Positions 1-64,000 of a DNA stretch of 64,000 bases are shown here, piece after piece; position 1 is the stretch's first letter; the number at the start of each line of letters is the position of its first letter. A program made the translations under genes and the position numbers. Where the stretch lies: NCBI GenBank assembly GCA_013178305.1, contig JABLXB010000003.1:62001-126000 (forward strand), in the 5' to 3' direction. A model generated the notes under the pieces. It worked only from the letters and a program-made list of their open reading frames with translations. It had not been told where the DNA came from and did not search any database. This DNA comes from Bacillota bacterium (GTDB taxonomy: Bacteria; Bacillota; Sulfobacillia; JABLXB01).

Positions 1-98
1 GGGCGCCTGACCGCGACCTTTGACGGCTGCGACCCCCGGCCGCTCTTGTACGGCTATTGTGCGGTGTACGGTTCGTGTACCCCGCGGGGGTGGTGTTT

Positions 99-1250
99 GT
101 GAAGGGCTGGATGGTCAAGGGCCCCGGCAACCTGGAACTCGTTTCTGCTCGGAAGCCGCGGCCTGCGGCGGGCGAACTGCTCGTTCGCGTCAACAGGGTA
201 GGGATTTGTGGTTCGGATGTTCACCTTTACCACGGCACTTACAGGGGCCCGCACAGGTACCCGCTGTTCTTCGGCCACGAGTGGTCAGGTGCGGTTGAGG
301 GCCTCGGTGAGGGAGTGCGGGGTTTTGAAGTTGGAGATCTGGTCACGGGTGACTGCTCCCAGTGGTGCGGGGCGTGCGAGATGTGCCCCGCGGACAGGAA
401 CCTGTGTCTTTCGATAGAGAAGACGGGAATCACGATCGATGGCGCTTCGAGGGAGTACATGACGGTCAAAGCCTCCCACGCATACAGGGCGAATGGCTGC
501 GATCCAGGGCTCCTGGCGTCGGCCGAGCCGCTCGCGGTGGCGGCGCATGCCTGCGAGAGGGTGGTTCGGGCGGCCGGCGGCGACTGGGCCGCCGCGGAGA
601 CTCCCAGCGCTGAGGTGGCCGGGGTTGCGGCGGGATTGTCGCCGGGCGGTTCGCACCGGTGCGGCGCGCCGTTGTTTGGGCGCGGGCTGGTGATGGGCTC
701 GGGCGCGGTCGGGCTGGCCGTGACCATGTTCCTGATCGACCGCGGCGTCGTGGGTTCACTTGACGTGCTCGACGTTCAGCCGTTCAGGCTGGAGGTCGCA
801 TCGTCGCTCGGAGCGCGGGCGCTGACACCGGAGGACCTCGGCGGGCCGGCGGCCGCGCCCGCGACCGGGGCGGGAGGGTCTTCGTACCGCGACGCGTACG
901 CGGCGGCCCAGTACGATCTGGTCGTTGAGACCACCGGGACGGAGCCGGGCTTCTCGACAGCGCTCAGCGTCGCAAGGCCCAACGCGTCCCTCGCGCTGAT
1001 CGGGTTCCTGCCGAAGGCCGGGTACGAGATGAGGACGGTCGTCACGAAGGCGTTGAAAATCGTCGGGTCGATCGGGGGGACGGGGAACTTCCCCGACGCG
1101 CTCGACCTCCTTCGGCGGAAGCCGGAGTTCGTCAGGAAGATGGTCAGTCACGTGTTCACCATGTCCGAGGCCGAGGAGGCGTTCAGGGTCGCCACCGATA
1201 CGGCCAGGGCCATCAAGGTACAGATCGATTTCGGCAGTCTCGGCACCTGA
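99..1250 (+). CDS. Zinc-dependent alcohol/polyol dehydrogenase (MDR family)
   Basis: NAD(P)-dependent medium-chain dehydrogenase, likely oxidising a polyol or sugar-derived secondary alcohol. The N-terminal GroES-like domain carries the catalytic zinc motifs GICGSDVH and GHEW, plus a structural zinc cluster of four cysteines (CSQWCGACEMCPADRNLC). The Rossmann motif GSGAVG lies mid-protein. The segment between the two domains, roughly residues 165-200, is longer and more Ala/Gly-rich than usual. The start is the GTG at 99 after the GGGGGTGG site at 86-93; an in-frame TTG at 57 has no ribosome site. It is the first complete gene of a catabolic operon that continues to the aldolase at 7477. The substrate cannot be read from sequence; threonine- or sorbitol-dehydrogenase-like annotations would fit equally. 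Confidence 0.85.
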   Translation: MKGWMVKGPGNLELVSARKPRPAAGELLVRVNRVGICGSDVHLYHGTYRGPHRYPLFFGHEWSGAVEGLGEGVRGFEVGDLVTGDCSQWCGACEMCPADRNLCLSIEKTGITIDGASREYMTVKASHAYRANGCDPGLLASAEPLAVAAHACERVVRAAGGDWAAAETPSAEVAGVAAGLSPGGSHRCGAPLFGRGLVMGSGAVGLAVTMFLIDRGVVGSLDVLDVQPFRLEVASSLGARALTPEDLGGPAAAPATGAGGSSYRDAYAAAQYDLVVETTGTEPGFSTALSVARPNASLALIGFLPKAGYEMRTVVTKALKIVGSIGGTGNFPDALDLLRRKPEFVRKMVSHVFTMSEAEEAFRVATDTARAIKVQIDFGSLGT

Positions 1251-1274
1251 CCCGGCAACACGGGGGTGGAATAC

Positions 1275-2372
1275 ATGAGTGATACGGCGAGTGTCCCTGC
1301 CACCATGCTTGCGGCGGTTTTGTATGGCCCCGGGGACCTGCGGCTGGAGAACAGGGCGGTCCCCGCGCCTGGACCCGACGAGGTCGTCATAAAGGTGAGG
1401 TCGTGCGCGATATGCGGCACCGACCCGAAGATCGTGGCGCACGGCTGGCCCGGCCAACCGGCCTACGGCGACTACATCCCGGGCCATGAGTACGCGGGGA
1501 CCATAGTGAAGACCGGCGCCGGCGTCACGGCGCTCTCCGTGGGCGACCGCGTGGTCGTCGAGCCGCACAAGGGGTGCGGCAAGTGCGAGAACTGCATGCG
1601 CGGGCTGTACACCACCTGTCTCAACTACGGGAAGATGGAGACCGGCCACAGGCATTACGGGTTTACCGCCAACGGCGGGTACGCCGGGTATGCGGTCAAC
1701 CACGTGAATACGTGCCACCCGATTCCCCACGGGATCACGTTCGATGAGAGTACACTTGCGACCACCGCCGGGACGGCGCTCTACGCGATAGAGAGGGCGG
1801 GCGGGGTCGAGGCGGGCTCCACCGTGGCGGTATTCGGCCCAGGGCCTATCGGCCTGATGGCGGTGCAACTCGCGAAATCAATGGGCGCCGGCCGGGTGAT
1901 CATGGTCGGAACCAGGGAATCACGCCTGGAGAAGGCCCGCCAGGTGGGGGCCGACAGGACCGTGAACAGCAAGGAAGCAGACCCCGTCGAGGCCATCAGG
2001 TCGGCGACGGGAGGCCGCGGCGCTGACCTCGTGTTGGAGTGCTCCGGGAGCCCCGGGGCCGCCAGGCAGTCCATAGACGCGGTGAGGAAGAGCGGCCGCA
2101 TCGGACTCCTGGGCATATACCAGGAGGAAGTGCCGGTGAAACTCGACCAGGTGGTGCAGTGGAACCTTACTGTCGCCGGCGGCAAGGCCGAGGGCGGCTG
2201 GGCTCTGCGCAGGGTGATGCCTCTCGTCGGTAGCGGGCGGCTCAAGGTGGCGCCGCTGATCACGCACAGGTTCCCGCTTACCCAGGTACACAGGGCCTTC
2301 GAGGTTTTCACGGGCCGCGAGGGCGGGGCGATCAAGGTGATCGTGAACCCTTCGGCGGGTGAAGAAGCATGA
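1275..2372 (+). CDS. Zinc-dependent alcohol/polyol dehydrogenase (MDR family), second copy
   Basis: A second medium-chain zinc dehydrogenase of 365 residues, clearly diverged from the gene before it. Visible motifs are CAICGTDPK and GHEY for the catalytic zinc, a four-Cys structural zinc site (CGKCENCMRGLYTTC), and the nucleotide-binding segment VAVFGPGPIGLMAVQ. ATG 1275 follows GGGGGTGGA and is preferred over the upstream in-frame GTG at 1266. The stop codon overlaps the next gene (ATGA), so the two are translationally coupled. Two different dehydrogenases in one operon suggest two successive or opposite oxidation steps on a polyol or sugar acid. Substrate unknown. Confidence 0.87.
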   Translation: MSDTASVPATMLAAVLYGPGDLRLENRAVPAPGPDEVVIKVRSCAICGTDPKIVAHGWPGQPAYGDYIPGHEYAGTIVKTGAGVTALSVGDRVVVEPHKGCGKCENCMRGLYTTCLNYGKMETGHRHYGFTANGGYAGYAVNHVNTCHPIPHGITFDESTLATTAGTALYAIERAGGVEAGSTVAVFGPGPIGLMAVQLAKSMGAGRVIMVGTRESRLEKARQVGADRTVNSKEADPVEAIRSATGGRGADLVLECSGSPGAARQSIDAVRKSGRIGLLGIYQEEVPVKLDQVVQWNLTVAGGKAEGGWALRRVMPLVGSGRLKVAPLITHRFPLTQVHRAFEVFTGREGGAIKVIVNPSAGEEA

Positions 2373-3463
2373 CACCGGGGGACGGGTTCAGGGGTGGTCC
2401 CAACGGAATCGACGGTATTGACGATCTGGGGTCCGCAAACCAGCGGCGGGTCGAAACGGCCGCCGCGTTGAAGCAGCCTGACAGGGTCCCTGTCAACCTC
2501 TGCGCCAGCGCCCCGTGGGTGGCGTCCGTCGCGGGAGTCCCTCTCAAGACCTATTACGAGGACGTCGCCGTGATGTTCGAATCTCAGATGCGGCTGAGGG
2601 AGCGGTTCTACGGTCTTACCCCGCTCTGGGCGGACACGGGTATCGTCAACGAGCCGTCCGCGCTCGGGGCGAAACTCACGTGGGGGGAAGACGGGACCCC
2701 GTGGGTCGAGCCGTTCGTTAACGGGATTGACGACGTCCTGCGGCTAAAGGTGCCCGACCCGCGGAACGACGGCTTCATGGCGCGGACTCTCGAGATCCTT
2801 CGGTACATGAAGTCGCGCGCGCCTGACGGGGTGCCGGTCTCGTGCGGGTCCGTGCATTCACCGTGGGGCGTGGCGGCGCTTTTGAGGGGCGTAACACAGT
2901 TCTGCACGGACATCTACGAGGACCCGGCCCTCGTGAAGGCGCTTCTCGAGATATGTACCGAGACCGTCCTCGCCTGGCTCCGCGCACAGGCGGAGGTGGC
3001 CGGTGGCCTGAAGACGATCCTGATAAACGACGATATTTCCTCGTTCGTCAGCCCGAAGACATTCAGGGCGCTCATACTCCCGCTGTACGAGAGGATCTAC
3101 GACGAGTTCCCTTCGGCACACAGGTGGTATCACAATGACGCGAACGCGAGCCACCTGCTGGAGGGGATCGCAGCCGCGCGGGTCGAGGTGTTCCACCTCG
3201 GCAACATGGTGGACATCGCCGCCGCCAGGGAGCGCATCGGCGACAGGGTGTGCCTCATGGGCAACATCCCGCCGGTCGAGGTGCTGCGGGACGGCGCTCC
3301 GGGCGACGTGCGCGACCATTCCAGGCGGGTGATGGAGGCGGCCGCGCGCGGAGGCGGGCTCATCCTCGCGCCGGGGGGGTACACGGCGGAGGGGACCCCG
3401 CCTGAGAACGTCGACGCAATGATCCAGGCTGCCCTGGAATTCAAAATGGGGGTGGGCTCGTGA
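2369..3463 (+). CDS. Uroporphyrinogen decarboxylase-fold protein, probable corrinoid methyltransferase
   Basis: 364-residue protein of the UroD/MtaA/CmuA superfamily. In anaerobes many members move methyl groups to or from corrinoid proteins rather than making haem. The context supports methyl transfer: a B12-binding corrinoid protein is encoded in the same operon at 6833, and no other haem gene is nearby. In thiol-methylating relatives such as MtaA, zinc is held by His-x-Cys and a later Cys. Here the matching positions appear to read His255-Asn-Asp257 (in WYHNDANASH) and Pro-Gly-Gly near residue 335 (in LAPGGYT), so both cysteines are missing. This argues against a CoM-type methyltransferase and allows O-demethylation. 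ATGA and GTGA overlaps join it to both neighbours. Confidence 0.8.
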   Translation: MTPGDGFRGGPNGIDGIDDLGSANQRRVETAAALKQPDRVPVNLCASAPWVASVAGVPLKTYYEDVAVMFESQMRLRERFYGLTPLWADTGIVNEPSALGAKLTWGEDGTPWVEPFVNGIDDVLRLKVPDPRNDGFMARTLEILRYMKSRAPDGVPVSCGSVHSPWGVAALLRGVTQFCTDIYEDPALVKALLEICTETVLAWLRAQAEVAGGLKTILINDDISSFVSPKTFRALILPLYERIYDEFPSAHRWYHNDANASHLLEGIAAARVEVFHLGNMVDIAAARERIGDRVCLMGNIPPVEVLRDGAPGDVRDHSRRVMEAAARGGGLILAPGGYTAEGTPPENVDAMIQAALEFKMGVGS

Positions 3464-4230
3464 TTCTCGATGATTTCAAGTTGGACGGGCAGGTCGCGTA
3501 CGTGACCGGCGCAAGCCGCGGGCTCGGGCGGGCCATGGCCGAGGCGCTCGCCGAGGCTGGGGCCGGCGTGGCCCTGGCGGCGCTTCCGTCAGAAGAAGAG
3601 GCAATGAAGGACGTTGCGCGCTACATCACGTCCCTCGGCAGGAAGTGCCTGACCATCGGCGTGGATCTATCCGGCGTCGAGGCGGCGGTGGCCTCGGTGG
3701 ACACCGTAATAACGAATTTCGGCAGGCTCGACATACTCGTCAACAACGCGGGCATGACGAGGCGCAGGGTGTCGATCGAGCACACGGTGGACGACTGGGA
3801 CGCCGTGATGAACCTGAACTCGCGCACCGTGTTCTTCATGGCGCAGGCCGCGGCGAAGCACATGCTGGCGCGCGGCTCAGGCAAGATCATCAACACCGCG
3901 TCGATGCTTTCGTTCCAGGGCGGGCGGGGGGTGCCCTCGTACACCGCCAGCAAGGGCGCGGTCGCTTCGATAACCCGCGCGCTCGCCAACGAGTGGGCCG
4001 GCAAGGGGGTTAACGTGAACGCCATCGCGCCGGGCTACATGAGGACGGACCTCAACACCGCGCTCATGAACGACCCCGTGAGGAGCCAGCAGATACTCGG
4101 CAGGATCCCCGCGGGGCGCTGGGGCGAGCCGGCGGATCTCAAGGGAGCCGTGGTGTTCCTGGCTTCGCGGGCCTCGAACTACCTGTCGGGCCACATCCTG
4201 TGCGTCGACGGGGGCTGGCTGTCGTCTTGA
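3460..4230 (+). CDS. SDR family oxidoreductase (gluconate 5-dehydrogenase/KduD-like)
   Basis: Classical short-chain dehydrogenase of 256 residues. The N-terminal cofactor motif is TGASRGLGRAMAE. NNAG follows near residue 92, the catalytic Tyr-x-x-x-Lys is in SYTASKGA, and the C-terminal end GHILCVDGGWLS is typical of the gluconate 5-dehydrogenase/2-deoxygluconate 3-dehydrogenase branch. GTG start overlaps the preceding stop (GTGA). It probably interconverts a keto and hydroxy form of a sugar acid within this operon. The precise substrate is inferred only from family and context. Confidence 0.88.
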   Translation: MILDDFKLDGQVAYVTGASRGLGRAMAEALAEAGAGVALAALPSEEEAMKDVARYITSLGRKCLTIGVDLSGVEAAVASVDTVITNFGRLDILVNNAGMTRRRVSIEHTVDDWDAVMNLNSRTVFFMAQAAAKHMLARGSGKIINTASMLSFQGGRGVPSYTASKGAVASITRALANEWAGKGVNVNAIAPGYMRTDLNTALMNDPVRSQQILGRIPAGRWGEPADLKGAVVFLASRASNYLSGHILCVDGGWLSS

Positions 4231-5780
4231 ACGTCCGGGAGGCAAAGCGGGCATTCGTCGGGGTCGACGTGGGAACCACGAGCTGCCGCGCGGTGGCGTT
4301 CGGCGAAGACGGGCGCGTGCTGGGCAGGTCGCAGGTGGAGTACCCGTTCGTCCAGGAGCGGCCCGGGTGGGCGGAGCACGATCCCGAGATGCTGTTCCAG
4401 GCCGTGGTGTCCTCGGTGGCCGGATGCGTCGCGGGCTCCGGGCTTGGGCCGAGCGACGTGGCCGCCGTAGGACTCGGCACGTACTGGCACAGCCTCATCG
4501 CGGTGGACGCCGCGGGAAGACCGCTCACGCGCTGCATAACCTGGGCGGACGTGCGCGCCTCGAAGGAGGCCGAACGCCTGCGGGTGGCGGGCCTGGCCCG
4601 CGAGTTCTACGAACGCACGGGCTGTCCTGTTCACCAGATGTACTTGCCAGCGAAACTCTTGTGGCTCAAGGAAAGGATGCCGGAGGTATTCAGGGCGGCT
4701 TCGCGATTTGCCTGCATCAAGGATTACCTGGTACACCGGCTGTGCGGGGAGTACTGGGTGGATGTGTCGGTCGCCACCGCGTCCGGCCTGCTTAACCTGC
4801 AGACCTACGACTGGGACGAGAGGGTGCTCGATACGGTCGGTGTGGAGCCCGAGAGGCTCGGCGAGGTGGTGCGGGTGCAAACCGTGCTGCCGCGCCTCGA
4901 ACCAGCCGTCGCGGCCGCGATGGGCATCGATCCGTCGACCCCCATGGTAGTAGGCGGGGGTGACGGTGCCCTGTCGAGCCTCGGGTCGGGGGCGGTAGAC
5001 CCCGGCGTGATGGCGGCGATGATCGGCACGAGCGGCGCCATGCGGGTGATCGTGCCGGCGCCCGCCGTCGACCCCCAGTCGCGCACGTGGTGCTACGGAT
5101 TTGACGACGGCGCCTGGGTCGCCGGCGGGGCGATCAACAACGGGGGCATCGTCTACCGCTGGTTCAGGGACCAGCTCGCCCCCGAAGAGCGACGGCAGGC
5201 TGCCGAGCGTGGGGTTGACGTATACGAGATCATCAACGAATGGGTCGAGAGCGTGCCACTGGGGGCCGGAGGGCTGGTTTTCCTGCCCTACCTGACCGGC
5301 GAGCGATGTCCCTACTGGAACGCGAACGCGCGCGGCGTGCTGTTCGGCCTCTCGCTGGACCACACTCGCCGCCACATCGCCCGCGCCGCGATGGAGGGCA
5401 TCTGCTTCAGGATGGCGCAGGTGTTGCGGGCGATGGAGGACGTCACCGGACCCGCGCGCGAGATCCGCGCGACTGGCGGGTTCACCCGCTCGAAGGCCTG
5501 GCTGCAGATGCTCGCCGATGTCCTGGGAAGGGAGGTCGTCGTGCCCGCGTCACACGAGGGCTCGGCGCTCGGCGCGGCGATCCTCGCGATGGACTCCGTG
5601 CTCGGCGGGGGTTACGCGGCCCTGAGCCGCCGGCTGTCCCCCGTAACGGCGCGGTACGTCCCCGGCGAAGAAAACAACCGCAGGTACAAGGACCTGATGG
5701 AGATATATATCCACGTGTACAGGAACGTCTCGGCGCAGTTCGATGAGCTTGCCGAATTCCGCCGCAGGGCAGTGGATTGA
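4227..5780 (+). CDS. FGGY-family carbohydrate kinase (gluconokinase/xylulokinase-like)
   Basis: ATP-dependent sugar kinase of 517 residues with both actin-like FGGY domains. The N-terminal phosphate loop is GVDVGTTSCRAVAFGEDG, and the C-terminal domain has ATGGFTRSKAWLQMLADVLG and the adenosine-site segment HEGSALGAAILA. The TTG start at 4227 shares bases with the TGA of the SDR gene, after a GGGGGCTGG ribosome site. Together with the KDPG-type aldolase at 7477 it suggests a route in which a sugar acid is phosphorylated and cleaved to pyruvate plus a C3 phosphate. Whether the substrate is gluconate, 2-keto-3-deoxygluconate, xylulose or another sugar cannot be decided here. Confidence 0.9.
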   Translation: MNVREAKRAFVGVDVGTTSCRAVAFGEDGRVLGRSQVEYPFVQERPGWAEHDPEMLFQAVVSSVAGCVAGSGLGPSDVAAVGLGTYWHSLIAVDAAGRPLTRCITWADVRASKEAERLRVAGLAREFYERTGCPVHQMYLPAKLLWLKERMPEVFRAASRFACIKDYLVHRLCGEYWVDVSVATASGLLNLQTYDWDERVLDTVGVEPERLGEVVRVQTVLPRLEPAVAAAMGIDPSTPMVVGGGDGALSSLGSGAVDPGVMAAMIGTSGAMRVIVPAPAVDPQSRTWCYGFDDGAWVAGGAINNGGIVYRWFRDQLAPEERRQAAERGVDVYEIINEWVESVPLGAGGLVFLPYLTGERCPYWNANARGVLFGLSLDHTRRHIARAAMEGICFRMAQVLRAMEDVTGPAREIRATGGFTRSKAWLQMLADVLGREVVVPASHEGSALGAAILAMDSVLGGGYAALSRRLSPVTARYVPGEENNRRYKDLMEIYIHVYRNVSAQFDELAEFRRRAVD

Positions 5781-5850
5781 GCCCGCGGACCGGGCGCCGC
5801 CGTCGCGCGCAGCGGTCCACCAAACCGGGCCAGTGAGGAGAGGAGCAGGC

Positions 5851-6819
5851 TTGAAACCCAAAGTGCTTGTGACAGCGCTATCATTCGGACAGACATCCCC
5901 CGAACCAGTCGTCATGCTCGAGAAGGCGGGCTGCGAGATCGTGCGCAACACACTCGGGCGACCGATGACTGAGGACGAGCTCGTCGACGCAGTCGGTGGC
6001 GTGGCGGGCATTGTTAACGGGAACGACAGGATTACCCGGCGGGTCATCGAAGCCGGGCGCGACCTGCGCGTGATCGCGAAGAACGGCGTGGGGGTGGACA
6101 ACATCGACGTCCAGGCGGCCACGGAGCGGGGAATCGTGGTGACCAACACCCCCGGCAGCAACTCCGATTCGGTGGCCGACCTGACCTTCGGCCTCATGCT
6201 CGCACTCGCGAGGCAGATCCCCGCCGCCGACAGGACGACCCGCGCAGGCGAGTGGAAGAGGTTCATCGGGACCGAAGTATGGGGCAAGACGATCGGCATC
6301 GTCGGGCTCGGCCGGATAGGAAAGGGCGTGGCCGTGCGCGCGAGGGGCTTCAACATGAACATCCTGGCTTACGAAGTCGTGCCCGATCGTTCGTTTGCCG
6401 CGGAGCACGGGGTGTCGTTTGTTTCCCTCGACGAACTCCTCTCCCGCGCGGACTTCATAACCCTGAACGTCCCGCTCCTCCCCGAGACGGAGCGCCTGAT
6501 AAACGCCCGCACGCTGTCGCTGGTGAAGCCGACCGCCTTCCTGGTCAATACCGCCAGGGGCGAGGTAGTCGACGAAGAGGCGCTGTTCGAAGCTTTGCGG
6601 GACAAGCGCCTGGCGGGCGCCGCGGTGGATGCGTTCCTCAAAGAACCCCCGGGGAAAAGCCCGCTGTTCGACCTGCCCAACGTGATCGTTACCCCGCACA
6701 TGGGCGCGCATACCGGCGAGGCGGCGCACAAAGTGGGCTTGATGGCCGCCGGGGGAATCGTGGACGTGCTCGCGGGCAGGCGTCCGAAGCACGTCGTCAA
6801 TCCGGCCGTCTATTCGTGA
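5851..6819 (+). CDS. D-2-hydroxyacid dehydrogenase (phosphoglycerate dehydrogenase-like)
   Basis: 322-residue NAD-dependent D-isomer-specific 2-hydroxyacid dehydrogenase. The nucleotide-binding motif is GIVGLGRIGKGVAVRA; the catalytic Arg is in NTARGEVVDE and the catalytic His in TPHMGAHTGEA. The regulatory ACT domain of biosynthetic SerA is absent, so a catabolic role (for example as a 2-ketogluconate or hydroxypyruvate reductase) fits better than serine synthesis. TTG 5851 is chosen because it directly follows a strong GAGGAGAGGAGCAGG site; upstream in-frame codons run into poorly conserved sequence. 70 bases separate it from the kinase. Confidence 0.87.
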   Translation: MKPKVLVTALSFGQTSPEPVVMLEKAGCEIVRNTLGRPMTEDELVDAVGGVAGIVNGNDRITRRVIEAGRDLRVIAKNGVGVDNIDVQAATERGIVVTNTPGSNSDSVADLTFGLMLALARQIPAADRTTRAGEWKRFIGTEVWGKTIGIVGLGRIGKGVAVRARGFNMNILAYEVVPDRSFAAEHGVSFVSLDELLSRADFITLNVPLLPETERLINARTLSLVKPTAFLVNTARGEVVDEEALFEALRDKRLAGAAVDAFLKEPPGKSPLFDLPNVIVTPHMGAHTGEAAHKVGLMAAGGIVDVLAGRRPKHVVNPAVYS

Positions 6820-6832
6820 GGAGGGAGCATTG

Positions 6833-7480
6833 TTGGCGGAAGCGTTGAAGCAGCTGTCCCAGGCGGTCATAGACGGTGATGCGGCGCAGGCGAAGACTTG
6901 CGCCGCGGCGGCCGTAGACGCGGGCGTGCCCGCGAACAGGGTCGTTGGCGACGGCCTCCTCGCCGGCATGTCGGTCGTGGGAACCATGTTCAAGGCGAAC
7001 GAGATGTTCGTCCCCGAGGTGTTGATGTCCGCCCGCGCCATGCACGCGGGCCTCGATGTACTGAAACCGCTGCTCGCGGCGGGTGGTCACGGCAGTTTCG
7101 GCAAGTTCGTGCTCGGCACGGTCAAGGGCGACCTTCACGACATCGGCAAGAACCTCGTCGGCATGATGCTCGAAGGCGCCGGCTTCGAAGTGGTGGATCT
7201 CGGCATAGACGTACCGCCGGAGAAATTCGTCGACGCCATCAGGGAGCACCGGCCGGAAATGGTTGGGCTGTCCGCCCTTCTCACCACGACGGTGCCCGCG
7301 TTGGAGAAGACGATAAAGGCCATCGAGGAGTCCGGGCTCAGGCCGTCCGTGAAGGTGTTCACGGGGGGAGCCGTGGTGAACGCGGATCTCGCGCGGAAGG
7401 CGGGTGCCGACTATTATGCGCCCGACGCGGCCAGCGCCGCCGAACTGGCGGCCGAGGTCGCCAGGGGAAAAGGGAGATGA
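6833..7480 (+). CDS. Corrinoid (B12-binding) protein, MtaC/MtbC-like
   Basis: 215-residue methyl-carrier protein. An N-terminal helical cap domain (about residues 1-85) is followed by a Rossmann-like cobalamin domain. The lower-ligand motif Asp-x-His-x-x-Gly is seen as KGDLHDIGKNLVG near residue 100, and the nucleotide-loop Gly-Gly is in TGGAVVN. Family knowledge: such proteins carry a methyl group on cobalt between a substrate:corrinoid methyltransferase and an acceptor-side methyltransferase. Two TTG codons (6830, 6833) follow GGAGGG; 6833 has the better spacing. The likely partner is the UroD-like protein at 2369. No reactivating ATPase (RamA-type) lies in this operon. Confidence 0.87.
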   Translation: MAEALKQLSQAVIDGDAAQAKTCAAAAVDAGVPANRVVGDGLLAGMSVVGTMFKANEMFVPEVLMSARAMHAGLDVLKPLLAAGGHGSFGKFVLGTVKGDLHDIGKNLVGMMLEGAGFEVVDLGIDVPPEKFVDAIREHRPEMVGLSALLTTTVPALEKTIKAIEESGLRPSVKVFTGGAVVNADLARKAGADYYAPDAASAAELAAEVARGKGR

Positions 7481-8130
7481 ACCAGGTGACCGACCACGAA
7501 GTTCTCAAAGCGGTAGGAGAATGTGGCGTAATCGCGATAATCAGGCGGCTGTCGCCGGATCGCGCGGAGAAGGTGGCGGAGACTCTCTCCTCGGCGGGTG
7601 CGCCGGTGTTCGAGGTCACGATCGACAGTGAGGACGCGGCGGGTGTTATCCGCCGGATGTCTCGCGCCCTCGAGGGGAAGGTGTTCGTGGGCGCCGGGAC
7701 CGTACTTGACGCCGCTGCGGCCCGCGAGGCCGTGGCGGCCGGCGCGCAGTTCATCGTCGCGCCCAATTTCAACCCGGAAGTGGTCGAAACAGCGCTGCGC
7801 TACGGCAAGGTGGCCATACCCGGCGTGTTCACCCCCAGCGAGATTGTTGCGGCCGTACAGGCGGGAGCGCAGGCAGTCAAGGTATTCCCCGCCGGAATAC
7901 TTGGACCCGAGTACATCCGCCAGGTCAAGGCGCCCTTGCCCTACGTCAGGATGGTGGCGGTGGGTGGCGTGAGCGCCAGGAACGCAGCCGATTTCATCCG
8001 CGCCGGGGCGTTCGCGCTGGGAGTCGGCGGAAATCTCGTAGACGCGAAGGCCATTCGTGAGGAGAGGTACGACCTCATCGCCGCCGCGGCCCAGGAGCTC
8101 ATCGCCGCGGTTCGCGCCGGACGCGGCTAA
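7477..8130 (+). CDS. eda: KDPG/KHG-type 2-keto-3-deoxy-phosphogluconate aldolase
   Basis: 217-residue class I aldolase that would split a 2-keto-3-deoxy sugar-acid phosphate into pyruvate and a three-carbon aldehyde. Diagnostic segments are GVIAIIRR at the start, VGAGTVLD, AQFIVAPNFNPEV and the Schiff-base lysine in AVKVFPAG. The glutamate region reads FEVTIDSED, where the family usually has EVTLRT, so substrate preference may be altered. ATG overlaps the corrinoid stop (ATGA). It is the last recognisable enzyme of the operon. Confidence 0.9.
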   Translation: MNQVTDHEVLKAVGECGVIAIIRRLSPDRAEKVAETLSSAGAPVFEVTIDSEDAAGVIRRMSRALEGKVFVGAGTVLDAAAAREAVAAGAQFIVAPNFNPEVVETALRYGKVAIPGVFTPSEIVAAVQAGAQAVKVFPAGILGPEYIRQVKAPLPYVRMVAVGGVSARNAADFIRAGAFALGVGGNLVDAKAIREERYDLIAAAAQELIAAVRAGRG

Positions 8131-8143
8131 CATCGCAGCCAAC

Positions 8144-8163
8144 GCCGCAGCCAACGCTGCGGC
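8144..8163 (+). terminator. Hairpin after the aldolase gene
   Basis: GCCGCAGC and GCTGCGGC form a perfect 8-bp stem around a CAAC loop, 13 bases after the aldolase stop. There is no T-run, so it may be a weak or factor-dependent terminator or a transcript-stabilising hairpin. Confidence 0.4.
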
Positions 8164-8217
8164 TGACAGGTTAAGCAATCCCAACGGGTGAGAACCTATA
8201 CCCCGGGGGGATGTGCG

Positions 8218-8481
8218 ATGAGGAGGCGAATCGACGATGCCTTCCAGCCGAGGAAGGCCCCGGCGGCGGGGGATCTCGGTGAGGAGGCATACAGTGCGGC
8301 GATCCATGATGAGGCTGAGGAAATCCAGCGCGGCGACACCGGCGGCCCCGGAGGCACCGGCGATGCCCGCGGGACGACCGTGAAACCGCCCTGGAAGAGC
8401 CCGCGCACGAGGAACAGGCACAAGGAGCATAAACGTGACGGGCCCACGATAACGATGGGCGCCGACCCTCACAAGTCCTAG
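8218..8481 (+). CDS. Small charged hypothetical protein
   Basis: 87-residue reading frame beginning at ATG 8218 after a GGGGGG stretch (about 8202-8208), ending 9 bases before a strong terminator. The product is hydrophilic and low in complexity (rich in Gly, Arg, Asp, Lys and Pro) with no motif or membrane segment that I recognise. Position between the aldolase and the terminator suggests it may be the tail of the operon transcript. It may instead be non-coding, because open frames are common by chance in GC-rich DNA. Confidence 0.35.
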   Translation: MRRRIDDAFQPRKAPAAGDLGEEAYSAAIHDEAEEIQRGDTGGPGGTGDARGTTVKPPWKSPRTRNRHKEHKRDGPTITMGADPHKS

Positions 8482-8490
8482 GGCCGGTCG

Positions 8491-8522
8491 AGCGGAGCAG
8501 GAGAAACCTGCTCCGCTTTGTG
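8491..8522 (+). terminator. Intrinsic terminator of the sugar/corrinoid operon
   Basis: An 11-bp perfect stem, AGCGGAGCAGG with CCTGCTCCGCT around an AGAAA loop, followed by TTTGTGT. It marks the likely end of the operon. Confidence 0.75.
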
Positions 8523-8541
8523 TAGGTGCGCCCGTCTACAG

Positions 8542-8567
8542 CGGGGCTTCCGTTCAACCCCGTTTTT
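8542..8567 (+). terminator. Second intrinsic terminator candidate
   Basis: CGGGG and CCCCG pair around an 11-base loop and are followed directly by five T residues. It would act in tandem with the hairpin at 8491. Confidence 0.45.
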
Positions 8568-8660
8568 CTGCGACTCAGGTCCGCCCGCCTACCGTTCGGC
8601 CGGATTCCATTCCCCAGCTATAGGCCGCGGTTCTATCCTTACGTTAGGGGAGGCATTGCC

Positions 8661-9188
8661 TTGACGCGGCACGAGTACGTGGACATGCTCGCCGCCCGGT
8701 ACGAAGCGTACTACGACGTGCGTCGCGGCGCGCTCGCGGGTGGAAAGCCGGTCGACCTGATCGCCAGGTCGCTGCGGCGGTCGGAAAAATACTTCCTCTC
8801 GAAGAAGATAACGCTCTGGGCGTTCGAGACATGCGTCACGGCCGTCGTGAAGGCGTTCGATCCTGGAGTCACGGCCGGCGACGTAGACTCATTCTGCGAG
8901 TACCTCAAGAACGTCGTGAACACGCTCGTCGAGCCGTCGGATGAGCGGGTGTCCACCGTTCTGAACGGCGTCATGGTGTGTTGCTCGGGCCTCGACGGCG
9001 CGGCGGCGTCACGGGTGAAGCGCTTCAGCCACACGAAGTCCTTCTCGATGGGGCTTCGGGGGTGGTGTCATCTGGGCCTCATCGCCGTAGACCTGGAGTG
9101 CGGGACGGTGTACTACAACAGGGCGGCCAGGCCCTACGAGGCGTCCCACCGCTTGCCCGACCGGGGGGTGAGAGCCGCCGGCAACTGA
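8661..9188 (+). CDS. Unknown cytoplasmic protein upstream of CstA
   Basis: 175-residue protein I do not recognise. TTG 8661 follows GGGGAGGC with good spacing. The sequence is mostly helical and mixed-charge, with a run of conserved-looking aromatic and basic residues (KRFSHTKSFSMGLRGWCH) and two adjacent cysteines in VMVCCSG. No membrane segment or signal peptide is visible. It sits 51 bases before the CstA-type transporter in the same direction, so a role linked to that transporter is possible but unproven. Confidence 0.65.
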   Translation: MTRHEYVDMLAARYEAYYDVRRGALAGGKPVDLIARSLRRSEKYFLSKKITLWAFETCVTAVVKAFDPGVTAGDVDSFCEYLKNVVNTLVEPSDERVSTVLNGVMVCCSGLDGAAASRVKRFSHTKSFSMGLRGWCHLGLIAVDLECGTVYYNRAARPYEASHRLPDRGVRAAGN

Positions 9189-9239
9189 TAGATCCGGACC
9201 ACTCCATTCCCGTAAACAGCATTCAGGGGAGGGATATTC

Positions 9240-10862
9240 GTGTCGGTAGCCTGGATTATCTTCGTCGGCCTCGCGTTCTATGTGGTTGCCTACAAGGTAT
9301 ACGGCGACTATCTCGAAAAGAAGGTCCTGAAGTGCAACGGTGACATGCCCACGCCCGCGCAGACGATCAACGACGGCGTGGACTATGTCCCCACCAAAGC
9401 CCCGGTACTTATGGGGCACCACTTCGCGTCCATCGCCGGTGCGGGTCCTATCGTCGGCCCCGTCTCCGCCGCCGTCTTTGGGTGGGTGCCCGTCGCGCTG
9501 TGGGTGATCTTCGGCTCCATATTCGTGGGAGGCGTGCACGACTTCGCGGCGCTGGTGTCCTCGATCAGGCACGAGGGCAAGTCGATCGGGCAGGTCATCC
9601 TGAGGAACGTCGGAAAACGCGGCCAGACGCTGTTCCTGCTGTTCTCATACCTCGCGCTCGTCCTGGTCGTCGCCGTGTTTACCATCCTCGTCATGCAGAC
9701 GTTCGTCGCCGTGCCGGCCGTGGCGACCACGTCGATTCTGTTTATGGCGCTCGCCGTTGGGTTTGGTATGGCGGTCTACAGGTACAACGTCCGCCTCGGC
9801 ACGGCGACCATCGTGGGAGTCATCCTTCTGTTCACGTGCGTGTTCCTGGGAGTCGAGTTCCCGTTCGTCCTGGACAAGACGACGTGGATATACCTCATTC
9901 TGTTCTATGTGTACCTGGCTTCCGTGCTTCCGGTCTGGATCCTGCTCCAGCCGCGCGACTACTTGAACTCGTTCCTGCTGTACGCCAGCCTCATCGCGGG
10001 CGTGACGGGCGTGCTCATCGGGCACCCCAACATCCAGTACCCCGCGTTCACGAGCTTCTACACGAAGGCAGGCGGCTACCTTTTCCCGATGCTGTTCATC
10101 ACGGTAGCCTGCGGCGCGGTCTCAGGGTTCCACTCACTGGTGTCGTCTGGCACCACGGCCAAGCAGGTCGCGAATGAGAGGGACACCAAGGTCATCGGCT
10201 ACGGCGCGATGCTCATCGAAGGCCTCGTCGCCCTGCTTGCGCTCAGCACCGTCGCCTATCTCACTCAGCAGGGTTACGCGGAGGGCCTCGCCAAGATGGG
10301 CGGCCCGACAGGGCTCTATGCGGCCGGGATCGGGCACTTCATGAGCTTCCTCGGGGTGCCGGTGGCGCTGGGGACCACATTCGGGGCGCTGGCGCTGAAC
10401 GCGTTCTGCCTGACCTCGCTGGACACGGCCACTCGTCTCGCGAGGTACTCGTTCGAGGAGTTCTTCGGCGACAAGGTCCCGTTCCTGGCGAACAAGCACG
10501 TCGCCACGCTGGTGACTGTAGCCCTGGCCGGCACGCTCGCCCTTTCCGGTCGCTGGAGCGCGATCTGGCCGATATTCGGCGCGTCGAACCAGCTCCTCGC
10601 GGGCCTCGCGCTGCTGGCGGCGTCCGTATGGCTCATGAAGATCGGCAGCGACAACAAGGCGACCGTGTTCCCGATGCTGTTCATGTTCGTGGTCACGGTT
10701 TCCGGGCTGGTGCTGCTGGTCAGGAACAATCTCCTCGCCGAGAAGCCCAACTACGTCCTCGGCCTGACTGCGGTAGCCCTGCTGATCCTGGCGGTGTTCC
10801 TTATCATCGAGGCGGGCAGGCAACTGGTGAAGCCGAAGGAGAACAAGAGCGCCGCCGATTGA
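9240..10862 (+). CDS. cstA: CstA/BtsT-family carbon starvation transporter
   Basis: 540-residue polytopic membrane protein. The N-terminus (AWIIFVGLAFYVVAYKVYG), the segment TINDGVDYVPTKAPVLMGHH and GPIVGPVSAAVFGW are hallmarks of the CstA family. Characterised members take up peptides or pyruvate. GTG 9240 follows GGGGAGGG. A LytS/LytTR two-component pair faces it on the other strand at 10942-13432. This recalls the E. coli BtsS/BtsR system, which controls the CstA homologue BtsT in response to pyruvate. A pyruvate transporter is therefore a reasonable inference, especially next to an operon that ends in a pyruvate-forming aldolase. Confidence 0.92.
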   Translation: MSVAWIIFVGLAFYVVAYKVYGDYLEKKVLKCNGDMPTPAQTINDGVDYVPTKAPVLMGHHFASIAGAGPIVGPVSAAVFGWVPVALWVIFGSIFVGGVHDFAALVSSIRHEGKSIGQVILRNVGKRGQTLFLLFSYLALVLVVAVFTILVMQTFVAVPAVATTSILFMALAVGFGMAVYRYNVRLGTATIVGVILLFTCVFLGVEFPFVLDKTTWIYLILFYVYLASVLPVWILLQPRDYLNSFLLYASLIAGVTGVLIGHPNIQYPAFTSFYTKAGGYLFPMLFITVACGAVSGFHSLVSSGTTAKQVANERDTKVIGYGAMLIEGLVALLALSTVAYLTQQGYAEGLAKMGGPTGLYAAGIGHFMSFLGVPVALGTTFGALALNAFCLTSLDTATRLARYSFEEFFGDKVPFLANKHVATLVTVALAGTLALSGRWSAIWPIFGASNQLLAGLALLAASVWLMKIGSDNKATVFPMLFMFVVTVSGLVLLVRNNLLAEKPNYVLGLTAVALLILAVFLIIEAGRQLVKPKENKSAAD

Positions 10863-10941
10863 CGCGGCCGGCGGTGGCTGAAAGAGCACTGCGATAGTGC
10901 TTCACAACGGGGCCCTCGGACCTCGGGAGGTGTGGAACACC

Positions 10942-11706
10942 TCAGAGACCCAGGGCCTCTTTCATATGCCGCACGTGGGTTCGCGCCACCGGCACCTTGC
11001 TGTGCTCCTTATCCTTCATGGCCAGCGTATATGTGCCTGAGAACCACGGGATTACCTCGGCAACCTTGTCGAGGTTGACGAGGAAGGTGCGGTGCACGCG
11101 GAGGAACCTCCGGTTGAGGCGGTTTTCGAGCTGGGAAAGCGTGAGCTTCGTGCAACACTCCTTGTCGAATGTCTTCAACCTCACCCTGTCGCCCATGCAC
11201 TGGGCATACACGAGTTCACCGGCGTCGAGCAGGGCGATAGACCCGTTTCGTTCCACGGGGATCTTGACACTCGATAGGTGCGGCAGCATCTCGTCGAGGA
11301 GGACCCCCAGCCTCTCCTGCACGAGATCGCTCGAGGAGAGCGCCTTCTTGAGATTCCCCACGGTTGCCGCGAGCCTTGCCCTGTCGAACGGCTTGAGCAG
11401 GTAATCCACCGCGCACACTTCAAAGGCCTGCACTGCGTACTCGTCGTAAGCCGTGGCGAACACGATGCGCGGACAGGCACCGCCCTGGCAACGCAGCTCG
11501 CGAGCGACGTCGAGCCCGCTCATTCCCGGCATCGCCACATCGAGGAACAGCACGTCCGGCACCAGGCGCCGCGCCAGCGCAACGGCCTCGGTGCCGTTGC
11601 TCGCCTCACCGACCACCTCGACCGTGCCGAGCGAGCTCAACAGGTACTTCAACTCATCCCTCGCGGGTTGTTCGTCGTCAGCCACCAGTGCCCTGAGAAC
11701 CGGCAA
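10942..11706 (-). CDS. LytTR-type DNA-binding response regulator
   Basis: 254-residue response regulator. Receiver domain at residues 1-120: acidic pair in VADDEQPARDE, phospho-acceptor Asp in DVLFLDVAMPGMSG, conserved Lys in YLLKPFD. LytTR DNA-binding domain at the C-terminus (RNGSIALLDAGELVYAQ to VHRTFLVNLDKVAEV). TTG 11706 follows AAAGGGGGG and lies inside the 3' end of the kinase gene (29-base overlap), so the pair is co-translated. Likely target: the facing cstA-like gene, and possibly its own operon. Confidence 0.9.
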   Translation of the reverse strand: MPVLRALVADDEQPARDELKYLLSSLGTVEVVGEASNGTEAVALARRLVPDVLFLDVAMPGMSGLDVARELRCQGGACPRIVFATAYDEYAVQAFEVCAVDYLLKPFDRARLAATVGNLKKALSSSDLVQERLGVLLDEMLPHLSSVKIPVERNGSIALLDAGELVYAQCMGDRVRLKTFDKECCTKLTLSQLENRLNRRFLRVHRTFLVNLDKVAEVIPWFSGTYTLAMKDKEHSKVPVARTHVRHMKEALGL

Positions 11707-13432
11707 GGCGGACCCCCCTTTCCGGGATCATCAAGGATATCGTTGTGCCGCGCCCCGGCTGCGATTCCACCTTCAGCCCGCAGGATTCGCCGAACATGCT
11801 CTTGAGTCGGTCGTTCACATTTCTGAGGCCGATCCCGGCACCCGAGTCGCTGTGGCAGGGGGGGCCTACCAGCAGGCTGTCCCTGCGATCGGGCGTCATG
11901 CCTACGCCGTCGTCGCGGATGGATACCACGACGTGTCCGTCCACGCGAGCAGCCGTTACAGCGACCGTCCCCCCCGAGTTCCGGCCGTCCAGCCCGTGCT
12001 TGATGCTGTTCTCCACGAGCGGCTGGAGGATGAGCGGCGGGATCAGCGCCTTGCGGCAGTCCTCGTCGACATCCAGTAGCACGTTGAGCCTGTCGCCGTA
12101 CCTTGCCTTCTGAATCGCGAGGTAGGACCGGACGTGTTCGACCTCGTCGCCAAGGGTGACGAGCTGGTGCGACTGCCTGAGGTTCCGCCGGAAAAAGTCG
12201 GACAATTGCACGAGCAGATCTCTGGCTTTTTCGGGGTCCGTCCTGCAGAATGAGACCACCGTGTTGAGCGCGTTGAACAGGAAGTGCGGGTTGATTTGCG
12301 CCTGCAGGGCCCTCAGTTCCGCCTGGGTCACCAGTTCTGCCTTGGCCTGCAGGTGTGAGATCTCGACCTGGGTGGCGAGGAGTTGCCCGACTCCCCGCGC
12401 CAGTTCGACGATAACGGGGGTGATCCGCTTCTTACCATCCTCGTACAGCTTTACGGTTCCGATTACGCCGGTGCCGGTGACCAGCGGGACAACAACTCCG
12501 GAACTGAGCGAGCACCGGGGATTGGGGCAGCCGATCATCTCGCGGTTTTGCAGCACCCGCAGCGTGCCCGCGGCTATCGCCTCGCGCGTGCCTCTTGTCA
12601 GCACGGAGTCACCGGACTTGTGGTGGTCGGAGCCTGACCCCACAAATGCCAGCACCTTCTGCTTATCGGTGATCGAGACGGCGGCGACGCCCGAGACCTC
12701 CTTGATTATGGAGGCCACATGCCTGGCCGACTCGAATGACAACCCCACGCGCAGGTAGGGAAGGGTCCTCGACGCGATCCGGAGAGCCTTGTTGGCCTGC
12801 AGGGCTTCGATCTGCTCGTGCTCCGCCCGGGTCGACTGCAATATCGCCAGGAACATGCCGGCGCCGGTGGCGTTGACGATGGTCATCGGAAGGATGATCA
12901 CCCTGACCAGCGCCAGGGCCTCCTGGAACGGCCTCGCGACGGCAAGGATGATGGCCATCTGGGCCAGCTCCCCCGCGACCCCGATCGCGAAACCCGCCTT
13001 GCCTCCTATGTCAGTCCCCCGTAACCTGAGGTACGCGAGCCCGCCGAGCAACCCCTCGAATGTAGTAGAAAGGCCGCACGCGAGCCCGGTGAACCCGCCT
13101 ATCGAGTACCTGTGCACTCCACCGATGAGCCCCGCCAGGAGGCCGACTGCCGGGCCCCCGAGCAGGCCGGCGGAGATGGCGCCGATGGCCCTGGTGTTAG
13201 CCACGGCCCAGCCCTCGCGTGTGCCGGACACCTGCACGCGTACACCGGTGTAAGTCCCCGCGATCGAGAGGAGCCCGAAGAAGACGATCAGCACCAGCCT
13301 GTCGCGGTTCGTCAAACGCCGTTCGATGGCGTTCTTGAACGGGCCGGTCCTCCCGGTTATGAACGCCAGTACCGCGATGACCGACATCTCCTGGACCAGT
13401 GCCAGGAAAAGGTGGGAGACCATCATCAGCAC
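11678..13432 (-). CDS. LytS-family sensor histidine kinase
   Basis: 584-residue sensor kinase. About six hydrophobic segments in residues 1-190 match the 5TM-5TMR LytS-type input domain. A GAF-like domain follows (about 220-350) with a CPNPRCSLSSG cysteine segment. The His_kinase motif QINPHFLFNALNTV holds the phosphorylated His, and the ATPase domain shows PLVENSIKHGLDG, RDDGVGM and GAGIGLRNVNDRL. The start may be GTG 13432 or ATG 13426. It is the partner of the LytTR regulator and the probable sensor of the CstA substrate. Confidence 0.9.
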   Translation of the reverse strand: MLMMVSHLFLALVQEMSVIAVLAFITGRTGPFKNAIERRLTNRDRLVLIVFFGLLSIAGTYTGVRVQVSGTREGWAVANTRAIGAISAGLLGGPAVGLLAGLIGGVHRYSIGGFTGLACGLSTTFEGLLGGLAYLRLRGTDIGGKAGFAIGVAGELAQMAIILAVARPFQEALALVRVIILPMTIVNATGAGMFLAILQSTRAEHEQIEALQANKALRIASRTLPYLRVGLSFESARHVASIIKEVSGVAAVSITDKQKVLAFVGSGSDHHKSGDSVLTRGTREAIAAGTLRVLQNREMIGCPNPRCSLSSGVVVPLVTGTGVIGTVKLYEDGKKRITPVIVELARGVGQLLATQVEISHLQAKAELVTQAELRALQAQINPHFLFNALNTVVSFCRTDPEKARDLLVQLSDFFRRNLRQSHQLVTLGDEVEHVRSYLAIQKARYGDRLNVLLDVDEDCRKALIPPLILQPLVENSIKHGLDGRNSGGTVAVTAARVDGHVVVSIRDDGVGMTPDRRDSLLVGPPCHSDSGAGIGLRNVNDRLKSMFGESCGLKVESQPGRGTTISLMIPERGVRLAGSQGTGG

Positions 13433-13520
13433 CTCGTAAGATTTGAAGTGGGCGTGTAATTAAGTTTGATTTGTGCGGCGCCGATTCCTCCCGCCGTTGC
13501 AGGACTCGGCCGCCGCTATG

Positions 13521-13561
13521 CCGAATTGATTTCCATTCGGCGGAACGGCGGCCCGTTCCGC
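13521..13561. promoter_or_regulatory. Two adjacent inverted repeats upstream of IclR gene 1
   Basis: CCGAAT-8 nt-ATTCGG (13521-13540) runs into GCGGAACG-6 nt-CGTTCCGC (13540-13561), between the sensor-kinase start and the IclR start at 13580. Perfect 6- and 8-bp arms just before a regulator gene are typical of an autoregulatory operator. The assignment to IclR is inference. Confidence 0.4.
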
Positions 13562-13579
13562 AGTGAAGGGGTGGTCGGT

Positions 13580-14332
13580 GTGCAGGCGACTGACAGGCTC
13601 GTCGCCATCCTTGAGGCCATCGCCCAGTCCCCTGAAGGAGCCGGCGTCACCGAGGTCAGCGACAGAGTCGGGCTTCCGAGGAGCACCGTCCACCGCGCGC
13701 TCAACTCGCTGGTCGACCACAGGCTGGCCGCACAGGACCCATCGTCGAGGAAGTACAGGCTCGGCATGGGTATCCTCAGGCTGGCGTCCACGCTTCTCGA
13801 GGGGAACAACCTGATCGCCGCTGCGCAGCCGGTGCTGGAGGACATCCGGAGGGACCTCCAGGAGACTGTGTTCCTGGCGGTAATGGACGGGGCGGAGTCC
13901 ATTTGTGTCGCGAAAGTGGACGGCGTCAACCCACTCAGGTATTTCGTGGAGATAGGGAGGGTGCTACCCTTCCACTGTTCGGCGTCCGTCAAGGCGATGC
14001 TGGCGTACGCGCCGGCCGCGATGCTTGACGACCTGCTCAGCAAGCGCCCGCTGGTGGCATTCACCCCCAGGACGAAGGTGAACCCCGACGAATACAGGCG
14101 CGAGATAAAGCAGGTCCAGGAGCGCGGGTACGCGCTCTGCCTCGAAGAGTTCGAGTCCGGGGTCAACGCGATGGCCGTGCCGGTGTTCGGCGCGCGTGGC
14201 AGGCCGGTGGCCAGCATAACGATTGTCGGTCCGGCCTCGCGCCTCGACGCGTCGTTCATGAACAGGGCGGTGCCCAGGCTTCGCCAGGCCGCATCGGACA
14301 TGTCCAGGGCACTGGCGGGCATGCGAGCCTGA
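13580..14332 (+). CDS. IclR-family transcriptional regulator 1
   Basis: 250-residue regulator. An N-terminal winged helix (residues 1-65) contains VTEVSDRVGLPRSTVHRALNSL. The IclR effector domain follows (about 75-245), with the conserved GRVLPFHCSASVKAMLAY and LEEFESGVNAMAVPVF segments. GTG 13580 is chosen because GAAGGGGTGG precedes it; the frame stays open further upstream but without a good site. UbiX follows 28 bases later in the same direction. The inducer is unknown. Confidence 0.88.
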   Translation: MQATDRLVAILEAIAQSPEGAGVTEVSDRVGLPRSTVHRALNSLVDHRLAAQDPSSRKYRLGMGILRLASTLLEGNNLIAAAQPVLEDIRRDLQETVFLAVMDGAESICVAKVDGVNPLRYFVEIGRVLPFHCSASVKAMLAYAPAAMLDDLLSKRPLVAFTPRTKVNPDEYRREIKQVQERGYALCLEEFESGVNAMAVPVFGARGRPVASITIVGPASRLDASFMNRAVPRLRQAASDMSRALAGMRA

Positions 14333-14360
14333 ACCGGTGATGGGAGGAGACTCTCCTGGT

Positions 14361-14951
14361 ATGAGGATCGTCCTGTGTATGACGGGCGCGTCAGGGGCGG
14401 TATACGGCTTACGGATGCTCGAAGAGCTCCGGACTGCCGGCTGCGATACCCATCTGATCGTGTCGGAGTGGGCCGAGAAGACGATCGCCGCCGAGTGCGG
14501 CGTGTCGCTCGAGTCCGTGGCCGCCCGGGCATCTCGGGTTTGGGGATACCGAGACATGGGTGCGCCCGTGTCCAGCGGGTCGTACCCCGTCGACGCGGTG
14601 GTCGTTTGTCCGTGCAGCATGAAAACGCTGGCCGGCATCGCGCACGGCTACGCGGACAACCTCATCATCCGCGCCGGCGACGTAGCCTTGAAGGAGCGGC
14701 GCAGGCTGGTGCTGGTCCCCCGGGAAAGCCCACTCTCGGTGATTCACATAGAGAACATGCTGGCTGTGGCGAGGGCCGGCGCGATCGTGGCGCCGCCATG
14801 CCCGTCGTTCTACGGCAGGCCCGCGAGTCTGGACGACATCGTCAATCAGACCGTCGGACGCGTGCTGGACCTCCTGGGCATCCGGAACGACCTCGCCCCG
14901 AGGTGGGGGGAGACCGCCGGCCCGGCCGCCGGTGCCGGACGCTCATCCTGA
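14361..14951 (+). CDS. ubiX: UbiX-family flavin prenyltransferase
   Basis: 196-residue flavoprotein. It makes prenylated FMN, the cofactor of UbiD-type (de)carboxylases. Typical segments are GASGAVYGLRMLEEL, VCPCSMKTLAGIAHGYADNLI, the VPRESPLSVIHIENML loop and CPSFYG near the end. ATG 14361 has a GGGAGGAG site. No UbiD gene occurs in the window, so its client enzyme must be elsewhere. The IclR neighbour suggests it is induced with an aromatic or unsaturated-acid pathway. The 3' end overlaps the opposite gene by 9 bases. Confidence 0.9.
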   Translation: MRIVLCMTGASGAVYGLRMLEELRTAGCDTHLIVSEWAEKTIAAECGVSLESVAARASRVWGYRDMGAPVSSGSYPVDAVVVCPCSMKTLAGIAHGYADNLIIRAGDVALKERRRLVLVPRESPLSVIHIENMLAVARAGAIVAPPCPSFYGRPASLDDIVNQTVGRVLDLLGIRNDLAPRWGETAGPAAGAGRSS

Positions 14952-17261
14952 ATGGCCGGGCGCCTGTGCCTGCTGGGCGCCGGCGCCGCGGCACCTCCTC
15001 ACCAGAGCCGTGACGAGCGCGGCGGCGCACGCGAACACCATAATCGCCGCCATAATGCGCCTTACCCTGATCATCTCGATCCCCTTGAGTTCGCTCTGCC
15101 ATCTTTTCTCCAGGTCTTCGAAAGACATGGAGTAGACGTCCCGCAGGGCTTTATCGGGGCCGTGCGGGTCATCACCCGTCTTCCGGATGAACTCCGCGAA
15201 CCTCTCCTTGCCCCCGGCATACAGCGACGCAACCATCCACGTTTCCTTCGCCCGCGGGGCGGACGACGGGGCGCCTGCTCCACCCGCAAGGAACTCCGAC
15301 AGCCCAACCAGAAGCCAGTTTAGCTCCGGGTCCGGCTTCGCGTACCAGGCGTGGCCCGCGTTGTGGGCGAGGATCCTCGAAAGCACGTCATCCGCAACCC
15401 GTTCCGGCGCCGGGGCCCGCCCCGCCTCCAGCACGTACCACGGAAAATCCGGGAACGCCTCGCCGATCGCTTTCTCCGGCTCATCCAGGGCGCGCTCGTA
15501 GAAGCTCACGATGACGGGGTTGCACGGCCTTATTCCGAGCTTCGAGTCCAGGTTCTCGATCGTGGGAGCCAGCCGCGCGCTCACCGCGGCGGCGAGGGCG
15601 CGCCCCTGGTCGCCGTGGTAACGGAGGCGCACGAGGCCGCCTGTCGAGGGAACGTCCAGGTACTGCCATTCCTTGACGCTGTCGATCGTCCACTCAACTG
15701 CGCCGGTGTCGGCGGTGTGGCCGGCCGAGTCGGTGGCCACCACCCTGTAATAGGCCGTCGCGAACGGCCACGGCAGGCTGAATATGACGCCGGGGGAGGC
15801 CTCACGCCCGCCGACGAACCGCGATGGCTCCGATATGTCCACTGCGACCTTCTCGGCGCCCCCCTCGACCGTCCACACCCTGAGATTGACGGAGCCGAGG
15901 TCTCCGTCGCTGTCTTTCACCAGTGGGCGCAGGACGAACGCGACCGGCGCCGAGGGGTTCTCGTGCTCTATCGTCACTTTCTCGATGGTAGGAGCGCTCT
16001 TGCCGGAACTGAATTCGCCGGGGGCCGGCGTATCCACTTTCGAGGCGAGCCACCGGCGAACTGCCCAAAGCGGCGCTCTTTCGTCACCGTATAACGGAGC
16101 GGAAATAGGCGGCATGACCTCGGACAGCCTTTTGTATAGTGACGCAAGGCTCGCCTTGTCACCGCTCTTCTCGTACAGGCTGCCGAGGAAGTAGTAGTCC
16201 TCAGCCCCTGCGTTGCCGCTCTCAACGCGCTTCTGCCACATGGACCTGCCGTACTCGCGGTCCCCCGTCAGGAACCTGTACCTTGCCTCCAGGAGCGCGG
16301 CCGCCTGCGCGGCCTCGGAGGAAAGCCCCCGCAGTGAGCCGAACTCGCGGACGTATTTCAGCGCTTGCGCGCTATCCCACTGCGATCCCGCGCTTACGAT
16401 CTTCGAAAACAGATCCGACCTGCGGTTCTGCTCGGGTGTCGCCGGCCCGGGCGCCGGTTCGCCGGTCATCACTCTTGAGTACGAGAGCAGGCCGTACATG
16501 GCCGAGAACACCACCTCGATGTCGGCCGCCGGCTCGAAGCCGGTCCATTCCCATACCAGGTTGTCGCCCTCGAACCGGTAAAGACCGGGGAAAGCGTGAA
16601 CTACCTCGTACGGCCTCGGCCCGGCGAATTCGAACGTGACCTTCGCTCGCCCTATCGGGCCCTTCCACGCCCTGCCGGTTGTGAGGATGTATCCGGTGCG
16701 GACTTCGCCGTTGGAGACGAACGTGTTCCTGACGCGGTACGAATTTCGCACTTCCACCGTCTCGCCTGCCTTGAGCGAAAGCGGCCAGGTCCACCAGAAC
16801 GGGTACTGCTTTGCACTCTCGGAGGATGGAGTGGTGGGGCCGCCTTTTTCGCGCCGGACAGGCACTTCGAGCCCGGCGACCCAGGTCTTGAATTCATGTA
16901 TGCCGACGTCGTCCCCCATTTCACGGCCCGGCTCGGTCGCCTCCTCGGGGAAGCCCATCAGGATCTCCGTGGCCGGCCCGGTGTTTCTGAACACGAAACG
17001 GCATGTAACCGTGGAGTCCTTTGGAGTGACCCTGACTCTCACGTCTTCTTCGACCATCTCGACCTGGCCGTCCCGGATGGGGCGGACGGTCTCGCCGAAC
17101 CGGCCGAGACTCGTGTCGTCGGCCCGCGCCTTACGGGCAGGCAGCATACGCACCGGCGCCGCTGCGGCCGCAACAAACAGGGCGACGGCCAGACAGATTT
17201 GGGCCGCCATCCGCACAATCGTGACCGCGCGGTTTGGTTCTCGCGACTTTCTCGGTCCCAT
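14943..17261 (-). CDS. Exported membrane-anchored protein with degenerate gluzincin (M1-like) domain
   Basis: 772-residue surface protein. An N-terminal hydrophobic segment (about residues 12-32) exports or anchors it, and a second hydrophobic segment near the C-terminus is followed by Arg. The N-terminal half resembles DUF4424-like beta domains (VRVTPKDSTVTCRFVFRN). Next come a helical repeat-like stretch, an Ig-like segment and a peptidase-like domain. That domain has His633-Asn634-Ala-Gly-His637, then Glu656 exactly 18 residues after His637. This is the M1/gluzincin HExxH-18-E zinc pattern with the catalytic Glu replaced by Asn. ATG 17261 follows GGGAGG; open sequence upstream looks non-coding. 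Function unknown. Confidence 0.75.
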   Translation of the reverse strand: MGPRKSREPNRAVTIVRMAAQICLAVALFVAAAAAPVRMLPARKARADDTSLGRFGETVRPIRDGQVEMVEEDVRVRVTPKDSTVTCRFVFRNTGPATEILMGFPEEATEPGREMGDDVGIHEFKTWVAGLEVPVRREKGGPTTPSSESAKQYPFWWTWPLSLKAGETVEVRNSYRVRNTFVSNGEVRTGYILTTGRAWKGPIGRAKVTFEFAGPRPYEVVHAFPGLYRFEGDNLVWEWTGFEPAADIEVVFSAMYGLLSYSRVMTGEPAPGPATPEQNRRSDLFSKIVSAGSQWDSAQALKYVREFGSLRGLSSEAAQAAALLEARYRFLTGDREYGRSMWQKRVESGNAGAEDYYFLGSLYEKSGDKASLASLYKRLSEVMPPISAPLYGDERAPLWAVRRWLASKVDTPAPGEFSSGKSAPTIEKVTIEHENPSAPVAFVLRPLVKDSDGDLGSVNLRVWTVEGGAEKVAVDISEPSRFVGGREASPGVIFSLPWPFATAYYRVVATDSAGHTADTGAVEWTIDSVKEWQYLDVPSTGGLVRLRYHGDQGRALAAAVSARLAPTIENLDSKLGIRPCNPVIVSFYERALDEPEKAIGEAFPDFPWYVLEAGRAPAPERVADDVLSRILAHNAGHAWYAKPDPELNWLLVGLSEFLAGGAGAPSSAPRAKETWMVASLYAGGKERFAEFIRKTGDDPHGPDKALRDVYSMSFEDLEKRWQSELKGIEMIRVRRIMAAIMVFACAAALVTALVRRCRGAGAQQAQAPGHSG

Positions 17262-17903
17262 GACACGACCTCCCGGTCTATCTGCTGTCTCAGGACGCGG
17301 CAAAGCGGCCGTCTGTTCCACCGGCGGGTGCGATCGGCGGTTCGACGCATGCCGTCCGGCATCCTCCGCCGTGGCACGGGGCAAGGAGAACCCCTGCAAG
17401 AGGTAGAATCCTGGATGGTGGGTTATGAAGGCAGGCTCGCGGCCTGCCGGTCGACTGGGATCCGGTCGACTTCGACTCGCTGCCGCGCCGCCGTGTCGCC
17501 GCGCCTGAGCCGATCGACTGGGACCCCGTGCCACGTCGCCATGGCGACGGAATATTGCTCATTATCGCCATCTGTTGCCGTACCGCACGAGTCCCGACCG
17601 GACTCATGCGTGGAGCGCACGCGTTGGGCCATGACTCGTGCTTGTGGCGTACGCGCCCGGCGAGACTGGGTAGAGTCCGGTAGAGCGGAGCAGCTGTGGT
17701 GAGATTTGGGGCGAAGGTGGGCAGAGATGGCAGGTAGCCACCGAACTCGGCCGGATTTCGGCAGACGCCGGGGGACCCGGCGGACCCTGGCGGGACATAA
17801 CGCCTGTGGAGACGGGAGTTCAGGCTGTGAGCCGGTTCCGTCGATGAATCAGGAACCTCTGGGATAACTCCTGTGGGAGACTTTTCCATAGATAGGAGAG
17901 CAG
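17262..17903. other. 640-base gene-free region, rich in inverted repeats
   Basis: I see no convincing gene here. It contains two copies of TCGACTGGGAYCC about 57 bases apart; a 16-bp perfect palindrome CGTCGCCATGGCGACG (17534-17549); a palindrome cluster (17576-17653); an outer inverted repeat GCACGAGTC/GACTCGTGC (about 17585-17593 and 17633-17641) that competes with an inner GAGTCC/GGACTC hairpin; and CGCCGGG-GGA-CCCGGCG (17766-17782). The last 140 bases could be a structured leader of the M20 gene. No T-box, cobalamin, SAM or glycine riboswitch consensus was recognised. Confidence 0.5.
17576..17653. repeat. Cluster of three imperfect palindromes, about 30-bp spacing
   Basis: Units centred near 17581 (TGCCGTACCGCA), 17615 (GCGTG-GAGCG-CACGC) and 17645 (CGTGC-7 nt-GTACG) are 33 and 30 bp apart. 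They share the CGTGC/GCACG core with the five-unit array at 40680-40819, suggesting the same binding factor or element family. Confidence 0.5.
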
Positions 17904-19055
17904 TTGAAAATGCAACAGACTAACATGCAACAACCGGACAGGGCGTTTCTTGCTGGACGAGCACTCGACTATTTGAAGCAGCTGGTCGCAATCCCCAGCC
18001 CGAGCGGGGACGAAGCTGCCATCGCCAGGCACATAGGCGGCCTGCTCGAGTCGTTAGGGCTGAGCGTCACGCTGCAACCAGTCGGCAGCAGGTTCAACGT
18101 TATAGCACGCACCCCCGCCACTCGGGACGAGGCCGACATCCTGCTCACCGGTCACATGGACACGATACCCGTGAGCCAGGGTTGGAGCACCGACCCGTTC
18201 AAGCCGGTCATCGCAGGGGACAGGATGTACGGTCTCGGCGCCTGCGACCAGAAGGGCGGCATAGCCGCGATGATCGCGGCGCTGGAGGGGCTCCGCGCCG
18301 CCGGCAGGCTCGACGGCGCAAACATCCTGGTGGCGTTCGTCCCCGACGAAGAGGCGCTTTCCGACGGGATGCTCGCTTTCCTGGAGACGAAGCCGAAAGC
18401 ACGGCTCGCGCTCCTGTCGGAGCCCCATTTCAAGGAGGCGACCATCGGCTGGCCCGGCAAGGCGTTGGTGAATATCGTGGTACACGGGAAGTCGGCGCAC
18501 GGTGGATCGAGGCCGTGGGAGGGCATCAACGCGATTGAGGAGGCAGCGCGCCTCCTGGTTGCGCTGGGCCGCGTCGAACCACCGCGGCACGAGCGTCTCG
18601 GCAGTCACTCATTCGTGACGCTGAAAGTCCGCGGCGGGTACGAGCGTTATTCGCTCACCGTCCCCGACAGGTGCGAAATCACCATCAGCAAACAGCTCGT
18701 GCCGGGTGAGAGTAAGGAAACGGTCGCCAGGCTGGTCGAGCAGGCGGCCTCCGCAATGGAGCGGGCGCGCGCCGAGGTTTCGTTCGACAGGCCGTACTAC
18801 CCACCCGCCGCGCAGGACCCGTCGCATCCTCAGGTACAGCGGTTCTCGCGGCTGTACAGGAAGGTGACCGGAAAGGAACTCCTGTTGGGGTACGGGGAGG
18901 GGGTCCTGGACGGCAACTACTCCGCTGACGCCGGTATCCCTACCATCTCGTGGGGTCCGTCAGGCGCCAACCTGCACAGGGCCGACGAATGGGTTTCGCT
19001 CGACGAGCTCGCCACGGCCGCCGAGGTGTATTTCAGGATGTGCCTGGAGGGGTAG
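17904..19055 (+). CDS. M20-family metallohydrolase (ArgE/DapE/CPG2-like)
   Basis: 383-residue dizinc amidohydrolase/peptidase. Metal and catalytic segments are visible in order: TGHMDTIPV, GLGACDQKGGIAAM, the catalytic glutamates in VPDEEALSDG, and the final His in NLHRADEW. Between them lies the dimerisation (lid) domain with KSAHGGSRPWEG. TTG 17904 has good spacing to AGGAGAG; ATG 17910 is an alternative. It stands alone on the plus strand, converging on the operon at 19033. Substrate (an N-acyl amino acid, dipeptide or ureido acid) is not determined. Confidence 0.87.
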   Translation: MKMQQTNMQQPDRAFLAGRALDYLKQLVAIPSPSGDEAAIARHIGGLLESLGLSVTLQPVGSRFNVIARTPATRDEADILLTGHMDTIPVSQGWSTDPFKPVIAGDRMYGLGACDQKGGIAAMIAALEGLRAAGRLDGANILVAFVPDEEALSDGMLAFLETKPKARLALLSEPHFKEATIGWPGKALVNIVVHGKSAHGGSRPWEGINAIEEAARLLVALGRVEPPRHERLGSHSFVTLKVRGGYERYSLTVPDRCEITISKQLVPGESKETVARLVEQAASAMERARAEVSFDRPYYPPAAQDPSHPQVQRFSRLYRKVTGKELLLGYGEGVLDGNYSADAGIPTISWGPSGANLHRADEWVSLDELATAAEVYFRMCLEG

Positions 19056-19494
19056 AGGTCTGAAACCTGACCCGCAGGTCCTTGAACAGCTCTTCGGGTG
19101 AAACGGGACCCAGCGCCATCGCTTCGATGGGACAGGGTCCCGTCTTCGTCCTGTTCAGGATCCTCGGGACGAGGCGGTCGAAAGAAGCGATTATCCCTCC
19201 GTCCTCGAGGATTTGCTTCGCCGGTTCGCTCATGAGGCTTCCGTGGACGGCCCGGACTCCGAACAACACGCACATCTTGGCCACGGCGACCCCGACCACC
19301 CTGTCGGCCAGCGCCGCGCCATCCACGTCGCCCTTTGCGGCGTCAACCGCCTCCAGAAGTGGCTTGACCCCGTTGCCGGCCCTGGCGGCGAGCTCAATCC
19401 CGTCCCGTACCAGTACAACCGAATAGCCACTGTCCAGCAGTGAACGCGCCAGGGAAAGGTCGTTCGAGTTAGTGGGGTTAGTCAATTGTAGCAT
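19033..19494 (-). CDS. DUF1893-domain protein
   Basis: 153-residue cytoplasmic protein. The first 110 residues match the DUF1893 family as I recall it (LARSLLDSGYSVVLVRDG, GVKPLLEAVD, GVAVAKMCVLFGV). The function of this family is unknown. Pro-rich and Cys segments (RTKTGPCPIEAMALGP) close the protein. It is the last gene of the nine-gene minus-strand operon, 8 bases after the aldolase stop, and its 3' end overlaps the M20 gene by 23 bases on the other strand. Confidence 0.75.
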   Translation of the reverse strand: MLQLTNPTNSNDLSLARSLLDSGYSVVLVRDGIELAARAGNGVKPLLEAVDAAKGDVDGAALADRVVGVAVAKMCVLFGVRAVHGSLMSEPAKQILEDGGIIASFDRLVPRILNRTKTGPCPIEAMALGPVSPEELFKDLRVRFQTSTPPGTS

Positions 19495-19502
19495 CCTCTC
19501 GG

Positions 19503-20510
19503 TCAGCCGGCCCGCCTCGAAGCGAGCTCGTGGGCCACGTCGATAATAATATCTTCCTGACCGCCGACTATCTTCCTGCGCCCGAGCTCGATGAGAATGT
19601 CGCGCGGGTCGACGTTGTACTTCTCCGCCGCCCTGTAGGTATGGAGAAGGAAACTCGAGTAAACGCCGGCGTATCCGAGCATTAGCCCGGTGTTCGAGAT
19701 CTGCTGCGGGCGGTGCATCATCGGCTGTAGGACATCCTCGGCCACGTCCATCAGCCGGTACAGGTCTATCCCGGTCTCGAGGCCCATCTTGCTCAGGACG
19801 GCCACCATCGCCTCGGCGGACGCGTTTCCCGCGCCGCCGCCGAGTCCGCGTAGCGTGACGTCGATGTGGGTGGCGCCCGCCTCAATGGCGGCAAGGCTGT
19901 TGCCGATAGCGAGACTCAGGTTGTTGTGGGCATGGAAGCCTATGGCCGTTTTCAGGTTCTCCTCGAGCAGCCCTACCCGCGCCTTGACTCCGTCCGGCAG
20001 CAGGGCGCCCGCCGAATCGGTGCAATAGACCACGTCGACGCCGTACGACTCCATGAGCCTCGCCTGCTCCAGGACCTTTTCGGGCGGGACCATGTGCGCC
20101 ATCATGAGGAACCCCACGGCCGTCATACCGAGCTTCTTTGCGAGGCCGATGTGCTGTTCCGAGATGTCGGCCTCCGTGACGTGGGTCGCGACCCTCGCGA
20201 CCTTCGCCCCGTGATCCGCGGCCATCTCGAGGTCGACCTTGGTGCCGATTCCCGGCAGGAGCAGGACCGCGAGTTGCGAACGCTTCAGGACCGCCGAAAC
20301 CGCCTTGAGGTACTCCTCGTCTGACGCGGCCGCGAACCCGTACTGCAGCGACGAACCGCCCAGGCCGTCGCCATGGCTCGCCTCAATTATGGGTACCCCC
20401 GCTTCGTCCAGCCCGCGCGCAACGGACGCCATCTGCTCCGGGGTGAACTGGTGGCTGACCGCGTGCATCCCGTCCCGCAGGGTCGTATCGGTTATGACTA
20501 TACTGGTCAT
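19503..20510 (-). CDS. mhpE: 4-hydroxy-2-oxovalerate aldolase
   Basis: 335-residue enzyme of the DmpG/MhpE family, cleaving 4-hydroxy-2-oxopentanoate to pyruvate and acetaldehyde. Hallmarks are the HMGL-like N-terminal metal motif [12 protein letters not shown], the catalytic-site segment HQFTPEQM, and metal-binding [18 protein letters not shown] 20510 overlaps the stop of the acetaldehyde dehydrogenase gene (ATGA), which supports this start over the GTG at 20522 and fits the known channelling complex of the two enzymes. Confidence 0.95.
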
Positions 20511-21385
20511 GCTGAAGCCCACCCCTTCTGTATGTTCGAGGCCAGGCGTTCCGCGACGCCGACAGCCGCAGCCGTGATGATGTCGAGGTTTCCGGAATAC
20601 TTCGGCAGGTAGTCCCCCGCGCCCTCGACCTCGATCATCGTGATGACCCTGTCGCCCTCCACAGTGGGTGGGAGCTTGAGCCTGAATCCCGGCACGTAGC
20701 CCTGGACCACCCGGACCATGGCATGCACCGAGTCGCCTATCTCATCGGCGTTTCCGCCCTCCATAAGGGCGTATATCGTATTCCGCATGATGATGGGCGG
20801 CTCGGCGGGGTTCAGTATGATGATCGCCTTGCCCTTCTCGGCCCCGCCCACCGTGACCAGGCCCTTCGCGGTGGTCTGCGTGAATTCGTCAATGTTCTGG
20901 CGCGTGCCTGGTCCCGCGCTACGAGACGAGATGGTCGCCACGATTTCAGCGTACTTGACCCGGCACACCCTGCTTATCGCCGCCACAATCGGGACCGTAG
21001 CCTGCCCGCCGCAGGTAATCAGGTTGATGTTCGGCGAGTTCAGGTGCTGGTCCATGTTGACCGCAGGTACCACGTACGGACCCACCGCGGCCGGAGTCAA
21101 ATCGATGGCGAACTTCCCGGCCTCCTCGAGGAGAGGCGCGTGCATCCTGTGGATCTTGGCTCCCGTGGAGTCGAAGACGATCTGCACCGATGGGTCGGCG
21201 AGGACCGGTTCAATACCTTCCACCGACGTCTCGATTCCAAGGCTGGCGGCGAGCGCCAGCCCCTCCGACTTCGGGTCGACCCCCGACATGAGCCTGAGGT
21301 CGAGACTCCGGCTGCGCATCACCTTGTACATCAGGTCGGTCCCGATGTTACCGGGACCAAGGATGGCCACTCCCACTTTCTTCAA
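20507..21385 (-). CDS. mhpF: Acetaldehyde dehydrogenase (acetylating)
   Basis: 292-residue DmpF/MhpF-family enzyme converting acetaldehyde, NAD and CoA to acetyl-CoA. The N-terminal nucleotide motif is [16 protein letters not shown], and the catalytic cysteine lies in [17 protein letters not shown]. It partners the aldolase encoded immediately downstream, which passes acetaldehyde through a protein tunnel in characterised homologues. The 26-base gap to the hydratase gene contains a GGAGT ribosome site. Confidence 0.95.
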
Positions 21386-21411
21386 GGCACGTCAACTCCT
21401 GTGAGTCTTGC

Positions 21412-22215
21412 TTATGCGAACCTGCAACCAACCGAGCCCAGACGGTCGAAAGTCACCCTGAAAACGTCGCCGGCTGCTACCGGCGGCGCCGCGGTGAAAG
21501 CCCCCGAGAGCACGACCTCGCCGGCCGACAGCCCGAGCCCGTACTCCGACAGCTTGTTCGCCAGCCACGCGACAGCGACAGCTGGATGCCCAAGCACTGC
21601 AGCGCCGGCCGCCGTCGACAACACCTGACCGTTCTTTTCGAGGACCATGCCCACGAGGCGCAGGTCAATGTCACAGGGGTTCACGAGCCTGCTCCCCAGC
21701 ACGAACATCGCGCTCGAAGCGTTGTCGGCCACCGTATCCTGTATCTTGATCTTCCAGTCCCTGACGCGGCTGTCTACGATCTCGATGGCCGCCATTACGC
21801 CTTCGGTGGCACGCAGGACGTCCACCACCGTCAGGCCGGGCCCCTCAAGGTCCTTCTTGAGGACGAACGCCACTTCGCCCTCCGCCTTGGGCTGGCACAG
21901 GGAAGCGCAGTCTACTGCTTCGCCCTCATGGACGAGCATGTCGTCAAGGAGGTGGCCGTAGTCGGGCTCGGCGACGCCGAGCAGGTCCTGCATGGCCTTG
22001 CTCGTCAGACCTATCTTCTTTCCGATAATCTTGTGTCCCTCAGCGACTTTCGTCCCGATGGTGGCCATCTGTATCCGGTACGCGTCAGCGACCGTTATTC
22101 CCTCGAAGCGGGACGTTATCTGATCCACCGGCCTTTTCGATTTCTCGGCCTCCATGAGCTCGCGCGAGAGGTTCCTGACCTGGTCGGCGGTCAACACTCC
22201 TCCGGTTCCGCCCAT
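21412..22215 (-). CDS. mhpD: 2-oxopent-4-enoate hydratase / 4-oxalocrotonate decarboxylase family
   Basis: 267-residue metal-dependent enzyme of the MhpD/DmpE/DmpH family. The paired acidic metal site is in AEGEVAFVLKKDL; VMAAIEIVDSR and GHPAVAVAWLANKLSEYG are conserved family segments. With the next two genes it forms the lower meta-cleavage sequence (dienol acid to pyruvate plus acetyl-CoA). Hydratase and decarboxylase members are hard to separate by eye; hydratase is favoured by the absence of a second paralogue. It starts one base after the MoCF-domain gene ends. Confidence 0.9.
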   Translation of the reverse strand: MGGTGGVLTADQVRNLSRELMEAEKSKRPVDQITSRFEGITVADAYRIQMATIGTKVAEGHKIIGKKIGLTSKAMQDLLGVAEPDYGHLLDDMLVHEGEAVDCASLCQPKAEGEVAFVLKKDLEGPGLTVVDVLRATEGVMAAIEIVDSRVRDWKIKIQDTVADNASSAMFVLGSRLVNPCDIDLRLVGMVLEKNGQVLSTAAGAAVLGHPAVAVAWLANKLSEYGLGLSAGEVVLSGAFTAAPPVAAGDVFRVTFDRLGSVGCRFA

Positions 22216-23160
22216 TTAACCACCCCCGTGGTTATTCCCGCGTTCATGCGGGTGAAGATGTCCTGCCCTTCGCTTGATGGCCGCGGCCAGCCGCGTGGCG
22301 ATTCGCTCCGCAACGCGCGCTTTCCGGCCCGGTTGGTCCAGCTCGCCATCGCCGAGGCATGCTAGAAGCTCGCCGAGGCACTCGCGTACCTCGTCCGTGG
22401 GTCCGGGGAAGGCCACTATGATGGTTGAGCCGTATTCTCCTACCGCAACCCGAACGCCGTCCTTGACGTGCCGGCCCGTGCCCACCCTGTATTTGACCAC
22501 CCAGGGCGTCGCGGCCTGCCGGTCGAGCAGGGTAATCCCCTCGATTGTCCGGTCCTTGTCCTCGGCCCCGGCCCCGCCGGTGGTGATTATCAATCCGTAT
22601 CCCGATTCCGCGGCCTCCCTGATACGCAGGGCGATCGACCGCTCGTCGTCATCCAGTACCCCGCCCGCCGACGCGGAAAAGCCGTGGTGCTGCAGTGTCT
22701 CCAGGATGTACGGGGTGTTGGTGTCGCGGATCATCCCGCCCTTCACCTCGAAACCCGAGGCGAACACGAGCGCGCGGCGCTTCACCCTGTCCCGGATCTC
22801 CGAGACCATCCGACCCGCCCGGTCGAGCAACTCGCGGGCCTGCGCCGGGTCGAGCGATATGAGGCCGAGCACGCCTTCGGCGTGGACTGAGCTCTCGGCG
22901 GAGAGCATGACGCCTTCGATAGACTCGAGGGCGTCGAGCAGCGCGCGCTCCTTCGCCACGATGTCTTCGGCTCTAATCGTCCGGCGGAGGACGTCCAGCA
23001 CGAGGTGGTCGTCCCTGACATCCACCACCAGCACTTCGGTCCTGTCGAATCCAAGAACCCGCGCCGCTGCCGCTGCCACGTCCCCAAGGTCGGCCCCCAG
23101 CAGCGAGGCGTTCGTGATCCAGATCTCGGTCTTTTCGAGGAGGTTAAGGTCGGTGTTCAA
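22216..23160 (-). CDS. MoCF (MogA/MoeA/CinA-like) molybdopterin-binding-domain protein
   Basis: 314-residue protein. A lead domain (about residues 1-140) is not recognised; the MoCF-type domain follows (about 145-290), with ASGFEVKGGMIRDTNTPYI and LIITTGGAGAEDKDRT, the latter being the TGG(x)G turn of MogA/MoeA/CinA folds. The tail is His/Gly-rich (GHLHPHERGNNHGGG), which may bind metal. Stops and starts overlap the NadC-like gene (4 bases). Such domains bind molybdopterin or nucleotides. Whether this one serves cofactor insertion into an enzyme made elsewhere is unknown; no molybdoenzyme is in this operon. Confidence 0.75.
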   Translation of the reverse strand: MNTDLNLLEKTEIWITNASLLGADLGDVAAAAARVLGFDRTEVLVVDVRDDHLVLDVLRRTIRAEDIVAKERALLDALESIEGVMLSAESSVHAEGVLGLISLDPAQARELLDRAGRMVSEIRDRVKRRALVFASGFEVKGGMIRDTNTPYILETLQHHGFSASAGGVLDDDERSIALRIREAAESGYGLIITTGGAGAEDKDRTIEGITLLDRQAATPWVVKYRVGTGRHVKDGVRVAVGEYGSTIIVAFPGPTDEVRECLGELLACLGDGELDQPGRKARVAERIATRLAAAIKRRAGHLHPHERGNNHGGG

Positions 23161-23954
23161 CCGATCACGTCCAGTCTGAAGTCCAGGATGGGAGCGTCCA
23201 CGATCCCGGTCCCAATGTCCAGGATATCGGCGCCGATCGACACGAGCGTAGGGATTCGGTCGAGCGTCACGCCCCCGCCGAAGGCCAGCCTGACGCGGCT
23301 TCGTAGCCCCGTGCGTTCGAGTGCCGCATTTGCCGCAGTGAGATCGACCTCGTTGCCTGTGTCGACCATCAGCACGGCGGCCCCACAGGTAGCGCCTTCG
23401 ACGGCCTCGTCACCGATCCTACCTGTCTCGCCGCGGATCTGCACGGCCACGAGCCTGCCGGGGAGCCGGCGGGCGGCGCGGACCGCCGCGCCGACCCCGC
23501 CGAGCATCCTGACGAAGTTCTTGTCCAGGTAAACGAACGGCTCGTCCGTAATCCTCGGGGTGGCGCCACCTACCCGTACGGCGTGGCGTACGACCTCTTT
23601 GAGTTCAGGAGGCATCTTCTTCCACGCGCCGGATACCACCTTGGCCCCCGCTGCGGTCTCAACCGCGCGCCTGGCGGCGGTGGCGATCCCGGACGGCTTG
23701 GCGATTACGCCGACGAGCGACTCCTCGGCCGTCGCGATCTGCAATGGGGACCCACCCGCGTCCAGCACGACACTACCCGGCTCCAGGGCCTGGCCCTCGC
23801 AGGCCGCGCCGTGTACCTCCAGGCCGATCTCGGTTGCCCTGGCGAGGAGTCGCTCCATGCCTGCCAGTATACCGGGCTGCTGGGCCGTCACGCGGAAGCG
23901 CACCCGCCGCGACGATATGTCCCTGAACAGGTCCTCTCTTACGTCCACGCTCAC
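23157..23954 (-). CDS. Diverged quinolinate phosphoribosyltransferase-fold (NadC/ModD-like) protein
   Basis: 265-residue protein with the NadC/ModD fold: an N-terminal alpha/beta domain (RFRVTAQQPGILAGMERL) and a barrel ending in FGGGVTLDRIPTLVSIGADILDIG. The usual catalytic TRKT and the His-Arg segment of true NadC are not evident; the same region reads SGAWKKMPPELK and VGGATPRITDEPFVYL. Quinolinate phosphoribosylation is therefore doubtful. It overlaps the MoCF-domain gene, and ModD proteins are known from molybdenum-related operons, which fits. A link to pyridinium-cofactor synthesis for the LarA-like protein is a speculative alternative. Confidence 0.7.
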   Translation of the reverse strand: MSVDVREDLFRDISSRRVRFRVTAQQPGILAGMERLLARATEIGLEVHGAACEGQALEPGSVVLDAGGSPLQIATAEESLVGVIAKPSGIATAARRAVETAAGAKVVSGAWKKMPPELKEVVRHAVRVGGATPRITDEPFVYLDKNFVRMLGGVGAAVRAARRLPGRLVAVQIRGETGRIGDEAVEGATCGAAVLMVDTGNEVDLTAANAALERTGLRSRVRLAFGGGVTLDRIPTLVSIGADILDIGTGIVDAPILDFRLDVIG

Positions 23955-25207
23955 TTCTGGAAGTCCTTCGCCTCCATGATCAGGGAAACGACGACGCCGC
24001 CGACCAGAGCCCAGAACGGCGAGCTTATCTTGAACAGCACGATACCGGACATCGCGATGACCAGCGAGAAGAACGCCCCGACGCGGAACTTTCTCGTGGC
24101 GAATGCGTTCTCGAGAGCGTTCAACAGTACGCCGATCATGGCCAGGCCGGCGAGGAGACTGATGAGTGCGCCGGGGATGGCCTTGACGAACGGGACCGCG
24201 GCGCTGGCGAACAGGCCGAACGCGCCGAACGTGAGGCCGTTAATCACGCTGGCCGCGTAGCGCCCGCTCTTGTCGGGACCCGCCTCCTCAGATGAGCATA
24301 TGGCCGTCATTGGGCCGGCGATGTTGGCGTTGTGACCACCGAAGAACGCCGTCACGATCCCGCCCACCCCGGATAGAATGGTCATGGTGTTGATGGGCGG
24401 GTTGTATCCCTGCGCCATCAGGACGCCGATCGCCTGTGCGTTCTCCGCCCCCATCACGAGGATGGCGAGGGGCACCGCGATTGATAAGAAAGCGTCGGTG
24501 CCGAACTCCATCGGGATGAACTGCGGCGCTATCCATGTGACCTTCACGTCTGAGAGCTTGAACGCTCCGAACATCGCTGCAGCAGCAACGCCTACTACCA
24601 GCGTGACCAGTATCGGTGGAATCCTCTTCGATACCCTCTGGATGAGCAGGTACCCGGCCAGGGCGATGCCGCAGACGAGCGGCAGCTGCTGAACCGCGGT
24701 GATCATTCCCGTGCCGAAGCGGATCATGGCGCCCGCGATCATGCCCATGACGATGGGGAGGGGGATCCAGCGCATGACCTTGCTGATCCAGCCCGTCAGG
24801 CCCAGGACCAGCACGATGACGCCGGCAATAAGGTATGCGCCGGCCGCCTGGTTTATATTGAACATGGTGAGCGAAGTACCTAACATGACTGCGCCGGGGA
24901 TCGACCACGCGCCGTTAATCGGTTGCTTGTAGTACAGGGACTGAACGATGCCCAGCAATCCGCCGAAGAAATATACCGAGAATAGCCACGAAATTGTCTG
25001 CTCCTGGGTTAGCTTTCCGGCCATCGCCGAGTTCATGATGATAAGCGCGGGGCCGGTACACCCGAAGATGGTTGCCAGGATACCTGCGGTGATCGTGTGC
25101 GAGTTGACCTTGGAGGGAAAGTCGGCAATCCCACTCCCAAACCCGGGGCCAGCCTCGAACAGCCGCTTTCCTCCGTTGACCTTGATCACTGTCTCAGGTG
25201 TTGCCAT
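23951..25207 (-). CDS. BenE-family benzoate/H+ symporter-like transporter
   Basis: 418-residue integral membrane protein with about 11-12 hydrophobic segments. Conserved BenE-type features include GCTGPALIIMNSA, PINGAWSIPGAVMLG and FFGGHNANIAGPMTAICSSEEAG. Family members import benzoate or similar carboxylates with protons. It probably brings in the aromatic or organic-acid substrate of this operon. A strong AGGAGGAG site precedes ATG 25207, and the 134-base gap upstream holds a GC-rich inverted repeat. The stop overlaps the NadC-like gene. Confidence 0.85.
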   Translation of the reverse strand: MATPETVIKVNGGKRLFEAGPGFGSGIADFPSKVNSHTITAGILATIFGCTGPALIIMNSAMAGKLTQEQTISWLFSVYFFGGLLGIVQSLYYKQPINGAWSIPGAVMLGTSLTMFNINQAAGAYLIAGVIVLVLGLTGWISKVMRWIPLPIVMGMIAGAMIRFGTGMITAVQQLPLVCGIALAGYLLIQRVSKRIPPILVTLVVGVAAAAMFGAFKLSDVKVTWIAPQFIPMEFGTDAFLSIAVPLAILVMGAENAQAIGVLMAQGYNPPINTMTILSGVGGIVTAFFGGHNANIAGPMTAICSSEEAGPDKSGRYAASVINGLTFGAFGLFASAAVPFVKAIPGALISLLAGLAMIGVLLNALENAFATRKFRVGAFFSLVIAMSGIVLFKISSPFWALVGGVVVSLIMEAKDFQK

Positions 25208-25341
25208 TTTTCACTCCTCCTGTTCTGTTTGGAATTGCTGTAATGTACACGCCATCCGAGTCCAGGATCCGAAGAACCGGGCCGGGGCCGCCCTGACGGG
25301 GCACGCCGCCATCTGAGGCCTCCGGCCCGGCCCGGCGCGAC

Positions 25342-26787
25342 TCACGCCGTCTTCAGGTTCTTCAGAACCGAAATGTCCATTCCGCGCTGCTCCAGCCACC
25401 TGGGCAGGAGGTACTGGTCTACGCGCCTGCCGATCTCGGGCGCCCTGGCCACGAGGAGCCCGGCCAGCGATTCGCTGACGTTGATCCCGCCCGCGGCGCC
25501 GTCGAAGATGATTATCTTGTCCGTGCCGGTAACGGCGCGGGCGAACCTCATCGCGGCATCCGTGCCGTCCGCTATGGTGGCGAAGTTCATGTACGTCAGG
25601 TTTTGCGGGTCGCGGTTCATCAAGTCCGCCTGTTCGCGACCGACCACGACCGTGGGGATATGCTCGGCGAAGAACGCGCTCGGATAGCCGCCCCACGCGT
25701 AGTTGTGGACGCACATCTTGATCGCGGGATTGACTGGTGGCACCTCCTCCACCAGTGGCCCGCCCTTCCCGTAGAACGCCTCGGTGTACCAGGTGTAGGC
25801 GGGGAGCGCGTTGTCCAGGTCGAACAGGTCTACGTTGGCTCCTGCGAAGTTGGCGTAGATGACCCCCGCGGCGAAAACGTACGGGACGGGGCAGGGGAAG
25901 TCCAGCACCGCGATGCACTCGTCGATCTGCCCGAGCAGGGTCATGATCTTCCCGTAGAACGCGCAGCCGGCCGCTGTCAGCCTGTCGTTCAGCGCGTACA
26001 GGTTGTTGTCGGCGTCAACTCCGACCACACCGCTCGGAGAAGCCACGAGGAACGAGGTGAACGCGAACTTGTCCTGGACGAATGGAGAATCGAATATGGC
26101 CCTTGCCGTGAAGTTCGCCGCCCTGGGGCCCATGTTGTGGTGATAGGTGGACCTGGTCTCTATCCTCGCGTACGACATGCCGAACGGCTTCACTACCTTG
26201 TCGACCTGCCTGTGGAAGTGAACCTCGCGCACGTCGCTGTTATGAGCGTGGATGATCCAGTCGGCGTCGTACGCACGCTTGATCCCGTACAGCGTCCCTA
26301 TCTCGGTCTCGATAGGAATGCCCTCATCGATGGGCGCGATCCCGCTCGCTTTCCCCTTGTAGTGCTCGTCGAGTCTGAACCGTTTGATGTACTCCTCGGT
26401 CTCCCTGAAACGAAGCCCGACACCTGCTCTTAGCCGGATGTTCTCGCAGCCGGTGCGCCTGGCGACCACGTCGCGTATCGTGCGGAGCATCTCGGCGAAC
26501 GGCTCGCCCCCGACCAGGGTGAACCCGTGGTGGGAAGTCAGCACGTTCACGCTCTGGTTGGGCTTGATCATGGACATGTCGACTTTCTCGAGAGCGGCCT
26601 CTGTTGCGGCGCGGACGGCCTCAATGCCCCTATCACCAGGGAATACCACCTTCGGGCTATCGGGAAAAAGCTCGGAGACGAGCAGCGACGTTATCCCCGG
26701 CATGTCTGCGACCCTCTTCTTCACGAGTTCGGGCGCTATTCCGTACTGGGATTTCCTTGGTGGCATCGGTTTGATGGGAGGTCTCAT
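25342..26787 (-). CDS. Unknown 481-residue protein, possibly distant LarA (lactate racemase) superfamily
   Basis: Not recognised with certainty. By eye, residues about 75-260 parallel LarA: VNVLTSHHGFTLVGGEPFAEML resembles the LarA SSDHTRP region, ADWIIHAHNSDVREVHFH the second His region, and VDKVVKPFG the segment around the lysine that carries the nickel-pincer cofactor in LarA. No transmembrane segment is seen. A later part (GTDKIIIFDGAAGGINVSES) is glycine-rich. Its ATG overlaps the stop of the ferredoxin gene, so the two proteins probably work together. If LarA-like, it would isomerise or epimerise a hydroxy acid; this needs structural prediction. Confidence 0.6.
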   Translation of the reverse strand: MRPPIKPMPPRKSQYGIAPELVKKRVADMPGITSLLVSELFPDSPKVVFPGDRGIEAVRAATEAALEKVDMSMIKPNQSVNVLTSHHGFTLVGGEPFAEMLRTIRDVVARRTGCENIRLRAGVGLRFRETEEYIKRFRLDEHYKGKASGIAPIDEGIPIETEIGTLYGIKRAYDADWIIHAHNSDVREVHFHRQVDKVVKPFGMSYARIETRSTYHHNMGPRAANFTARAIFDSPFVQDKFAFTSFLVASPSGVVGVDADNNLYALNDRLTAAGCAFYGKIMTLLGQIDECIAVLDFPCPVPYVFAAGVIYANFAGANVDLFDLDNALPAYTWYTEAFYGKGGPLVEEVPPVNPAIKMCVHNYAWGGYPSAFFAEHIPTVVVGREQADLMNRDPQNLTYMNFATIADGTDAAMRFARAVTGTDKIIIFDGAAGGINVSESLAGLLVARAPEIGRRVDQYLLPRWLEQRGMDISVLKNLKTA

Positions 26788-27404
26788 TCCGCTCCCTCCT
26801 TCGTAGGCGTCGCTTTGGCCACCTTGTCGAGCAGCTTGATGTCCTCGTCAAAGTAGAAGCCGCGCTTTGAGAATTTGGCTTTCACGGCCTGGGGGATCTC
26901 AAAGGCCGTGATCGTCCGGCCGTACCACTGCCAGCCGCCCTCAGGCCTCGCGGGCTTTATGCCCGCCGCCTCGAGCAGCCTGAGGACGGGCTGAATGCAC
27001 TCAACTTTGCAGCCCGTGCGGACACCCGTGGCGAGCGAGATCTCCTCCGGCGTGGCGGCGCCTTCGAGGATAGCCGCCACGACCTCTTCCGCCCTCGTCG
27101 CGGTGCAATAGCACACGATGTACTCTGGGTTAATCCTGGCCCTGGCGCAGATCTCCTTGATGCGCGGGAGCATCTCGTCGCGCACCTTGACCTGCACGGT
27201 AAATGGATCGTCCCTTTTGACCATTGCAAGGGCGTATACCGGGCATCTCTGCTCGCAGGCGGCGCAGCCCCTGCACCTCGACATGTCGACCGTGGCCTTC
27301 TTATCCACGACCTTGATGGCGAGGACGGGACATACCCGCTCGCAAGTCCTGCACCCCGTGCATTTGTCCCTGTTGACCTCGGGGTACATGGTGACTACTT
27401 TCAC
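26784..27404 (-). CDS. 2x[4Fe-4S] ferredoxin fused to a BFD-like [2Fe-2S] domain
   Basis: 206-residue electron-transfer protein. Residues 1-65 hold two CxxCxxCxxxC clusters (CTGCRTCERVCP and CRGCAACEQRCP). Residues about 90-150 resemble bacterioferritin-associated-ferredoxin/NirB-type [2Fe-2S] domains (VCYCTATRAEEV, then GVRTGCKVEC). The C-terminal 60 residues are unassigned. GTG 27404 follows a long GAGGGAGGGAG site and gives the right ferredoxin N-terminus. It is the first gene of the operon, coupled by ATGA to the LarA-like gene. This suggests the pathway includes a low-potential redox step even though no oxidoreductase catalytic subunit is encoded here. Confidence 0.82.
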   Translation of the reverse strand: MKVVTMYPEVNRDKCTGCRTCERVCPVLAIKVVDKKATVDMSRCRGCAACEQRCPVYALAMVKRDDPFTVQVKVRDEMLPRIKEICARARINPEYIVCYCTATRAEEVVAAILEGAATPEEISLATGVRTGCKVECIQPVLRLLEAAGIKPARPEGGWQWYGRTITAFEIPQAVKAKFSKRGFYFDEDIKLLDKVAKATPTKEGAE

Positions 27405-27586
27405 GCCTCTCCCTCCCTCGTAGTTACGAATTCCGGCGCATGGTCGGCACACCCCGTCGTTGCAGGTCTATCGTTGGGTGCCTCCATTCTCACGCCCTTT
27501 CTTTTGATGGATCCCGGATATCGCCACGTCCATTGCCGGCGGTGCCCGTTGCCGCGTTTCTGGTTGCCATGCCTTTATGTACGACT

Positions 27587-27607
27587 ATGCCGTACGCTGT
27601 ACGGCAT
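27587..27607. promoter_or_regulatory. Palindromic operator candidate for IclR regulator 2
   Basis: ATGCCGTAC-GCT-GTACGGCAT is a perfect 9-bp inverted repeat with a 3-base centre. It lies between the 3' end of the IclR gene (27650) and the start of the nine-gene operon (27404), about 185 bases upstream of the first start codon. Size and symmetry suit an IclR dimer site. No confident -10/-35 pair was found beside it. Confidence 0.5.
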
Positions 27608-27649
27608 TCAGCCTACGGAAAGAAACCAGACAGCCGTGGGTCGCCCCGC

Positions 27650-28420
27650 CTACTTGAAGCCCAGCCTGTGGGACAGCTCCCAAGATGCGGCCTTTACCGA
27701 CTCGATGATTTCGGACACCCTCTCCGGCGTCATCCGCGACGACGGACCGGCGACGCTCATCGCGGCGACCACCTTGCCGGTGTGGTTCCTGACCGGAGCG
27801 GCCACACACCGGAGCCCCTCTTCGATCTCCTCATTGTCCATGGCGTAACTCTGCGCGCGGATCTTCGCCAGCTCGGCGCGGAGCGCGGCCATGTCCGTAA
27901 TGGTGTTCCTCGTGTACCTGGCGAGGCCATTCTCCCTGACCAGGGCCTCCAGTTCCTCTTCCGGAAGATAGGCGAGCAGGGCCTTGCCTACGCCCGTACA
28001 GTGGCAGGGGAGACGCCTCCCGACCTGCGACACTATTCGCATGGACCGCGGGCTCTCCCGTTTCGCTATGTACACCACGTATCCGCCGTCCCTCACGACC
28101 AGGTGCACGGTTTCCTCGTGTCTCTCGACGAGGCGCTGGAGAATGGGCCCCGCCAGGGCGGGGAGGTCCATCCTGTCCAGCACCGTGCTGCCTACCTCAA
28201 ACACGCGTAGTCCGAGCCGGTACCTGCCCGTCTCGGGGTTCTTCTCGAGGTACCCCCGCTGGCTCAGTGTGTTGAGGAGGCCGAACACGGTGCTCTTGTG
28301 AATGCCCAGGCGCCGCGCGAGATCGCTTACGCCGATCTCGCCGGGTCCCTCCTCGAACGATTCGAGGATGTCGAGCGCCCTGTCAACAGATTGTATTACG
28401 CTCCTGTCGCGGTCCCGTAT
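27650..28420 (-). CDS. IclR-family transcriptional regulator 2, start codon unclear
   Basis: The reading frame encodes a complete IclR protein of about 256 residues. The winged helix is SVIQSVDRALDILESFEE...VSDLARRLGIHKSTVFGLLNTL, and the effector domain has VGRRLPCHCTGVGKALLAY and DNEEIEEGLRCVAAPV. Only the part from GTG 28288 has a standard start codon, and that start would cut off most of the DNA-binding helix-turn-helix. Upstream, the frame stays open with no ATG, GTG or TTG. An ATA at 28420 sits 9 bases after a perfect GGAGG (complement of 28430-28434) and would give the expected N-terminus. It probably controls the operon that starts at 27404. Confidence 0.75.
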   Translation of the reverse strand: MRDRDRSVIQSVDRALDILESFEEGPGEIGVSDLARRLGIHKSTVFGLLNTLSQRGYLEKNPETGRYRLGLRVFEVGSTVLDRMDLPALAGPILQRLVERHEETVHLVVRDGGYVVYIAKRESPRSMRIVSQVGRRLPCHCTGVGKALLAYLPEEELEALVRENGLARYTRNTITDMAALRAELAKIRAQSYAMDNEEIEEGLRCVAAPVRNHTGKVVAAMSVAGPSSRMTPERVSEIIESVKAASWELSHRLGFK

Positions 28421-28550
28421 CTCTGGAATCCTCCGTATCCGCAGGCGTACCCATCGTGCGGCATTGCGGAATAGAATGCAGCTATGCAGTACACTGGTTC
28501 GCCGCCGGACCCCCGTATTCCTTCACGGTTGGATTATATTCGAGCGAACC

Positions 28551-29792
28551 TCACGCCCCGCCCCTGAACTTCTGGTCCCAGTCTATGTGCGCCGTGAGCC
28601 GCATCGCGGCTGCGAGGGTGAGTATAGCCACGATGGTGACGCTGAGCCCGGTGAAGCCCGTGAAGAAGTGCGTGTACGAGAACAGCACCAGGTAGATCAC
28701 CTGGGCGGCTGCCGCCTCGCGGTAGGCGAAGGACTGCCCCACGACCGCGGCCAGGTAGGACACGACGAGCGCAACCGAGGTCAGCGATGCCAGGGCGAAC
28801 GCAAGGTTGACGTCTGTGTGGTCGACGAGGTACGCAAACAACAGGTGGAACGAGAAGAACGCGGCAGCCAGGAAAAAGTAGTGCATTGGATGCAGGCGGA
28901 TGTCCCTGACCACGCACAGGATGAATATCACGAAGAAGAAGAACAGCAGCGATACCGGGGCGAAGAAGCTGATCTGGCTGGCCAGCGGCCCCGGGTTGAG
29001 GCGCTTCGGCATTTCCATCCCGACCATGAACCCCGAGATCAGGTTCTTGTGGTCCCAGACCAGTCTCCAGCCGCCGGGGATCTCTTCCTTCGTGCTGGGG
29101 GAGATCGTTCTTCCGGGGAAATCGATCGCCTTGAAGTCGGTCGTCATTTCGAGCAGGAAGTTCTTTACTTGCGTGGCGCCCTTGCCGAACGCGTATGCCC
29201 AGTTGTCGAGACCCCTGGACCGGTATGCGACACGCACGTCCCGCGACTCGCCGGGTGAAAGGCTGAGGGTGGTCGCCAGCCTCCCTTGCGATGCGGCCGA
29301 CCCCTCGACCGGGGACTCGCCCGCATAGAACTGCAGGTCGTCGTAGATGGCCTCGGAGGTGGGCAGCGCGAAAGCCACCGTTATGTCCCGAGGCGCGGAG
29401 GTCGTGTTCTTTACGGTGTAGGTCCCATCGAACGCCACCGAGTAGGTGCTGAACCAGAGCAAGCCCTTCCTCCGCTGGTCAAGGTGGAAGCCGACCTTGA
29501 TGTTGCTGGCCTCAGGGATAAGCTCGACGCGCCGTCTCTGCTCGGCGCCGGGCGCCGGCTTCTCGGGCGGCCGCACGGTTGGGGCGGCCGGAGTGGCGGC
29601 CCCGTCCGCGTCCTCCACGTAGTAAATCTCGGGTGCGGTCTGCCGGTGGCTGGTGCCCCACAGCTCGGCCACGCGGCCCTCCATCGACCGCCTCGCGGAC
29701 TGCGTCCGCTCGTGCGTGAGGCCGCCCAGCATCATCCAGGCCGCCGATGTCACCGCATAGATGAGGATGATAGCGAGGATTCTCTTCGCCAA
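28551..29792 (-). CDS. CreD-like inner membrane protein
   Basis: 413-residue membrane protein. One N-terminal segment (KRILAIILIYAV) is followed by a large extracytoplasmic beta-rich domain (about residues 60-270) and six C-terminal membrane segments. The motif HPMHYFFLAAAFFSFHLLFAYLVDH and LFSYTHFFTGFTGL are characteristic of the CreD family, whose members affect envelope stress in enterobacteria. TTG 29792 has a GGAGGG site with 8-base spacing and begins at the basic residue before the first membrane segment. No CreBC-like regulators are adjacent. Confidence 0.82.
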   Translation of the reverse strand: MAKRILAIILIYAVTSAAWMMLGGLTHERTQSARRSMEGRVAELWGTSHRQTAPEIYYVEDADGAATPAAPTVRPPEKPAPGAEQRRRVELIPEASNIKVGFHLDQRRKGLLWFSTYSVAFDGTYTVKNTTSAPRDITVAFALPTSEAIYDDLQFYAGESPVEGSAASQGRLATTLSLSPGESRDVRVAYRSRGLDNWAYAFGKGATQVKNFLLEMTTDFKAIDFPGRTISPSTKEEIPGGWRLVWDHKNLISGFMVGMEMPKRLNPGPLASQISFFAPVSLLFFFFVIFILCVVRDIRLHPMHYFFLAAAFFSFHLLFAYLVDHTDVNLAFALASLTSVALVVSYLAAVVGQSFAYREAAAAQVIYLVLFSYTHFFTGFTGLSVTIVAILTLAAAMRLTAHIDWDQKFRGGA

Positions 29793-29808
29793 ACACGTTC
29801 CCTCCAAT

Positions 29809-29822
29809 CCTGCGTACGCAGG
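29809..29822. promoter_or_regulatory. 14-bp perfect palindrome between divergent genes
   Basis: CCTGCGTACGCAGG lies just upstream of the CreD-like gene and before the divergent aminotransferase gene. A possible operator; the factor is unknown. Confidence 0.35.
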
Positions 29823-30014
29823 TTTCTCTGCCACTCAATAAGACGGCCGGCGGGCGGCGGCGGTTCCGCGGCAGGGGCGGACGGGGTCCGGAGGTGCGTC
29901 CGGGGATTGAAGGGAAAAGCGCGGGCAACAGGGAAACCCAGTACTCCGGTCCGTCGTGGCGGTTACCGGGTGCGACGGCAAACTCACCGCGAAACTCACA
30001 AGGGGGATCCGGTT

Positions 30015-31295
30015 GTGAAGAGGGTTACTTTCGACGTCAGGGCGTGCAGGCGCCAGTTCCCATCGCTGGACCTCGAGGTCAACGGCCTTCCCGCCGCGTA
30101 CTTCGACGGCCCGGGCGGCACGCAGGTGCCGCAGCGGGTTATCGACGCCGTCGTCCGGTACTACGAGCGTTCCAACGCCAACCACGAGGGAAGGTTCCAG
30201 ACATCGCAGGAGAGCGACGCGATCATAGCCGGCGCCAGGCAGGCCATGGCCGATTTCCTCGGAGCCGCGTCTCCGGACGAGGTGGCGTTCGGCAACAACA
30301 TGACGACTCTCAACTACATGCTGTCGCGAGCGCTCGGGCGTTCGATGAAGCCGGGGGACGAGGTGGTCATAACCGACCTGGATCACGAGGCCAACAGGGC
30401 TCCGTGGCTGGCGCTCGAGGAGAACGGCATCGTCGTGCGCTCCGTGCGTGTCAACACCGACACGTGCACGCTCGACTACAGGGACTTCGAAGAGAAGGTC
30501 AACCGGCGCACGAAGGTGGTCGCCGCCGGCTACGCCTCGAACGCGGTTGGGACCGTCAACAACGTGCGCTGGATCACCGACCTGGCTCACTCCGTGGGCG
30601 CCGCCTGCGTGATCGATGCGGTGCACTCGGCTCTGCACGTGGCGGTGGACGTGGCCGACATCGGCTGCGAGTTCCTCCTTTGCTCCGCGTACAAGTTCTT
30701 CGGGCCGCACGTGGGCATCTTGTACGGCCGTAAGGACGCGTTCGAGAGCCTGAATACCTACAAGGTCAAGCCGCAGATCCCCGCGCCGCCGTACAAGATA
30801 GAGACGGGTACGCTGAACCACGAGGGGATAGCGGGGGTCACCGAGGCGGTCGACTTCATCGCGAGCCTGGGCTCCGGGACAGCGGCGGGCGGGGCGTGCG
30901 CCTGCTGCGCGTCGTGCGGCGCGGGCGTCAGCCGGAGGCAGGCGGTGATCGCCGGGTTCGAGGCAATCGAATCCCACGAGCGCCCGCTTTTCGTCGAGCT
31001 GATGAAGGGGCTGAAGTCGATCCCGGGCGTGACGGTGTACGGGCTTTCGGCCGACGACAGGCGCACGCCGACGGTGGCATTTCGCCTCGAGGGCAAGTCC
31101 CCGGGCGATGTCGCGGAGTATCTCGGCGCGCGCGGGGTATTCGTGTGGGACGGCGACTTCTACGCGACGACGCTCATCGAGAGGCTGGGTCTCGCCGACA
31201 AGGGCGGTGTCGTCAGGGCAGGCGTCGCTCCGTACAACACGTTAGACGAGGTGAGTCGCCTGCTTGTCGCTGTATCAGACCTGGTGGAGCGGTAG
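30015..31295 (+). CDS. Class V aminotransferase, cysteine desulfurase-like, with Cys-rich insert
   Basis: 426-residue PLP enzyme. The fold and motifs fit the cysteine desulfurase-like branch: YFDGPGGTQVPQRV near the start, EVVITDLDHEANRAPW, and the PLP lysine in CSAYKFFGPHVGILYG. Between the domains is an unusual cluster Cys295-x-Cys297-Cys298-x-x-Cys301 (ACACCASCGAG), which could bind a metal or receive sulfur. GTG 30015 follows AAGGGGG; the frame is open far upstream but without conservation. True desulfurase activity versus another PLP lyase or transaminase reaction is undecided. Confidence 0.83.
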   Translation: MKRVTFDVRACRRQFPSLDLEVNGLPAAYFDGPGGTQVPQRVIDAVVRYYERSNANHEGRFQTSQESDAIIAGARQAMADFLGAASPDEVAFGNNMTTLNYMLSRALGRSMKPGDEVVITDLDHEANRAPWLALEENGIVVRSVRVNTDTCTLDYRDFEEKVNRRTKVVAAGYASNAVGTVNNVRWITDLAHSVGAACVIDAVHSALHVAVDVADIGCEFLLCSAYKFFGPHVGILYGRKDAFESLNTYKVKPQIPAPPYKIETGTLNHEGIAGVTEAVDFIASLGSGTAAGGACACCASCGAGVSRRQAVIAGFEAIESHERPLFVELMKGLKSIPGVTVYGLSADDRRTPTVAFRLEGKSPGDVAEYLGARGVFVWDGDFYATTLIERLGLADKGGVVRAGVAPYNTLDEVSRLLVAVSDLVER

Positions 31296-31447
31296 ACCGT
31301 AAGGCGATCGTCAACGCACTGCGATCCGCCGGCTGGAGTGTCGCGGGGAAAAAGCAAGCGGCGATGACTCTGGGGATATCATTGACTTCCCTGTACAACC
31401 GCATCAGGCGATACCGGATACTGAAGTCGGAGATCGACAACCGCTAG
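31292..31447 (+). pseudogene. Fis-type helix-turn-helix fragment without a normal start
   Basis: The frame just after the aminotransferase encodes about 50 residues closely resembling the C-terminal Fis-family HTH of sigma-54 activators (AIVNALRSAGWSVAG, then AAMTLGISLTSLYNRIRRY). The only nearby candidate start is GTA 31292 after GGTGGAG; no ATG, GTG or TTG gives a sensible N-terminus. It is probably a remnant of a larger regulator, or a tiny regulator with a non-standard start. The two cannot be told apart here. Confidence 0.5.
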
Positions 31448-31515
31448 TCTTACGACGGAGCCGCCCATCATGGAATCCGGGGAAATCGAGTATCCTCACC
31501 ATCAGGGGGGTGGCT

Positions 31516-31782
31516 GTGCTGTCGAGACACGCGTCCTTGCTCGCGATGGTGGCCTTGAGGGTACTTTCGGGGTCCGTCGAGATCCTGGCGGCAGCCTACA
31601 TGCTGCGCGCGGGTTCACTCAGGAACGCGGTCAGGCTGAACGCCGCGCTTGGCCTGGTAGGCCCGACCGTGCTGGTCGCCGCCACGCTCATCGGGGTGGT
31701 GGGGTTGCGGACGGAGCTCAACACCACGCGCTTGATCCTGCTCATGGCCGGTGTCGGCCTCATCGTGCTGGCCACGCGCTGA
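31516..31782 (+). CDS. YqhV-like small membrane protein (DUF2619)
   Basis: 88-residue protein with three hydrophobic segments. The pattern ALRVLSGSVEILAAAYMLRAG followed by LNAALGLVGPTVLVAATLIGVVGL matches the YqhV/DUF2619 family of spore-forming Bacillota as I remember it. In Bacillus yqhV lies next to the spoIIIA operon; here it is not near spoIIIA. GTG 31516 has a GGGGGG site 5 bases upstream; GTG 31510 overlaps that site. Function unknown. Confidence 0.75.
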   Translation: MLSRHASLLAMVALRVLSGSVEILAAAYMLRAGSLRNAVRLNAALGLVGPTVLVAATLIGVVGLRTELNTTRLILLMAGVGLIVLATR

Positions 31783-31887
31783 CCCCAGGCGGCTCCCACC
31801 GGTCCCGCCAAGGACATTCCACGCACCGTGCCGAATACGCTTCCACAATGCAGCAACGTTTGAGACCTCTCCGGGAGGACTGAAGCC

Positions 31888-32712
31888 ATGAACCTGTCAA
31901 ACATCCTGTGGGTGTTCTTTCTCTTCTCGATACTGTCACCGATGGTGAAGCAGCGAATCCTCGAAACGCAGAGAGTGCGGCTCATCCGGCAGATCGAGGA
32001 GAAACGGGGGACCAGGTTCATCTGCCTGATCCACCGCCAGGAGGCGGTCAGCCTGCTCGGAATACCGATATCCAGGTACATCAACATCGAGGACTCCGAG
32101 CAGATCCTCAGGGCTATCCGCCTGACACCGCCCGACATGCCCATAGACATCCTCCTGCACACACCCGGCGGCCTCGTGCTGGCTGCCGGCCAGATCGCCA
32201 AGGCGCTCAGCAACCACAAGGCGCCCGTGACGGTGTTCGTGCCGCACTACGCGATGTCCGGAGGCACGCTGATCGCCCTCGCCGCAGACGAGATAATCAT
32301 GGACCCCAACGCCGTGCTGGGACCGGTCGACCCGCAGATCGACGGCCTACCCGCGGTGTCCATAGTGAAGGCCGTCGGGGAGAAGGACAAGAACGAGCTG
32401 GACGACAAGACGCTCATCCTCGCGGACGTCTCCCGCAAGGCGATTGACCAGGTACGCAAGACGGTCTACGAGATCCTGCTCGACAAGATGCCTCCGGAGA
32501 AGGCCGAGGCAGTTGCGGCCCAGTTCACGGAGGGTAAATGGACGCACGATTACGCAATATCGTGCGCCGAGCTCCGCGAGATGGGCCTTCCTGCATGCGG
32601 CGAGCTCCCGCGGGAGATATACGACCTGATGGATTACTACCCACAGCCTGTGCAGCGTAGCCAGTCGGTTCACTACATCCCCGTGCCGTACCGGCGGGCC
32701 AAGAGCAAGTAG
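31888..32712 (+). CDS. SDH-family (Clp-fold) membrane-bound serine protease
   Basis: 274-residue protein of the serine dehydrogenase proteinase family. A short N-terminal hydrophobic segment anchors it (NILWVFFLFSILSPMV). The Clp/crotonase-like core has LLHTPGGLVLAAGQIAKAL and the nucleophile Ser124 in HYAMSGGTLIALAADEI. Residues about 150-230 contribute the probable lysine and a helical cap. Such enzymes resemble SppA/NfeD-type peptidases and may degrade membrane or signal peptides. A hairpin terminator follows. Confidence 0.87.
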   Translation: MNLSNILWVFFLFSILSPMVKQRILETQRVRLIRQIEEKRGTRFICLIHRQEAVSLLGIPISRYINIEDSEQILRAIRLTPPDMPIDILLHTPGGLVLAAGQIAKALSNHKAPVTVFVPHYAMSGGTLIALAADEIIMDPNAVLGPVDPQIDGLPAVSIVKAVGEKDKNELDDKTLILADVSRKAIDQVRKTVYEILLDKMPPEKAEAVAAQFTEGKWTHDYAISCAELREMGLPACGELPREIYDLMDYYPQPVQRSQSVHYIPVPYRRAKSK

Positions 32713-32730
32713 ACGCGTCTCGAGTGAAAC

Positions 32731-32757
32731 GACCGGCCGGCTTGCATGCCGGCCGGT
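32731..32757 (+). terminator. GC-rich hairpin after the SDH protease gene
   Basis: GACCGGCCGGC and GCCGGCCGGTC form an 11-bp perfect stem over a 5-6-base loop. No clear U-tract follows, so termination is likely but not certain. It separates convergent genes and could serve both. Confidence 0.6.
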
Positions 32758-32816
32758 CTCGCTGTATCCGGTACTGGTGAACAAACCCCGGTCGCCCTGG
32801 GGCCAGGCGGGGCGAT

Positions 32817-33920
32817 TTAGAACGGGATGTTTACCCTCGACTTCTCCTTCTGCTGCCGGTTGGGTGCCTCGTCGAAAGCCAACGACTTCCACTCGGGGGT
32901 TGAGGCGACCGACCAGGCGTACAGGTCGAACGAGCTCCCCCTCTTCAACCCGAGGTCTTCCAGGTAATACGCGAGTGTGACGTACCCGTAGCCTATGCCG
33001 CCGCCAACTATGCGGCCGATGGTGTGGCGTCCGAATCCCGGTCCTGACGGGGCGCTGAAGAACGAGGCGGTCTCACGCGACGCCTGCAGGTTGGCGTCGT
33101 ACGCCAGGAGCGCCTCCGCGCCCTTGTAGGCCTTCACACCGGTGTCTCCATTCAGGTCTGTGTCGAGGGCGATGCGGAGACTCAGCCCCGTGACCGTGTT
33201 GCCACCCTCGATCGTCGCAGGGGCCTGCGGTATTACGCCGTTGAACTGGACCTTGATGAACAGGTTGTCGCTGTTGGTCGCCACCGATATCTTCGAGATG
33301 TCCGCGGCGGTGTAGGTATAGGTGCCCCCGGGGGGGGAGCCCTCGACGCCCCCGACGAAGTCGCCGGACGCGTCCGACACCGTGACGTGCGGGTGGTCCA
33401 GCGCCGTCGTCACGTCATTCTCGCTCGCCGTCGTGATGGTAACGGTGCGCGTCGCGCTGTCCCACCTGACCAGCGCGCCGAGACTCTCGCTCACGAACCT
33501 CAGCGGGACGAGCGTGCGGTCCTTGACGATCACGGGCGGCACTTCCATCACGGCCTGCATATCGGAGTTAAGCGTCGCCCTCGGGTTCCCGATGCCGATC
33601 TCGCAGGTGAGCCAGCCTTTACGGGCGATTATCTTGCGCTCGGCCTCCACCCATTCGATGTCGGCGCCCAGCGCTCCGAATATCGCCCTGAAGGGCACGA
33701 GGACTCTGCCCTTCGCTATCCTGGGGAAGACGTCGAACGTAAGCGCCCGACCGTTAACGAGTATCGTAACATCCGGGGCCTCCACGCCCAGCTCCTCCGG
33801 CGCGGCTCCAGCTGAAGGCGTCGGGAGCGGAGACATCACAAGGCTAATACAGACGACAGCCGCCAGAAACGCCCCAATTCCCGGTAGGTTGCGCGTTCTC
33901 GAATCCGCCCTCATCGACAT
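32817..33920 (-). CDS. Exported protein with copper amine oxidase N-terminal-like (stalk) domain
   Basis: 367-residue secreted protein. A signal peptide is visible (GIGAFLAAVVCISLVMSPLPTPSAGA). Residues about 40-165 form the Cu_amine_oxidN1 type surface domain common in Bacillota (ILVNGRALTFDVFPRIAKGRVLVPFRAIFGALGAD-like pattern, then VKDRTLVPLRFVSESLGA). The C-terminal 200 residues look like a beta-sandwich dissociated domain (LRIALDTDLNGDTG). ATG 33920 follows AAAGGGGATAT; ATG 33914 is possible. It is probably a cell-surface structural or binding protein rather than an oxidase. Confidence 0.82.
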   Translation of the reverse strand: MSMRADSRTRNLPGIGAFLAAVVCISLVMSPLPTPSAGAAPEELGVEAPDVTILVNGRALTFDVFPRIAKGRVLVPFRAIFGALGADIEWVEAERKIIARKGWLTCEIGIGNPRATLNSDMQAVMEVPPVIVKDRTLVPLRFVSESLGALVRWDSATRTVTITTASENDVTTALDHPHVTVSDASGDFVGGVEGSPPGGTYTYTAADISKISVATNSDNLFIKVQFNGVIPQAPATIEGGNTVTGLSLRIALDTDLNGDTGVKAYKGAEALLAYDANLQASRETASFFSAPSGPGFGRHTIGRIVGGGIGYGYVTLAYYLEDLGLKRGSSFDLYAWSVASTPEWKSLAFDEAPNRQQKEKSRVNIPF

Positions 33921-34119
33921 ATATCCCCTTTCCAGTTGCCTGGCATCTTGACCCCCGGCGCCCGGCGGCGCCGTCGTTTGAAGTTCGTGCTGGCAGCCTG
34001 CTATTCCTCTTATGAAGGAAAACCTCTCCGGCCGCGGAGAATAGTGGTGCGGACCCGGAACCGCGGCCACAGTGGCCGCCGGACCGGATGGTTCACAATC
34101 GTCTCAGGGGGTGTGGGTA

Positions 34120-34509
34120 TTGTCGAAGAAGGCAATCAACGGCGTGTCCGGAGCGCCCGGCGCAGTCGGCCCGTATTCGCAGGCGGTCAGGGCCGGCCAG
34201 TTCCTGTTCGCATCCGGCCAGATCGGCCTCGACCCCGCCAGCGGTACGCTGGTCGAGGGAGACATAAAGGCGCAAACGAAGCGGGTCATGGACAACATCA
34301 AGGTAGTCCTCGGCTCGCAGGGTCTGGATTTCTCGAACGTGGTGAAGTCGCTCTGCTTCCTCACCGACATGAGCGAGTTCCCCGCCTTCAACGAGGTCTA
34401 CGGGTCGTATTTCGATAAGGAGCCTCCCGCCAGGTCAACCGTGGGCGTGGCGGCTCTTCCGAAAGGGGCAAAGGTCGAGGTCGAGGTTATCGCGATATTC
34501 CCCTCCTGA
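34120..34509 (+). CDS. ridA: RidA/YjgF-family 2-iminobutanoate deaminase
   Basis: 129-residue protein that hydrolyses reactive enamine/imine products of PLP enzymes. Family motifs are GAVGPYSQAVRAG, LFASGQIGLDP and the C-terminal RSTVGVAALPKGAKVEVEVIA with the substrate-binding arginine. TTG 34120 has an AGGGGG site 4-9 bases upstream and yields the standard N-terminus. Monocistronic, closed by a strong terminator. Confidence 0.92.
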   Translation: MSKKAINGVSGAPGAVGPYSQAVRAGQFLFASGQIGLDPASGTLVEGDIKAQTKRVMDNIKVVLGSQGLDFSNVVKSLCFLTDMSEFPAFNEVYGSYFDKEPPARSTVGVAALPKGAKVEVEVIAIFPS

Positions 34510-34541
34510 CCATCCGCCGCCTGACAATACCTGTAGAAAGG

Positions 34542-34569
34542 CGAAAGGCCGGACGGGTTCCGGCCTTTC
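34542..34569 (+). terminator. Intrinsic terminator between ridA and the M20D gene
   Basis: GAAAGGCCGGA and TCCGGCCTTTC form an 11-bp stem with a CGGGGT-type loop. The A-rich and T-rich ends let it work in both directions for the convergent genes. Confidence 0.75.
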
Positions 34570-34585
34570 CTCGCTTCGCGACACC

Positions 34586-35776
34586 TCAGCCCGCCTGCGA
34601 CTTGAGCCACCGCACCGCAGTCTCCGCCATGACCGCCGTCCCTTTCCACAGGGCGGCCTCGTCGACGTCGAATTTCGGGTGGTGGTGCGGGTAAGAGGTC
34701 CTGTCGTCACCCGAATGCGTCCCGAGGCCGAAATACGTCCCGGGCACCCTCTCGAGAAAGTACGCCATGTCCTCGGCGCCCATCGAGGGCTCACCGATCT
34801 CGCGCACTGAATCGGAGCCGAACAGGCTGATCGCCGCCTCCTGGAAGAACCGCGTGAATTCGGGGTTGTTTATGGTCGGGGGGTATCCGCGGTTCACGTT
34901 GACCTCCGCGGTCGCCCTCATCGAGGAGGCCACGGCCTTCGGGAGTTCCTCGACGCGGCGGTCGAGGTATTCGCGGGTGGCGGGGTCGAGCGCGCGTATG
35001 GTGCCTTCCATCAGCACCTCGGGTGCGATAATGTTCTCCGCGCAGCCGCCGTTGATCTTCCCGACCGTGATGACGCCCGACGCCGTCGGCTTGAGTTCGC
35101 GACTGACTATCGACTGGAGCGAGGTCACGACGTGCGCGGCCACGAGCACCGAATCCACCGACAGGTGGGGCATCGCCCCGTGCCCGCCTTTTCCCCTGAC
35201 GCGAATGGCGAAGTTATCGCAGGATGCCATGATAGTGCCGTAGCGCACGCCGATAACGCCGGTAGACCTGGCTTCCGGCCATATGTTACCGACGTGGCAG
35301 GCGATTATCGCGTCAACCCTCGGGTTCTCCAGCGCGCCTTCCTGGATCATGGGGAGGGCTCCGCCCGGACCCTCCTCGGCGGGCTGGAAGATGAGCTTCA
35401 CGGCCCCGGGGAACGAGTGTCTCTCATCCTTCAACACCTTCGCCACACCAAGCGCTATTGCCACATGGGCGTCGTGCCCGCAGGCGTGCATCATACCCGG
35501 TTTTTCGGATGCGAACGCCAGACCCGTGTCCTCCTGCATTGGAAGGGCGTCCATATCGGCCCTCACGGCGACGCACTTGCCCGGGGCCGCCCCATCGATC
35601 ACGGCAACGACGCCGGCGCCGGAATTCGACGGCCGGAGGCCGATTTCCGACAACACACGCCTCACGAAGGCCGAGGTCTCTGGAAGGTCCATGCCCACCT
35701 CAGGCCTCCGGTGAACCGCCCTCCTCCATTCGATAACCTGCTTTTCAAGCGCTCTTGAAGCCTGGACGATACTCAA
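34586..35776 (-). CDS. M20D-family amidohydrolase (IAA-amino acid/hippurate hydrolase-like)
   Basis: 396-residue metalloamidase. Metal ligands are seen in MMHACGHDAHVAIALG (Cys, His), QPAEEGPGGALPM (Glu), ACHVGNIWPEA and the final HHHPKFDVDE; the lid has GGHGAMPHLSVDSV. It hydrolyses N-acylated amino acids or related amides. TTG 35776 follows AGGGGTG with normal spacing; GTG 35785 abuts that site. Its physiological substrate is unknown. Confidence 0.9.
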   Translation of the reverse strand: MSIVQASRALEKQVIEWRRAVHRRPEVGMDLPETSAFVRRVLSEIGLRPSNSGAGVVAVIDGAAPGKCVAVRADMDALPMQEDTGLAFASEKPGMMHACGHDAHVAIALGVAKVLKDERHSFPGAVKLIFQPAEEGPGGALPMIQEGALENPRVDAIIACHVGNIWPEARSTGVIGVRYGTIMASCDNFAIRVRGKGGHGAMPHLSVDSVLVAAHVVTSLQSIVSRELKPTASGVITVGKINGGCAENIIAPEVLMEGTIRALDPATREYLDRRVEELPKAVASSMRATAEVNVNRGYPPTINNPEFTRFFQEAAISLFGSDSVREIGEPSMGAEDMAYFLERVPGTYFGLGTHSGDDRTSYPHHHPKFDVDEAALWKGTAVMAETAVRWLKSQAG

Positions 35777-35933
35777 ATGTCTCACCCCTGAATAGAGTTG
35801 ACATACGGCAATATACCCTCCGCGGCGCCTGTTTTCCTGCGAGGCCGCACGAGCAGGCCTGAAGGAGGAAAAGCCGCTCCACACTAGAATATCGCATCTG
35901 TGTTCGCACAGTGCGTGTGGCGGGGTGGTTCGT

Positions 35934-36770
35934 TTGGGGGTCAAAATCGTAACCGACAGCACCTGCGACCTTTCGAGGGAACTGCTCGACGAATACGACA
36001 TCCGCGTCGTACCGCTGTACGTCTCCTGGGGAGAGGAATCGTACCGCGAGGGTGTCGACATCTTACCGTCCGAGTTCTACCGGAGACTCCAGCAAAGGAG
36101 CAACCTGCCAACGACCTCCCAGCCCTCCGTGGGCGAATTCAAGCACGTCTACAGGGAGCTCGTGGGGGCGGGGCACACGGTGATTTCGATCCACCTCGCG
36201 TCCAAACTCAGCGGCACCTACCGCGCGGCCGTCATGGCGAGAGACGCTGTCGGCGGCGATATCCAGGTGGTGGACAGCGGCAGTGTCTCGCTGGGCCTGG
36301 GGCTACAGGTGTTGGAGGCCGCGAGGGCCGCGCTGTCCGGCGGCAAGGATGAAGCGCTCAGGATCGTGGGGTCGGTGATGAAGTCGGTCAGGTTTCTCTG
36401 CGTCCTGCGGAGCCTGGAATACCTGAAGCGGGGCGGGAGGATCGGCGAGGTGGCCGCTTTCCTCGGGTCCATACTGAACATCAAGCCCGTGATATCCGTC
36501 GACCATGGCGCCATTCTGGCGGTCGACAAGGTCAGGGGGTTCGGCCAGGCCGTGACCCGGATGGTCGATCACGTGGTGGCCTACGTGCCGAAGGGCGCCC
36601 GCGCGGTCTGCGGAATCATGCACGCCGCCGCCAGGGAGACCGCCGGGCGGCTCCAGGAGGAAGTGGTCGGGAGGCTGCAGCCCGTCGAGGTCCACGTCGC
36701 GGAAGCGGGGCCCGTGATCGGGACGCACGCGGGGCCGGGCAGCATAGGGCTCGTGACCTACTACCGGTGA
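35934..36770 (+). CDS. DegV-family fatty-acid-binding protein
   Basis: 278-residue DegV/FakB protein. It starts with KIVTDSTCDLSREL, has SIHLASKLSGTYRAAVMA in the fatty-acid pocket region and ends with the HAGPGSIGLV loop. In Gram-positive bacteria FakB proteins hand fatty acids to the kinase FakA; no fakA is in the window. TTG 35934 is preferred because GGGGTGG precedes it; GTG 35925 is an alternative. A small CTGTG-TTCG-CACAG hairpin lies at 35898-35911. Confidence 0.9.
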   Translation: MGVKIVTDSTCDLSRELLDEYDIRVVPLYVSWGEESYREGVDILPSEFYRRLQQRSNLPTTSQPSVGEFKHVYRELVGAGHTVISIHLASKLSGTYRAAVMARDAVGGDIQVVDSGSVSLGLGLQVLEAARAALSGGKDEALRIVGSVMKSVRFLCVLRSLEYLKRGGRIGEVAAFLGSILNIKPVISVDHGAILAVDKVRGFGQAVTRMVDHVVAYVPKGARAVCGIMHAAARETAGRLQEEVVGRLQPVEVHVAEAGPVIGTHAGPGSIGLVTYYR

Positions 36771-36849
36771 CGTTGCGGGTGGCGCTGTGGACGGCTCCCG
36801 CCGGCCATGGTGACCGCGTGAGCGTCCCCGGGGGAAGAAGGACTGTCCG

Positions 36850-38271
36850 TTGATACTGAACCCGCTACACTGGGCCGGCGTCGCCACGACAATCGCTCTC
36901 GTGGTGATAGTCGGCCTGTATTCCGGCAAGCGTGTCAAGTCAGCCGGCGATTTCCTGGTGGCCGGGCGAAGCATGGGGCCGGGCATGATCGCCGGGTCGA
37001 TGCTCGGAACCCTCATAGGCGGTTCAAGCACGATAGGCACCGCCGAAATGGCTTTCAAGTACGGCTTTGCGGCGTGGTGGTGGGCGCTCGGCATGGGCGC
37101 CGGCTGTGTGATTCTCGCCCTTGTGGTCTCTCCGGGCCTGCACCGTCACAAGCTGTCCACGATCGGCGACTTCCTCGAACGGGCGTACGGCCCGAGGACC
37201 AAATTGATTGCCAGCCTGATCCTCCTGCCGGCCATGTGTCTCACCATAGTGCCTAACGTACTCTCCGCGCTCGCCATACTCTCTTCCGTGTCGCGTCTTC
37301 CGGCGGCGGCGCTTGGCGCCATTACGCTGGGAGCGACTGCGGCTTACGTCGTGTCCGGCGGCGTCTGGGGTGCGGGCACCGTCGGAGTGCTCAAGGTGGC
37401 GCTCGTCTCGCTCACCATCGTGGGCTCCGCGGCCGCCGCCGTGGCAGGTGCGGGCGGTGTGGCACACGTTGTGGGGTCACTGCCTCCGCACCCATGGTTC
37501 AGCCTTTTCGGCCGCGGGCTCTGGATCGACCTCGGCGCGGGTATCGGGACGGCGCTCGGCGTCGCCGGGACGCAGGTCTACGTGCAGATTCTGGCGTCGG
37601 CGCGAAGCCACGAGGTGTCGCGCTGCGGCACGCTCATCGCGGCCGTGATGAGCCCGATCCTGGGCGTGTTCTCCGTGTTCGCCGGCCTCGCCGTTCGTGT
37701 TTCAAACCCGTCGGCAAACGCAGCGCAGGTGCTGCCGTCGTTGATCCTGGGCCGGTTTCCACCGTTGCTCGCCGGGATCGCCCTGGGGGCGCTGTTCATA
37801 GCAGTCCTCGGGTCGGCGTCCGGAATCGCGCTCGGTATCGGCTCACTTGTCTCCAACGACCTCCTCGGCCAGGAGGCGTACGACCGCATCAAGGCCCGCT
37901 TCGGTTCTGAATTCCGGCTCCTCGTCGCGCGCACCACCGTGTTCACGACCCTGGCTGCGGGCGTGTTCGCCGGCTGCATGGCGAAGCCCGCTTTCATCCT
38001 CGACTGGGCGTTCCTGTCCATGGGGCTGAGGGTTGCCACGGTCACGCCGGCGTTCATCGGCGGCATCGTGTTCGGGAAACGGGTCGGACGCCACTCCGGC
38101 ATCGCCGGTATGCTGGGCGGCATGGCCGCCATGGTGCTCAGCCTCATCCTGCGCCCCGGCGAGGACGTGGTATTCCCCGCGCTGGCTACGTCAATCGCTT
38201 GCATGGTCCTGGCCTCCGTCATTCCGGCTGGAGCTGGAACAAGTTCCAGCACCGGACGTCGAATGGTGTAG
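36850..38271 (+). CDS. Sodium:solute symporter family (SSS) transporter
   Basis: 473-residue polytopic membrane protein with about 13 hydrophobic segments. The N-terminal YSGKRVKSAGDFLVAGRSMG, GTLIGGSSTIGTAEMAFKYG and TIGDFLERAYGPRTK segments are typical of the SSS/SLC5 family. Conserved small residues in membrane segment 1 that line the sodium site are present. TTG 36850 has an AAGAAGGA site. The substrate cannot be predicted. It may be co-transcribed with the phosphoesterase that starts 29 bases later. Confidence 0.87.
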   Translation: MILNPLHWAGVATTIALVVIVGLYSGKRVKSAGDFLVAGRSMGPGMIAGSMLGTLIGGSSTIGTAEMAFKYGFAAWWWALGMGAGCVILALVVSPGLHRHKLSTIGDFLERAYGPRTKLIASLILLPAMCLTIVPNVLSALAILSSVSRLPAAALGAITLGATAAYVVSGGVWGAGTVGVLKVALVSLTIVGSAAAAVAGAGGVAHVVGSLPPHPWFSLFGRGLWIDLGAGIGTALGVAGTQVYVQILASARSHEVSRCGTLIAAVMSPILGVFSVFAGLAVRVSNPSANAAQVLPSLILGRFPPLLAGIALGALFIAVLGSASGIALGIGSLVSNDLLGQEAYDRIKARFGSEFRLLVARTTVFTTLAAGVFAGCMAKPAFILDWAFLSMGLRVATVTPAFIGGIVFGKRVGRHSGIAGMLGGMAAMVLSLILRPGEDVVFPALATSIACMVLASVIPAGAGTSSSTGRRMV

Positions 38272-38300
38272 TGTGCCAACATCACCGCGGAGGTCTTCCC

Positions 38301-40553
38301 ATGAGTTTACACTTTACCCGTAGATTCGCCCGCGCCGCCCGGCGCTTCGCGCTGGGAGTACTGGCAGGTATTCTGATACTGGGCGCTGCCGCGCCCGCCT
38401 GGGCAGCCCCGGGCACGACGCCGGCCCCGAAGTTCTGGTTCGCGTTCGTTTCGGATTCGCACCTCGGTTCACCCCAGGGCAACAAGTGGTCCACCGCCAT
38501 TCCGGATGACATCCGTGCGCACGGCCTCGCGCTGGGCGCGCAGGCTGCCTTCATTGCCCACGGCGGGGACATGACGGAGTTCGGGACGAGGGACGAGTAC
38601 GCCAGGTATCAGGAAACGCTCGCTACAGCAGGAAGACCGGTATACGGTGTCCCCGGTAACCACGAGAGCAAGTGGGGCGACGCCGGCAAGAGCGGTTTCA
38701 GGTACGCCCTCGGAAAGACGTTCACCTCGTTTGATTACCAGGGGATCCACTTCGTGTTCCTGGACACGTCCGTCGACGGCGAGACGTACGGCCACCTGGA
38801 GAAGTACATGCTCGATTGGCTCAAGCAGGACCTCAAGCGCGCCGCGGGAAAGCCCGCGGTCATCTTCAGCCACCATCCGATCGGGTACTCGGTATCGCGC
38901 TTCATCGACAACGACTACGATTTCTTCGAAGCGGTGGCTCCCTTCAACGTCAAGGCGGTGTTTACCGGCCACGGCCATTCGACCCTGAAGTGGACGGTCA
39001 ACGGCATCCCCTGTTTCATGGCCCCCGCCGCCATGGACGGCCAGTACCTGACCGTGCGTGTTGACGGCGGCGACATGACCGTTTTCTCGAAGGCGGTTGG
39101 CGCGGACCCCTCCGTCGTGGCCACGGTCGGCCTTGGAGCGGCCGGTGGGTCGAGGGCGCCCGTCAAGGTCCAGGCGACTATCGCGCAGAAGGAATTGCAG
39201 GTCAAGGCGGAGGTGTCCGGCGTCTCGCCGGTGTCAGCGAAATACCGGGTGGACCTCGGGCCGTGGAAGGACCTCACAGTGGTCTCCGCGGGCCGGCCGC
39301 CGGTCCGCACGGCTATGTATTCCGCTTGCGATCAGGCCTCCTCGTTGCCGGAGGGAGTGCACAACATCTACGTGCGGGTCGAGGCGGAAAACGGAGATGC
39401 CTGGATAGGACGGTGTGAGGTCACCGTCGACAGGACCCCGGCGGGCCGGACCGCGGCCTCCCCGGCCAGGCGGGTGTTGTGGAGGTACAGTGGACGGGGA
39501 GGCGTGCAGGGTTCGCCGGCGGTCCTGCCGGATCTCATCCTCTTCGGTTCGAACGACGGCCTGGTCACAGCGCTCCGCCGTAGCGATGGTCGCCAGAAGT
39601 GGCAGTTCAAGGCGGACGGCGGCGTGCCAGGCCGCATCACCGTTGTGGGGCAACAGGCGTATTTTGGGACTGCCGCGGGGTCCATCTACTGTATCGACCT
39701 GCGGAAGGGCACCCAGAGGTGGAGGTATCCGGTCGACTCGTCCGTTGTGGGCGGAGTTGTGGTTTCGGGCGGGCGTGTACTAGCCGGCACGACGCTGGGC
39801 TGGGTGCACTCCATCAACGCCGCCACGGGCAAACCGGCGTGGAAACAGCGCCTCGGAGGCGCCATCAGGTCTATGCCGTCCGTGGACGCCGGCAGGGTGT
39901 TCGTGGGGGCCTGGGATGGTAAGGTCCACGCGATGTCCGAGGCGACCGGCGAACTGCAGTGGACGACCGTCATTGACGCCTCGCCGTACTATTCGGCCGC
40001 GACCGGCAGGCCGCTGGCTGCAAACGGTGTGCTGTACGTCACATCCCCTGCGAACGCGAAGTCGGGCGGCTACGGCGTCGCTGCCATCGACCAGGCGACG
40101 GGTTCGATCTTCTGGCGGGCTGCGGTCAACGCCGGCTACTCCGAACCTTTCCTCCATGAGGGGGAGCTGGTGGTCACAGACTCGTCCGGCACCGTCCACT
40201 TCCTGGACAGGGACTCAGGTGTGGTCAAGGGCGTAATCAAGGGTGGCGGACCGTGCCTCGATTCATCGGCCGTTCCCGGACCGGCAGGACGGTTCATCAC
40301 CGGGACGACGACCGGGCAGGTGCGTTTCCTGAGCCTGCAGTCGCGGCGCGACCCCGCTGCGGGTTCGCCGGAATCCCCCCAGCCGGCGAACGACGCGGCC
40401 GCCGGCGCGGCTCCTGAACCCGTCGTGCTGCAGGTTGGAGACGGGTTCGTCTTCGCACGCATAGCCGTGTCCGGTCAGACGGCGTACGCGTGTACAATGT
40501 CGGGCGATGTGTACGCGCTCAACCTGACCGGCCTGCTGACTGCGGCGCGGTGA
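38301..40553 (+). CDS. Secreted calcineurin-like phosphoesterase fused to a PQQ-type beta-propeller
   Basis: 750-residue exported fusion protein. The signal peptide spans about residues 1-36 (ALGVLAGILILGAAAPAWA). The metallophosphoesterase domain (about 40-290) shows metal motifs FVSDSHLG, HGGDMTEFG, GVPGNHES, FSHHPIGY and GHGHST. After an Ig-like linker (about 290-390) comes a PQQ/WD-type beta-propeller (about 400-750) with recurring units such as GLVTALRRSDGRQKWQF and GSIYCIDLRKGTQRW. ATG 38301 follows GCGGAGG. It is probably a surface phosphodiesterase/phosphatase whose propeller binds a partner or substrate. Confidence 0.88.
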   Translation: MSLHFTRRFARAARRFALGVLAGILILGAAAPAWAAPGTTPAPKFWFAFVSDSHLGSPQGNKWSTAIPDDIRAHGLALGAQAAFIAHGGDMTEFGTRDEYARYQETLATAGRPVYGVPGNHESKWGDAGKSGFRYALGKTFTSFDYQGIHFVFLDTSVDGETYGHLEKYMLDWLKQDLKRAAGKPAVIFSHHPIGYSVSRFIDNDYDFFEAVAPFNVKAVFTGHGHSTLKWTVNGIPCFMAPAAMDGQYLTVRVDGGDMTVFSKAVGADPSVVATVGLGAAGGSRAPVKVQATIAQKELQVKAEVSGVSPVSAKYRVDLGPWKDLTVVSAGRPPVRTAMYSACDQASSLPEGVHNIYVRVEAENGDAWIGRCEVTVDRTPAGRTAASPARRVLWRYSGRGGVQGSPAVLPDLILFGSNDGLVTALRRSDGRQKWQFKADGGVPGRITVVGQQAYFGTAAGSIYCIDLRKGTQRWRYPVDSSVVGGVVVSGGRVLAGTTLGWVHSINAATGKPAWKQRLGGAIRSMPSVDAGRVFVGAWDGKVHAMSEATGELQWTTVIDASPYYSAATGRPLAANGVLYVTSPANAKSGGYGVAAIDQATGSIFWRAAVNAGYSEPFLHEGELVVTDSSGTVHFLDRDSGVVKGVIKGGGPCLDSSAVPGPAGRFITGTTTGQVRFLSLQSRRDPAAGSPESPQPANDAAAGAAPEPVVLQVGDGFVFARIAVSGQTAYACTMSGDVYALNLTGLLTAAR

Positions 40554-40679
40554 TCCGGTCGCGGCGCTTGCCTGGCCGCCGGCATGAGCAAAGTCAAGGC
40601 GGGCCGGCGCCCGGCGGAATAGTGACGGGATGGTTCTCTACGAGCGGAACACATTGGAACACATTATGGTGCCCGTCGT

Positions 40680-40819
40680 ATCGTGCGTGGGCGCATAAGA
40701 CTCTGCAGGTATGTTGCGTGCACGCACGATTGGGGGCAATTCGTGCTGTGGCGCACGAATGCCGGCGCGAATCGTGCTCTGCAGCACGGTTATTGAGCAG
40801 AACCGTGCGTACACGCAGG
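40680..40819. repeat. Array of five palindromes with 29-31-bp period
   Basis: Centres lie at about 40689.5, 40720.5, 40749.5, 40780.5 and 40811.5 (spacings 31, 29, 31, 31). Units include TGCG-TGGG-CGCA, TGCGTGCACGCA, ATTCGTGC-6 nt-GCACGAAT, AATCGTGCT-CTGC-AGCACGGTT and TGCGT-AC-ACGCA. They share the core CGTGC/GCACG but differ in arms, loops and spacers, so this is not a simple tandem repeat or a CRISPR. Additionally ATCGTGCGTG of unit 1 is the exact reverse complement of CACGCACGAT in unit 2. Confidence 0.75.
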
Positions 40820-40986
40820 ATAAGCGAGACATAATGCCCCTCCCGGGGAGCGGGGGGTGAGGCATGATCCCCGCAGACTGGGTGCGGCAGGGCGGCAAGG
40901 GTGGAGACTGCGAGCGGTCAGACGGCGTGCGGCGAGGCGTTCGCCGACCCGCTTTTCCTCGACAGACTCCAGACGCCGCGAGTTGT

Positions 40987-41016
40987 TTGCCCTTACGGGA
41001 CGCCATGGGGTAAAAT
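40987..41016 (+). promoter_or_regulatory. Sigma-A-type promoter candidate for the phosphoribosyltransferase
   Basis: TTGCCC (40987-40992) and TAAAAT (41011-41016) are separated by 18 bases and lie about 34 bases before the TTG start at 41050. Confidence 0.5.
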
Positions 41017-41049
41017 GAGATCGTTCGGCTTCCCGAGGAGGGTGGCGGT

Positions 41050-41571
41050 TTGCCGGGTGATTTCGAGGGGGACATCGTCCAGCTTTCGTGGGACGACGTG
41101 ATGGAGATATGCAGGGACCTTGCGGTCAAGATCCACGAGGAACTCGACCCCGACATGGTCATAGGCATTGCTCGCGGCGGCCTGATCCCCGCGGCGATAA
41201 TAGCCTCCGTCCTCCGCCTCGACATGTACCCTGTGGCGCTCTCCAGGCGCCGTAAGGGCGCCATCGTTCGCGAGAAGCCTGAGGTGCTCGTCCCGGTTCC
41301 CGACGAGGTTGAAGGGAAGCGGGTACTCGTAGTCGACGAGCGCAGCGAAACCGGCGAGACGCTCAGGCTGGCTGCCAAGGACGCGCACAAGAAGGGCGCG
41401 CGAAAAGTCCGCACGGCGGCCATCCACGCCAGGACCGGTGAATGGAAGCCCAACCACTACGGGTTCGAATCGGCCGGAGTGGTAATCCACCCGTGGGACT
41501 ATGAGGTGTTGGTGTCCGGCAAGTTCATCGTGAACCCCGAGTACGAGGAGGCCCTGTATTCAAGGGGTTAG
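41050..41571 (+). CDS. Phosphoribosyltransferase-domain protein
   Basis: 173-residue type I phosphoribosyltransferase. The PRPP-binding loop reads VLVVDERSETGETL, where most relatives have two acidic residues and D-T-G (for example DDVSDTGxTL), so the loop is slightly unusual. GIARGGLIPAAIIASVL is the conserved PPi-loop region, and HPWDYEVL near the end resembles xanthine/hypoxanthine-type enzymes. TTG 41050 directly follows GGAGGGTGGCGG. Nucleobase specificity is not determinable from the sequence. Confidence 0.85.
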   Translation: MPGDFEGDIVQLSWDDVMEICRDLAVKIHEELDPDMVIGIARGGLIPAAIIASVLRLDMYPVALSRRRKGAIVREKPEVLVPVPDEVEGKRVLVVDERSETGETLRLAAKDAHKKGARKVRTAAIHARTGEWKPNHYGFESAGVVIHPWDYEVLVSGKFIVNPEYEEALYSRG

Positions 41572-41703
41572 AGCCTTGAAACGCCCGGGGTACACGCCGC
41601 CACGGTACCGGTCAAGGGCCACGGCCCCCAGCGCGAGGCATGCTCCCGGCATTGAACACAGCGCCCATATCAAGCCCGCCTTCAGAACCTTCCAGACTCC
41701 CAT
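41560..41703 (-). CDS. Small single-pass membrane protein
   Basis: 47-residue reading frame at ATG 41703 with a GGGGGG site 7 bases upstream. It encodes one hydrophobic helix (LKAGLIWALCSMPGACLALGAVAL) flanked by basic residues. It overlaps the 3' end of the phosphoribosyltransferase by 12 bases on the other strand. Not recognised. The ribosome site and helix make it a plausible small protein, though unconfirmed. Confidence 0.45.
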   Translation of the reverse strand: MGVWKVLKAGLIWALCSMPGACLALGAVALDRYRGGVYPGRFKALTP

Positions 41704-41869
41704 AGTGAACCCCCCTGGGCACCCCCCTCGACTGTCAACCGATCCTATGCGGCGCGGCCGGGCTAAAGACGCCCGCTGCGGGGTGGTGCGCGGTCTGCGC
41801 GCGGCTCGCCGGCTCATAACCTGACTACCGGGGGCCGAGGTCCCCTCGACAGGCTGAGCGGGGGTGGGC

Positions 41870-43381
41870 ATGGTGCGGAAACGCCGCATCCTGGCGGATT
41901 CGCTGGTGGGCCTGGCGCTGGCGTTTGCAGTGCTCGCCGCGCCCGCGCCCATACCGGCCCCGGCGGCGCCGACGCCTCAACCCGGCCCGCCGCCCGCGGC
42001 GCCGCAGCCCACATCGCCGGCGCGGCCTGCGGACCAGTCCACTCCGCCACCTCCGCCGTTACCGTCGCCGGCGCAACCGGCGGCCGCCGCACCGCCGGAG
42101 AACATGCTCGTCACCGTCACGTTCCAGGGAGTCCCCGTCCCTTTGCGGACGACCCCCGAACTCCACGACTCGGCGGTGGTGGTGAACATAGTCGAACTTC
42201 TGGGTCCCCTGGGGTTGACGGCGCGGTGGTGCCAGTGGGCGGGAGGGATCGAGATACGGGAACTCGCGGACCCGCCCGCGTCACTCACGCCTCCGGAGGC
42301 CAGGCTCCAGGTCAACGCTGGCGGCCCGCCTGGAGCGACCGTTTCCGGGGACTCGCAGCCGCGATACGCAGTACTGTTCGATAAGAGGCCGTATGCTCTG
42401 GTCGGCGGTGACCTGGTGGAGTGCCAACCAGCCTGCGCTGCGGACGGTGACTCGTTTCGCGCGCCCCTCGGCCTCGTGTGCGCGGCCTTCAAGATAGGCT
42501 ACAAGTGGGAGCCTTCGACCCGCAACGTGGCGCTCTCGTTGGCGGTCGAGGTTCAGCCATCCGCGCCCGCGAGCGCCGCGCAGGCGACGGAATTCCCCGC
42601 CGCGAAGCGGTACGGCGGCGCGAGGCCGGCGTACCTGACGATCGACGACGGCCCGAACCCCGGGGTCACCCCGCAAATGCTCGACGTGCTCAAGGAATAC
42701 GGCGTGAAGGCGACCTTCTTCGTGGTCGGCTGGCGGGCCGACGCGTTCCCCGGAATCGTGAAGCGCATCGCAGCGGAGGGTCACGCGCTGGGCAACCACA
42801 CCTACACGCACAGGTATTCGGAGGTCTACTCGTCCCCGGAGGCGTACGTATCGTCACTGGAGGCCACGTCGAGAGCGTTGCGCAGGATCGCCGGGACGAA
42901 GGGAACGGCCTCGCGCCCGCCCGGGGGGTCATCCGGCCGCCTGAACCCGGAGTTCCGGAGGGCTATTGAGGAGGCCGGCTATTCGACCCACGACTGGAAC
43001 GTGACGGCGGGGGACACGAGCGTACCGGCGCCCACCGCCGTGGAGATCGCACAGACGGTTCGAAATCAACTGGAGGCCAGGAGCCGCCTGGCATCGCCGG
43101 CGGTAATACTGATGCACGACGGCCGCGGTCACGAAGCGACCGCCGAGGCCCTGCCCGCCATCATCAGGGCAGTGGCATCGATGGGGTACGAGTTCGACGT
43201 GATCCGGGAGGAGCCACCGCCGGCACCCGCGCCGCTCACCACGCCTGCCAGAGAGCCGCCGGCGCCACCGGCGTTGCCGCCGGCACAGCCGCCATCTCAG
43301 CCGCTGGCACCACCGGCGGCACCACCGCCGGCGCCCGCGCCGCCGGAAGTGCGTTGTCCCAGCGCAAGCCTTCTTATATAA
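41870..43381 (+). CDS. Exported polysaccharide deacetylase with Pro-rich flanks
   Basis: 503-residue secreted protein. A signal peptide (LADSLVGLALAFAVLAAPAP) precedes a long Pro/Ala linker (about residues 35-80) and a stalk-like domain (about 80-215). The NodB/CE4 domain (about 240-445) has the metal motif TIDDGPNPGVT and HTYTH, RPPGGSSG, and the C-terminal VILMHDG. It probably removes N-acetyl groups from peptidoglycan or another wall glycan. A second Pro/Ala-rich tail (about 450-495) follows. ATG 41870 follows GCGGGGGTGGG. MurT-GatD downstream also modify the wall. Confidence 0.88.
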   Translation: MVRKRRILADSLVGLALAFAVLAAPAPIPAPAAPTPQPGPPPAAPQPTSPARPADQSTPPPPPLPSPAQPAAAAPPENMLVTVTFQGVPVPLRTTPELHDSAVVVNIVELLGPLGLTARWCQWAGGIEIRELADPPASLTPPEARLQVNAGGPPGATVSGDSQPRYAVLFDKRPYALVGGDLVECQPACAADGDSFRAPLGLVCAAFKIGYKWEPSTRNVALSLAVEVQPSAPASAAQATEFPAAKRYGGARPAYLTIDDGPNPGVTPQMLDVLKEYGVKATFFVVGWRADAFPGIVKRIAAEGHALGNHTYTHRYSEVYSSPEAYVSSLEATSRALRRIAGTKGTASRPPGGSSGRLNPEFRRAIEEAGYSTHDWNVTAGDTSVPAPTAVEIAQTVRNQLEARSRLASPAVILMHDGRGHEATAEALPAIIRAVASMGYEFDVIREEPPPAPAPLTTPAREPPAPPALPPAQPPSQPLAPPAAPPPAPAPPEVRCPSASLLI

Positions 43382-43388
43382 TCTTCGT

Positions 43389-44777
43389 ATGAACCTCAGA
43401 AGCATTCTCGCCCTGTGGGCGGGGAAAGCGATAATACTTGTCAGCCGGCTGTTGGGCAAGGGTGGCTCGACGTTCCCCGGCAGGGTCGCCTGCAAGTTGT
43501 CCCCGGACGTACTGACCCGTATGGCCGCGCAGTCGAGACTCGGGAACGTCGTCGTGACCGGTACCAACGGCAAGACCACGACATCGAGGATGATCAGCGC
43601 CGTGGCGTCGCTGTCCGGTGTCCGCGTTACGAACAATCGCTCGGGGGCGAACCTCATTTATGGTGTGACGTCGGCCTTCATCCAGTCGTGCGATCTGGCG
43701 GGCAGGCTCAGGGCGGACCTCGGAGTGATCGAGGTCGACGAGGCGACCATGCCCGCGGCGACGACCGAGGTCCGCGCGAGGAGGGCGGTCGTCACCAACT
43801 TCTTCCGCGACCAGCTCGACCGGTTCGGCGAGCTTGCGACGACAGTCCTCCTGGTAAAGCGCGGTCTCCAGGTGATGCCAGCGGGGTCATTCGCGGCGCT
43901 CAACGCCGACGACCCCCTCGTGGCCAGCCTGGGCCGCGACTGCGACCTCGACGTGGCGTACTACGGGGTTGAAGACAGGTCGCTTTTCACCGGAGACGGG
44001 GTGCAGGCCGCCGATGTGAAGAACTGCCTGCTGTGCGGTTCGCCGTATGAATACGACGGGGTGTTCTACGCGCACGTGGGGATCTACCGGTGCCCGTCTT
44101 GCGGGTACCAGCGGCCGGACCCACAGGTGCGTCTCGTACGCTACCAGCCGTTGGGTGCGACTTCCCACCTTGCCGTTGAGACTCCGGCCGGGGACCTGGT
44201 CCTGCCGCTCCCAGTGCCGGGCCTGTACAACGCCTACAACGCGCTTGCTGCGACGGCGTGCTGCCTCTCGCTTGGGTTCAGCCTGGATGACATCCGCGCG
44301 GGACTTGAAGGCTACGCGGGGTCGTTCGGGCGTATGGAGTCGATCAGGATCGGCGACAAGTCCGTCCTGCTCGCCCTCGTCAAGAACCCCGCGGGCTTCA
44401 ACGAGGTAATCAGGACGGTGGTTGAAGGCCCGGGCAGAAAACACGTCGTGATCTGTATAAACGATAACTACGCTGACGGCACGGATGTCTCCTGGCTCTG
44501 GGACGTTGACTTCGAGCGGTTCGCCGGCGGGGCGAACGCGGAGTCGATAATCACCTCCGGCATCAGGGCGGAGGACATGGCCGTCCGCCTGAAGTACGCG
44601 GGAGTCGACACCTCGGCGCTAAGGATCGAAAACGACCTCAAGAGGGCGCTCGAGATTGGACTTGAGAGGACTGCCCCTGGTTCCACGCTGTACGTCCTCC
44701 CAACGTATACGGCGATGCTCGAGATGCGCGAGATAATCCACCGGATGGGGTACGCGCGCATGTTCTGGAACGATTAA
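43389..44777 (+). CDS. murT: Lipid II isoglutaminyl synthase subunit MurT
   Basis: 462-residue Mur-ligase-like ATPase. With GatD it amidates the D-Glu of lipid II to isoglutamine. The P-loop is VVTGTNGKTTTSRMI, and the zinc-ribbon insertion characteristic of MurT is present (CLLCGSPYEYDG...YRCPSCGY). The C-terminal DUF1727-type region (FNEVIRTVVEGPGRKHVVICINDNYADGTD) contacts GatD. It starts 8 bases after the deacetylase stop and precedes gatD by 21 bases, so the three genes form an envelope operon. Confidence 0.95.
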   Translation: MNLRSILALWAGKAIILVSRLLGKGGSTFPGRVACKLSPDVLTRMAAQSRLGNVVVTGTNGKTTTSRMISAVASLSGVRVTNNRSGANLIYGVTSAFIQSCDLAGRLRADLGVIEVDEATMPAATTEVRARRAVVTNFFRDQLDRFGELATTVLLVKRGLQVMPAGSFAALNADDPLVASLGRDCDLDVAYYGVEDRSLFTGDGVQAADVKNCLLCGSPYEYDGVFYAHVGIYRCPSCGYQRPDPQVRLVRYQPLGATSHLAVETPAGDLVLPLPVPGLYNAYNALAATACCLSLGFSLDDIRAGLEGYAGSFGRMESIRIGDKSVLLALVKNPAGFNEVIRTVVEGPGRKHVVICINDNYADGTDVSWLWDVDFERFAGGANAESIITSGIRAEDMAVRLKYAGVDTSALRIENDLKRALEIGLERTAPGSTLYVLPTYTAMLEMREIIHRMGYARMFWND

Positions 44778-44798
44778 CGGATTGCGGGGCGAGCGAAG

Positions 44799-45548
44799 GT
44801 GCGGGCGATCAAGAGACTGACCATCTGCCACCTCTACCCGGAACTGATGAACCTGTATGGCGACAGGGGCAACGTAATCGCGCTGACGAGAAGGGTCTCG
44901 TGGCACGGTATCGAGCCGGTCGTCGAGCAGGTGTCCCTGGGAAACATGGATTCCGGCCAATACGACATCATCTTCATGGGCGGCGGCCAGGACCGCGAAC
45001 AGAAGCAGATCTGCGTCGACTTCAAGAACGTCAAGGGCGGCCCGCTCGCGGATGCGGTGGAGTCCGGAGTCCCGTTCCTGGCTGTATGCGGCGGGTACCA
45101 GCTCCTGGGGAAGTACTATAAGACGGGTGGCGGCGAGGTTTTGGAGGGTATCGGGGTGCTCGACGTGTGGACGGAGGCGGGCGCCAGGCGGATGATAGGC
45201 AATGCCGTGGTCGAGAGCGACCTCGGCGGCGCACCCCGTACGGTGGTCGGTTTCGAGAACCACTCCGGCAGGACTTTCCTTGGGGGGAAGGTCAGGCCGT
45301 TCGGCCGCGTGTTGAGCGGATACGGCAACAACGGCCAGGACGGGTTCGAGGGCGCCGTCTACGTGAACACGGTGGGGACGTACCTCCACGGAAGCCTCCT
45401 GCCGAAGAACCCCTGGCTCACCGACTGGTTCATCTCCAGGGCCGTCGAGCGCCGTTACGGTGAAACGCTCTCGGTTTTCCTCGATGACACTATTGAAGAG
45501 CTCGCGCACCAGGCGGCCATCAAGAGGGCTTCCCGAAGGACGGTGTGA
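44799..45548 (+). CDS. gatD: Lipid II isoglutaminyl synthase glutaminase subunit GatD
   Basis: 249-residue class I glutamine amidotransferase that supplies ammonia to MurT. The nucleophile Cys97 is in LAVCGGYQLLG, preceded by FMGGGQDREQ; the catalytic His appears in GTYLHGSLLPKNP. GTG 44799 has a GAGCGAAGG site. Immediate linkage to murT is universal in Gram-positive bacteria and confirms the assignment. Confidence 0.95.
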   Translation: MRAIKRLTICHLYPELMNLYGDRGNVIALTRRVSWHGIEPVVEQVSLGNMDSGQYDIIFMGGGQDREQKQICVDFKNVKGGPLADAVESGVPFLAVCGGYQLLGKYYKTGGGEVLEGIGVLDVWTEAGARRMIGNAVVESDLGGAPRTVVGFENHSGRTFLGGKVRPFGRVLSGYGNNGQDGFEGAVYVNTVGTYLHGSLLPKNPWLTDWFISRAVERRYGETLSVFLDDTIEELAHQAAIKRASRRTV

Positions 45549-45551
45549 GGC

Positions 45552-46118
45552 GTGATAATCGCCGAGGCATTCATCGTCTCCGTGGCGATAGCGCTGCTCA
45601 GGGGCGGTAACCTCTCGCGGCTGGCCGCCCTGAAGGTCAACTCCCTGTGGCTCGCGTTTGCGCCGCTCGTCGTGCAGATCGCCGTATTCCTGTTCGAACC
45701 GGTAAGGATGACCCTCCGCGACGCGGTACCGTACATTCACGTGTTGACTTACGTGTTCTCGGGGGCGTTCATCTATTTGAACCTCGACATACCCGGCATG
45801 AAGGTCATGGGGTTGGGAACGGCGTGCAACACGCTCGTGATAACGCTCAACGGGGGCTACATGCCGGCGTCCACGTCCGCCCTGGCGGGGGCGGGAATGC
45901 TTCCGGTGCTGAAGGCGCTGGCGTCGGGCCCGCACCATAACTCGGTGTTGATCCACCAGCAGACCAGGCTGTGGTTCTTCGGCGACATATTCTTCGTCCC
46001 GCCACCGTTTCCGACACCGAACGTGTTCAGCGTGGGTGATGTGCTCATTGCGCTGGGCGCCTTCATCTTCGCCCAGCGGACGCTTCGCGCCGCCAAGCGC
46101 GGCCCCGTCGCATTCTGA
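45552..46118 (+). CDS. DUF5317-like membrane protein
   Basis: 188-residue membrane protein with about five hydrophobic segments. The pattern AIALLRGGNLSRLAALKVNSLWLAFAP and GTACNTLVITLNGGYMP resembles the DUF5317 family, of unknown function. GTG 45552 starts 3 bases after the gatD stop. It is probably the last gene of the deacetylase-murT-gatD operon. Confidence 0.75.
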   Translation: MIIAEAFIVSVAIALLRGGNLSRLAALKVNSLWLAFAPLVVQIAVFLFEPVRMTLRDAVPYIHVLTYVFSGAFIYLNLDIPGMKVMGLGTACNTLVITLNGGYMPASTSALAGAGMLPVLKALASGPHHNSVLIHQQTRLWFFGDIFFVPPPFPTPNVFSVGDVLIALGAFIFAQRTLRAAKRGPVAF

Positions 46119-46232
46119 GGCATACGTGATGAATTGGCAGGTTATTAGTGGTTGTTGGCGAATTTTGCATTGAGGCCCAGGCCGGCGGCAGCACGAGCGG
46201 AACAAGGATATCCGTCCTTGGAGGTGGCTCCC

Positions 46233-46313
46233 GTGAGGTGGCGCATAGTCGCTATTTGCCTCGCAATGCTGTCGCTTGCTTTGACAAGCGGCGCGTTCCA
46301 TAAGTGGGGCTAA
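46233..46313 (+). CDS. Possible 26-residue hydrophobic leader peptide before the HD-GYP gene
   Basis: Short frame from GTG 46233 with a good GGAGGTGG site encoding a basic N-terminus and one hydrophobic stretch (WRIVAICLAMLSLALTSGAF). A CAAGGA-6 nt-TCCTTG hairpin (46203-46220) overlaps the ribosome site. It could be a genuine small membrane peptide or a leader peptide. Evidence is limited to the ribosome site and hydrophobicity. Confidence 0.35.
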   Translation: MRWRIVAICLAMLSLALTSGAFHKWG

Positions 46314-46378
46314 GCCCGCCTTTGATTTAGGGGGGGGTTGACGCCGGCCTGGCCTAACAATAGACACCGAGGCCGACA

Positions 46379-47617
46379 ATGCGCAGACTACCCTATCAAG
46401 CTCGAATATACGTCCTTACTGTCACGTTGGGCAGCGTCATGTTCCTGCTGGCATGTTTGAAGCCGTCCATTCCGAACCCCCGGGAGTTTGCCGGCGCGCT
46501 CGTTTTCGTAGTCCTCAATAGCATTGCCGAGCTCAAGCCCGTGCAGGTCGCCGAACACTGGTACGTCTCGGTGTCACCTGTGTTCCAGTCCGCGTCGTAT
46601 ATACTCTTCCAGCCCTGGATCGCCGCCCTTATTTCAGCGATTTGTAGCATAATAGCGGACCTCGCCGGGAGGCGGCCGGTGTTCAAGACGGCGTTCAATG
46701 CTGCGCAGTACATCATCTGTGTTGGTGCAGCCGGACTTATCTACCGCTCAGCGGCGTTCGGCTACCCAAGGACGGCGCTGATAACCGACCTTCCTGCGTT
46801 CACGTTGGCGACACTTGTGTATTACTTTCTCAACGTAGTCTTGATCTGCACCGCCTTCGCGCTGGCGGAGGGACGTCCGCTGCTCCAGACGGTATTGTCC
46901 CAGACGGGGGTGTACCTGTTCCAGTACCTGGCCCTGGCATCCCTCGGTATGCTTATGGCGTCCGTTTACAGCCGCGACGCATTCGGCCTTCTACTCCTCC
47001 TGCTGCCGATAGCGATCGTGTATACGGGGATAAAAGACTACATTGACTTGCAGACGGAAACGCGACTTGCCGTTGAGGCGCTCGCCGACTCGATAGACCG
47101 GCGCGACGATTTTACGTACGACCATTCGCTCAGGGTCGCCGACTGGGCCGCGAAGATAGCCCGTGAGATGAACCTGCCGGACGAGCTCATCGAGAAGATC
47201 CACCTTGCCGCCAGAATACACGACCTCGGCAAAGTAGGTCTTTCGAACAGGGTGCTCTTCAAGGACGGTCGTCTGGGCGAGGACGAGTGGGAGCAGGTCA
47301 GGGAACACCCCCAGATAGGCGCGGAGATCGCCGGCAAGCTGAAGATATACAGGCACAGTACGGCGTTCCTCCGCCACCACCATGAGAACTACGACGGGAG
47401 CGGGTACCCGGACTGCCTGGCGGGGGATGATATTCCAGTTGGGGCCAGGATCATAAGAGTGGTGGACGCGTTCGACGCCATGACGAACGACAGGCCGTAC
47501 AGAAAGGCTACGCCGGTCGAGCAGGCTGTCTCGGAAATCGAGAAGGGCAGGGGCACTCTATTCGACCCGGCGGTGGTGGACGCATTCCTCCGAGTCCTGT
47601 CGAACGGCCGGAGGTGA
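46379..47617 (+). CDS. Membrane HD-GYP-domain protein (probable c-di-GMP phosphodiesterase)
   Basis: 412-residue signalling protein. About six to seven hydrophobic segments (residues about 5-220) form a membrane sensor region. The HD-GYP domain (about 240-400) contains ARIHDLGKVGLSNRVL, RHHHENYDGSGYPD and AFDAMTNDRPYR, with all signature residues of active c-di-GMP phosphodiesterases. ATG 46379 has only a weak GAGG site, so it may be translated poorly. Ends 4 bases before the phosphatase gene. Confidence 0.88.
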   Translation: MRRLPYQARIYVLTVTLGSVMFLLACLKPSIPNPREFAGALVFVVLNSIAELKPVQVAEHWYVSVSPVFQSASYILFQPWIAALISAICSIIADLAGRRPVFKTAFNAAQYIICVGAAGLIYRSAAFGYPRTALITDLPAFTLATLVYYFLNVVLICTAFALAEGRPLLQTVLSQTGVYLFQYLALASLGMLMASVYSRDAFGLLLLLLPIAIVYTGIKDYIDLQTETRLAVEALADSIDRRDDFTYDHSLRVADWAAKIAREMNLPDELIEKIHLAARIHDLGKVGLSNRVLFKDGRLGEDEWEQVREHPQIGAEIAGKLKIYRHSTAFLRHHHENYDGSGYPDCLAGDDIPVGARIIRVVDAFDAMTNDRPYRKATPVEQAVSEIEKGRGTLFDPAVVDAFLRVLSNGRR

Positions 47618-47621
47618 TTCC

Positions 47622-48326
47622 GTGCAGATCCACGTCGGGGTAGCCAAAGTGCCCAAGTTCGGGGTATCCGAGAGCGGGGATACGCTCGAGGTCGTGGAGC
47701 GCCGCAAGGGCGGGTTTTCGGTTGTGATGGCCGACGGCCAGGGAAGCGGTCCGGCGGCCAAGCGGATATCGAACCTCGTCGTGTCCAGGGCGATATCACT
47801 GATATCCGAAGGCGCGCGAGACGGCGCTGTCGCCAGGGCGGTGCACGACGTCCTGTTTGCCCTTCGTGACGGCAAGGTCTCGTGCGAGCTCACGATACTC
47901 TCGGTGGACCTGCGATCCCGCACGATGGTTATCTCCCGCAATTCGGCCGTGCCTGTGTACGTGTTGTCGGGAGGTGGACTTGACGTCCTTTCCGAGGAGG
48001 CCTGCCCGATCGGGATGCAGGACGCCGTGAAGCCGTCGATTTCCGAGGTCCCCCTCGCGCCGGGCCTTCTGGTGGCGACGTTCACCGACGGGGTGCTGTA
48101 CTCCGGGGTCAAGTCGGGACTCGGCGACGCGGCGGCTGCGGCCGCCGGACTCATAAGGGGGTTCGGGCCCGAGGCCGCCGAGGATCTCGCGGGGCGCCTT
48201 CTCGGGATGGCGCTCGAGCGCGACCGGAACATGCCACAGGATGACATGACCGTGGTCGCGCTGGGCGTCTCGGCCCTCGAACAGGAGCACAAGGTCAGAA
48301 CCATGTCGGCCCGATTTGCGATGTAG
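47622..48326 (+). CDS. SpoIIE-type PP2C serine phosphatase
   Basis: 234-residue stand-alone PP2C/SpoIIE phosphatase domain. Metal-binding acidic motifs are MADGQGSGPAAKR, the central TFTDGVLYS and PQDDMTVVALGV. The membrane part of true SpoIIE is missing, so it resembles RsbU/RsbX-like enzymes that dephosphorylate anti-sigma-factor antagonists. It is encoded with the HD-GYP protein and the P-loop/HD protein, suggesting a signalling operon ahead of secDF. Confidence 0.85.
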   Translation: MQIHVGVAKVPKFGVSESGDTLEVVERRKGGFSVVMADGQGSGPAAKRISNLVVSRAISLISEGARDGAVARAVHDVLFALRDGKVSCELTILSVDLRSRTMVISRNSAVPVYVLSGGGLDVLSEEACPIGMQDAVKPSISEVPLAPGLLVATFTDGVLYSGVKSGLGDAAAAAAGLIRGFGPEAAEDLAGRLLGMALERDRNMPQDDMTVVALGVSALEQEHKVRTMSARFAM

Positions 48327-48352
48327 ACCCCCTGTAGCGCAGAGGGAAGACT

Positions 48353-49372
48353 ATGAAGGTCGCAGTGGCCGGGGTGTGCTCGTCAGGAAAGACAACGCTC
48401 GTGGCCTCCCTCAGGGAGCTGGGCTACCAGGCTTACAGCGTCGCCCAGGAGCACTCGTCCGCGAAGAGGATGTGGGCCTTACGCCAGCCCGACTTCCTCG
48501 TCGTACTCGACTGTTCGTATAAAACGGCGGCCGGGAGGCGGGCGATCCCCTGGGGGCCGGCGCACCTCGAGGAGCAACGGCGGCGGCTTGAGGACGCGAG
48601 GGCGCACTGCGACATATTCATCGAAACGGATGGCCTCAGCCCCGGCGAGGTCCGCGACGCAGTCATACAGGCTATCGACGGGGACAAGTCTGGAGGTGCG
48701 CAAGTGCAACCAGTAACCCTGGAGATGATACGGAGGTTGCCCGAGGTCGAGGTCTACATCGAACGCGGCGACGCCCACCTCGACGCCATCGGGTACACCG
48801 AGCACGGCCACAGGCACGCGAGCCTCGTGGCCAACATCGCGCGGAACGTCCTGATCCGCCTGGGACTCCCGGAACGTGAGGCCGAACTCGCCGGCATTGC
48901 GGGCTACCTTCACGACATAGGCAATATCGTCAGCCGCTCGGGCCACGGCCAGACGGGCGCGGTGATGGCTTTTCAGATCCTGCGGGGTCTCGGCATGCCG
49001 GCGGATGAGATCGCCGCTATCGTGGGGGCGATCGGCAGCCATGACCCTGAGGAATCCGGTTACCCCGTCAACAACGTGTCCGCCGCGCTGATCCTGGGGG
49101 ACAAGTCGGACGTGCACAGGACCAGGGTGCGGAACTGCGATCGCGCGTCCTTCGACATCCACGACCGTGTGAACTACGCGGTCGAGCACTCCTTCCTGCG
49201 GGTCGACGACAAGCGGAAGACTATAGTGCTGGAACTCAAGATCGACACGAAAATCTCACCCGTGATGGATTACTTCGAGATATTCCTGGTCAGGATGGTC
49301 ATGTGCCGCAGGGCGGCCTCGTTCCTGGGCTGCAACTTCGAACTATCGATAAACGACGTCCAGATCCTGTAA
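48353..49372 (+). CDS. P-loop NTPase fused to an HD-domain phosphohydrolase
   Basis: 339-residue fusion. Residues 1-115 form a small P-loop domain (Walker A GVCSSGKTTLV; possible Walker B FLVVLDCS). Residues about 118-339 form an HD domain with EHGHRHASLV, AGYLHDIGN and GSHDPEESGYP. The join contains a full GGAGG site followed 6 bases later by an in-frame GTG (48704), which gives the HD domain its own start. This looks like two genes whose stop was lost; both fused and separate products may be made. Substrates unknown; the HD half is likely a nucleotide phosphohydrolase. Confidence 0.8.
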   Translation: MKVAVAGVCSSGKTTLVASLRELGYQAYSVAQEHSSAKRMWALRQPDFLVVLDCSYKTAAGRRAIPWGPAHLEEQRRRLEDARAHCDIFIETDGLSPGEVRDAVIQAIDGDKSGGAQVQPVTLEMIRRLPEVEVYIERGDAHLDAIGYTEHGHRHASLVANIARNVLIRLGLPEREAELAGIAGYLHDIGNIVSRSGHGQTGAVMAFQILRGLGMPADEIAAIVGAIGSHDPEESGYPVNNVSAALILGDKSDVHRTRVRNCDRASFDIHDRVNYAVEHSFLRVDDKRKTIVLELKIDTKISPVMDYFEIFLVRMVMCRRAASFLGCNFELSINDVQIL

Positions 49373-49457
49373 CTGGCGCCGGCCAACACATGGAAGGATT
49401 TGTGAAGCATCCGGCAAATCTATTGCCGTGAGAGGCCCAGTATACCGGCCACTTTCG

Positions 49458-49487
49458 TTGACAAGGCGGCCGCGCGATGGTTATAAT
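49458..49487 (+). promoter_or_regulatory. Sigma-A promoter of secDF
   Basis: A perfect -35 TTGACA (49458-49463) and perfect -10 TATAAT (49482-49487), 18 bases apart, about 75 bases before secD. One of the clearest housekeeping promoters in the window. Confidence 0.85.
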
Positions 49488-49563
49488 CGAGCGTGGCGCT
49501 GGCCGTTTGGCCGGCGACGGATTGTCAGGCAGCCACATGCACCCGGTTCGAGGGGGAAAGTAG

Positions 49564-50865
49564 ATGACCGATTCCATTCGTCTTGGTCTTTTTGTTTTCA
49601 TGGGAGTAGTGCTGGCTCTGGTGTACTGGTACATCGTCAGTCGCCTTGGGGTCAGGGACAAGGCGAGGGCTACGCTGGCCACGGTGCTCGTGATCGGCAT
49701 CGCTATGGGCTACTACTTCAGCGCGGTCAAGCCGCTCGTCGGGATGCTGCCCAAGGGGCTGGACCTCGAGGGAGGGGTGCACGTCGTCCTCGAGGCGGTG
49801 CCCACTCCTGAGAACCCCGTCACGGACGCCGCCATGATCGGCGCGATGGAGATAATCGAGCGGCGCGTCAACGCCCTGGGCGTTACCGAGCCGTACATCC
49901 AGCGCTCCGGCAGCCGCATAATCATCGAGATACCCGGCGTCAAAGACCCGCACGCGGCCATTGAAGTAATCGGGAAGACAGCGCTCCTCGAGTTCGCCGA
50001 CGAAGAGGGTAACCTGATCCTGACCGGCAAGGACCTGAAGAAGGCGGACGTCGCGACGCGAAGCAACAACAGCGAGCCCGTCGTTCTGCTCGAGTTCAAC
50101 GCGGACGGGACGAAGAAGTTCGCCGACGCCACCGCGAAGAATGTCGGGAAACGCATCATCATTATGCTGGACAAGCAGGTGATCTCGGCTCCCGTGGTCC
50201 GTGAGGCGATCCCGAGCGGCCAGGCCGAGATCCAGGGGTACGAGACCGTCCAGGCCGCGTACCATCTTTCGATACTGCTGAACTCGGGCGCGCTGCCGGT
50301 CAACCTGCAGATCATGGAGAACAGATCCGTCAGCGCCACGCTGGGGCGCGACTCTATCGAGCAGTCCAGGACCGCGGCGATAGTCGGCATAGTCGCAGTG
50401 GCTGTCTACATGCTGCTGTACTACCGGCTGCCCGGTCTCATCGCCGGCCTCGCGCTCGCGGCGTACCTGTTCATCGCGGTGGGGGTACTGGCGCTCCTCA
50501 GGGCGACCCTGACACTCCCCGGCATCGCGGGTCTCGTGCTGTCGGTGGGCATGGCGGTGGACGCTAACGTGATCATCTTCGAGCGGTGCAAAGAGGAGAT
50601 CCGTTCGGGGCAGACCCTGCGCTCGGCGATAGTTGCGGGCTTCCGCAACGCGCTCCGCGCGATCGTCGACTCCAACGTCACGACCCTGATCGCGGCCGCG
50701 GTGCTGTTCTGGCTGGGCTCCGGCCCCATCCGTGGTTTCGCGGTCACGCTGTCGGTCGGTATACTTTCCAGCATGTTTACGGCGATCGTCCTGACGAGGT
50801 TCCTGCTGATGGCCTTCGTCAACTCGGGCCTGTACCGGGGCAAGAAGATGTTCTTCGGGTACTAG
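49564..50865 (+). CDS. secD: Protein translocase subunit SecD
   Basis: 433-residue RND-type Sec accessory protein. One N-terminal membrane segment, the signature LPKGLDLEGGVHVVLEAV, a periplasmic P1-like domain (about 60-260), then five membrane segments with VGMAVDANVIIFERCKEE in segment 4. It uses the proton gradient with SecF to pull exported proteins through SecYEG. The length is typical for Bacillota. ATG 49564 follows GAGGGGGAAAG. Confidence 0.95.
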   Translation: MTDSIRLGLFVFMGVVLALVYWYIVSRLGVRDKARATLATVLVIGIAMGYYFSAVKPLVGMLPKGLDLEGGVHVVLEAVPTPENPVTDAAMIGAMEIIERRVNALGVTEPYIQRSGSRIIIEIPGVKDPHAAIEVIGKTALLEFADEEGNLILTGKDLKKADVATRSNNSEPVVLLEFNADGTKKFADATAKNVGKRIIIMLDKQVISAPVVREAIPSGQAEIQGYETVQAAYHLSILLNSGALPVNLQIMENRSVSATLGRDSIEQSRTAAIVGIVAVAVYMLLYYRLPGLIAGLALAAYLFIAVGVLALLRATLTLPGIAGLVLSVGMAVDANVIIFERCKEEIRSGQTLRSAIVAGFRNALRAIVDSNVTTLIAAAVLFWLGSGPIRGFAVTLSVGILSSMFTAIVLTRFLLMAFVNSGLYRGKKMFFGY

Positions 50866-50913
50866 AGATCTGGACGCGGGTGCGGGCCCGTGTTTCCTCC
50901 GGGGGGTGTAAAG

Positions 50914-51801
50914 TTGTTCGATTTCGTTGGACGCTACAAGATATGGTTTGCGGGATCGGCCGCGATAATCATCGCCGGCTTGATATTCCTCGTCATGCCG
51001 GGGGTCGGAATAAGGCTCGGCATAGATTTCACGGGAGGAATGCTCGTCGAGATGCGGTTCGAGGGTGAACCCTCGACCGGCCAGATCAGGGACGTCTTGA
51101 ACGCGAACGGTCTCGGCGGCAGCATGGTCCAGAAGGCGGGGAACGACTCGCACGTCGCGCTGATAAGGACGAAGGCGGTCGACACCGCGCAGAGGCAGGC
51201 GCTCTTCGACTCGCTCAAGAAGTCGCTCGGCAACTACGAGGTACGGCGGATAGAAGAGGTCAGCGGCGTGATAGGCAAGGAGCTCACGAGGAAGGCGATA
51301 CTCGCCCTCGTCATTGCGAACCTCGCCCAGATCGTATACATTACGCTGAGGTTCGAGTTCAAGTTCGCCGTCGCGGCGGTCGTGGCGCTTATCCACGATG
51401 TCCTGATAACCGTCGGCCTGTTCTCGATCATCGGGGTCGAGGTTAACAGCCCGTTCGTGGCAGCCATCCTGACGATCGTCGGTTATTCGATAAATGACAC
51501 GATCGTCGTGTACGACCGTATCCGGGAGAACCTCAAGACCAGGAAGAAAGAGGGCCTGGCGACCATGGTGAACCGGAGCATCAGCGAGACCCTCATACGA
51601 TCGATCAACACATCGCTCACCACGCTGCTCGCCGTGTTCGCGATCCTCATATTCGGAGGGCAGACGATACGCGAGTTCTCGCTCGCTCTCGCCATCGGTA
51701 TCACGACGGGGACCTATTCCTCCATATTTATAGCGAGCCCGCTGTGGGTGCTGTGGAAGAATAAGGAGACGGCGGTGAAGGTGAGGCCGAAAACCGCCTG
51801 A
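50914..51801 (+). CDS. secF: Protein translocase subunit SecF
   Basis: 295-residue partner of SecD. Signature GIRLGIDFTGGMLVEMRF follows the first membrane segment; the C-terminal half has YSINDTIVVYDRIRENL and SINTSLTTLLAVFAILIFGG. TTG 50914 follows GGGGGGTG and starts the conserved FDFVGRYKIWF; a GTG at 50890 would add eight unlikely residues. A hairpin follows the gene. Confidence 0.95.
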   Translation: MFDFVGRYKIWFAGSAAIIIAGLIFLVMPGVGIRLGIDFTGGMLVEMRFEGEPSTGQIRDVLNANGLGGSMVQKAGNDSHVALIRTKAVDTAQRQALFDSLKKSLGNYEVRRIEEVSGVIGKELTRKAILALVIANLAQIVYITLRFEFKFAVAAVVALIHDVLITVGLFSIIGVEVNSPFVAAILTIVGYSINDTIVVYDRIRENLKTRKKEGLATMVNRSISETLIRSINTSLTTLLAVFAILIFGGQTIREFSLALAIGITTGTYSSIFIASPLWVLWKNKETAVKVRPKTA

Positions 51802-51841
51802 ACGAGGCGAAACGCCTGCATAACCGCGAAATGTGATTGGG

Positions 51842-51864
51842 CCGGGCCGCTTGTGGCGGCCCGG
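51842..51864 (+). terminator. Hairpin terminator after secF
   Basis: CCGGGCCGC and GCGGCCCGG make a perfect 9-bp stem with a TTGTG loop, followed by a short TGTTCG. The U-tract is weak. Confidence 0.55.
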
Positions 51865-51923
51865 TGTTCGTGTCATCGGCCCATGCCAAACTGAGCAAAC
51901 TAGGTTTCGGGGGAGTGGTCCTG

Positions 51924-53351
51924 ATGAAACCTCTTGCCAGTCTGGTACGGCACGAAGGCAACGAATGCCTTTTCAAAGCGATAGAAATGTCGGTGGTGTC
52001 CGCCCTTAACGGGGTGCCCCTTCACGTCCACGTCGAGGGGTTGCGCGGTACGGGGAAGACCACCATCCTGAGATCGGCGAGGTCGGTATTCCCGCGCATC
52101 GCGCGGGTCAAGGGGTGCCTGTACAACTGCGACCCGGTCGCGCCCCATTGCCCCGAACATTCAATCATGTCCCGCGAGGAACTCCAGAGAGTCGGGGTGG
52201 AGGACATCCCGATGCCGTTTCTCGAGATCTCACACTCGGCCAAGGTTGGCACCGTCGTAGGGAGTATAGATCTGAAGAAGATCACGGACAGGTCCTCCCC
52301 CGAGGCCGCGATCCTTCCGGGGACAATACCGCAGGCTCACCGCGGCGTAATATTCGTGGACGAGATAAACAGGCTCGCCGAAACGTCGCCCGAGCTCGCC
52401 GACATACTCCTCAGCGTCATGGGGACGAAGCCCGGGCGAGTCCAGATCGAAGAAACGGGTCTACCGGTGGTCGAGATGCCCGTGCGCGTCTCGGTCTGGG
52501 CGGCGTCGAACCCCGACGAGGAGCCCGGGCCGCTCGAGGACATCAGGAGGCAGCTCGCCGACAGGTTCGATCTGGTAGCCAACGTTTCGAGACCTACGAA
52601 CCCCCACACCGTCCGGACCATCTTCGCCGGCGATCATTTCGGAAGCGGGCCGCTCAGGGAATGCGAGGACATGCTCAGGCGCTCGAGGCTCGTCGACGAT
52701 GTCAGCGTACCCGCGTGGTTGCAGGAGATCATCGCCGGCCTGTACGTCGACTTCGCACTCGAGAGCCTGAGGGCGGTGGAGGCGCTGCAGCACGGGACGT
52801 GCATTGCCGCGGCGCTCGACCTGCGGACGGAGGCGGGGCTGGACGACCTGATAGGGGTGGTGCCCCTGGCGCTCCACCACCGCGTGAGCGTCGCCACGAT
52901 GGCCCAGATCCTCAAGTACCTCACCGAGCGATCGGCGGCGCGCGAGCCCTCGCGCTTGAGGCCGCCGTCGGCGCCTGGAGCGGATGGGGCCAGGGTGGAC
53001 CAGAGGGAGCCGGTCAACGGCGCCTCGCCCGCGGACGCGCAGGGGGCGATGGAACGCCTGTTCTCACGCCTGCGCGATACGCTCATGGGGCAGCAGCTGG
53101 GACGCCAGGGAATGGCGGGCCAGTCCGGGGGCGCGGGGAGCGGAGGCTATGGGCGGCCGGGGACCGCGGCCGGTAGCGACGGCGCCCAGGACCGGTCGGG
53201 CTCACAAGGCGGGTCGAGCGGTTCCGGCGGGGGCGGCGGCTCATGGGCGAACCCGATGGACATACGGGTGTTCGCGCCGCAGGCGCGCGCCACACCTATC
53301 GTCGAGCTCATGCCCCGCGACATAATCACTACCGGGGACGACCTCAGTTGA
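51924..53351 (+). CDS. Mg-chelatase (BchI/MoxR-like) AAA+ ATPase
   Basis: 475-residue AAA+ ATPase. Walker A is VEGLRGTGKTTILR, Walker B FVDEINRL, and ANVSRPTNPHTV and RRQLADRFDLV supply arginine-finger and sensor segments. The C-terminal 110 residues are a Gly/Ser/Gln-rich linker (GQSGGAGSGGYGRPG) that ends in a conserved-looking MDIRVFAPQARATPIVELMPRD-type tail, perhaps for docking the VWA partner. ATG 51924 follows GGGGGAGTGG. The stop overlaps the VWA gene (TTGA), as expected of a chelatase-like ATPase/VWA pair. No chelatase substrate or porphyrin gene is near. Confidence 0.85.
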   Translation: MKPLASLVRHEGNECLFKAIEMSVVSALNGVPLHVHVEGLRGTGKTTILRSARSVFPRIARVKGCLYNCDPVAPHCPEHSIMSREELQRVGVEDIPMPFLEISHSAKVGTVVGSIDLKKITDRSSPEAAILPGTIPQAHRGVIFVDEINRLAETSPELADILLSVMGTKPGRVQIEETGLPVVEMPVRVSVWAASNPDEEPGPLEDIRRQLADRFDLVANVSRPTNPHTVRTIFAGDHFGSGPLRECEDMLRRSRLVDDVSVPAWLQEIIAGLYVDFALESLRAVEALQHGTCIAAALDLRTEAGLDDLIGVVPLALHHRVSVATMAQILKYLTERSAAREPSRLRPPSAPGADGARVDQREPVNGASPADAQGAMERLFSRLRDTLMGQQLGRQGMAGQSGGAGSGGYGRPGTAAGSDGAQDRSGSQGGSSGSGGGGGSWANPMDIRVFAPQARATPIVELMPRDIITTGDDLS

Positions 53352-55123
53352 TCAAGGGCGACGTCGAGCTCCTCGGCAATTACCTTGCCTCCATATTCAA
53401 CAGGGATCACGGCGCCCGGGTCGGCGAAACCGCCATAATATCGCGGAAGATCCACACGATCGACCCCGCCGCGCCCGACGAGGTACGGGTCGTGGTCAAC
53501 GCGGACGCGGGGGAGATATTCTACCGCCGCCGCGATGCGGGCGAGGTCGTCCACATGGATATCTTCCACGAGGTCGGGTCGGTGAACCACTGCCTCGTGG
53601 CGAAAGTGGTCCGCGAGGTGTTCGAGGCCGACCCGCGCGGCCGCGCGATCATGGACTACGTGGACGTCCAGACCGCCACGGGGGGCGGCAGGATCACGGG
53701 GTCCCTCAACTACGGCGACAAGCCCTCGTTGCGGAGGGCCCACCTCAACCACGTGCACGTTGCGGCGCTTCTCCACGACTCAGCTCTGCCGCTGGTATTC
53801 AACGTGGTGGCGGCCGTCGAGGCGGAGATCTCCGCCCAGGGGTACGAGATCCGGAAGATACAGAGGCTCGCGCACGAGCGAGGGAACAAAAACGGCCGCG
53901 CCGACATGTCGCCGTACTCCTCGTTCAGCGATTCGATGATCCAGGGGGATGGTCCGAAGCCGGGGGACAGCCCGTTCGAACACCAGTCCAACCTGCAGAA
54001 GGCGATGGAGCTGTCTGACGACTTCGGCAGCGTCGACGAGGTCGCCGAGGTGCTCGAGTACCTCGCGGAAGAGTCGGACCTGCACAACCTGATGGCCAAG
54101 CTCGCGCAGAGGAACTCCACGCCGTCCGAAATGATAGACATACTCGTCAACAAGGGCCTCGCCCGGCGCGACGGGTGGAAGGCCACCCTGACGCCTGAGG
54201 GTTGGAAGCTCAGGAACTTCTTCCGCCTGCACCGCCAGGAGATAGAAATGCATTTCAGGCGGCTCATACGCCGCATCCCCGCGATTTCGGCCCCACGCGA
54301 CAGGATTACGTACACGAACTCGTCATCGAGGAAGACAGGCGGCAGGGTGAGGAAGAAGATTTGCCATCCCGACAAGGACGAGTGGTTTCTCAGTATCGCG
54401 GTGCCGGAGACGGTGGTCAACGCGGCGACGCGGTGCCTCGCCTCCCGGTGCACGGCCCCCGCGGGCACGGCTGCGGTTGACGCTCAGGCGCGGGCCGCGG
54501 GCGAAGCCGTCGAACAGGGTTTCCGTATCACCGTCGCGCCGGAGGACCTCATAGTCGAGAAGCAGCTGAGGTCCAATCCCGTGGATATTTGCCTGCTTAT
54601 CGACGCGAGCGCGAGCATGGCCGGGCGGCGAATACACGCCGCGAAATACCTTGCTCGCCACCTGCTGCTGGCCACCAGGGACAAGGTGGCAGTGGTCATA
54701 TTCCAGGAATCGAGCGTCAAGGTGCACGTGCCCTTCACGCGCGCCTACCAGAAGATCGAGCTCGGGGTGATGCGCATCCAGCCGCTCGGCCTGACGCCAC
54801 TCGCCGAGGGGATCATAGGTTGCCTCGAGTACGTCAAGGCGGCGCGCGTGAAGAATCCGCTCATATTGATGATTACCGACGGCATACCTACCGTCCCGAA
54901 GTGGAGCCTCAATCCCATAGACGACGCACTCCAGGCCGCCACCACGATCCCGCAAATGAGGGTGAAGTTCGGCTGCGTGGGTCTCGAACCGAACAAATCG
55001 TTCCTCGAGAGCCTGACCAAGAAGGCCGGGGGGACGCTTTACATAGTCGATGAACTGGAGAAGGACTCCCTGGCGACCATCGCGCACAGGGAAAGGGCCA
55101 AGGTGACGGCCGGGAACGCCTGA
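53348..55123 (+). CDS. VWA-domain protein, partner of the MoxR/BchI-like ATPase
   Basis: 591-residue protein. An N-terminal region of about 380 residues is helical and unassigned. The C-terminal VWA domain (about residues 400-575) has an intact MIDAS: LLIDASASMAGRR, the Thr in GLTPLAEGI, and MITDGIPT. A short Cys pair precedes it (TRCLASRCTAP). TTG 53348 overlaps the ATPase stop. ATPase/VWA pairs remodel protein complexes or insert metals; the client here is unknown. Confidence 0.83.
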   Translation: MIKGDVELLGNYLASIFNRDHGARVGETAIISRKIHTIDPAAPDEVRVVVNADAGEIFYRRRDAGEVVHMDIFHEVGSVNHCLVAKVVREVFEADPRGRAIMDYVDVQTATGGGRITGSLNYGDKPSLRRAHLNHVHVAALLHDSALPLVFNVVAAVEAEISAQGYEIRKIQRLAHERGNKNGRADMSPYSSFSDSMIQGDGPKPGDSPFEHQSNLQKAMELSDDFGSVDEVAEVLEYLAEESDLHNLMAKLAQRNSTPSEMIDILVNKGLARRDGWKATLTPEGWKLRNFFRLHRQEIEMHFRRLIRRIPAISAPRDRITYTNSSSRKTGGRVRKKICHPDKDEWFLSIAVPETVVNAATRCLASRCTAPAGTAAVDAQARAAGEAVEQGFRITVAPEDLIVEKQLRSNPVDICLLIDASASMAGRRIHAAKYLARHLLLATRDKVAVVIFQESSVKVHVPFTRAYQKIELGVMRIQPLGLTPLAEGIIGCLEYVKAARVKNPLILMITDGIPTVPKWSLNPIDDALQAATTIPQMRVKFGCVGLEPNKSFLESLTKKAGGTLYIVDELEKDSLATIAHRERAKVTAGNA

Positions 55124-55151
55124 GTGACCAGTCCAGGCCGGAGGATTTGGA

Positions 55152-55190
55152 AGCCCTCACACAGAATTAGATGAGGGCTGTCCAACCTTT
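55152..55190 (+). terminator. Intrinsic terminator after the VWA gene
   Basis: AGCCCTCA and TGAGGGCT form an 8-bp stem, followed within 8 bases by a T-rich CCTTTTTATTTT tract. It ends the ATPase/VWA operon. Confidence 0.7.
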
Positions 55191-55244
55191 TTATTTTACG
55201 GAGGCCCTCACAAAACATAGCCCCCGCAGGGGGCGTGCCATATT

Positions 55245-55607
55245 ATGGGAGAGGTGGTGGCGCGCGTGTTTCTCATCGTGGGCTTTGCGTTCGCCCTTAT
55301 CGTGGCGCTTTTCGCGGTTCAGAACTCCATGGTTGTCTCGGTCCGGTTCTTCACGTGGGGTTTTGAGACCTCGCTCGTCCTGGTTGTCATCGCATCTGCC
55401 GCTCTCGGAGCAATGTCGGCGGGCGTGCTCGGGCTTCCAGGTTCTATCCGGCTCCGGCTCAAGGTAAGGGAACTCGACGGGAAGATTAGGCGGCTCGAAT
55501 CCGAGCTGAAGGCCGCCAGGGAAGCGGCCGCACCGGCGACACAACCCGCGCTTGACAGGCAGTCCAGTCAGGGAGAGGAAGGTGCAGGAGATGGATCTCG
55601 AGCGTAA
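55245..55607 (+). CDS. LapA/DUF1049-like membrane protein
   Basis: 120-residue protein with two membrane helices (VFLIVGFAFALIVALFAVQN and a second at residues about 43-65) followed by a coiled-coil tail (LKVRELDGKIRRLESELKAAREAA). This layout, with the VQNSMVVSVRFFTW turn, matches the LapA (DUF1049) family. ATG 55245 has no ribosome site; GTG 55257 or 55266 with GGGAGAGG are alternatives. A GCCCCC-GCA-GGGGGC hairpin (55220-55234) lies just upstream. It overlaps apt by 17 bases. Confidence 0.78.
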   Translation: MGEVVARVFLIVGFAFALIVALFAVQNSMVVSVRFFTWGFETSLVLVVIASAALGAMSAGVLGLPGSIRLRLKVRELDGKIRRLESELKAAREAAAPATQPALDRQSSQGEEGAGDGSRA

Positions 55608-56109
55608 ACTGCGGGTCATCCCGGACTACCCAAAGCCGGGGATAAGCTTCAAGGATATCACGCCGCTGCTCAAGGACGGCGCGGCGTTCAGGGAATCGAT
55701 ACGGCTGATGGCGGCCGAGTGCTCCAAGCGTGAATGCGAGCTCATTGTCGCCCCCGAGGCGCGTGGGTTTATACTCGGAGCCGCGCTCGCCTACGAGCTC
55801 GGCGCCGGGTTCATCCCGGTGAGGAAAAAGGGGAAGCTCCCATGGGAGTGCCTTCGCGGGGAATACAAGCTCGAGTACAACACGGACGTCCTCGAGATGC
55901 ACGTGGACGCGATACGAAAAGGCCAGAAGATCATCGTGGTGGACGATGTACTCGCGACTGGCGGGACAATATCTGCTACACTCGATATGGTGGAGAGAGC
56001 GGGTGGACTGGTGTCCGCGGTGGCATTCCTGATAGAACTCCTGTACCTGCCGGGGCGCAAGAACCTGCAGAAATACGACGTCATATCAATAATCAAGCTC
56101 GAGTCATAG
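55591..56109 (+). CDS. apt: Adenine phosphoribosyltransferase
   Basis: 172-residue purine salvage enzyme making AMP from adenine and PRPP. Typical segments: RVIPDYPKPGISFKDITPLL, VAPEARGFILGAALAYELG, and the PRPP loop IIVVDDVLATGGTISAT. ATG 55591 gives the standard length. It is followed by relA/spoT at 56144, the usual order in Bacillota, linking purine salvage to ppGpp metabolism. Confidence 0.96.
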   Translation: MDLERKLRVIPDYPKPGISFKDITPLLKDGAAFRESIRLMAAECSKRECELIVAPEARGFILGAALAYELGAGFIPVRKKGKLPWECLRGEYKLEYNTDVLEMHVDAIRKGQKIIVVDDVLATGGTISATLDMVERAGGLVSAVAFLIELLYLPGRKNLQKYDVISIIKLES

Positions 56110-56143
56110 GATGGGCTGACCTTTCGCGAAAGGAGGTGCTGGC

Positions 56144-58345
56144 GTGACCCTGGGAGACCTGCTTGCGGCCATGAAGCCGTACTCAAACGAGAACGGGATG
56201 CACCTTGTCGAAAAAGCCTACAGGTTCGGCGAAACGGCGCATGCGGGCAGCAAGCGGCGTTCCGGGGACGACTACATCCAGCACCCCCTGGCGGTCGCCA
56301 TGTACCTCGCCGAGCTCGAAATGGACGCCACGACGATTGCGGCGGCGCTGCTGCACGACGTGGCGGAGGATACGGAATTCACCCTGGCGGACATCGAGCG
56401 GGAGTTCGGGCGGGAGGTCTCACTCCTCGTCGACGGGGTCACCAAGCTCGGCAGGATCGAGTTCAAGTCCCAGATGGAACAGCAGGCGGAGAACCTGCGA
56501 AAGATGTTCTTCGCAATGGCGGAGGACCTCAGGGTCATCATCATCAAACTCGCGGACCGCCTGCACAACATGCGCACCCTCGAGGCGCTGCCGGCGGAGA
56601 AGCAGAAGAAAGTGGCCCAGGAAACCCTGGACATATACGCGCCGCTGGCCCACAGGCTCGGTATCTGGCGGTTCAAGTGGGAGCTGGAGGACCTCGCGTT
56701 CAGGTATCTCCAGCCGGACGAGTACCACGACCTGGCCGACAAGATAGCGAAGCAGCGCAGCGAGCGGGAGGCATTCACGAACCGCGTGATTGAGGACCTC
56801 GAGGCGCGGCTCAAGGAGGCGGCGATCCACGCAGACGTCCAGGGCCGCGCGAAGCACCTGTACAGCATCTGGAGAAAGATGTCCGGGCAGGGCAAGGAGC
56901 TCTCTGAGATATACGACCTCATCGCCGTGCGCGTCGTCGTCGACACAGTGCGGGAGTGCTACGGCGTCCTGGGGATCGTCCACACGATGTGGAAGCCCAT
57001 GCCCGGCCGGTTCAAGGACTTCGTAGCCATGCCGAAGGCCAACATGTATCAATCTCTGCACACGACCTGCATGGGGCCCGAGGGCGAACCGTTCGAGATA
57101 CAGATCAGGACCTGGGAGATGCACCGCACCGCCGAGTACGGTATCGCGGCGCACTGGAGGTACAAGGAAGGCCAGCCCAAGGTGGACAAGGACTACCAGG
57201 AGAAGCTCGCGTGGCTCCGGCAGGTGCTCGAGTGGCAGAGGGAGCTCGGCGACGCCCGCGAGTTCATGGAATCGCTCAAGATCGACCTCTTCGACGACGA
57301 GGTGTTCGTGTTCACCCCGAAGGGCGACGTCATCGACCTGCCTGCGGGCTCAACGCCCATCGACTTCGCGTACCAGATCCACACCGACGTCGGCCACCGC
57401 TGCATCGGCGCCAAGGTGAACGGCCGCATCGTCACCCTGGACTACAAGCTGAAGAACGGCGATATCATCGAAGTGCTCACGTCCAAGCAGTCCGCCGGTC
57501 CGAGCTGGGACTGGATGCAGATAGCCAAGACATCGGCCGCAAGGAACAAGATACGAAACTGGTTCAAGAGGATGCGCCACGAGGAGAACGTGGCGCGGGG
57601 CAAGGACCTACTCGAGAAGGAAGTCAACCGGCAGGGGCTCGAGATCCACCAGGTCATGAGCGATGACCTCATGCAGGACCTGGCGGCAAAGATGAACTTT
57701 ACGGGCCCCGAAGACCTCCTGGCGGCTGTGGGCCATGGCGGCCTCACCCCGCAGTACGTGGCGTCGAGACTCAGGGACGAGTACAAGAAGACGCAGAAGC
57801 CCGTCAGCATCCAGGCGGAAGTAATACCGATCGAATCACGGCCGCAGGCGAGGAAGAAGATACCCGAGGCCGTGGTCGTCCGTGGCATGGCGAACCTCCT
57901 GGTAAGGTTCTCGAAGTGCTGCAACCCCGTCCCCGGGGACCAGATCATCGGTTTCATCACCAGGGGTCGAGGTGTGACCGTGCACAGGGTGGACTGCCCG
58001 AACATCGTCCACTACTCCGGCGAGCCCGAGAGGCTGGTTGAAGTGGCGTGGGCACAACACGAGGGCGCCTATCCGGTGGAGATCTCCGTCACAGCGCTCG
58101 ACAGGCCGGGCCTCCTGTCCGACATCGCCAACGTGGTGGCGGACACCAGGACCAACATCCTGGCTGCCAAGGCCATAACGTCGAGGCACACGCGCGCCGT
58201 GGTCGACCTCGTGCTCGAGATCAGGGACCTGGAGCACCTTCAGCACATAAAGAACAGGATCATGCGAATAAAGGACGTCCTGAAGGTCGAAAGGGTCGTC
58301 AGAGACCACAACAGGGTCGGGAGCAAGGTGGGAGGGGCCGGTTGA
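56144..58345 (+). CDS. relA: Bifunctional (p)ppGpp synthetase/hydrolase (RelA/SpoT)
   Basis: 733-residue stringent-response enzyme. N-terminal hydrolase domain (about 20-160) with [12 protein letters not shown]; synthetase domain (about 190-350) with [12 protein letters not shown] and [18 protein letters not shown] (about 385-445) with [28 protein letters not shown] at the C-terminus ([19 protein letters not shown]). The hydrolase residues are intact, so it should both make and degrade ppGpp. GTG 56144 has a perfect AAAGGAGGTG site. Confidence 0.96.
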
Positions 58346-58791
58346 GGGCGGTCGTCCAGCGGGTCAGCCGCGGCGCGGTCAGCGTCGACGGGGCCGAGGT
58401 TGCCCGCATAGGCACGGGGTTTGTGGTGCTGCTGGGCGTCGGTGACGGCGACACCGAGGAGGATGCCCACTACATAGCCGAGAAGGTTGCCCACCTGAGG
58501 GTATTCGAGGATGCGGGGGGCAAGATGAACCTGGCCCCCGCGGACGTCGGCGGCGAGGTGCTGCTCATATCGCAGTTCACGCTGTACGGCGACGTGAGAA
58601 AGGGGCGCCGGCCGAGCTACTCGGACGCCGCGCGCCCCGACGAGGCGGACAGGCTGTACAGGCTCGTGGCGTCAACCATCGAGAGCCTGGGGGTCCCGGT
58701 CAAAATGGGGGTATTCCAGGCCATGATGCTCGTCGAGATACACAATGACGGTCCCGTGACTATTTTACTCGACAGCCGCAGGCTGTTCTGA
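58342..58791 (+). CDS. dtd: D-aminoacyl-tRNA deacylase
   Basis: 149-residue proofreading enzyme that removes D-amino acids from tRNA. Conserved [17 protein letters not shown] and [12 protein letters not shown] (the GP cross-subunit motif) are present. TTG 58342 overlaps the relA stop (TTGA) after GTGGGAGGGG, so the genes are translationally coupled, as in many Bacillota. Confidence 0.95.
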
Positions 58792-58851
58792 GTGGAGCGC
58801 CCGCCGGCCCGGCCGCCGGTGTGCAACCATGGGTTCTGGAGGCGATCGTAA

Positions 58852-59472
58852 TTGATAGTCGAGATGCTCCCGGTTGGGCCACTCCAGGCCAACTGCATCA
58901 TCATCGGTTGTGAGAAGACCAGGACGTGCGCGGTCGTCGACCCCGGCGCCGAGTCGGAGCGGATCCTCCGCGAGGTGGCGCGGCTCGGGCTGAGGGTGGT
59001 AGCCATCATCAACACCCACGGCCACGCGGACCACATGTCCGCAAACAACCGTATCAAGCACGCCACCGGAGCCCCCATAATGATAGGCGAGAAGGACGCC
59101 GAGATGCTGACGAGCGCCGCGAAGAACCTCAGCCTCCTGAGCGGTGTGGTTGTCAGGTCGGACGACGCAGACCGCCTGCTCGAGGATGGAGACGTCATCG
59201 ATGTCGGCGAGGTCAGTCTGAAAGTCCTCGAGACACCCGGTCACACGCCGGGGGGCATCTGTCTCGTCGCGGAGAACAAGGTGTTTACCGGTGACACGCT
59301 GTTCGCCGGCTCCGTGGGACGGACCGACTTCCCCGGTGGGTCGATGGACGACCTGCTCTCATCGATTAAGGATAAGCTCCTGACCCTCGGCGATGACGTG
59401 GAGGCCTACCCGGGGCACGGCCCGACGACCACCATCGGGGAGGAGAAGCGGTACAACCCGTTCCTCGGATAG
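58852..59472 (+). CDS. MBL-fold metallohydrolase (glyoxalase II-like)
   Basis: 206-residue zinc hydrolase. Metal motifs: THGHADHMSAN, GHTPGGICL, FTGDTLFAGSVGRTD and the final His in YPGHGPTTTIG. Members in the relA-dtd-hisS neighbourhood are common in Bacillota; the substrate (thioester or other) is unknown. TTG 58852 follows GGAGG with 9-base spacing. Confidence 0.92.
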   Translation: MIVEMLPVGPLQANCIIIGCEKTRTCAVVDPGAESERILREVARLGLRVVAIINTHGHADHMSANNRIKHATGAPIMIGEKDAEMLTSAAKNLSLLSGVVVRSDDADRLLEDGDVIDVGEVSLKVLETPGHTPGGICLVAENKVFTGDTLFAGSVGRTDFPGGSMDDLLSSIKDKLLTLGDDVEAYPGHGPTTTIGEEKRYNPFLG

Positions 59473-59596
59473 ACTGGAAGGGAAGGCGGCGGAGACCAGG
59501 GTTTCCGGTAGACTACGGGCCTGCCGAACCGTAATATCGCCGGGTGGATCCTTTCGGGCACGCCCGCCAACTCTGGCTGAGCGGCCCGGGAAAGGC

Positions 59597-60022
59597 TCAT
59601 GAAGCGGCCTCCGGAACCACGCTCAGACCGAGCCGGCGGAACACGCGATCGAACGCAAACACGGTCTCCATACTGAGCCCGCGCATTACGGCCACTGTCA
59701 CGCAGTCCGTGAAGCTCAACGGCTGGTCCTCGTACTTTTCGAACAGCATCCACGCCTGCCGCCATACCTCGGGCTCCACCGTCACCACGGTGAAAGAGGG
59801 GCTGTCGAAGATGGCGCGCAGAAACTTGACTGTCGCTGTATGACCGATGGAGGACCTTAGACGCGTGGCTGTCTCGTCAAGCACGTAATCGGTGGTCACG
59901 AAGTGCACAGAGCCGCGCGTGCGGGCGGCATAGGCAGCCGCTTCCTTGTGATACTGATCGCTTCTGTCGGCCAGGGCCACCAGAGCGCTCGTATCCACGA
60001 AGCACCTCTTACGGGTGTTCAA
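59597..60022 (-). CDS. PIN-domain toxin (VapC-like)
   Basis: 141-residue PIN-domain RNase. Acidic catalytic residues appear in CFVDTSALVALAD (Asp10), DYVLDETATRL (Glu) and LSFTDCVTVAVM (Asp), the usual spacing of VapC. TTG 60022 overlaps the stop of the antitoxin gene (TTGA), a classic toxin-antitoxin layout. It lies between the MBL gene and hisS, interrupting the usual synteny, which suggests insertion of a mobile module. Confidence 0.88.
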   Translation of the reverse strand: MNTRKRCFVDTSALVALADRSDQYHKEAAAYAARTRGSVHFVTTDYVLDETATRLRSSIGHTATVKFLRAIFDSPSFTVVTVEPEVWRQAWMLFEKYEDQPLSFTDCVTVAVMRGLSMETVFAFDRVFRRLGLSVVPEAAS

Positions 60023-60336
60023 GCCTTGTCCACCTCCTGGGGTGGCAGGCCGCTCGCCGCTTTACGCGGCGACCCGTAGATGTAGTAGTCGTGTTGTTCC
60101 GCGCTGTCCGGTTCGGAGCCCTCGCCGATCCCGATCACGCTGAAGAACGGGTCATCGGCTTCTGTTGACCGGGGAAGTGAGGACTTATCCACCAGGTAGC
60201 GGCCGACTGCTTCCCTGATCAGGTCGGCCATGCTCCGCCCCTCGCACGCGGCTTCGTGCCTTAGTCGCGAATGCATCTCTGCCGGCAACCTGATGTTGGT
60301 CGTCACGTCTCCCGTCCCGCCAGGTTCCTTATCCAT
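60019..60336 (-). CDS. Ribbon-helix-helix antitoxin (VapB-like)
   Basis: 105-residue antitoxin. The N-terminal ribbon-helix-helix (TTNIRLPAEMHSRLRHEAACEGRSMADLIREAV) binds DNA. The Asp/Glu- and aromatic-rich C-terminus (STEADDPFFSVIGIGEG, DYYIYGS) would wrap the toxin. ATG 60336 follows AGAGGTGG. The palindrome at 60410-60423 is the probable autoregulatory operator. Confidence 0.88.
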   Translation of the reverse strand: MDKEPGGTGDVTTNIRLPAEMHSRLRHEAACEGRSMADLIREAVGRYLVDKSSLPRSTEADDPFFSVIGIGEGSEPDSAEQHDYYIYGSPRKAASGLPPQEVDKA

Positions 60337-60409
60337 TGCTAACCACCTCTCTGGAATTGGGCGTTCCAGCGTCCACGCGACCATCGCGTCACGACGATCA
60401 CAATACCGC

Positions 60410-60423
60410 AATACAATTGTATT
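60410..60423. promoter_or_regulatory. Palindromic operator candidate for the VapBC pair
   Basis: AATACAATTGTATT is a perfect 14-bp AT-rich palindrome about 75 bases upstream of the antitoxin start, standing out in GC-rich DNA. It contains a TACAAT that could be the -10 of the toxin-antitoxin promoter. Confidence 0.55.
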
Positions 60424-60527
60424 ATTGTGGCACAGACGGTGTCAAAACCCAACCCTCGCGATACGGACGGCTGGTAGCGAATTACCACTCCAACATGCAG
60501 TCGGTCGCGTCGCAGCCCCGGCGTTCG

Positions 60528-60556
60528 TTGACTTTTACCCCCCTGCTCGCTAGAAT
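60528..60556 (+). promoter_or_regulatory. Sigma-A promoter of hisS-aspS
   Basis: TTGACT (60528-60533) and TAGAAT (60551-60556), 17 bases apart, 25 bases before the hisS start. The short distance predicts a leader of about 18-20 bases containing the AGGAGGGG site. Confidence 0.75.
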
Positions 60557-60581
60557 AATAGCCATGACAGGAGGGGTGCGA

Positions 60582-61856
60582 ATGCTCGCCACAGCCCTGC
60601 GAGGCATGGTAGATGTCCTGCCGTGGGACAGCCAGAGGTGGCATTACGCCGAGGGGGTAGCTCGCGACATCTGCCGGCGGTTCGGGTATTCGGAGATTCG
60701 CACACCGGTGCTCGAGCAGACCGAGCTGTTCACGCGAACCGCCGGGGAGGCGACCGACGTCGTCCAGAAGGAGATGTACACCTTCACCGACAGGGGTGGC
60801 CGCAGCGTGACGATGCGCCCGGAGGGCACGGCCCCCGCGGCACGGGCGTTCGTCGAGCACAAGATGTACACGCTCCCGCAGCCTGTCAAGATGTACTACA
60901 TCGCCCCGATGTTCCGCTACGAGCGGCCGCAGGGCGGGAGGCTGAGGCAGCACACCCAGTTCGGGATCGAGGTGTTCGGCTCGAAGCACCCCGCGGTGGA
61001 CGCCGAGGTCATCATGGTCGGCCTGACCCTCTTCAACACCCTCGGCCTCAAGGACCTCACCGTACAGCTCAACAGCATCGGGTGCCCGGAGTGCCGTCCT
61101 CGCTACCGCGAGGCGCTCCTGGACTACTACCGCCCGCTGCTGGGCAGCGTCTGTGAGGACTGCCGCGCCAGGTTCGAGAAGAACCCCCTGCGCCTCCTCG
61201 ATTGCAAGAGGGACGGCTGCCGCGAGGCTCAGAAGTCCGCCCCGCGAACGGTCGACTACCTTTGCGAGGAATGCGCCTCGCACCTCGACACCGTGAAAGA
61301 CCACCTTACGAGGGCGGGCGCCAACTACACGATCAACGCGCTGCTCGTCCGCGGATTCGACTATTACACCAGGACTGTCTTCGAGATCGTTTCGGCGAGC
61401 CTTGGGGCCCAGAACTCCGTGTGTTCGGGCGGGCGTTACGATGGCCTGATCGAGGAGATAGGCGGTCCCTCCACGCCGGGCGTGGGCTTCGGCCTCGGCC
61501 TCGAAAGGCTGCTTATTTCCCTGGATAACCAGGGCGTTGCGCTCCCCGGACCGGCGCGGCTGGACGTGTTCATCGCGACCGTCGGGGAGCGGGCGTTCAA
61601 CGCCGGAATTGAACAGCTCTACAGGCTACGCGAGGCCGGGCTCGTGGCGGAAATAGACTACATGGGCCGGAGCCTCAAGGCGCAGATGAAGTTCGCTGAC
61701 AAGTTCAGCGCGAGGTTGGTCGTTTTCCTCGGCGACGAGGAGATTGAACGGAGAGTCTCAACGGTACGGTGCATGGACACCGGAGAGCAGCATGACGTCC
61801 CCATTGCCGGGCTCGCGTCCTGGCTGGTGGAGGCAGGACTGGGCTGTAAGAGGTGA
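60582..61856 (+). CDS. hisS: Histidine--tRNA ligase
   Basis: 424-residue class II synthetase. Motif 2 region MYYIAPMFRYERPQGGRLRQHTQFGIE, the HisRS-specific LVRGFDYYTRTVFEI and CSGGRYDGL, and motif 3 GFGLGLERLL are present. The N-terminus MLATALRGMVDVLPWD is standard. ATG 60582 with AGGAGGGG is chosen over ATG 60564. A small zinc-like Cys set (CPECRP, CEDCRA, CEECAS) is present in the middle. Co-transcribed with aspS. Confidence 0.96.
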   Translation: MLATALRGMVDVLPWDSQRWHYAEGVARDICRRFGYSEIRTPVLEQTELFTRTAGEATDVVQKEMYTFTDRGGRSVTMRPEGTAPAARAFVEHKMYTLPQPVKMYYIAPMFRYERPQGGRLRQHTQFGIEVFGSKHPAVDAEVIMVGLTLFNTLGLKDLTVQLNSIGCPECRPRYREALLDYYRPLLGSVCEDCRARFEKNPLRLLDCKRDGCREAQKSAPRTVDYLCEECASHLDTVKDHLTRAGANYTINALLVRGFDYYTRTVFEIVSASLGAQNSVCSGGRYDGLIEEIGGPSTPGVGFGLGLERLLISLDNQGVALPGPARLDVFIATVGERAFNAGIEQLYRLREAGLVAEIDYMGRSLKAQMKFADKFSARLVVFLGDEEIERRVSTVRCMDTGEQHDVPIAGLASWLVEAGLGCKR

Positions 61857-61861
61857 CGGCG

Positions 61862-63664
61862 ATGTTGGACATGATGGGCGATTTGAAGAGGACGCACTAC
61901 TGCGGCGAAATCCGGCCGGAGCACGCCGGGTCCCGCGCCGTGCTCATGGGCTGGGTTCACAGGCGGCGAGACCACGGGGGACTGATATTCATCGACCTCC
62001 GCGACAGGAGCGGCTTGGTGCAGCTCGTGTTCCACCCTGAGCAGCGGGAGGCGTACGAAAAGGCCGACCAGGCGCGCAACGAATACGTCCTGGCCGTGAC
62101 TGGCATGGTCCGGATGCGCCCCGAGGGCAGGGTCAATCCGGACATCCCAACAGGCGAGGTGGAGATCGCCCCGTCCGAAGTGCTAGTACTGAACCGCGCG
62201 AAGACCCCGCCTTTCTATATAGCCGAGGGGTCCGAGGCGGATGAATCGGTCCGCCTGCGGTACCGGTACCTCGACCTCCGGCGGCAGGACATGCAGAACG
62301 GACTCATGCTAAGGCACAAGATAACCAAGGCGGTCCGCGATTTCCTCGATTCGCGCGAGTTCCTCGAGATCGAGACCCCGGTGCTCATAAGGAGTACGCC
62401 GGAAGGAGCGAGGGACTACCTCGTTCCGAGCAGGATAAGCCACGGGAAGTTCTACGCGTTGCCGCAGTCCCCGCAGCTATTCAAGCAACTGCTCATGGTC
62501 GGGGGATTCGACCGCTACATGCAGATAGCGCGCTGTTTCAGGGACGAAGACCTGCGGGCCGACAGGCAGCCGGAGTTCACGCAGATAGACATCGAGATGT
62601 CGTTCGTGGATGCTCCGGACGTAATGTCGATGACCGAGGACATGCTGGCCAGCGTATTCGAGAGGGCGCTCGGCGCGAGCATCCCGCGGCCGTTCCCCAG
62701 GCTTTCCTACGCCGAGGCGATGCTGAAGTACGGCTCGGACAAGCCCGACCTCAGGTTCGGGCTGGAGATATCCGACATCACGGACCTCGTCAAGGACAGC
62801 CAGTTCAAGGTGTTCTCGTCGACCGCGGGTTCCGGCGGGGTCGTCAGGAGCTTCGCCGTCCCCGGTGCGGCCGGCTGGAGCAGGAAGGATCTCGACGACC
62901 TCACGGAGCGCGCCGTCTTTCTCGGGGCGAGGGGCCTCGTGTGGGTCGAACTCGGCCAGGACGGGATCAAGTCGCCTGTCGCCAAGTACCTCTCCGCCAG
63001 CGAGGTCGCCGCAATCTCGGGCCGGCTAGGCGCGTCAACCGGCGACCTCCTTCTCATGGTAGCGGGGAACCGGAAGACGGTCGCATCCGTGCTCGGTACG
63101 CTGAGACTCGATATCGGGCAGAAGCTCGACCTCGTCCGGCCGGGATTCCGCTTCTGCTGGGTGACGGACTTCCCGCTGTTCGAGTACAGCGAGGAGGAAG
63201 ACAGGCTTGTCGCCGTGCACCATCCGTTCACGTCGCCGGTGGACGACGACATACCGCTGCTCGAAAACCTCGAGGCGCTGTCGAGTGACTCTCAGGCGAT
63301 CCGCGCAAAGGCGTACGACGTGGTGCTCAACGGCACGGAGGTCGGCGGCGGCAGCATCAGGATACACAGGCGCGACGTGCAGCAGATGGTGTTCGACGCG
63401 CTCGGCATAGGCCCCGAAGAGGCTGCCAGGAGATTCGGGTTCCTCCTGGAGGCGTTCGAGTACGGCGCGCCACCCCACGGCGGGATCGCGTTGGGCCTCG
63501 ACAGGCTTGTCATGGTAATGGCCGGTCGAAACAGCATCCGTGACGTCATCGCCTTCCCCAAGACGTCGAGCGCAACCTGCCTCCTTACGGGGGCGCCCGC
63601 GGAAGCCGACCCGCGACAGCTCGACGAGCTCGGGATCAACATCCTCACCAAGGATTGGACATAG
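61862..63664 (+). CDS. aspS: Aspartate--tRNA(Asp/Asn) ligase
   Basis: 600-residue bacterial-type AspRS. OB-fold anticodon domain (about 15-110) with VLMGWVHRRRDHGGLIFIDLRDRSG; catalytic domain with YRYLDLRR, ARCFRDEDLRADRQPEFTQID and motif 3 GIALGLDRLVMVM; the bacterial GAD insertion (about 290-400) is present. ATG 61862 is preferred to GTG 61853 for its AAGAGGTGA site. It starts 5 bases after hisS. Confidence 0.96.
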   Translation: MLDMMGDLKRTHYCGEIRPEHAGSRAVLMGWVHRRRDHGGLIFIDLRDRSGLVQLVFHPEQREAYEKADQARNEYVLAVTGMVRMRPEGRVNPDIPTGEVEIAPSEVLVLNRAKTPPFYIAEGSEADESVRLRYRYLDLRRQDMQNGLMLRHKITKAVRDFLDSREFLEIETPVLIRSTPEGARDYLVPSRISHGKFYALPQSPQLFKQLLMVGGFDRYMQIARCFRDEDLRADRQPEFTQIDIEMSFVDAPDVMSMTEDMLASVFERALGASIPRPFPRLSYAEAMLKYGSDKPDLRFGLEISDITDLVKDSQFKVFSSTAGSGGVVRSFAVPGAAGWSRKDLDDLTERAVFLGARGLVWVELGQDGIKSPVAKYLSASEVAAISGRLGASTGDLLLMVAGNRKTVASVLGTLRLDIGQKLDLVRPGFRFCWVTDFPLFEYSEEEDRLVAVHHPFTSPVDDDIPLLENLEALSSDSQAIRAKAYDVVLNGTEVGGGSIRIHRRDVQQMVFDALGIGPEEAARRFGFLLEAFEYGAPPHGGIALGLDRLVMVMAGRNSIRDVIAFPKTSSATCLLTGAPAEADPRQLDELGINILTKDWT

Positions 63665-63726
63665 GCGCCGCTCAAGGTCATAATTGGATCGTGTGCCATA
63701 TTGTGGTAACTGAAACGGGTTTAAAC

Positions 63727-63755
63727 TTGATAATGGTCGAGGATTGTGGTATTCT
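63727..63755 (+). promoter_or_regulatory. Promoter of the putative 6S RNA
   Basis: TTGATA (63727-63732) and TATTCT (63750-63755), spaced 17 bases. Transcription would start near A63762. No open reading frame with a ribosome site follows. Confidence 0.7.
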
Positions 63756-63761
63756 AAGAAC

Positions 63762-63970
63762 AGCGTAAACCCTACTGTGTTCGTGAGTAGCCGGCTTGGT
63801 TTGAGCCAACACCAACACATTGGGAGCCTGGACTCCGTCCGCGGAATGCATGCCTCCGCCCGGTTGGGCGCTAGTGGACGCATGAAGCGGGCGGGAGGGC
63901 ACCCACCTGCTATGGAGCAGGTTCAAAAACCGCCGGTGATTTACGACGCGGTGGGGTGTTTTCGTCTTTG
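63762..63970 (+). ncRNA. ssrS: Putative 6S RNA
   Basis: The first and last bases of this roughly 210-nt segment can form a long imperfect closing stem: CGTAAACCCT (from 63764) with GGGTGTTTTCG (about 63954-63964), extended by AG/CT at the ends. The 5' part (TGTTCGTGAG, TTGAGCC, TGCATGCCTCC) recalls 6S RNA sequences from other bacteria. A good promoter precedes it, and the position directly after aspS matches bsrA (6S-1) in Bacillus subtilis. 6S RNA binds sigma-A RNA polymerase and mutes it in slow growth. The exact ends and central bubble need structure prediction. Confidence 0.6.
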
Positions 63971-64000
63971 AGCGCAAAACGAAGAACGGCGCCCACATGG

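Follow-up and report, generated by a model that had tools for sequence, protein, structure and literature searches.

The five regularly spaced palindromes in one intergenic region of the 64-kb stretch of DNA analysed here (the window) belong to a family of extragenic repeat arrays that is restricted to two of the three genera of one Bacillota family. Our preferred reading, to which we assign a rough probability of 45%, is that the array is one copy of this dispersed, lineage-restricted family and that its units would be recognised by a dimeric protein. No description of the same arrays was found in the literature searched. In the following, G000 is the window's own genome, and G001 (the Bacillota MAG SM1-B18.1, JAHDPS01) and G002 represent two related genera of the same family.

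The original prediction had placed five dyads at centres 40689.5, 40720.5, 40749.5, 40780.5 and 40811.5, and these coordinates were confirmed. It had named CGTGC/GCACG as the part that is kept; what all five units have in common is the slightly shorter core TGC-N6-GCA (Table 1), with steps of 31, 29, 31 and 31 bp from core to core. Unit 3 matches the commonest unit of G001, CGTGCTGTGGCGCACG, at every position of a 16-bp stretch, and unit 2 resembles the G001 unit type that is found before a 29-bp step. The region had been described as otherwise empty, and positions 40554-41049 indeed hold no convincing genes. A short stretch at 40582-40622, ATGAGCAAAGTCAAGGCGGGCCGGCGC, recurs at two other loci (L007, about 1440-1485, and L085, about 2230) and reads as an ORF of 12-19 codons (MSKVKAGRR...) near the arrays at all three; the differences between the window and L085 lie mostly in third codon positions.

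Table 1. Features of the array locus and of the looser cluster (window coordinates).
Feature	Position	Strand	Remarks
Unit 1, 24-bp dyad site	40678..40701		core TGCGTGGGCGCA, 40684-40695
Unit 2	40709..40732		core TGCGTGCACGCA, 40715-40726
Unit 3	40738..40761	+	core TGCTGTGGCGCA, 40744-40755
Unit 4	40769..40792		core TGCTCTGCAGCA, 40775-40786
Unit 5	40800..40823		core TGCGTACACGCA, 40806-40817
Leader and units 1-2	40599..40735	+	partial second copy at G000:C1:808839-808966, 74% identity
432-bp segment including the array	40554..40985		from upstream stop codon to PRT promoter
Conserved PRT promoter	40986..41016	+	TTTGCCC...GGTAAAAT; kept in three genera (alignment)
Upstream gene	38316..40553	+	calcineurin-like phosphoesterase with PQQ/BamB-type beta-propeller
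Downstream gene	41050..41571	+	phosphoribosyltransferase domain protein (PRT)
Looser three-unit cluster	17576..17654	+	within a separate repeat of about 320 bp (17530-17870)

Palindromicity alone says little about the array. When dyads with at least 4/5 paired positions were chained at steps of 28-33 bp, the longest run in the window was 4, and runs of at least 4 were obtained in 29 of 40 shuffles of the whole window; for the 496-bp intergenic region alone, the share of such shuffles was about 1%. A generic chain of palindromes was therefore rejected as a test statistic, as it is not significant window-wide. Judged by motif identity, the run is far beyond chance: the TGC-N6-GCA chain has 5 members in the window, whereas none of 300 dinucleotide shuffles exceeded 2 and 290 of them gave 1. 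A random 400-kb sample of G000 contained one other TGC-N6-GCA chain of at least 3.

The claim that no feature type explains the array did not hold, since the array is a member of a dispersed repeat family. G000 has at least seven array loci including the window (the others at C1:262k, C2:0.3k, C2:416k, C3:171k and C3:223k, and a two-unit array at C1:808k), and in G001 arrays of 1 to 9 units lie at more than 20 intergenic loci. The mean spacing is 30.8 bp (79 steps), and the steps come from a small set, namely 31 bp with single steps of 28/29 and 32 bp. The order of steps recurs between loci: it is 31,31,31,29,31,31,31 at L166, 31,31,31,29,31,31 at L168, 31,31,31,29,31,31,30 at L219 and 31,31,32,29,31,31,31,31 at L078. 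Together with the steps in the window, this indicates that the arrays derive from a single ancestral one.

To determine the distribution of the family, 154 genomes of the class were searched on two strands with a pattern of two full cores and half a third at 31-bp steps. This pattern matched 9/9 times in G000 and 7/9 times in G001 (two strands), and a reversed control pattern gave 0 matches in both. Among the other 152 class genomes no arrays were found, with a single match of the pattern each in G093 and G131. A pattern of three full cores, applied to a sample of 398 genomes of the phylum (G001 not among them), matched only the window's own genome and none of the other 397. G002, from the third genus of the family, showed no arrays in the pattern searches. 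When the genome collection was scanned with the G001 motif, arrays appeared only in SM1-B18.1 and all other matches were isolated and not in arrays; viral contigs gave 1 and 4 motif matches, none from this array family.

A related three-unit cluster had also been reported at 17576-17653. It is a relative of the array, if a looser one, as its units are about 32 bp apart and the later two have an altered core. The repeat of about 320 bp that holds it has a second copy at G000:C1:538231-538552 (L005; 76% identity); it could have come from an insertion sequence or be a structured element. Two copies of its final 75 bp or so were found in G029 (L033, L036), which belongs to another family.

Alignment of 38 units from G000 and 69 from G001 on their cores gave the same dyad-symmetric logo, GATTnnTGC-N6-GCAnnAATC, in which the conservation of TGC and GCA is inflated by the procedure used to find the units. 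Information content at mirror positions was correlated in both genomes (r 0.79, permutation p 0.017 in G000; r 0.81, permutation p 0.008 in G001), and the mirrored conservation extends, in both genera, to positions that were not used for finding units. Base composition matched the complement of the mirror position in G001 (p 0.0014). The clean symmetry test is that of G001, because the orientation of G000 units is uncertain and mixed orientation alone yields symmetric frequencies. At variable positions, mirror pairs did not covary in the units of either genome: for the six outer pairs, Watson-Crick combinations numbered 87 versus 83 expected in G000 (p 0.31) and 226 versus 225 expected in G001 (p 0.46). 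RNAalifold applied to the units returned three pairs and no gain from covariation, and a structured model of the repeat likewise held three base pairs only. A symmetric preference that is not accompanied by covariation argues for a dimeric protein on double-stranded DNA rather than for a selected hairpin. The suggestion that the palindromes form a family of structured elements is thus borne out as to the family, which has arrays in two genera, and not as to a hairpin in each unit.

The array in the window lies between the phosphoesterase gene and the PRT gene (Table 1). Their orthologues are adjacent in G001 and G002, where the stop codon is 19 bp and 3 bp, respectively, from the promoter (consensus across the three genera TTTGCCC...GGTAnAAT); the window has its 432-bp segment at this place, and the array is absent from the orthologous sites of G001 and G002. 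From the sequences, the simplest history would be that the segment arose by one insertion in G000, its exact ends being approximate. Upstream of hisS, G001 has a 9-unit array. The window has the same two flanking genes and the same hisS promoter but no array; the interval instead holds two genes (59597-60411, minus strand; toxin-antitoxin-like), one PIN-domain-like and the other its small companion. Another array, at the end of a sigma-factor gene, is present in G001 and not in G000. Both flanks were checked for these locus pairs only; no array was seen near the orthologues of pycB, rubrerythrin and an aminotransferase in G001, or of alaS and pycB in G002. Occupied and empty orthologous sites indicate that arrays come and go. 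It had been put forward as an argument against the feature that the motif might be missing from orthologous loci; it is indeed missing there, but the related genome has many copies in other places, and so the feature is real, and mobile or dispersed.

Different loci of G001 share two-unit segments, linkers included, with up to 95% identity, and some of them also have their outer flanks in common. Shared linkers and flanks imply that copies were made within the genome, which shows that the similarity among arrays is in part due to recent duplication and not to constraint. The sequence TGTCAACTCATATRAGNATGTAACCGA, which resembles the end of an insertion sequence, was found beside three G001 arrays (L074, about 1905; L083, about 2263; L084, about 1427). 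The array strand agrees with that of the genes at co-directional G001 loci, as far as the gene calls allow, which were made from ORFs and codon composition only. L007 in G000 is an exception to this co-orientation, and several arrays are located between divergent genes. Promoter-like sequences follow the array at several loci, and the neighbouring genes are functionally unrelated (hisS, guaB, alaS, S-layer genes, DegV).

This dispersal would also be expected of a REP/BIME-like palindromic repeat that has no dedicated binding protein, is spread by a transposase, by insertion sequences or by recombination, and is kept by copying alone, an explanation we regard as possible but do not favour. REP/BIME is the repeat class nearest to the arrays: both consist of short palindromic units (20-40 bp) that are extragenic, dispersed in the genome and regularly spaced in small arrays, and the arrays are copied between loci, sometimes beside insertion-sequence ends. 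The copying of linkers and flanks, the presence or absence of arrays at orthologous sites, the extragenic placement with 1-9 units per locus and the sequence resembling an insertion-sequence end beside three arrays all agree with it, and REPs are known targets of insertion sequences (PMC1525189). However, the two REP super-families described so far have GTAG or CGTC as their end tag (PMC3733652), and the unit logos show neither tetranucleotide at one end of the stem, outside the pairing; in the arrays GTAG is confined to the N6, where many G001 units have it. The RAYT transposase that goes with the GTAG type (Y1_Tnp, PF01797) had no match in G000, G001 or G002, with control genomes positive, and compensatory changes that would maintain a stem-loop were not seen in the units. 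The arrays also differ from REP/BIME elements in their period of about 31 bp, in runs of up to 9 units and in their occurrence in two genera only, with roughly 7 to 25 loci in each genome. The mirrored conservation described above speaks against a repeat that lacks a binding protein. Protein binding is known for BIMEs (PMC2817692).

An RNA element, either an array of hairpins or a single long hairpin that is transcribed with the neighbouring gene, appears improbable. The array in the window folds more strongly than shuffled sequences (z -3.6 and -4.8), as do the arrays at L077 (z down to -7) and L168, and the arrays are mostly oriented with their neighbouring genes. On the other hand, the arrays at L167 and L220 fold no better than shuffles (z near 0), and strong folding in some arrays with none in others is as expected for repeated palindromes. 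The lack of covariation in mirror pairs speaks against a separate RNA hairpin for each unit, and promoters downstream of the array as well as arrays between divergent genes do not fit transcription with a neighbouring gene. The arrays matched no curated covariance model of Rfam, array loci yielding only noise from a miRNA model at L168 and a tRNA. The sole Rfam match at gathering level in the window is a 6S RNA at 63766-63961 (plus strand; 96.9 bits).

Less credible still is an ancestral operator that regulates the PRT gene, for example through an octamer of the Lrp kind whose sites are spaced by three turns. The array is upstream of the PRT promoter, and sites of the Ss-LrpB type (Lrp family) are dyads on one face of the DNA, two or three helical turns apart, that are bound cooperatively with wrapping of the DNA (PMC2995911); the spacing of the array units corresponds to this. 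But G001 and G002 keep the promoter at their PRT loci and lack the array, so that conservation of the array as an operator for its neighbour is not supported; the unrelated functions of array neighbours and a central N6 that is not AT-rich also speak against this reading. Lrp-family regulators have few sites at few promoters, whereas the arrays, with as many as 9 units, lie at numerous unrelated loci, are GC-rich in the core and are not conserved at orthologous promoters. For our preferred reading, binding by Lrp-family dimers, cooperative and with wrapping of the DNA, is nevertheless the nearest working model; we claim no membership. Three intergenic palindromes at exact 31-bp steps also occur in viral contigs (L263, 6571-6644; L266, 3015-3088). 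These are single loci with sequences unrelated to the array family and are perhaps, as a guess, repressor operators.

A centromere/partition or replication-related site, with which repeated dyads in an intergenic region would agree, is very improbable, and the single partition-like site that had been considered is contradicted by arrays at over 20 places in G001 and seven or more in G000; parS sites are few and clustered in one part of the chromosome, the arrays lie at many loci on several contigs, and no partition genes were noticed beside the loci examined. A decayed CRISPR array can practically be dismissed despite the regular palindromic repeats, as the repeats vary and are not near-identical with unique spacers of similar length, and about 19 bp, partly repeated between loci, separate the cores within the 31-bp period.

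We return to recognition of the units by a dimeric protein. Cooperative binding of a dimer on the same face, as originally proposed, is still the best functional reading in view of the symmetric logo, the equal conservation of mirror positions, the lack of covariation and the mean spacing, with the protein itself a prediction. A search for the partner protein found none. A MarR/IclR-like HTH gene adjoins an array in both G000 and G001 (L220, 935-1675; G001:C249:3337-3984), on opposite sides. Its product has many paralogues in the class and a C-terminal part without assignment. This gene was rejected as the partner, since the family is present in 36 of the 154 class genomes, nearly all of which have no arrays.

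Each array consists of 1 to 9 units of about 31 bp, joined head to tail, and each unit forms a 24-bp dyad site in double-stranded DNA. In the mechanism we propose, a predicted dimeric DNA-binding protein would occupy the same face of the helix at intervals of three turns, cooperatively, and near promoters the array may then serve for nucleation or wrapping. Duplication or insertion may have spread the copies, in the manner of REP/BIME elements. A bolder version, which we consider unlikely, is that the arrays are mobile operators: an element carrying three-turn-phased sites for a predicted oligomerising protein (a nucleoid, silencing or transposition factor) would insert, within a single Bacillota lineage, between the end of a gene and a promoter.

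Our analysis documents a lineage-specific dispersed repeat that has occupied and empty orthologous sites and whose unit behaves as a protein site and not as a hairpin. If the binding protein exists, pairs of loci with and without an array would constitute a natural experiment on the effect of an inserted binding array on a neighbouring promoter, and would offer a way to learn how such arrays can spread when no RAYT transposase takes part.
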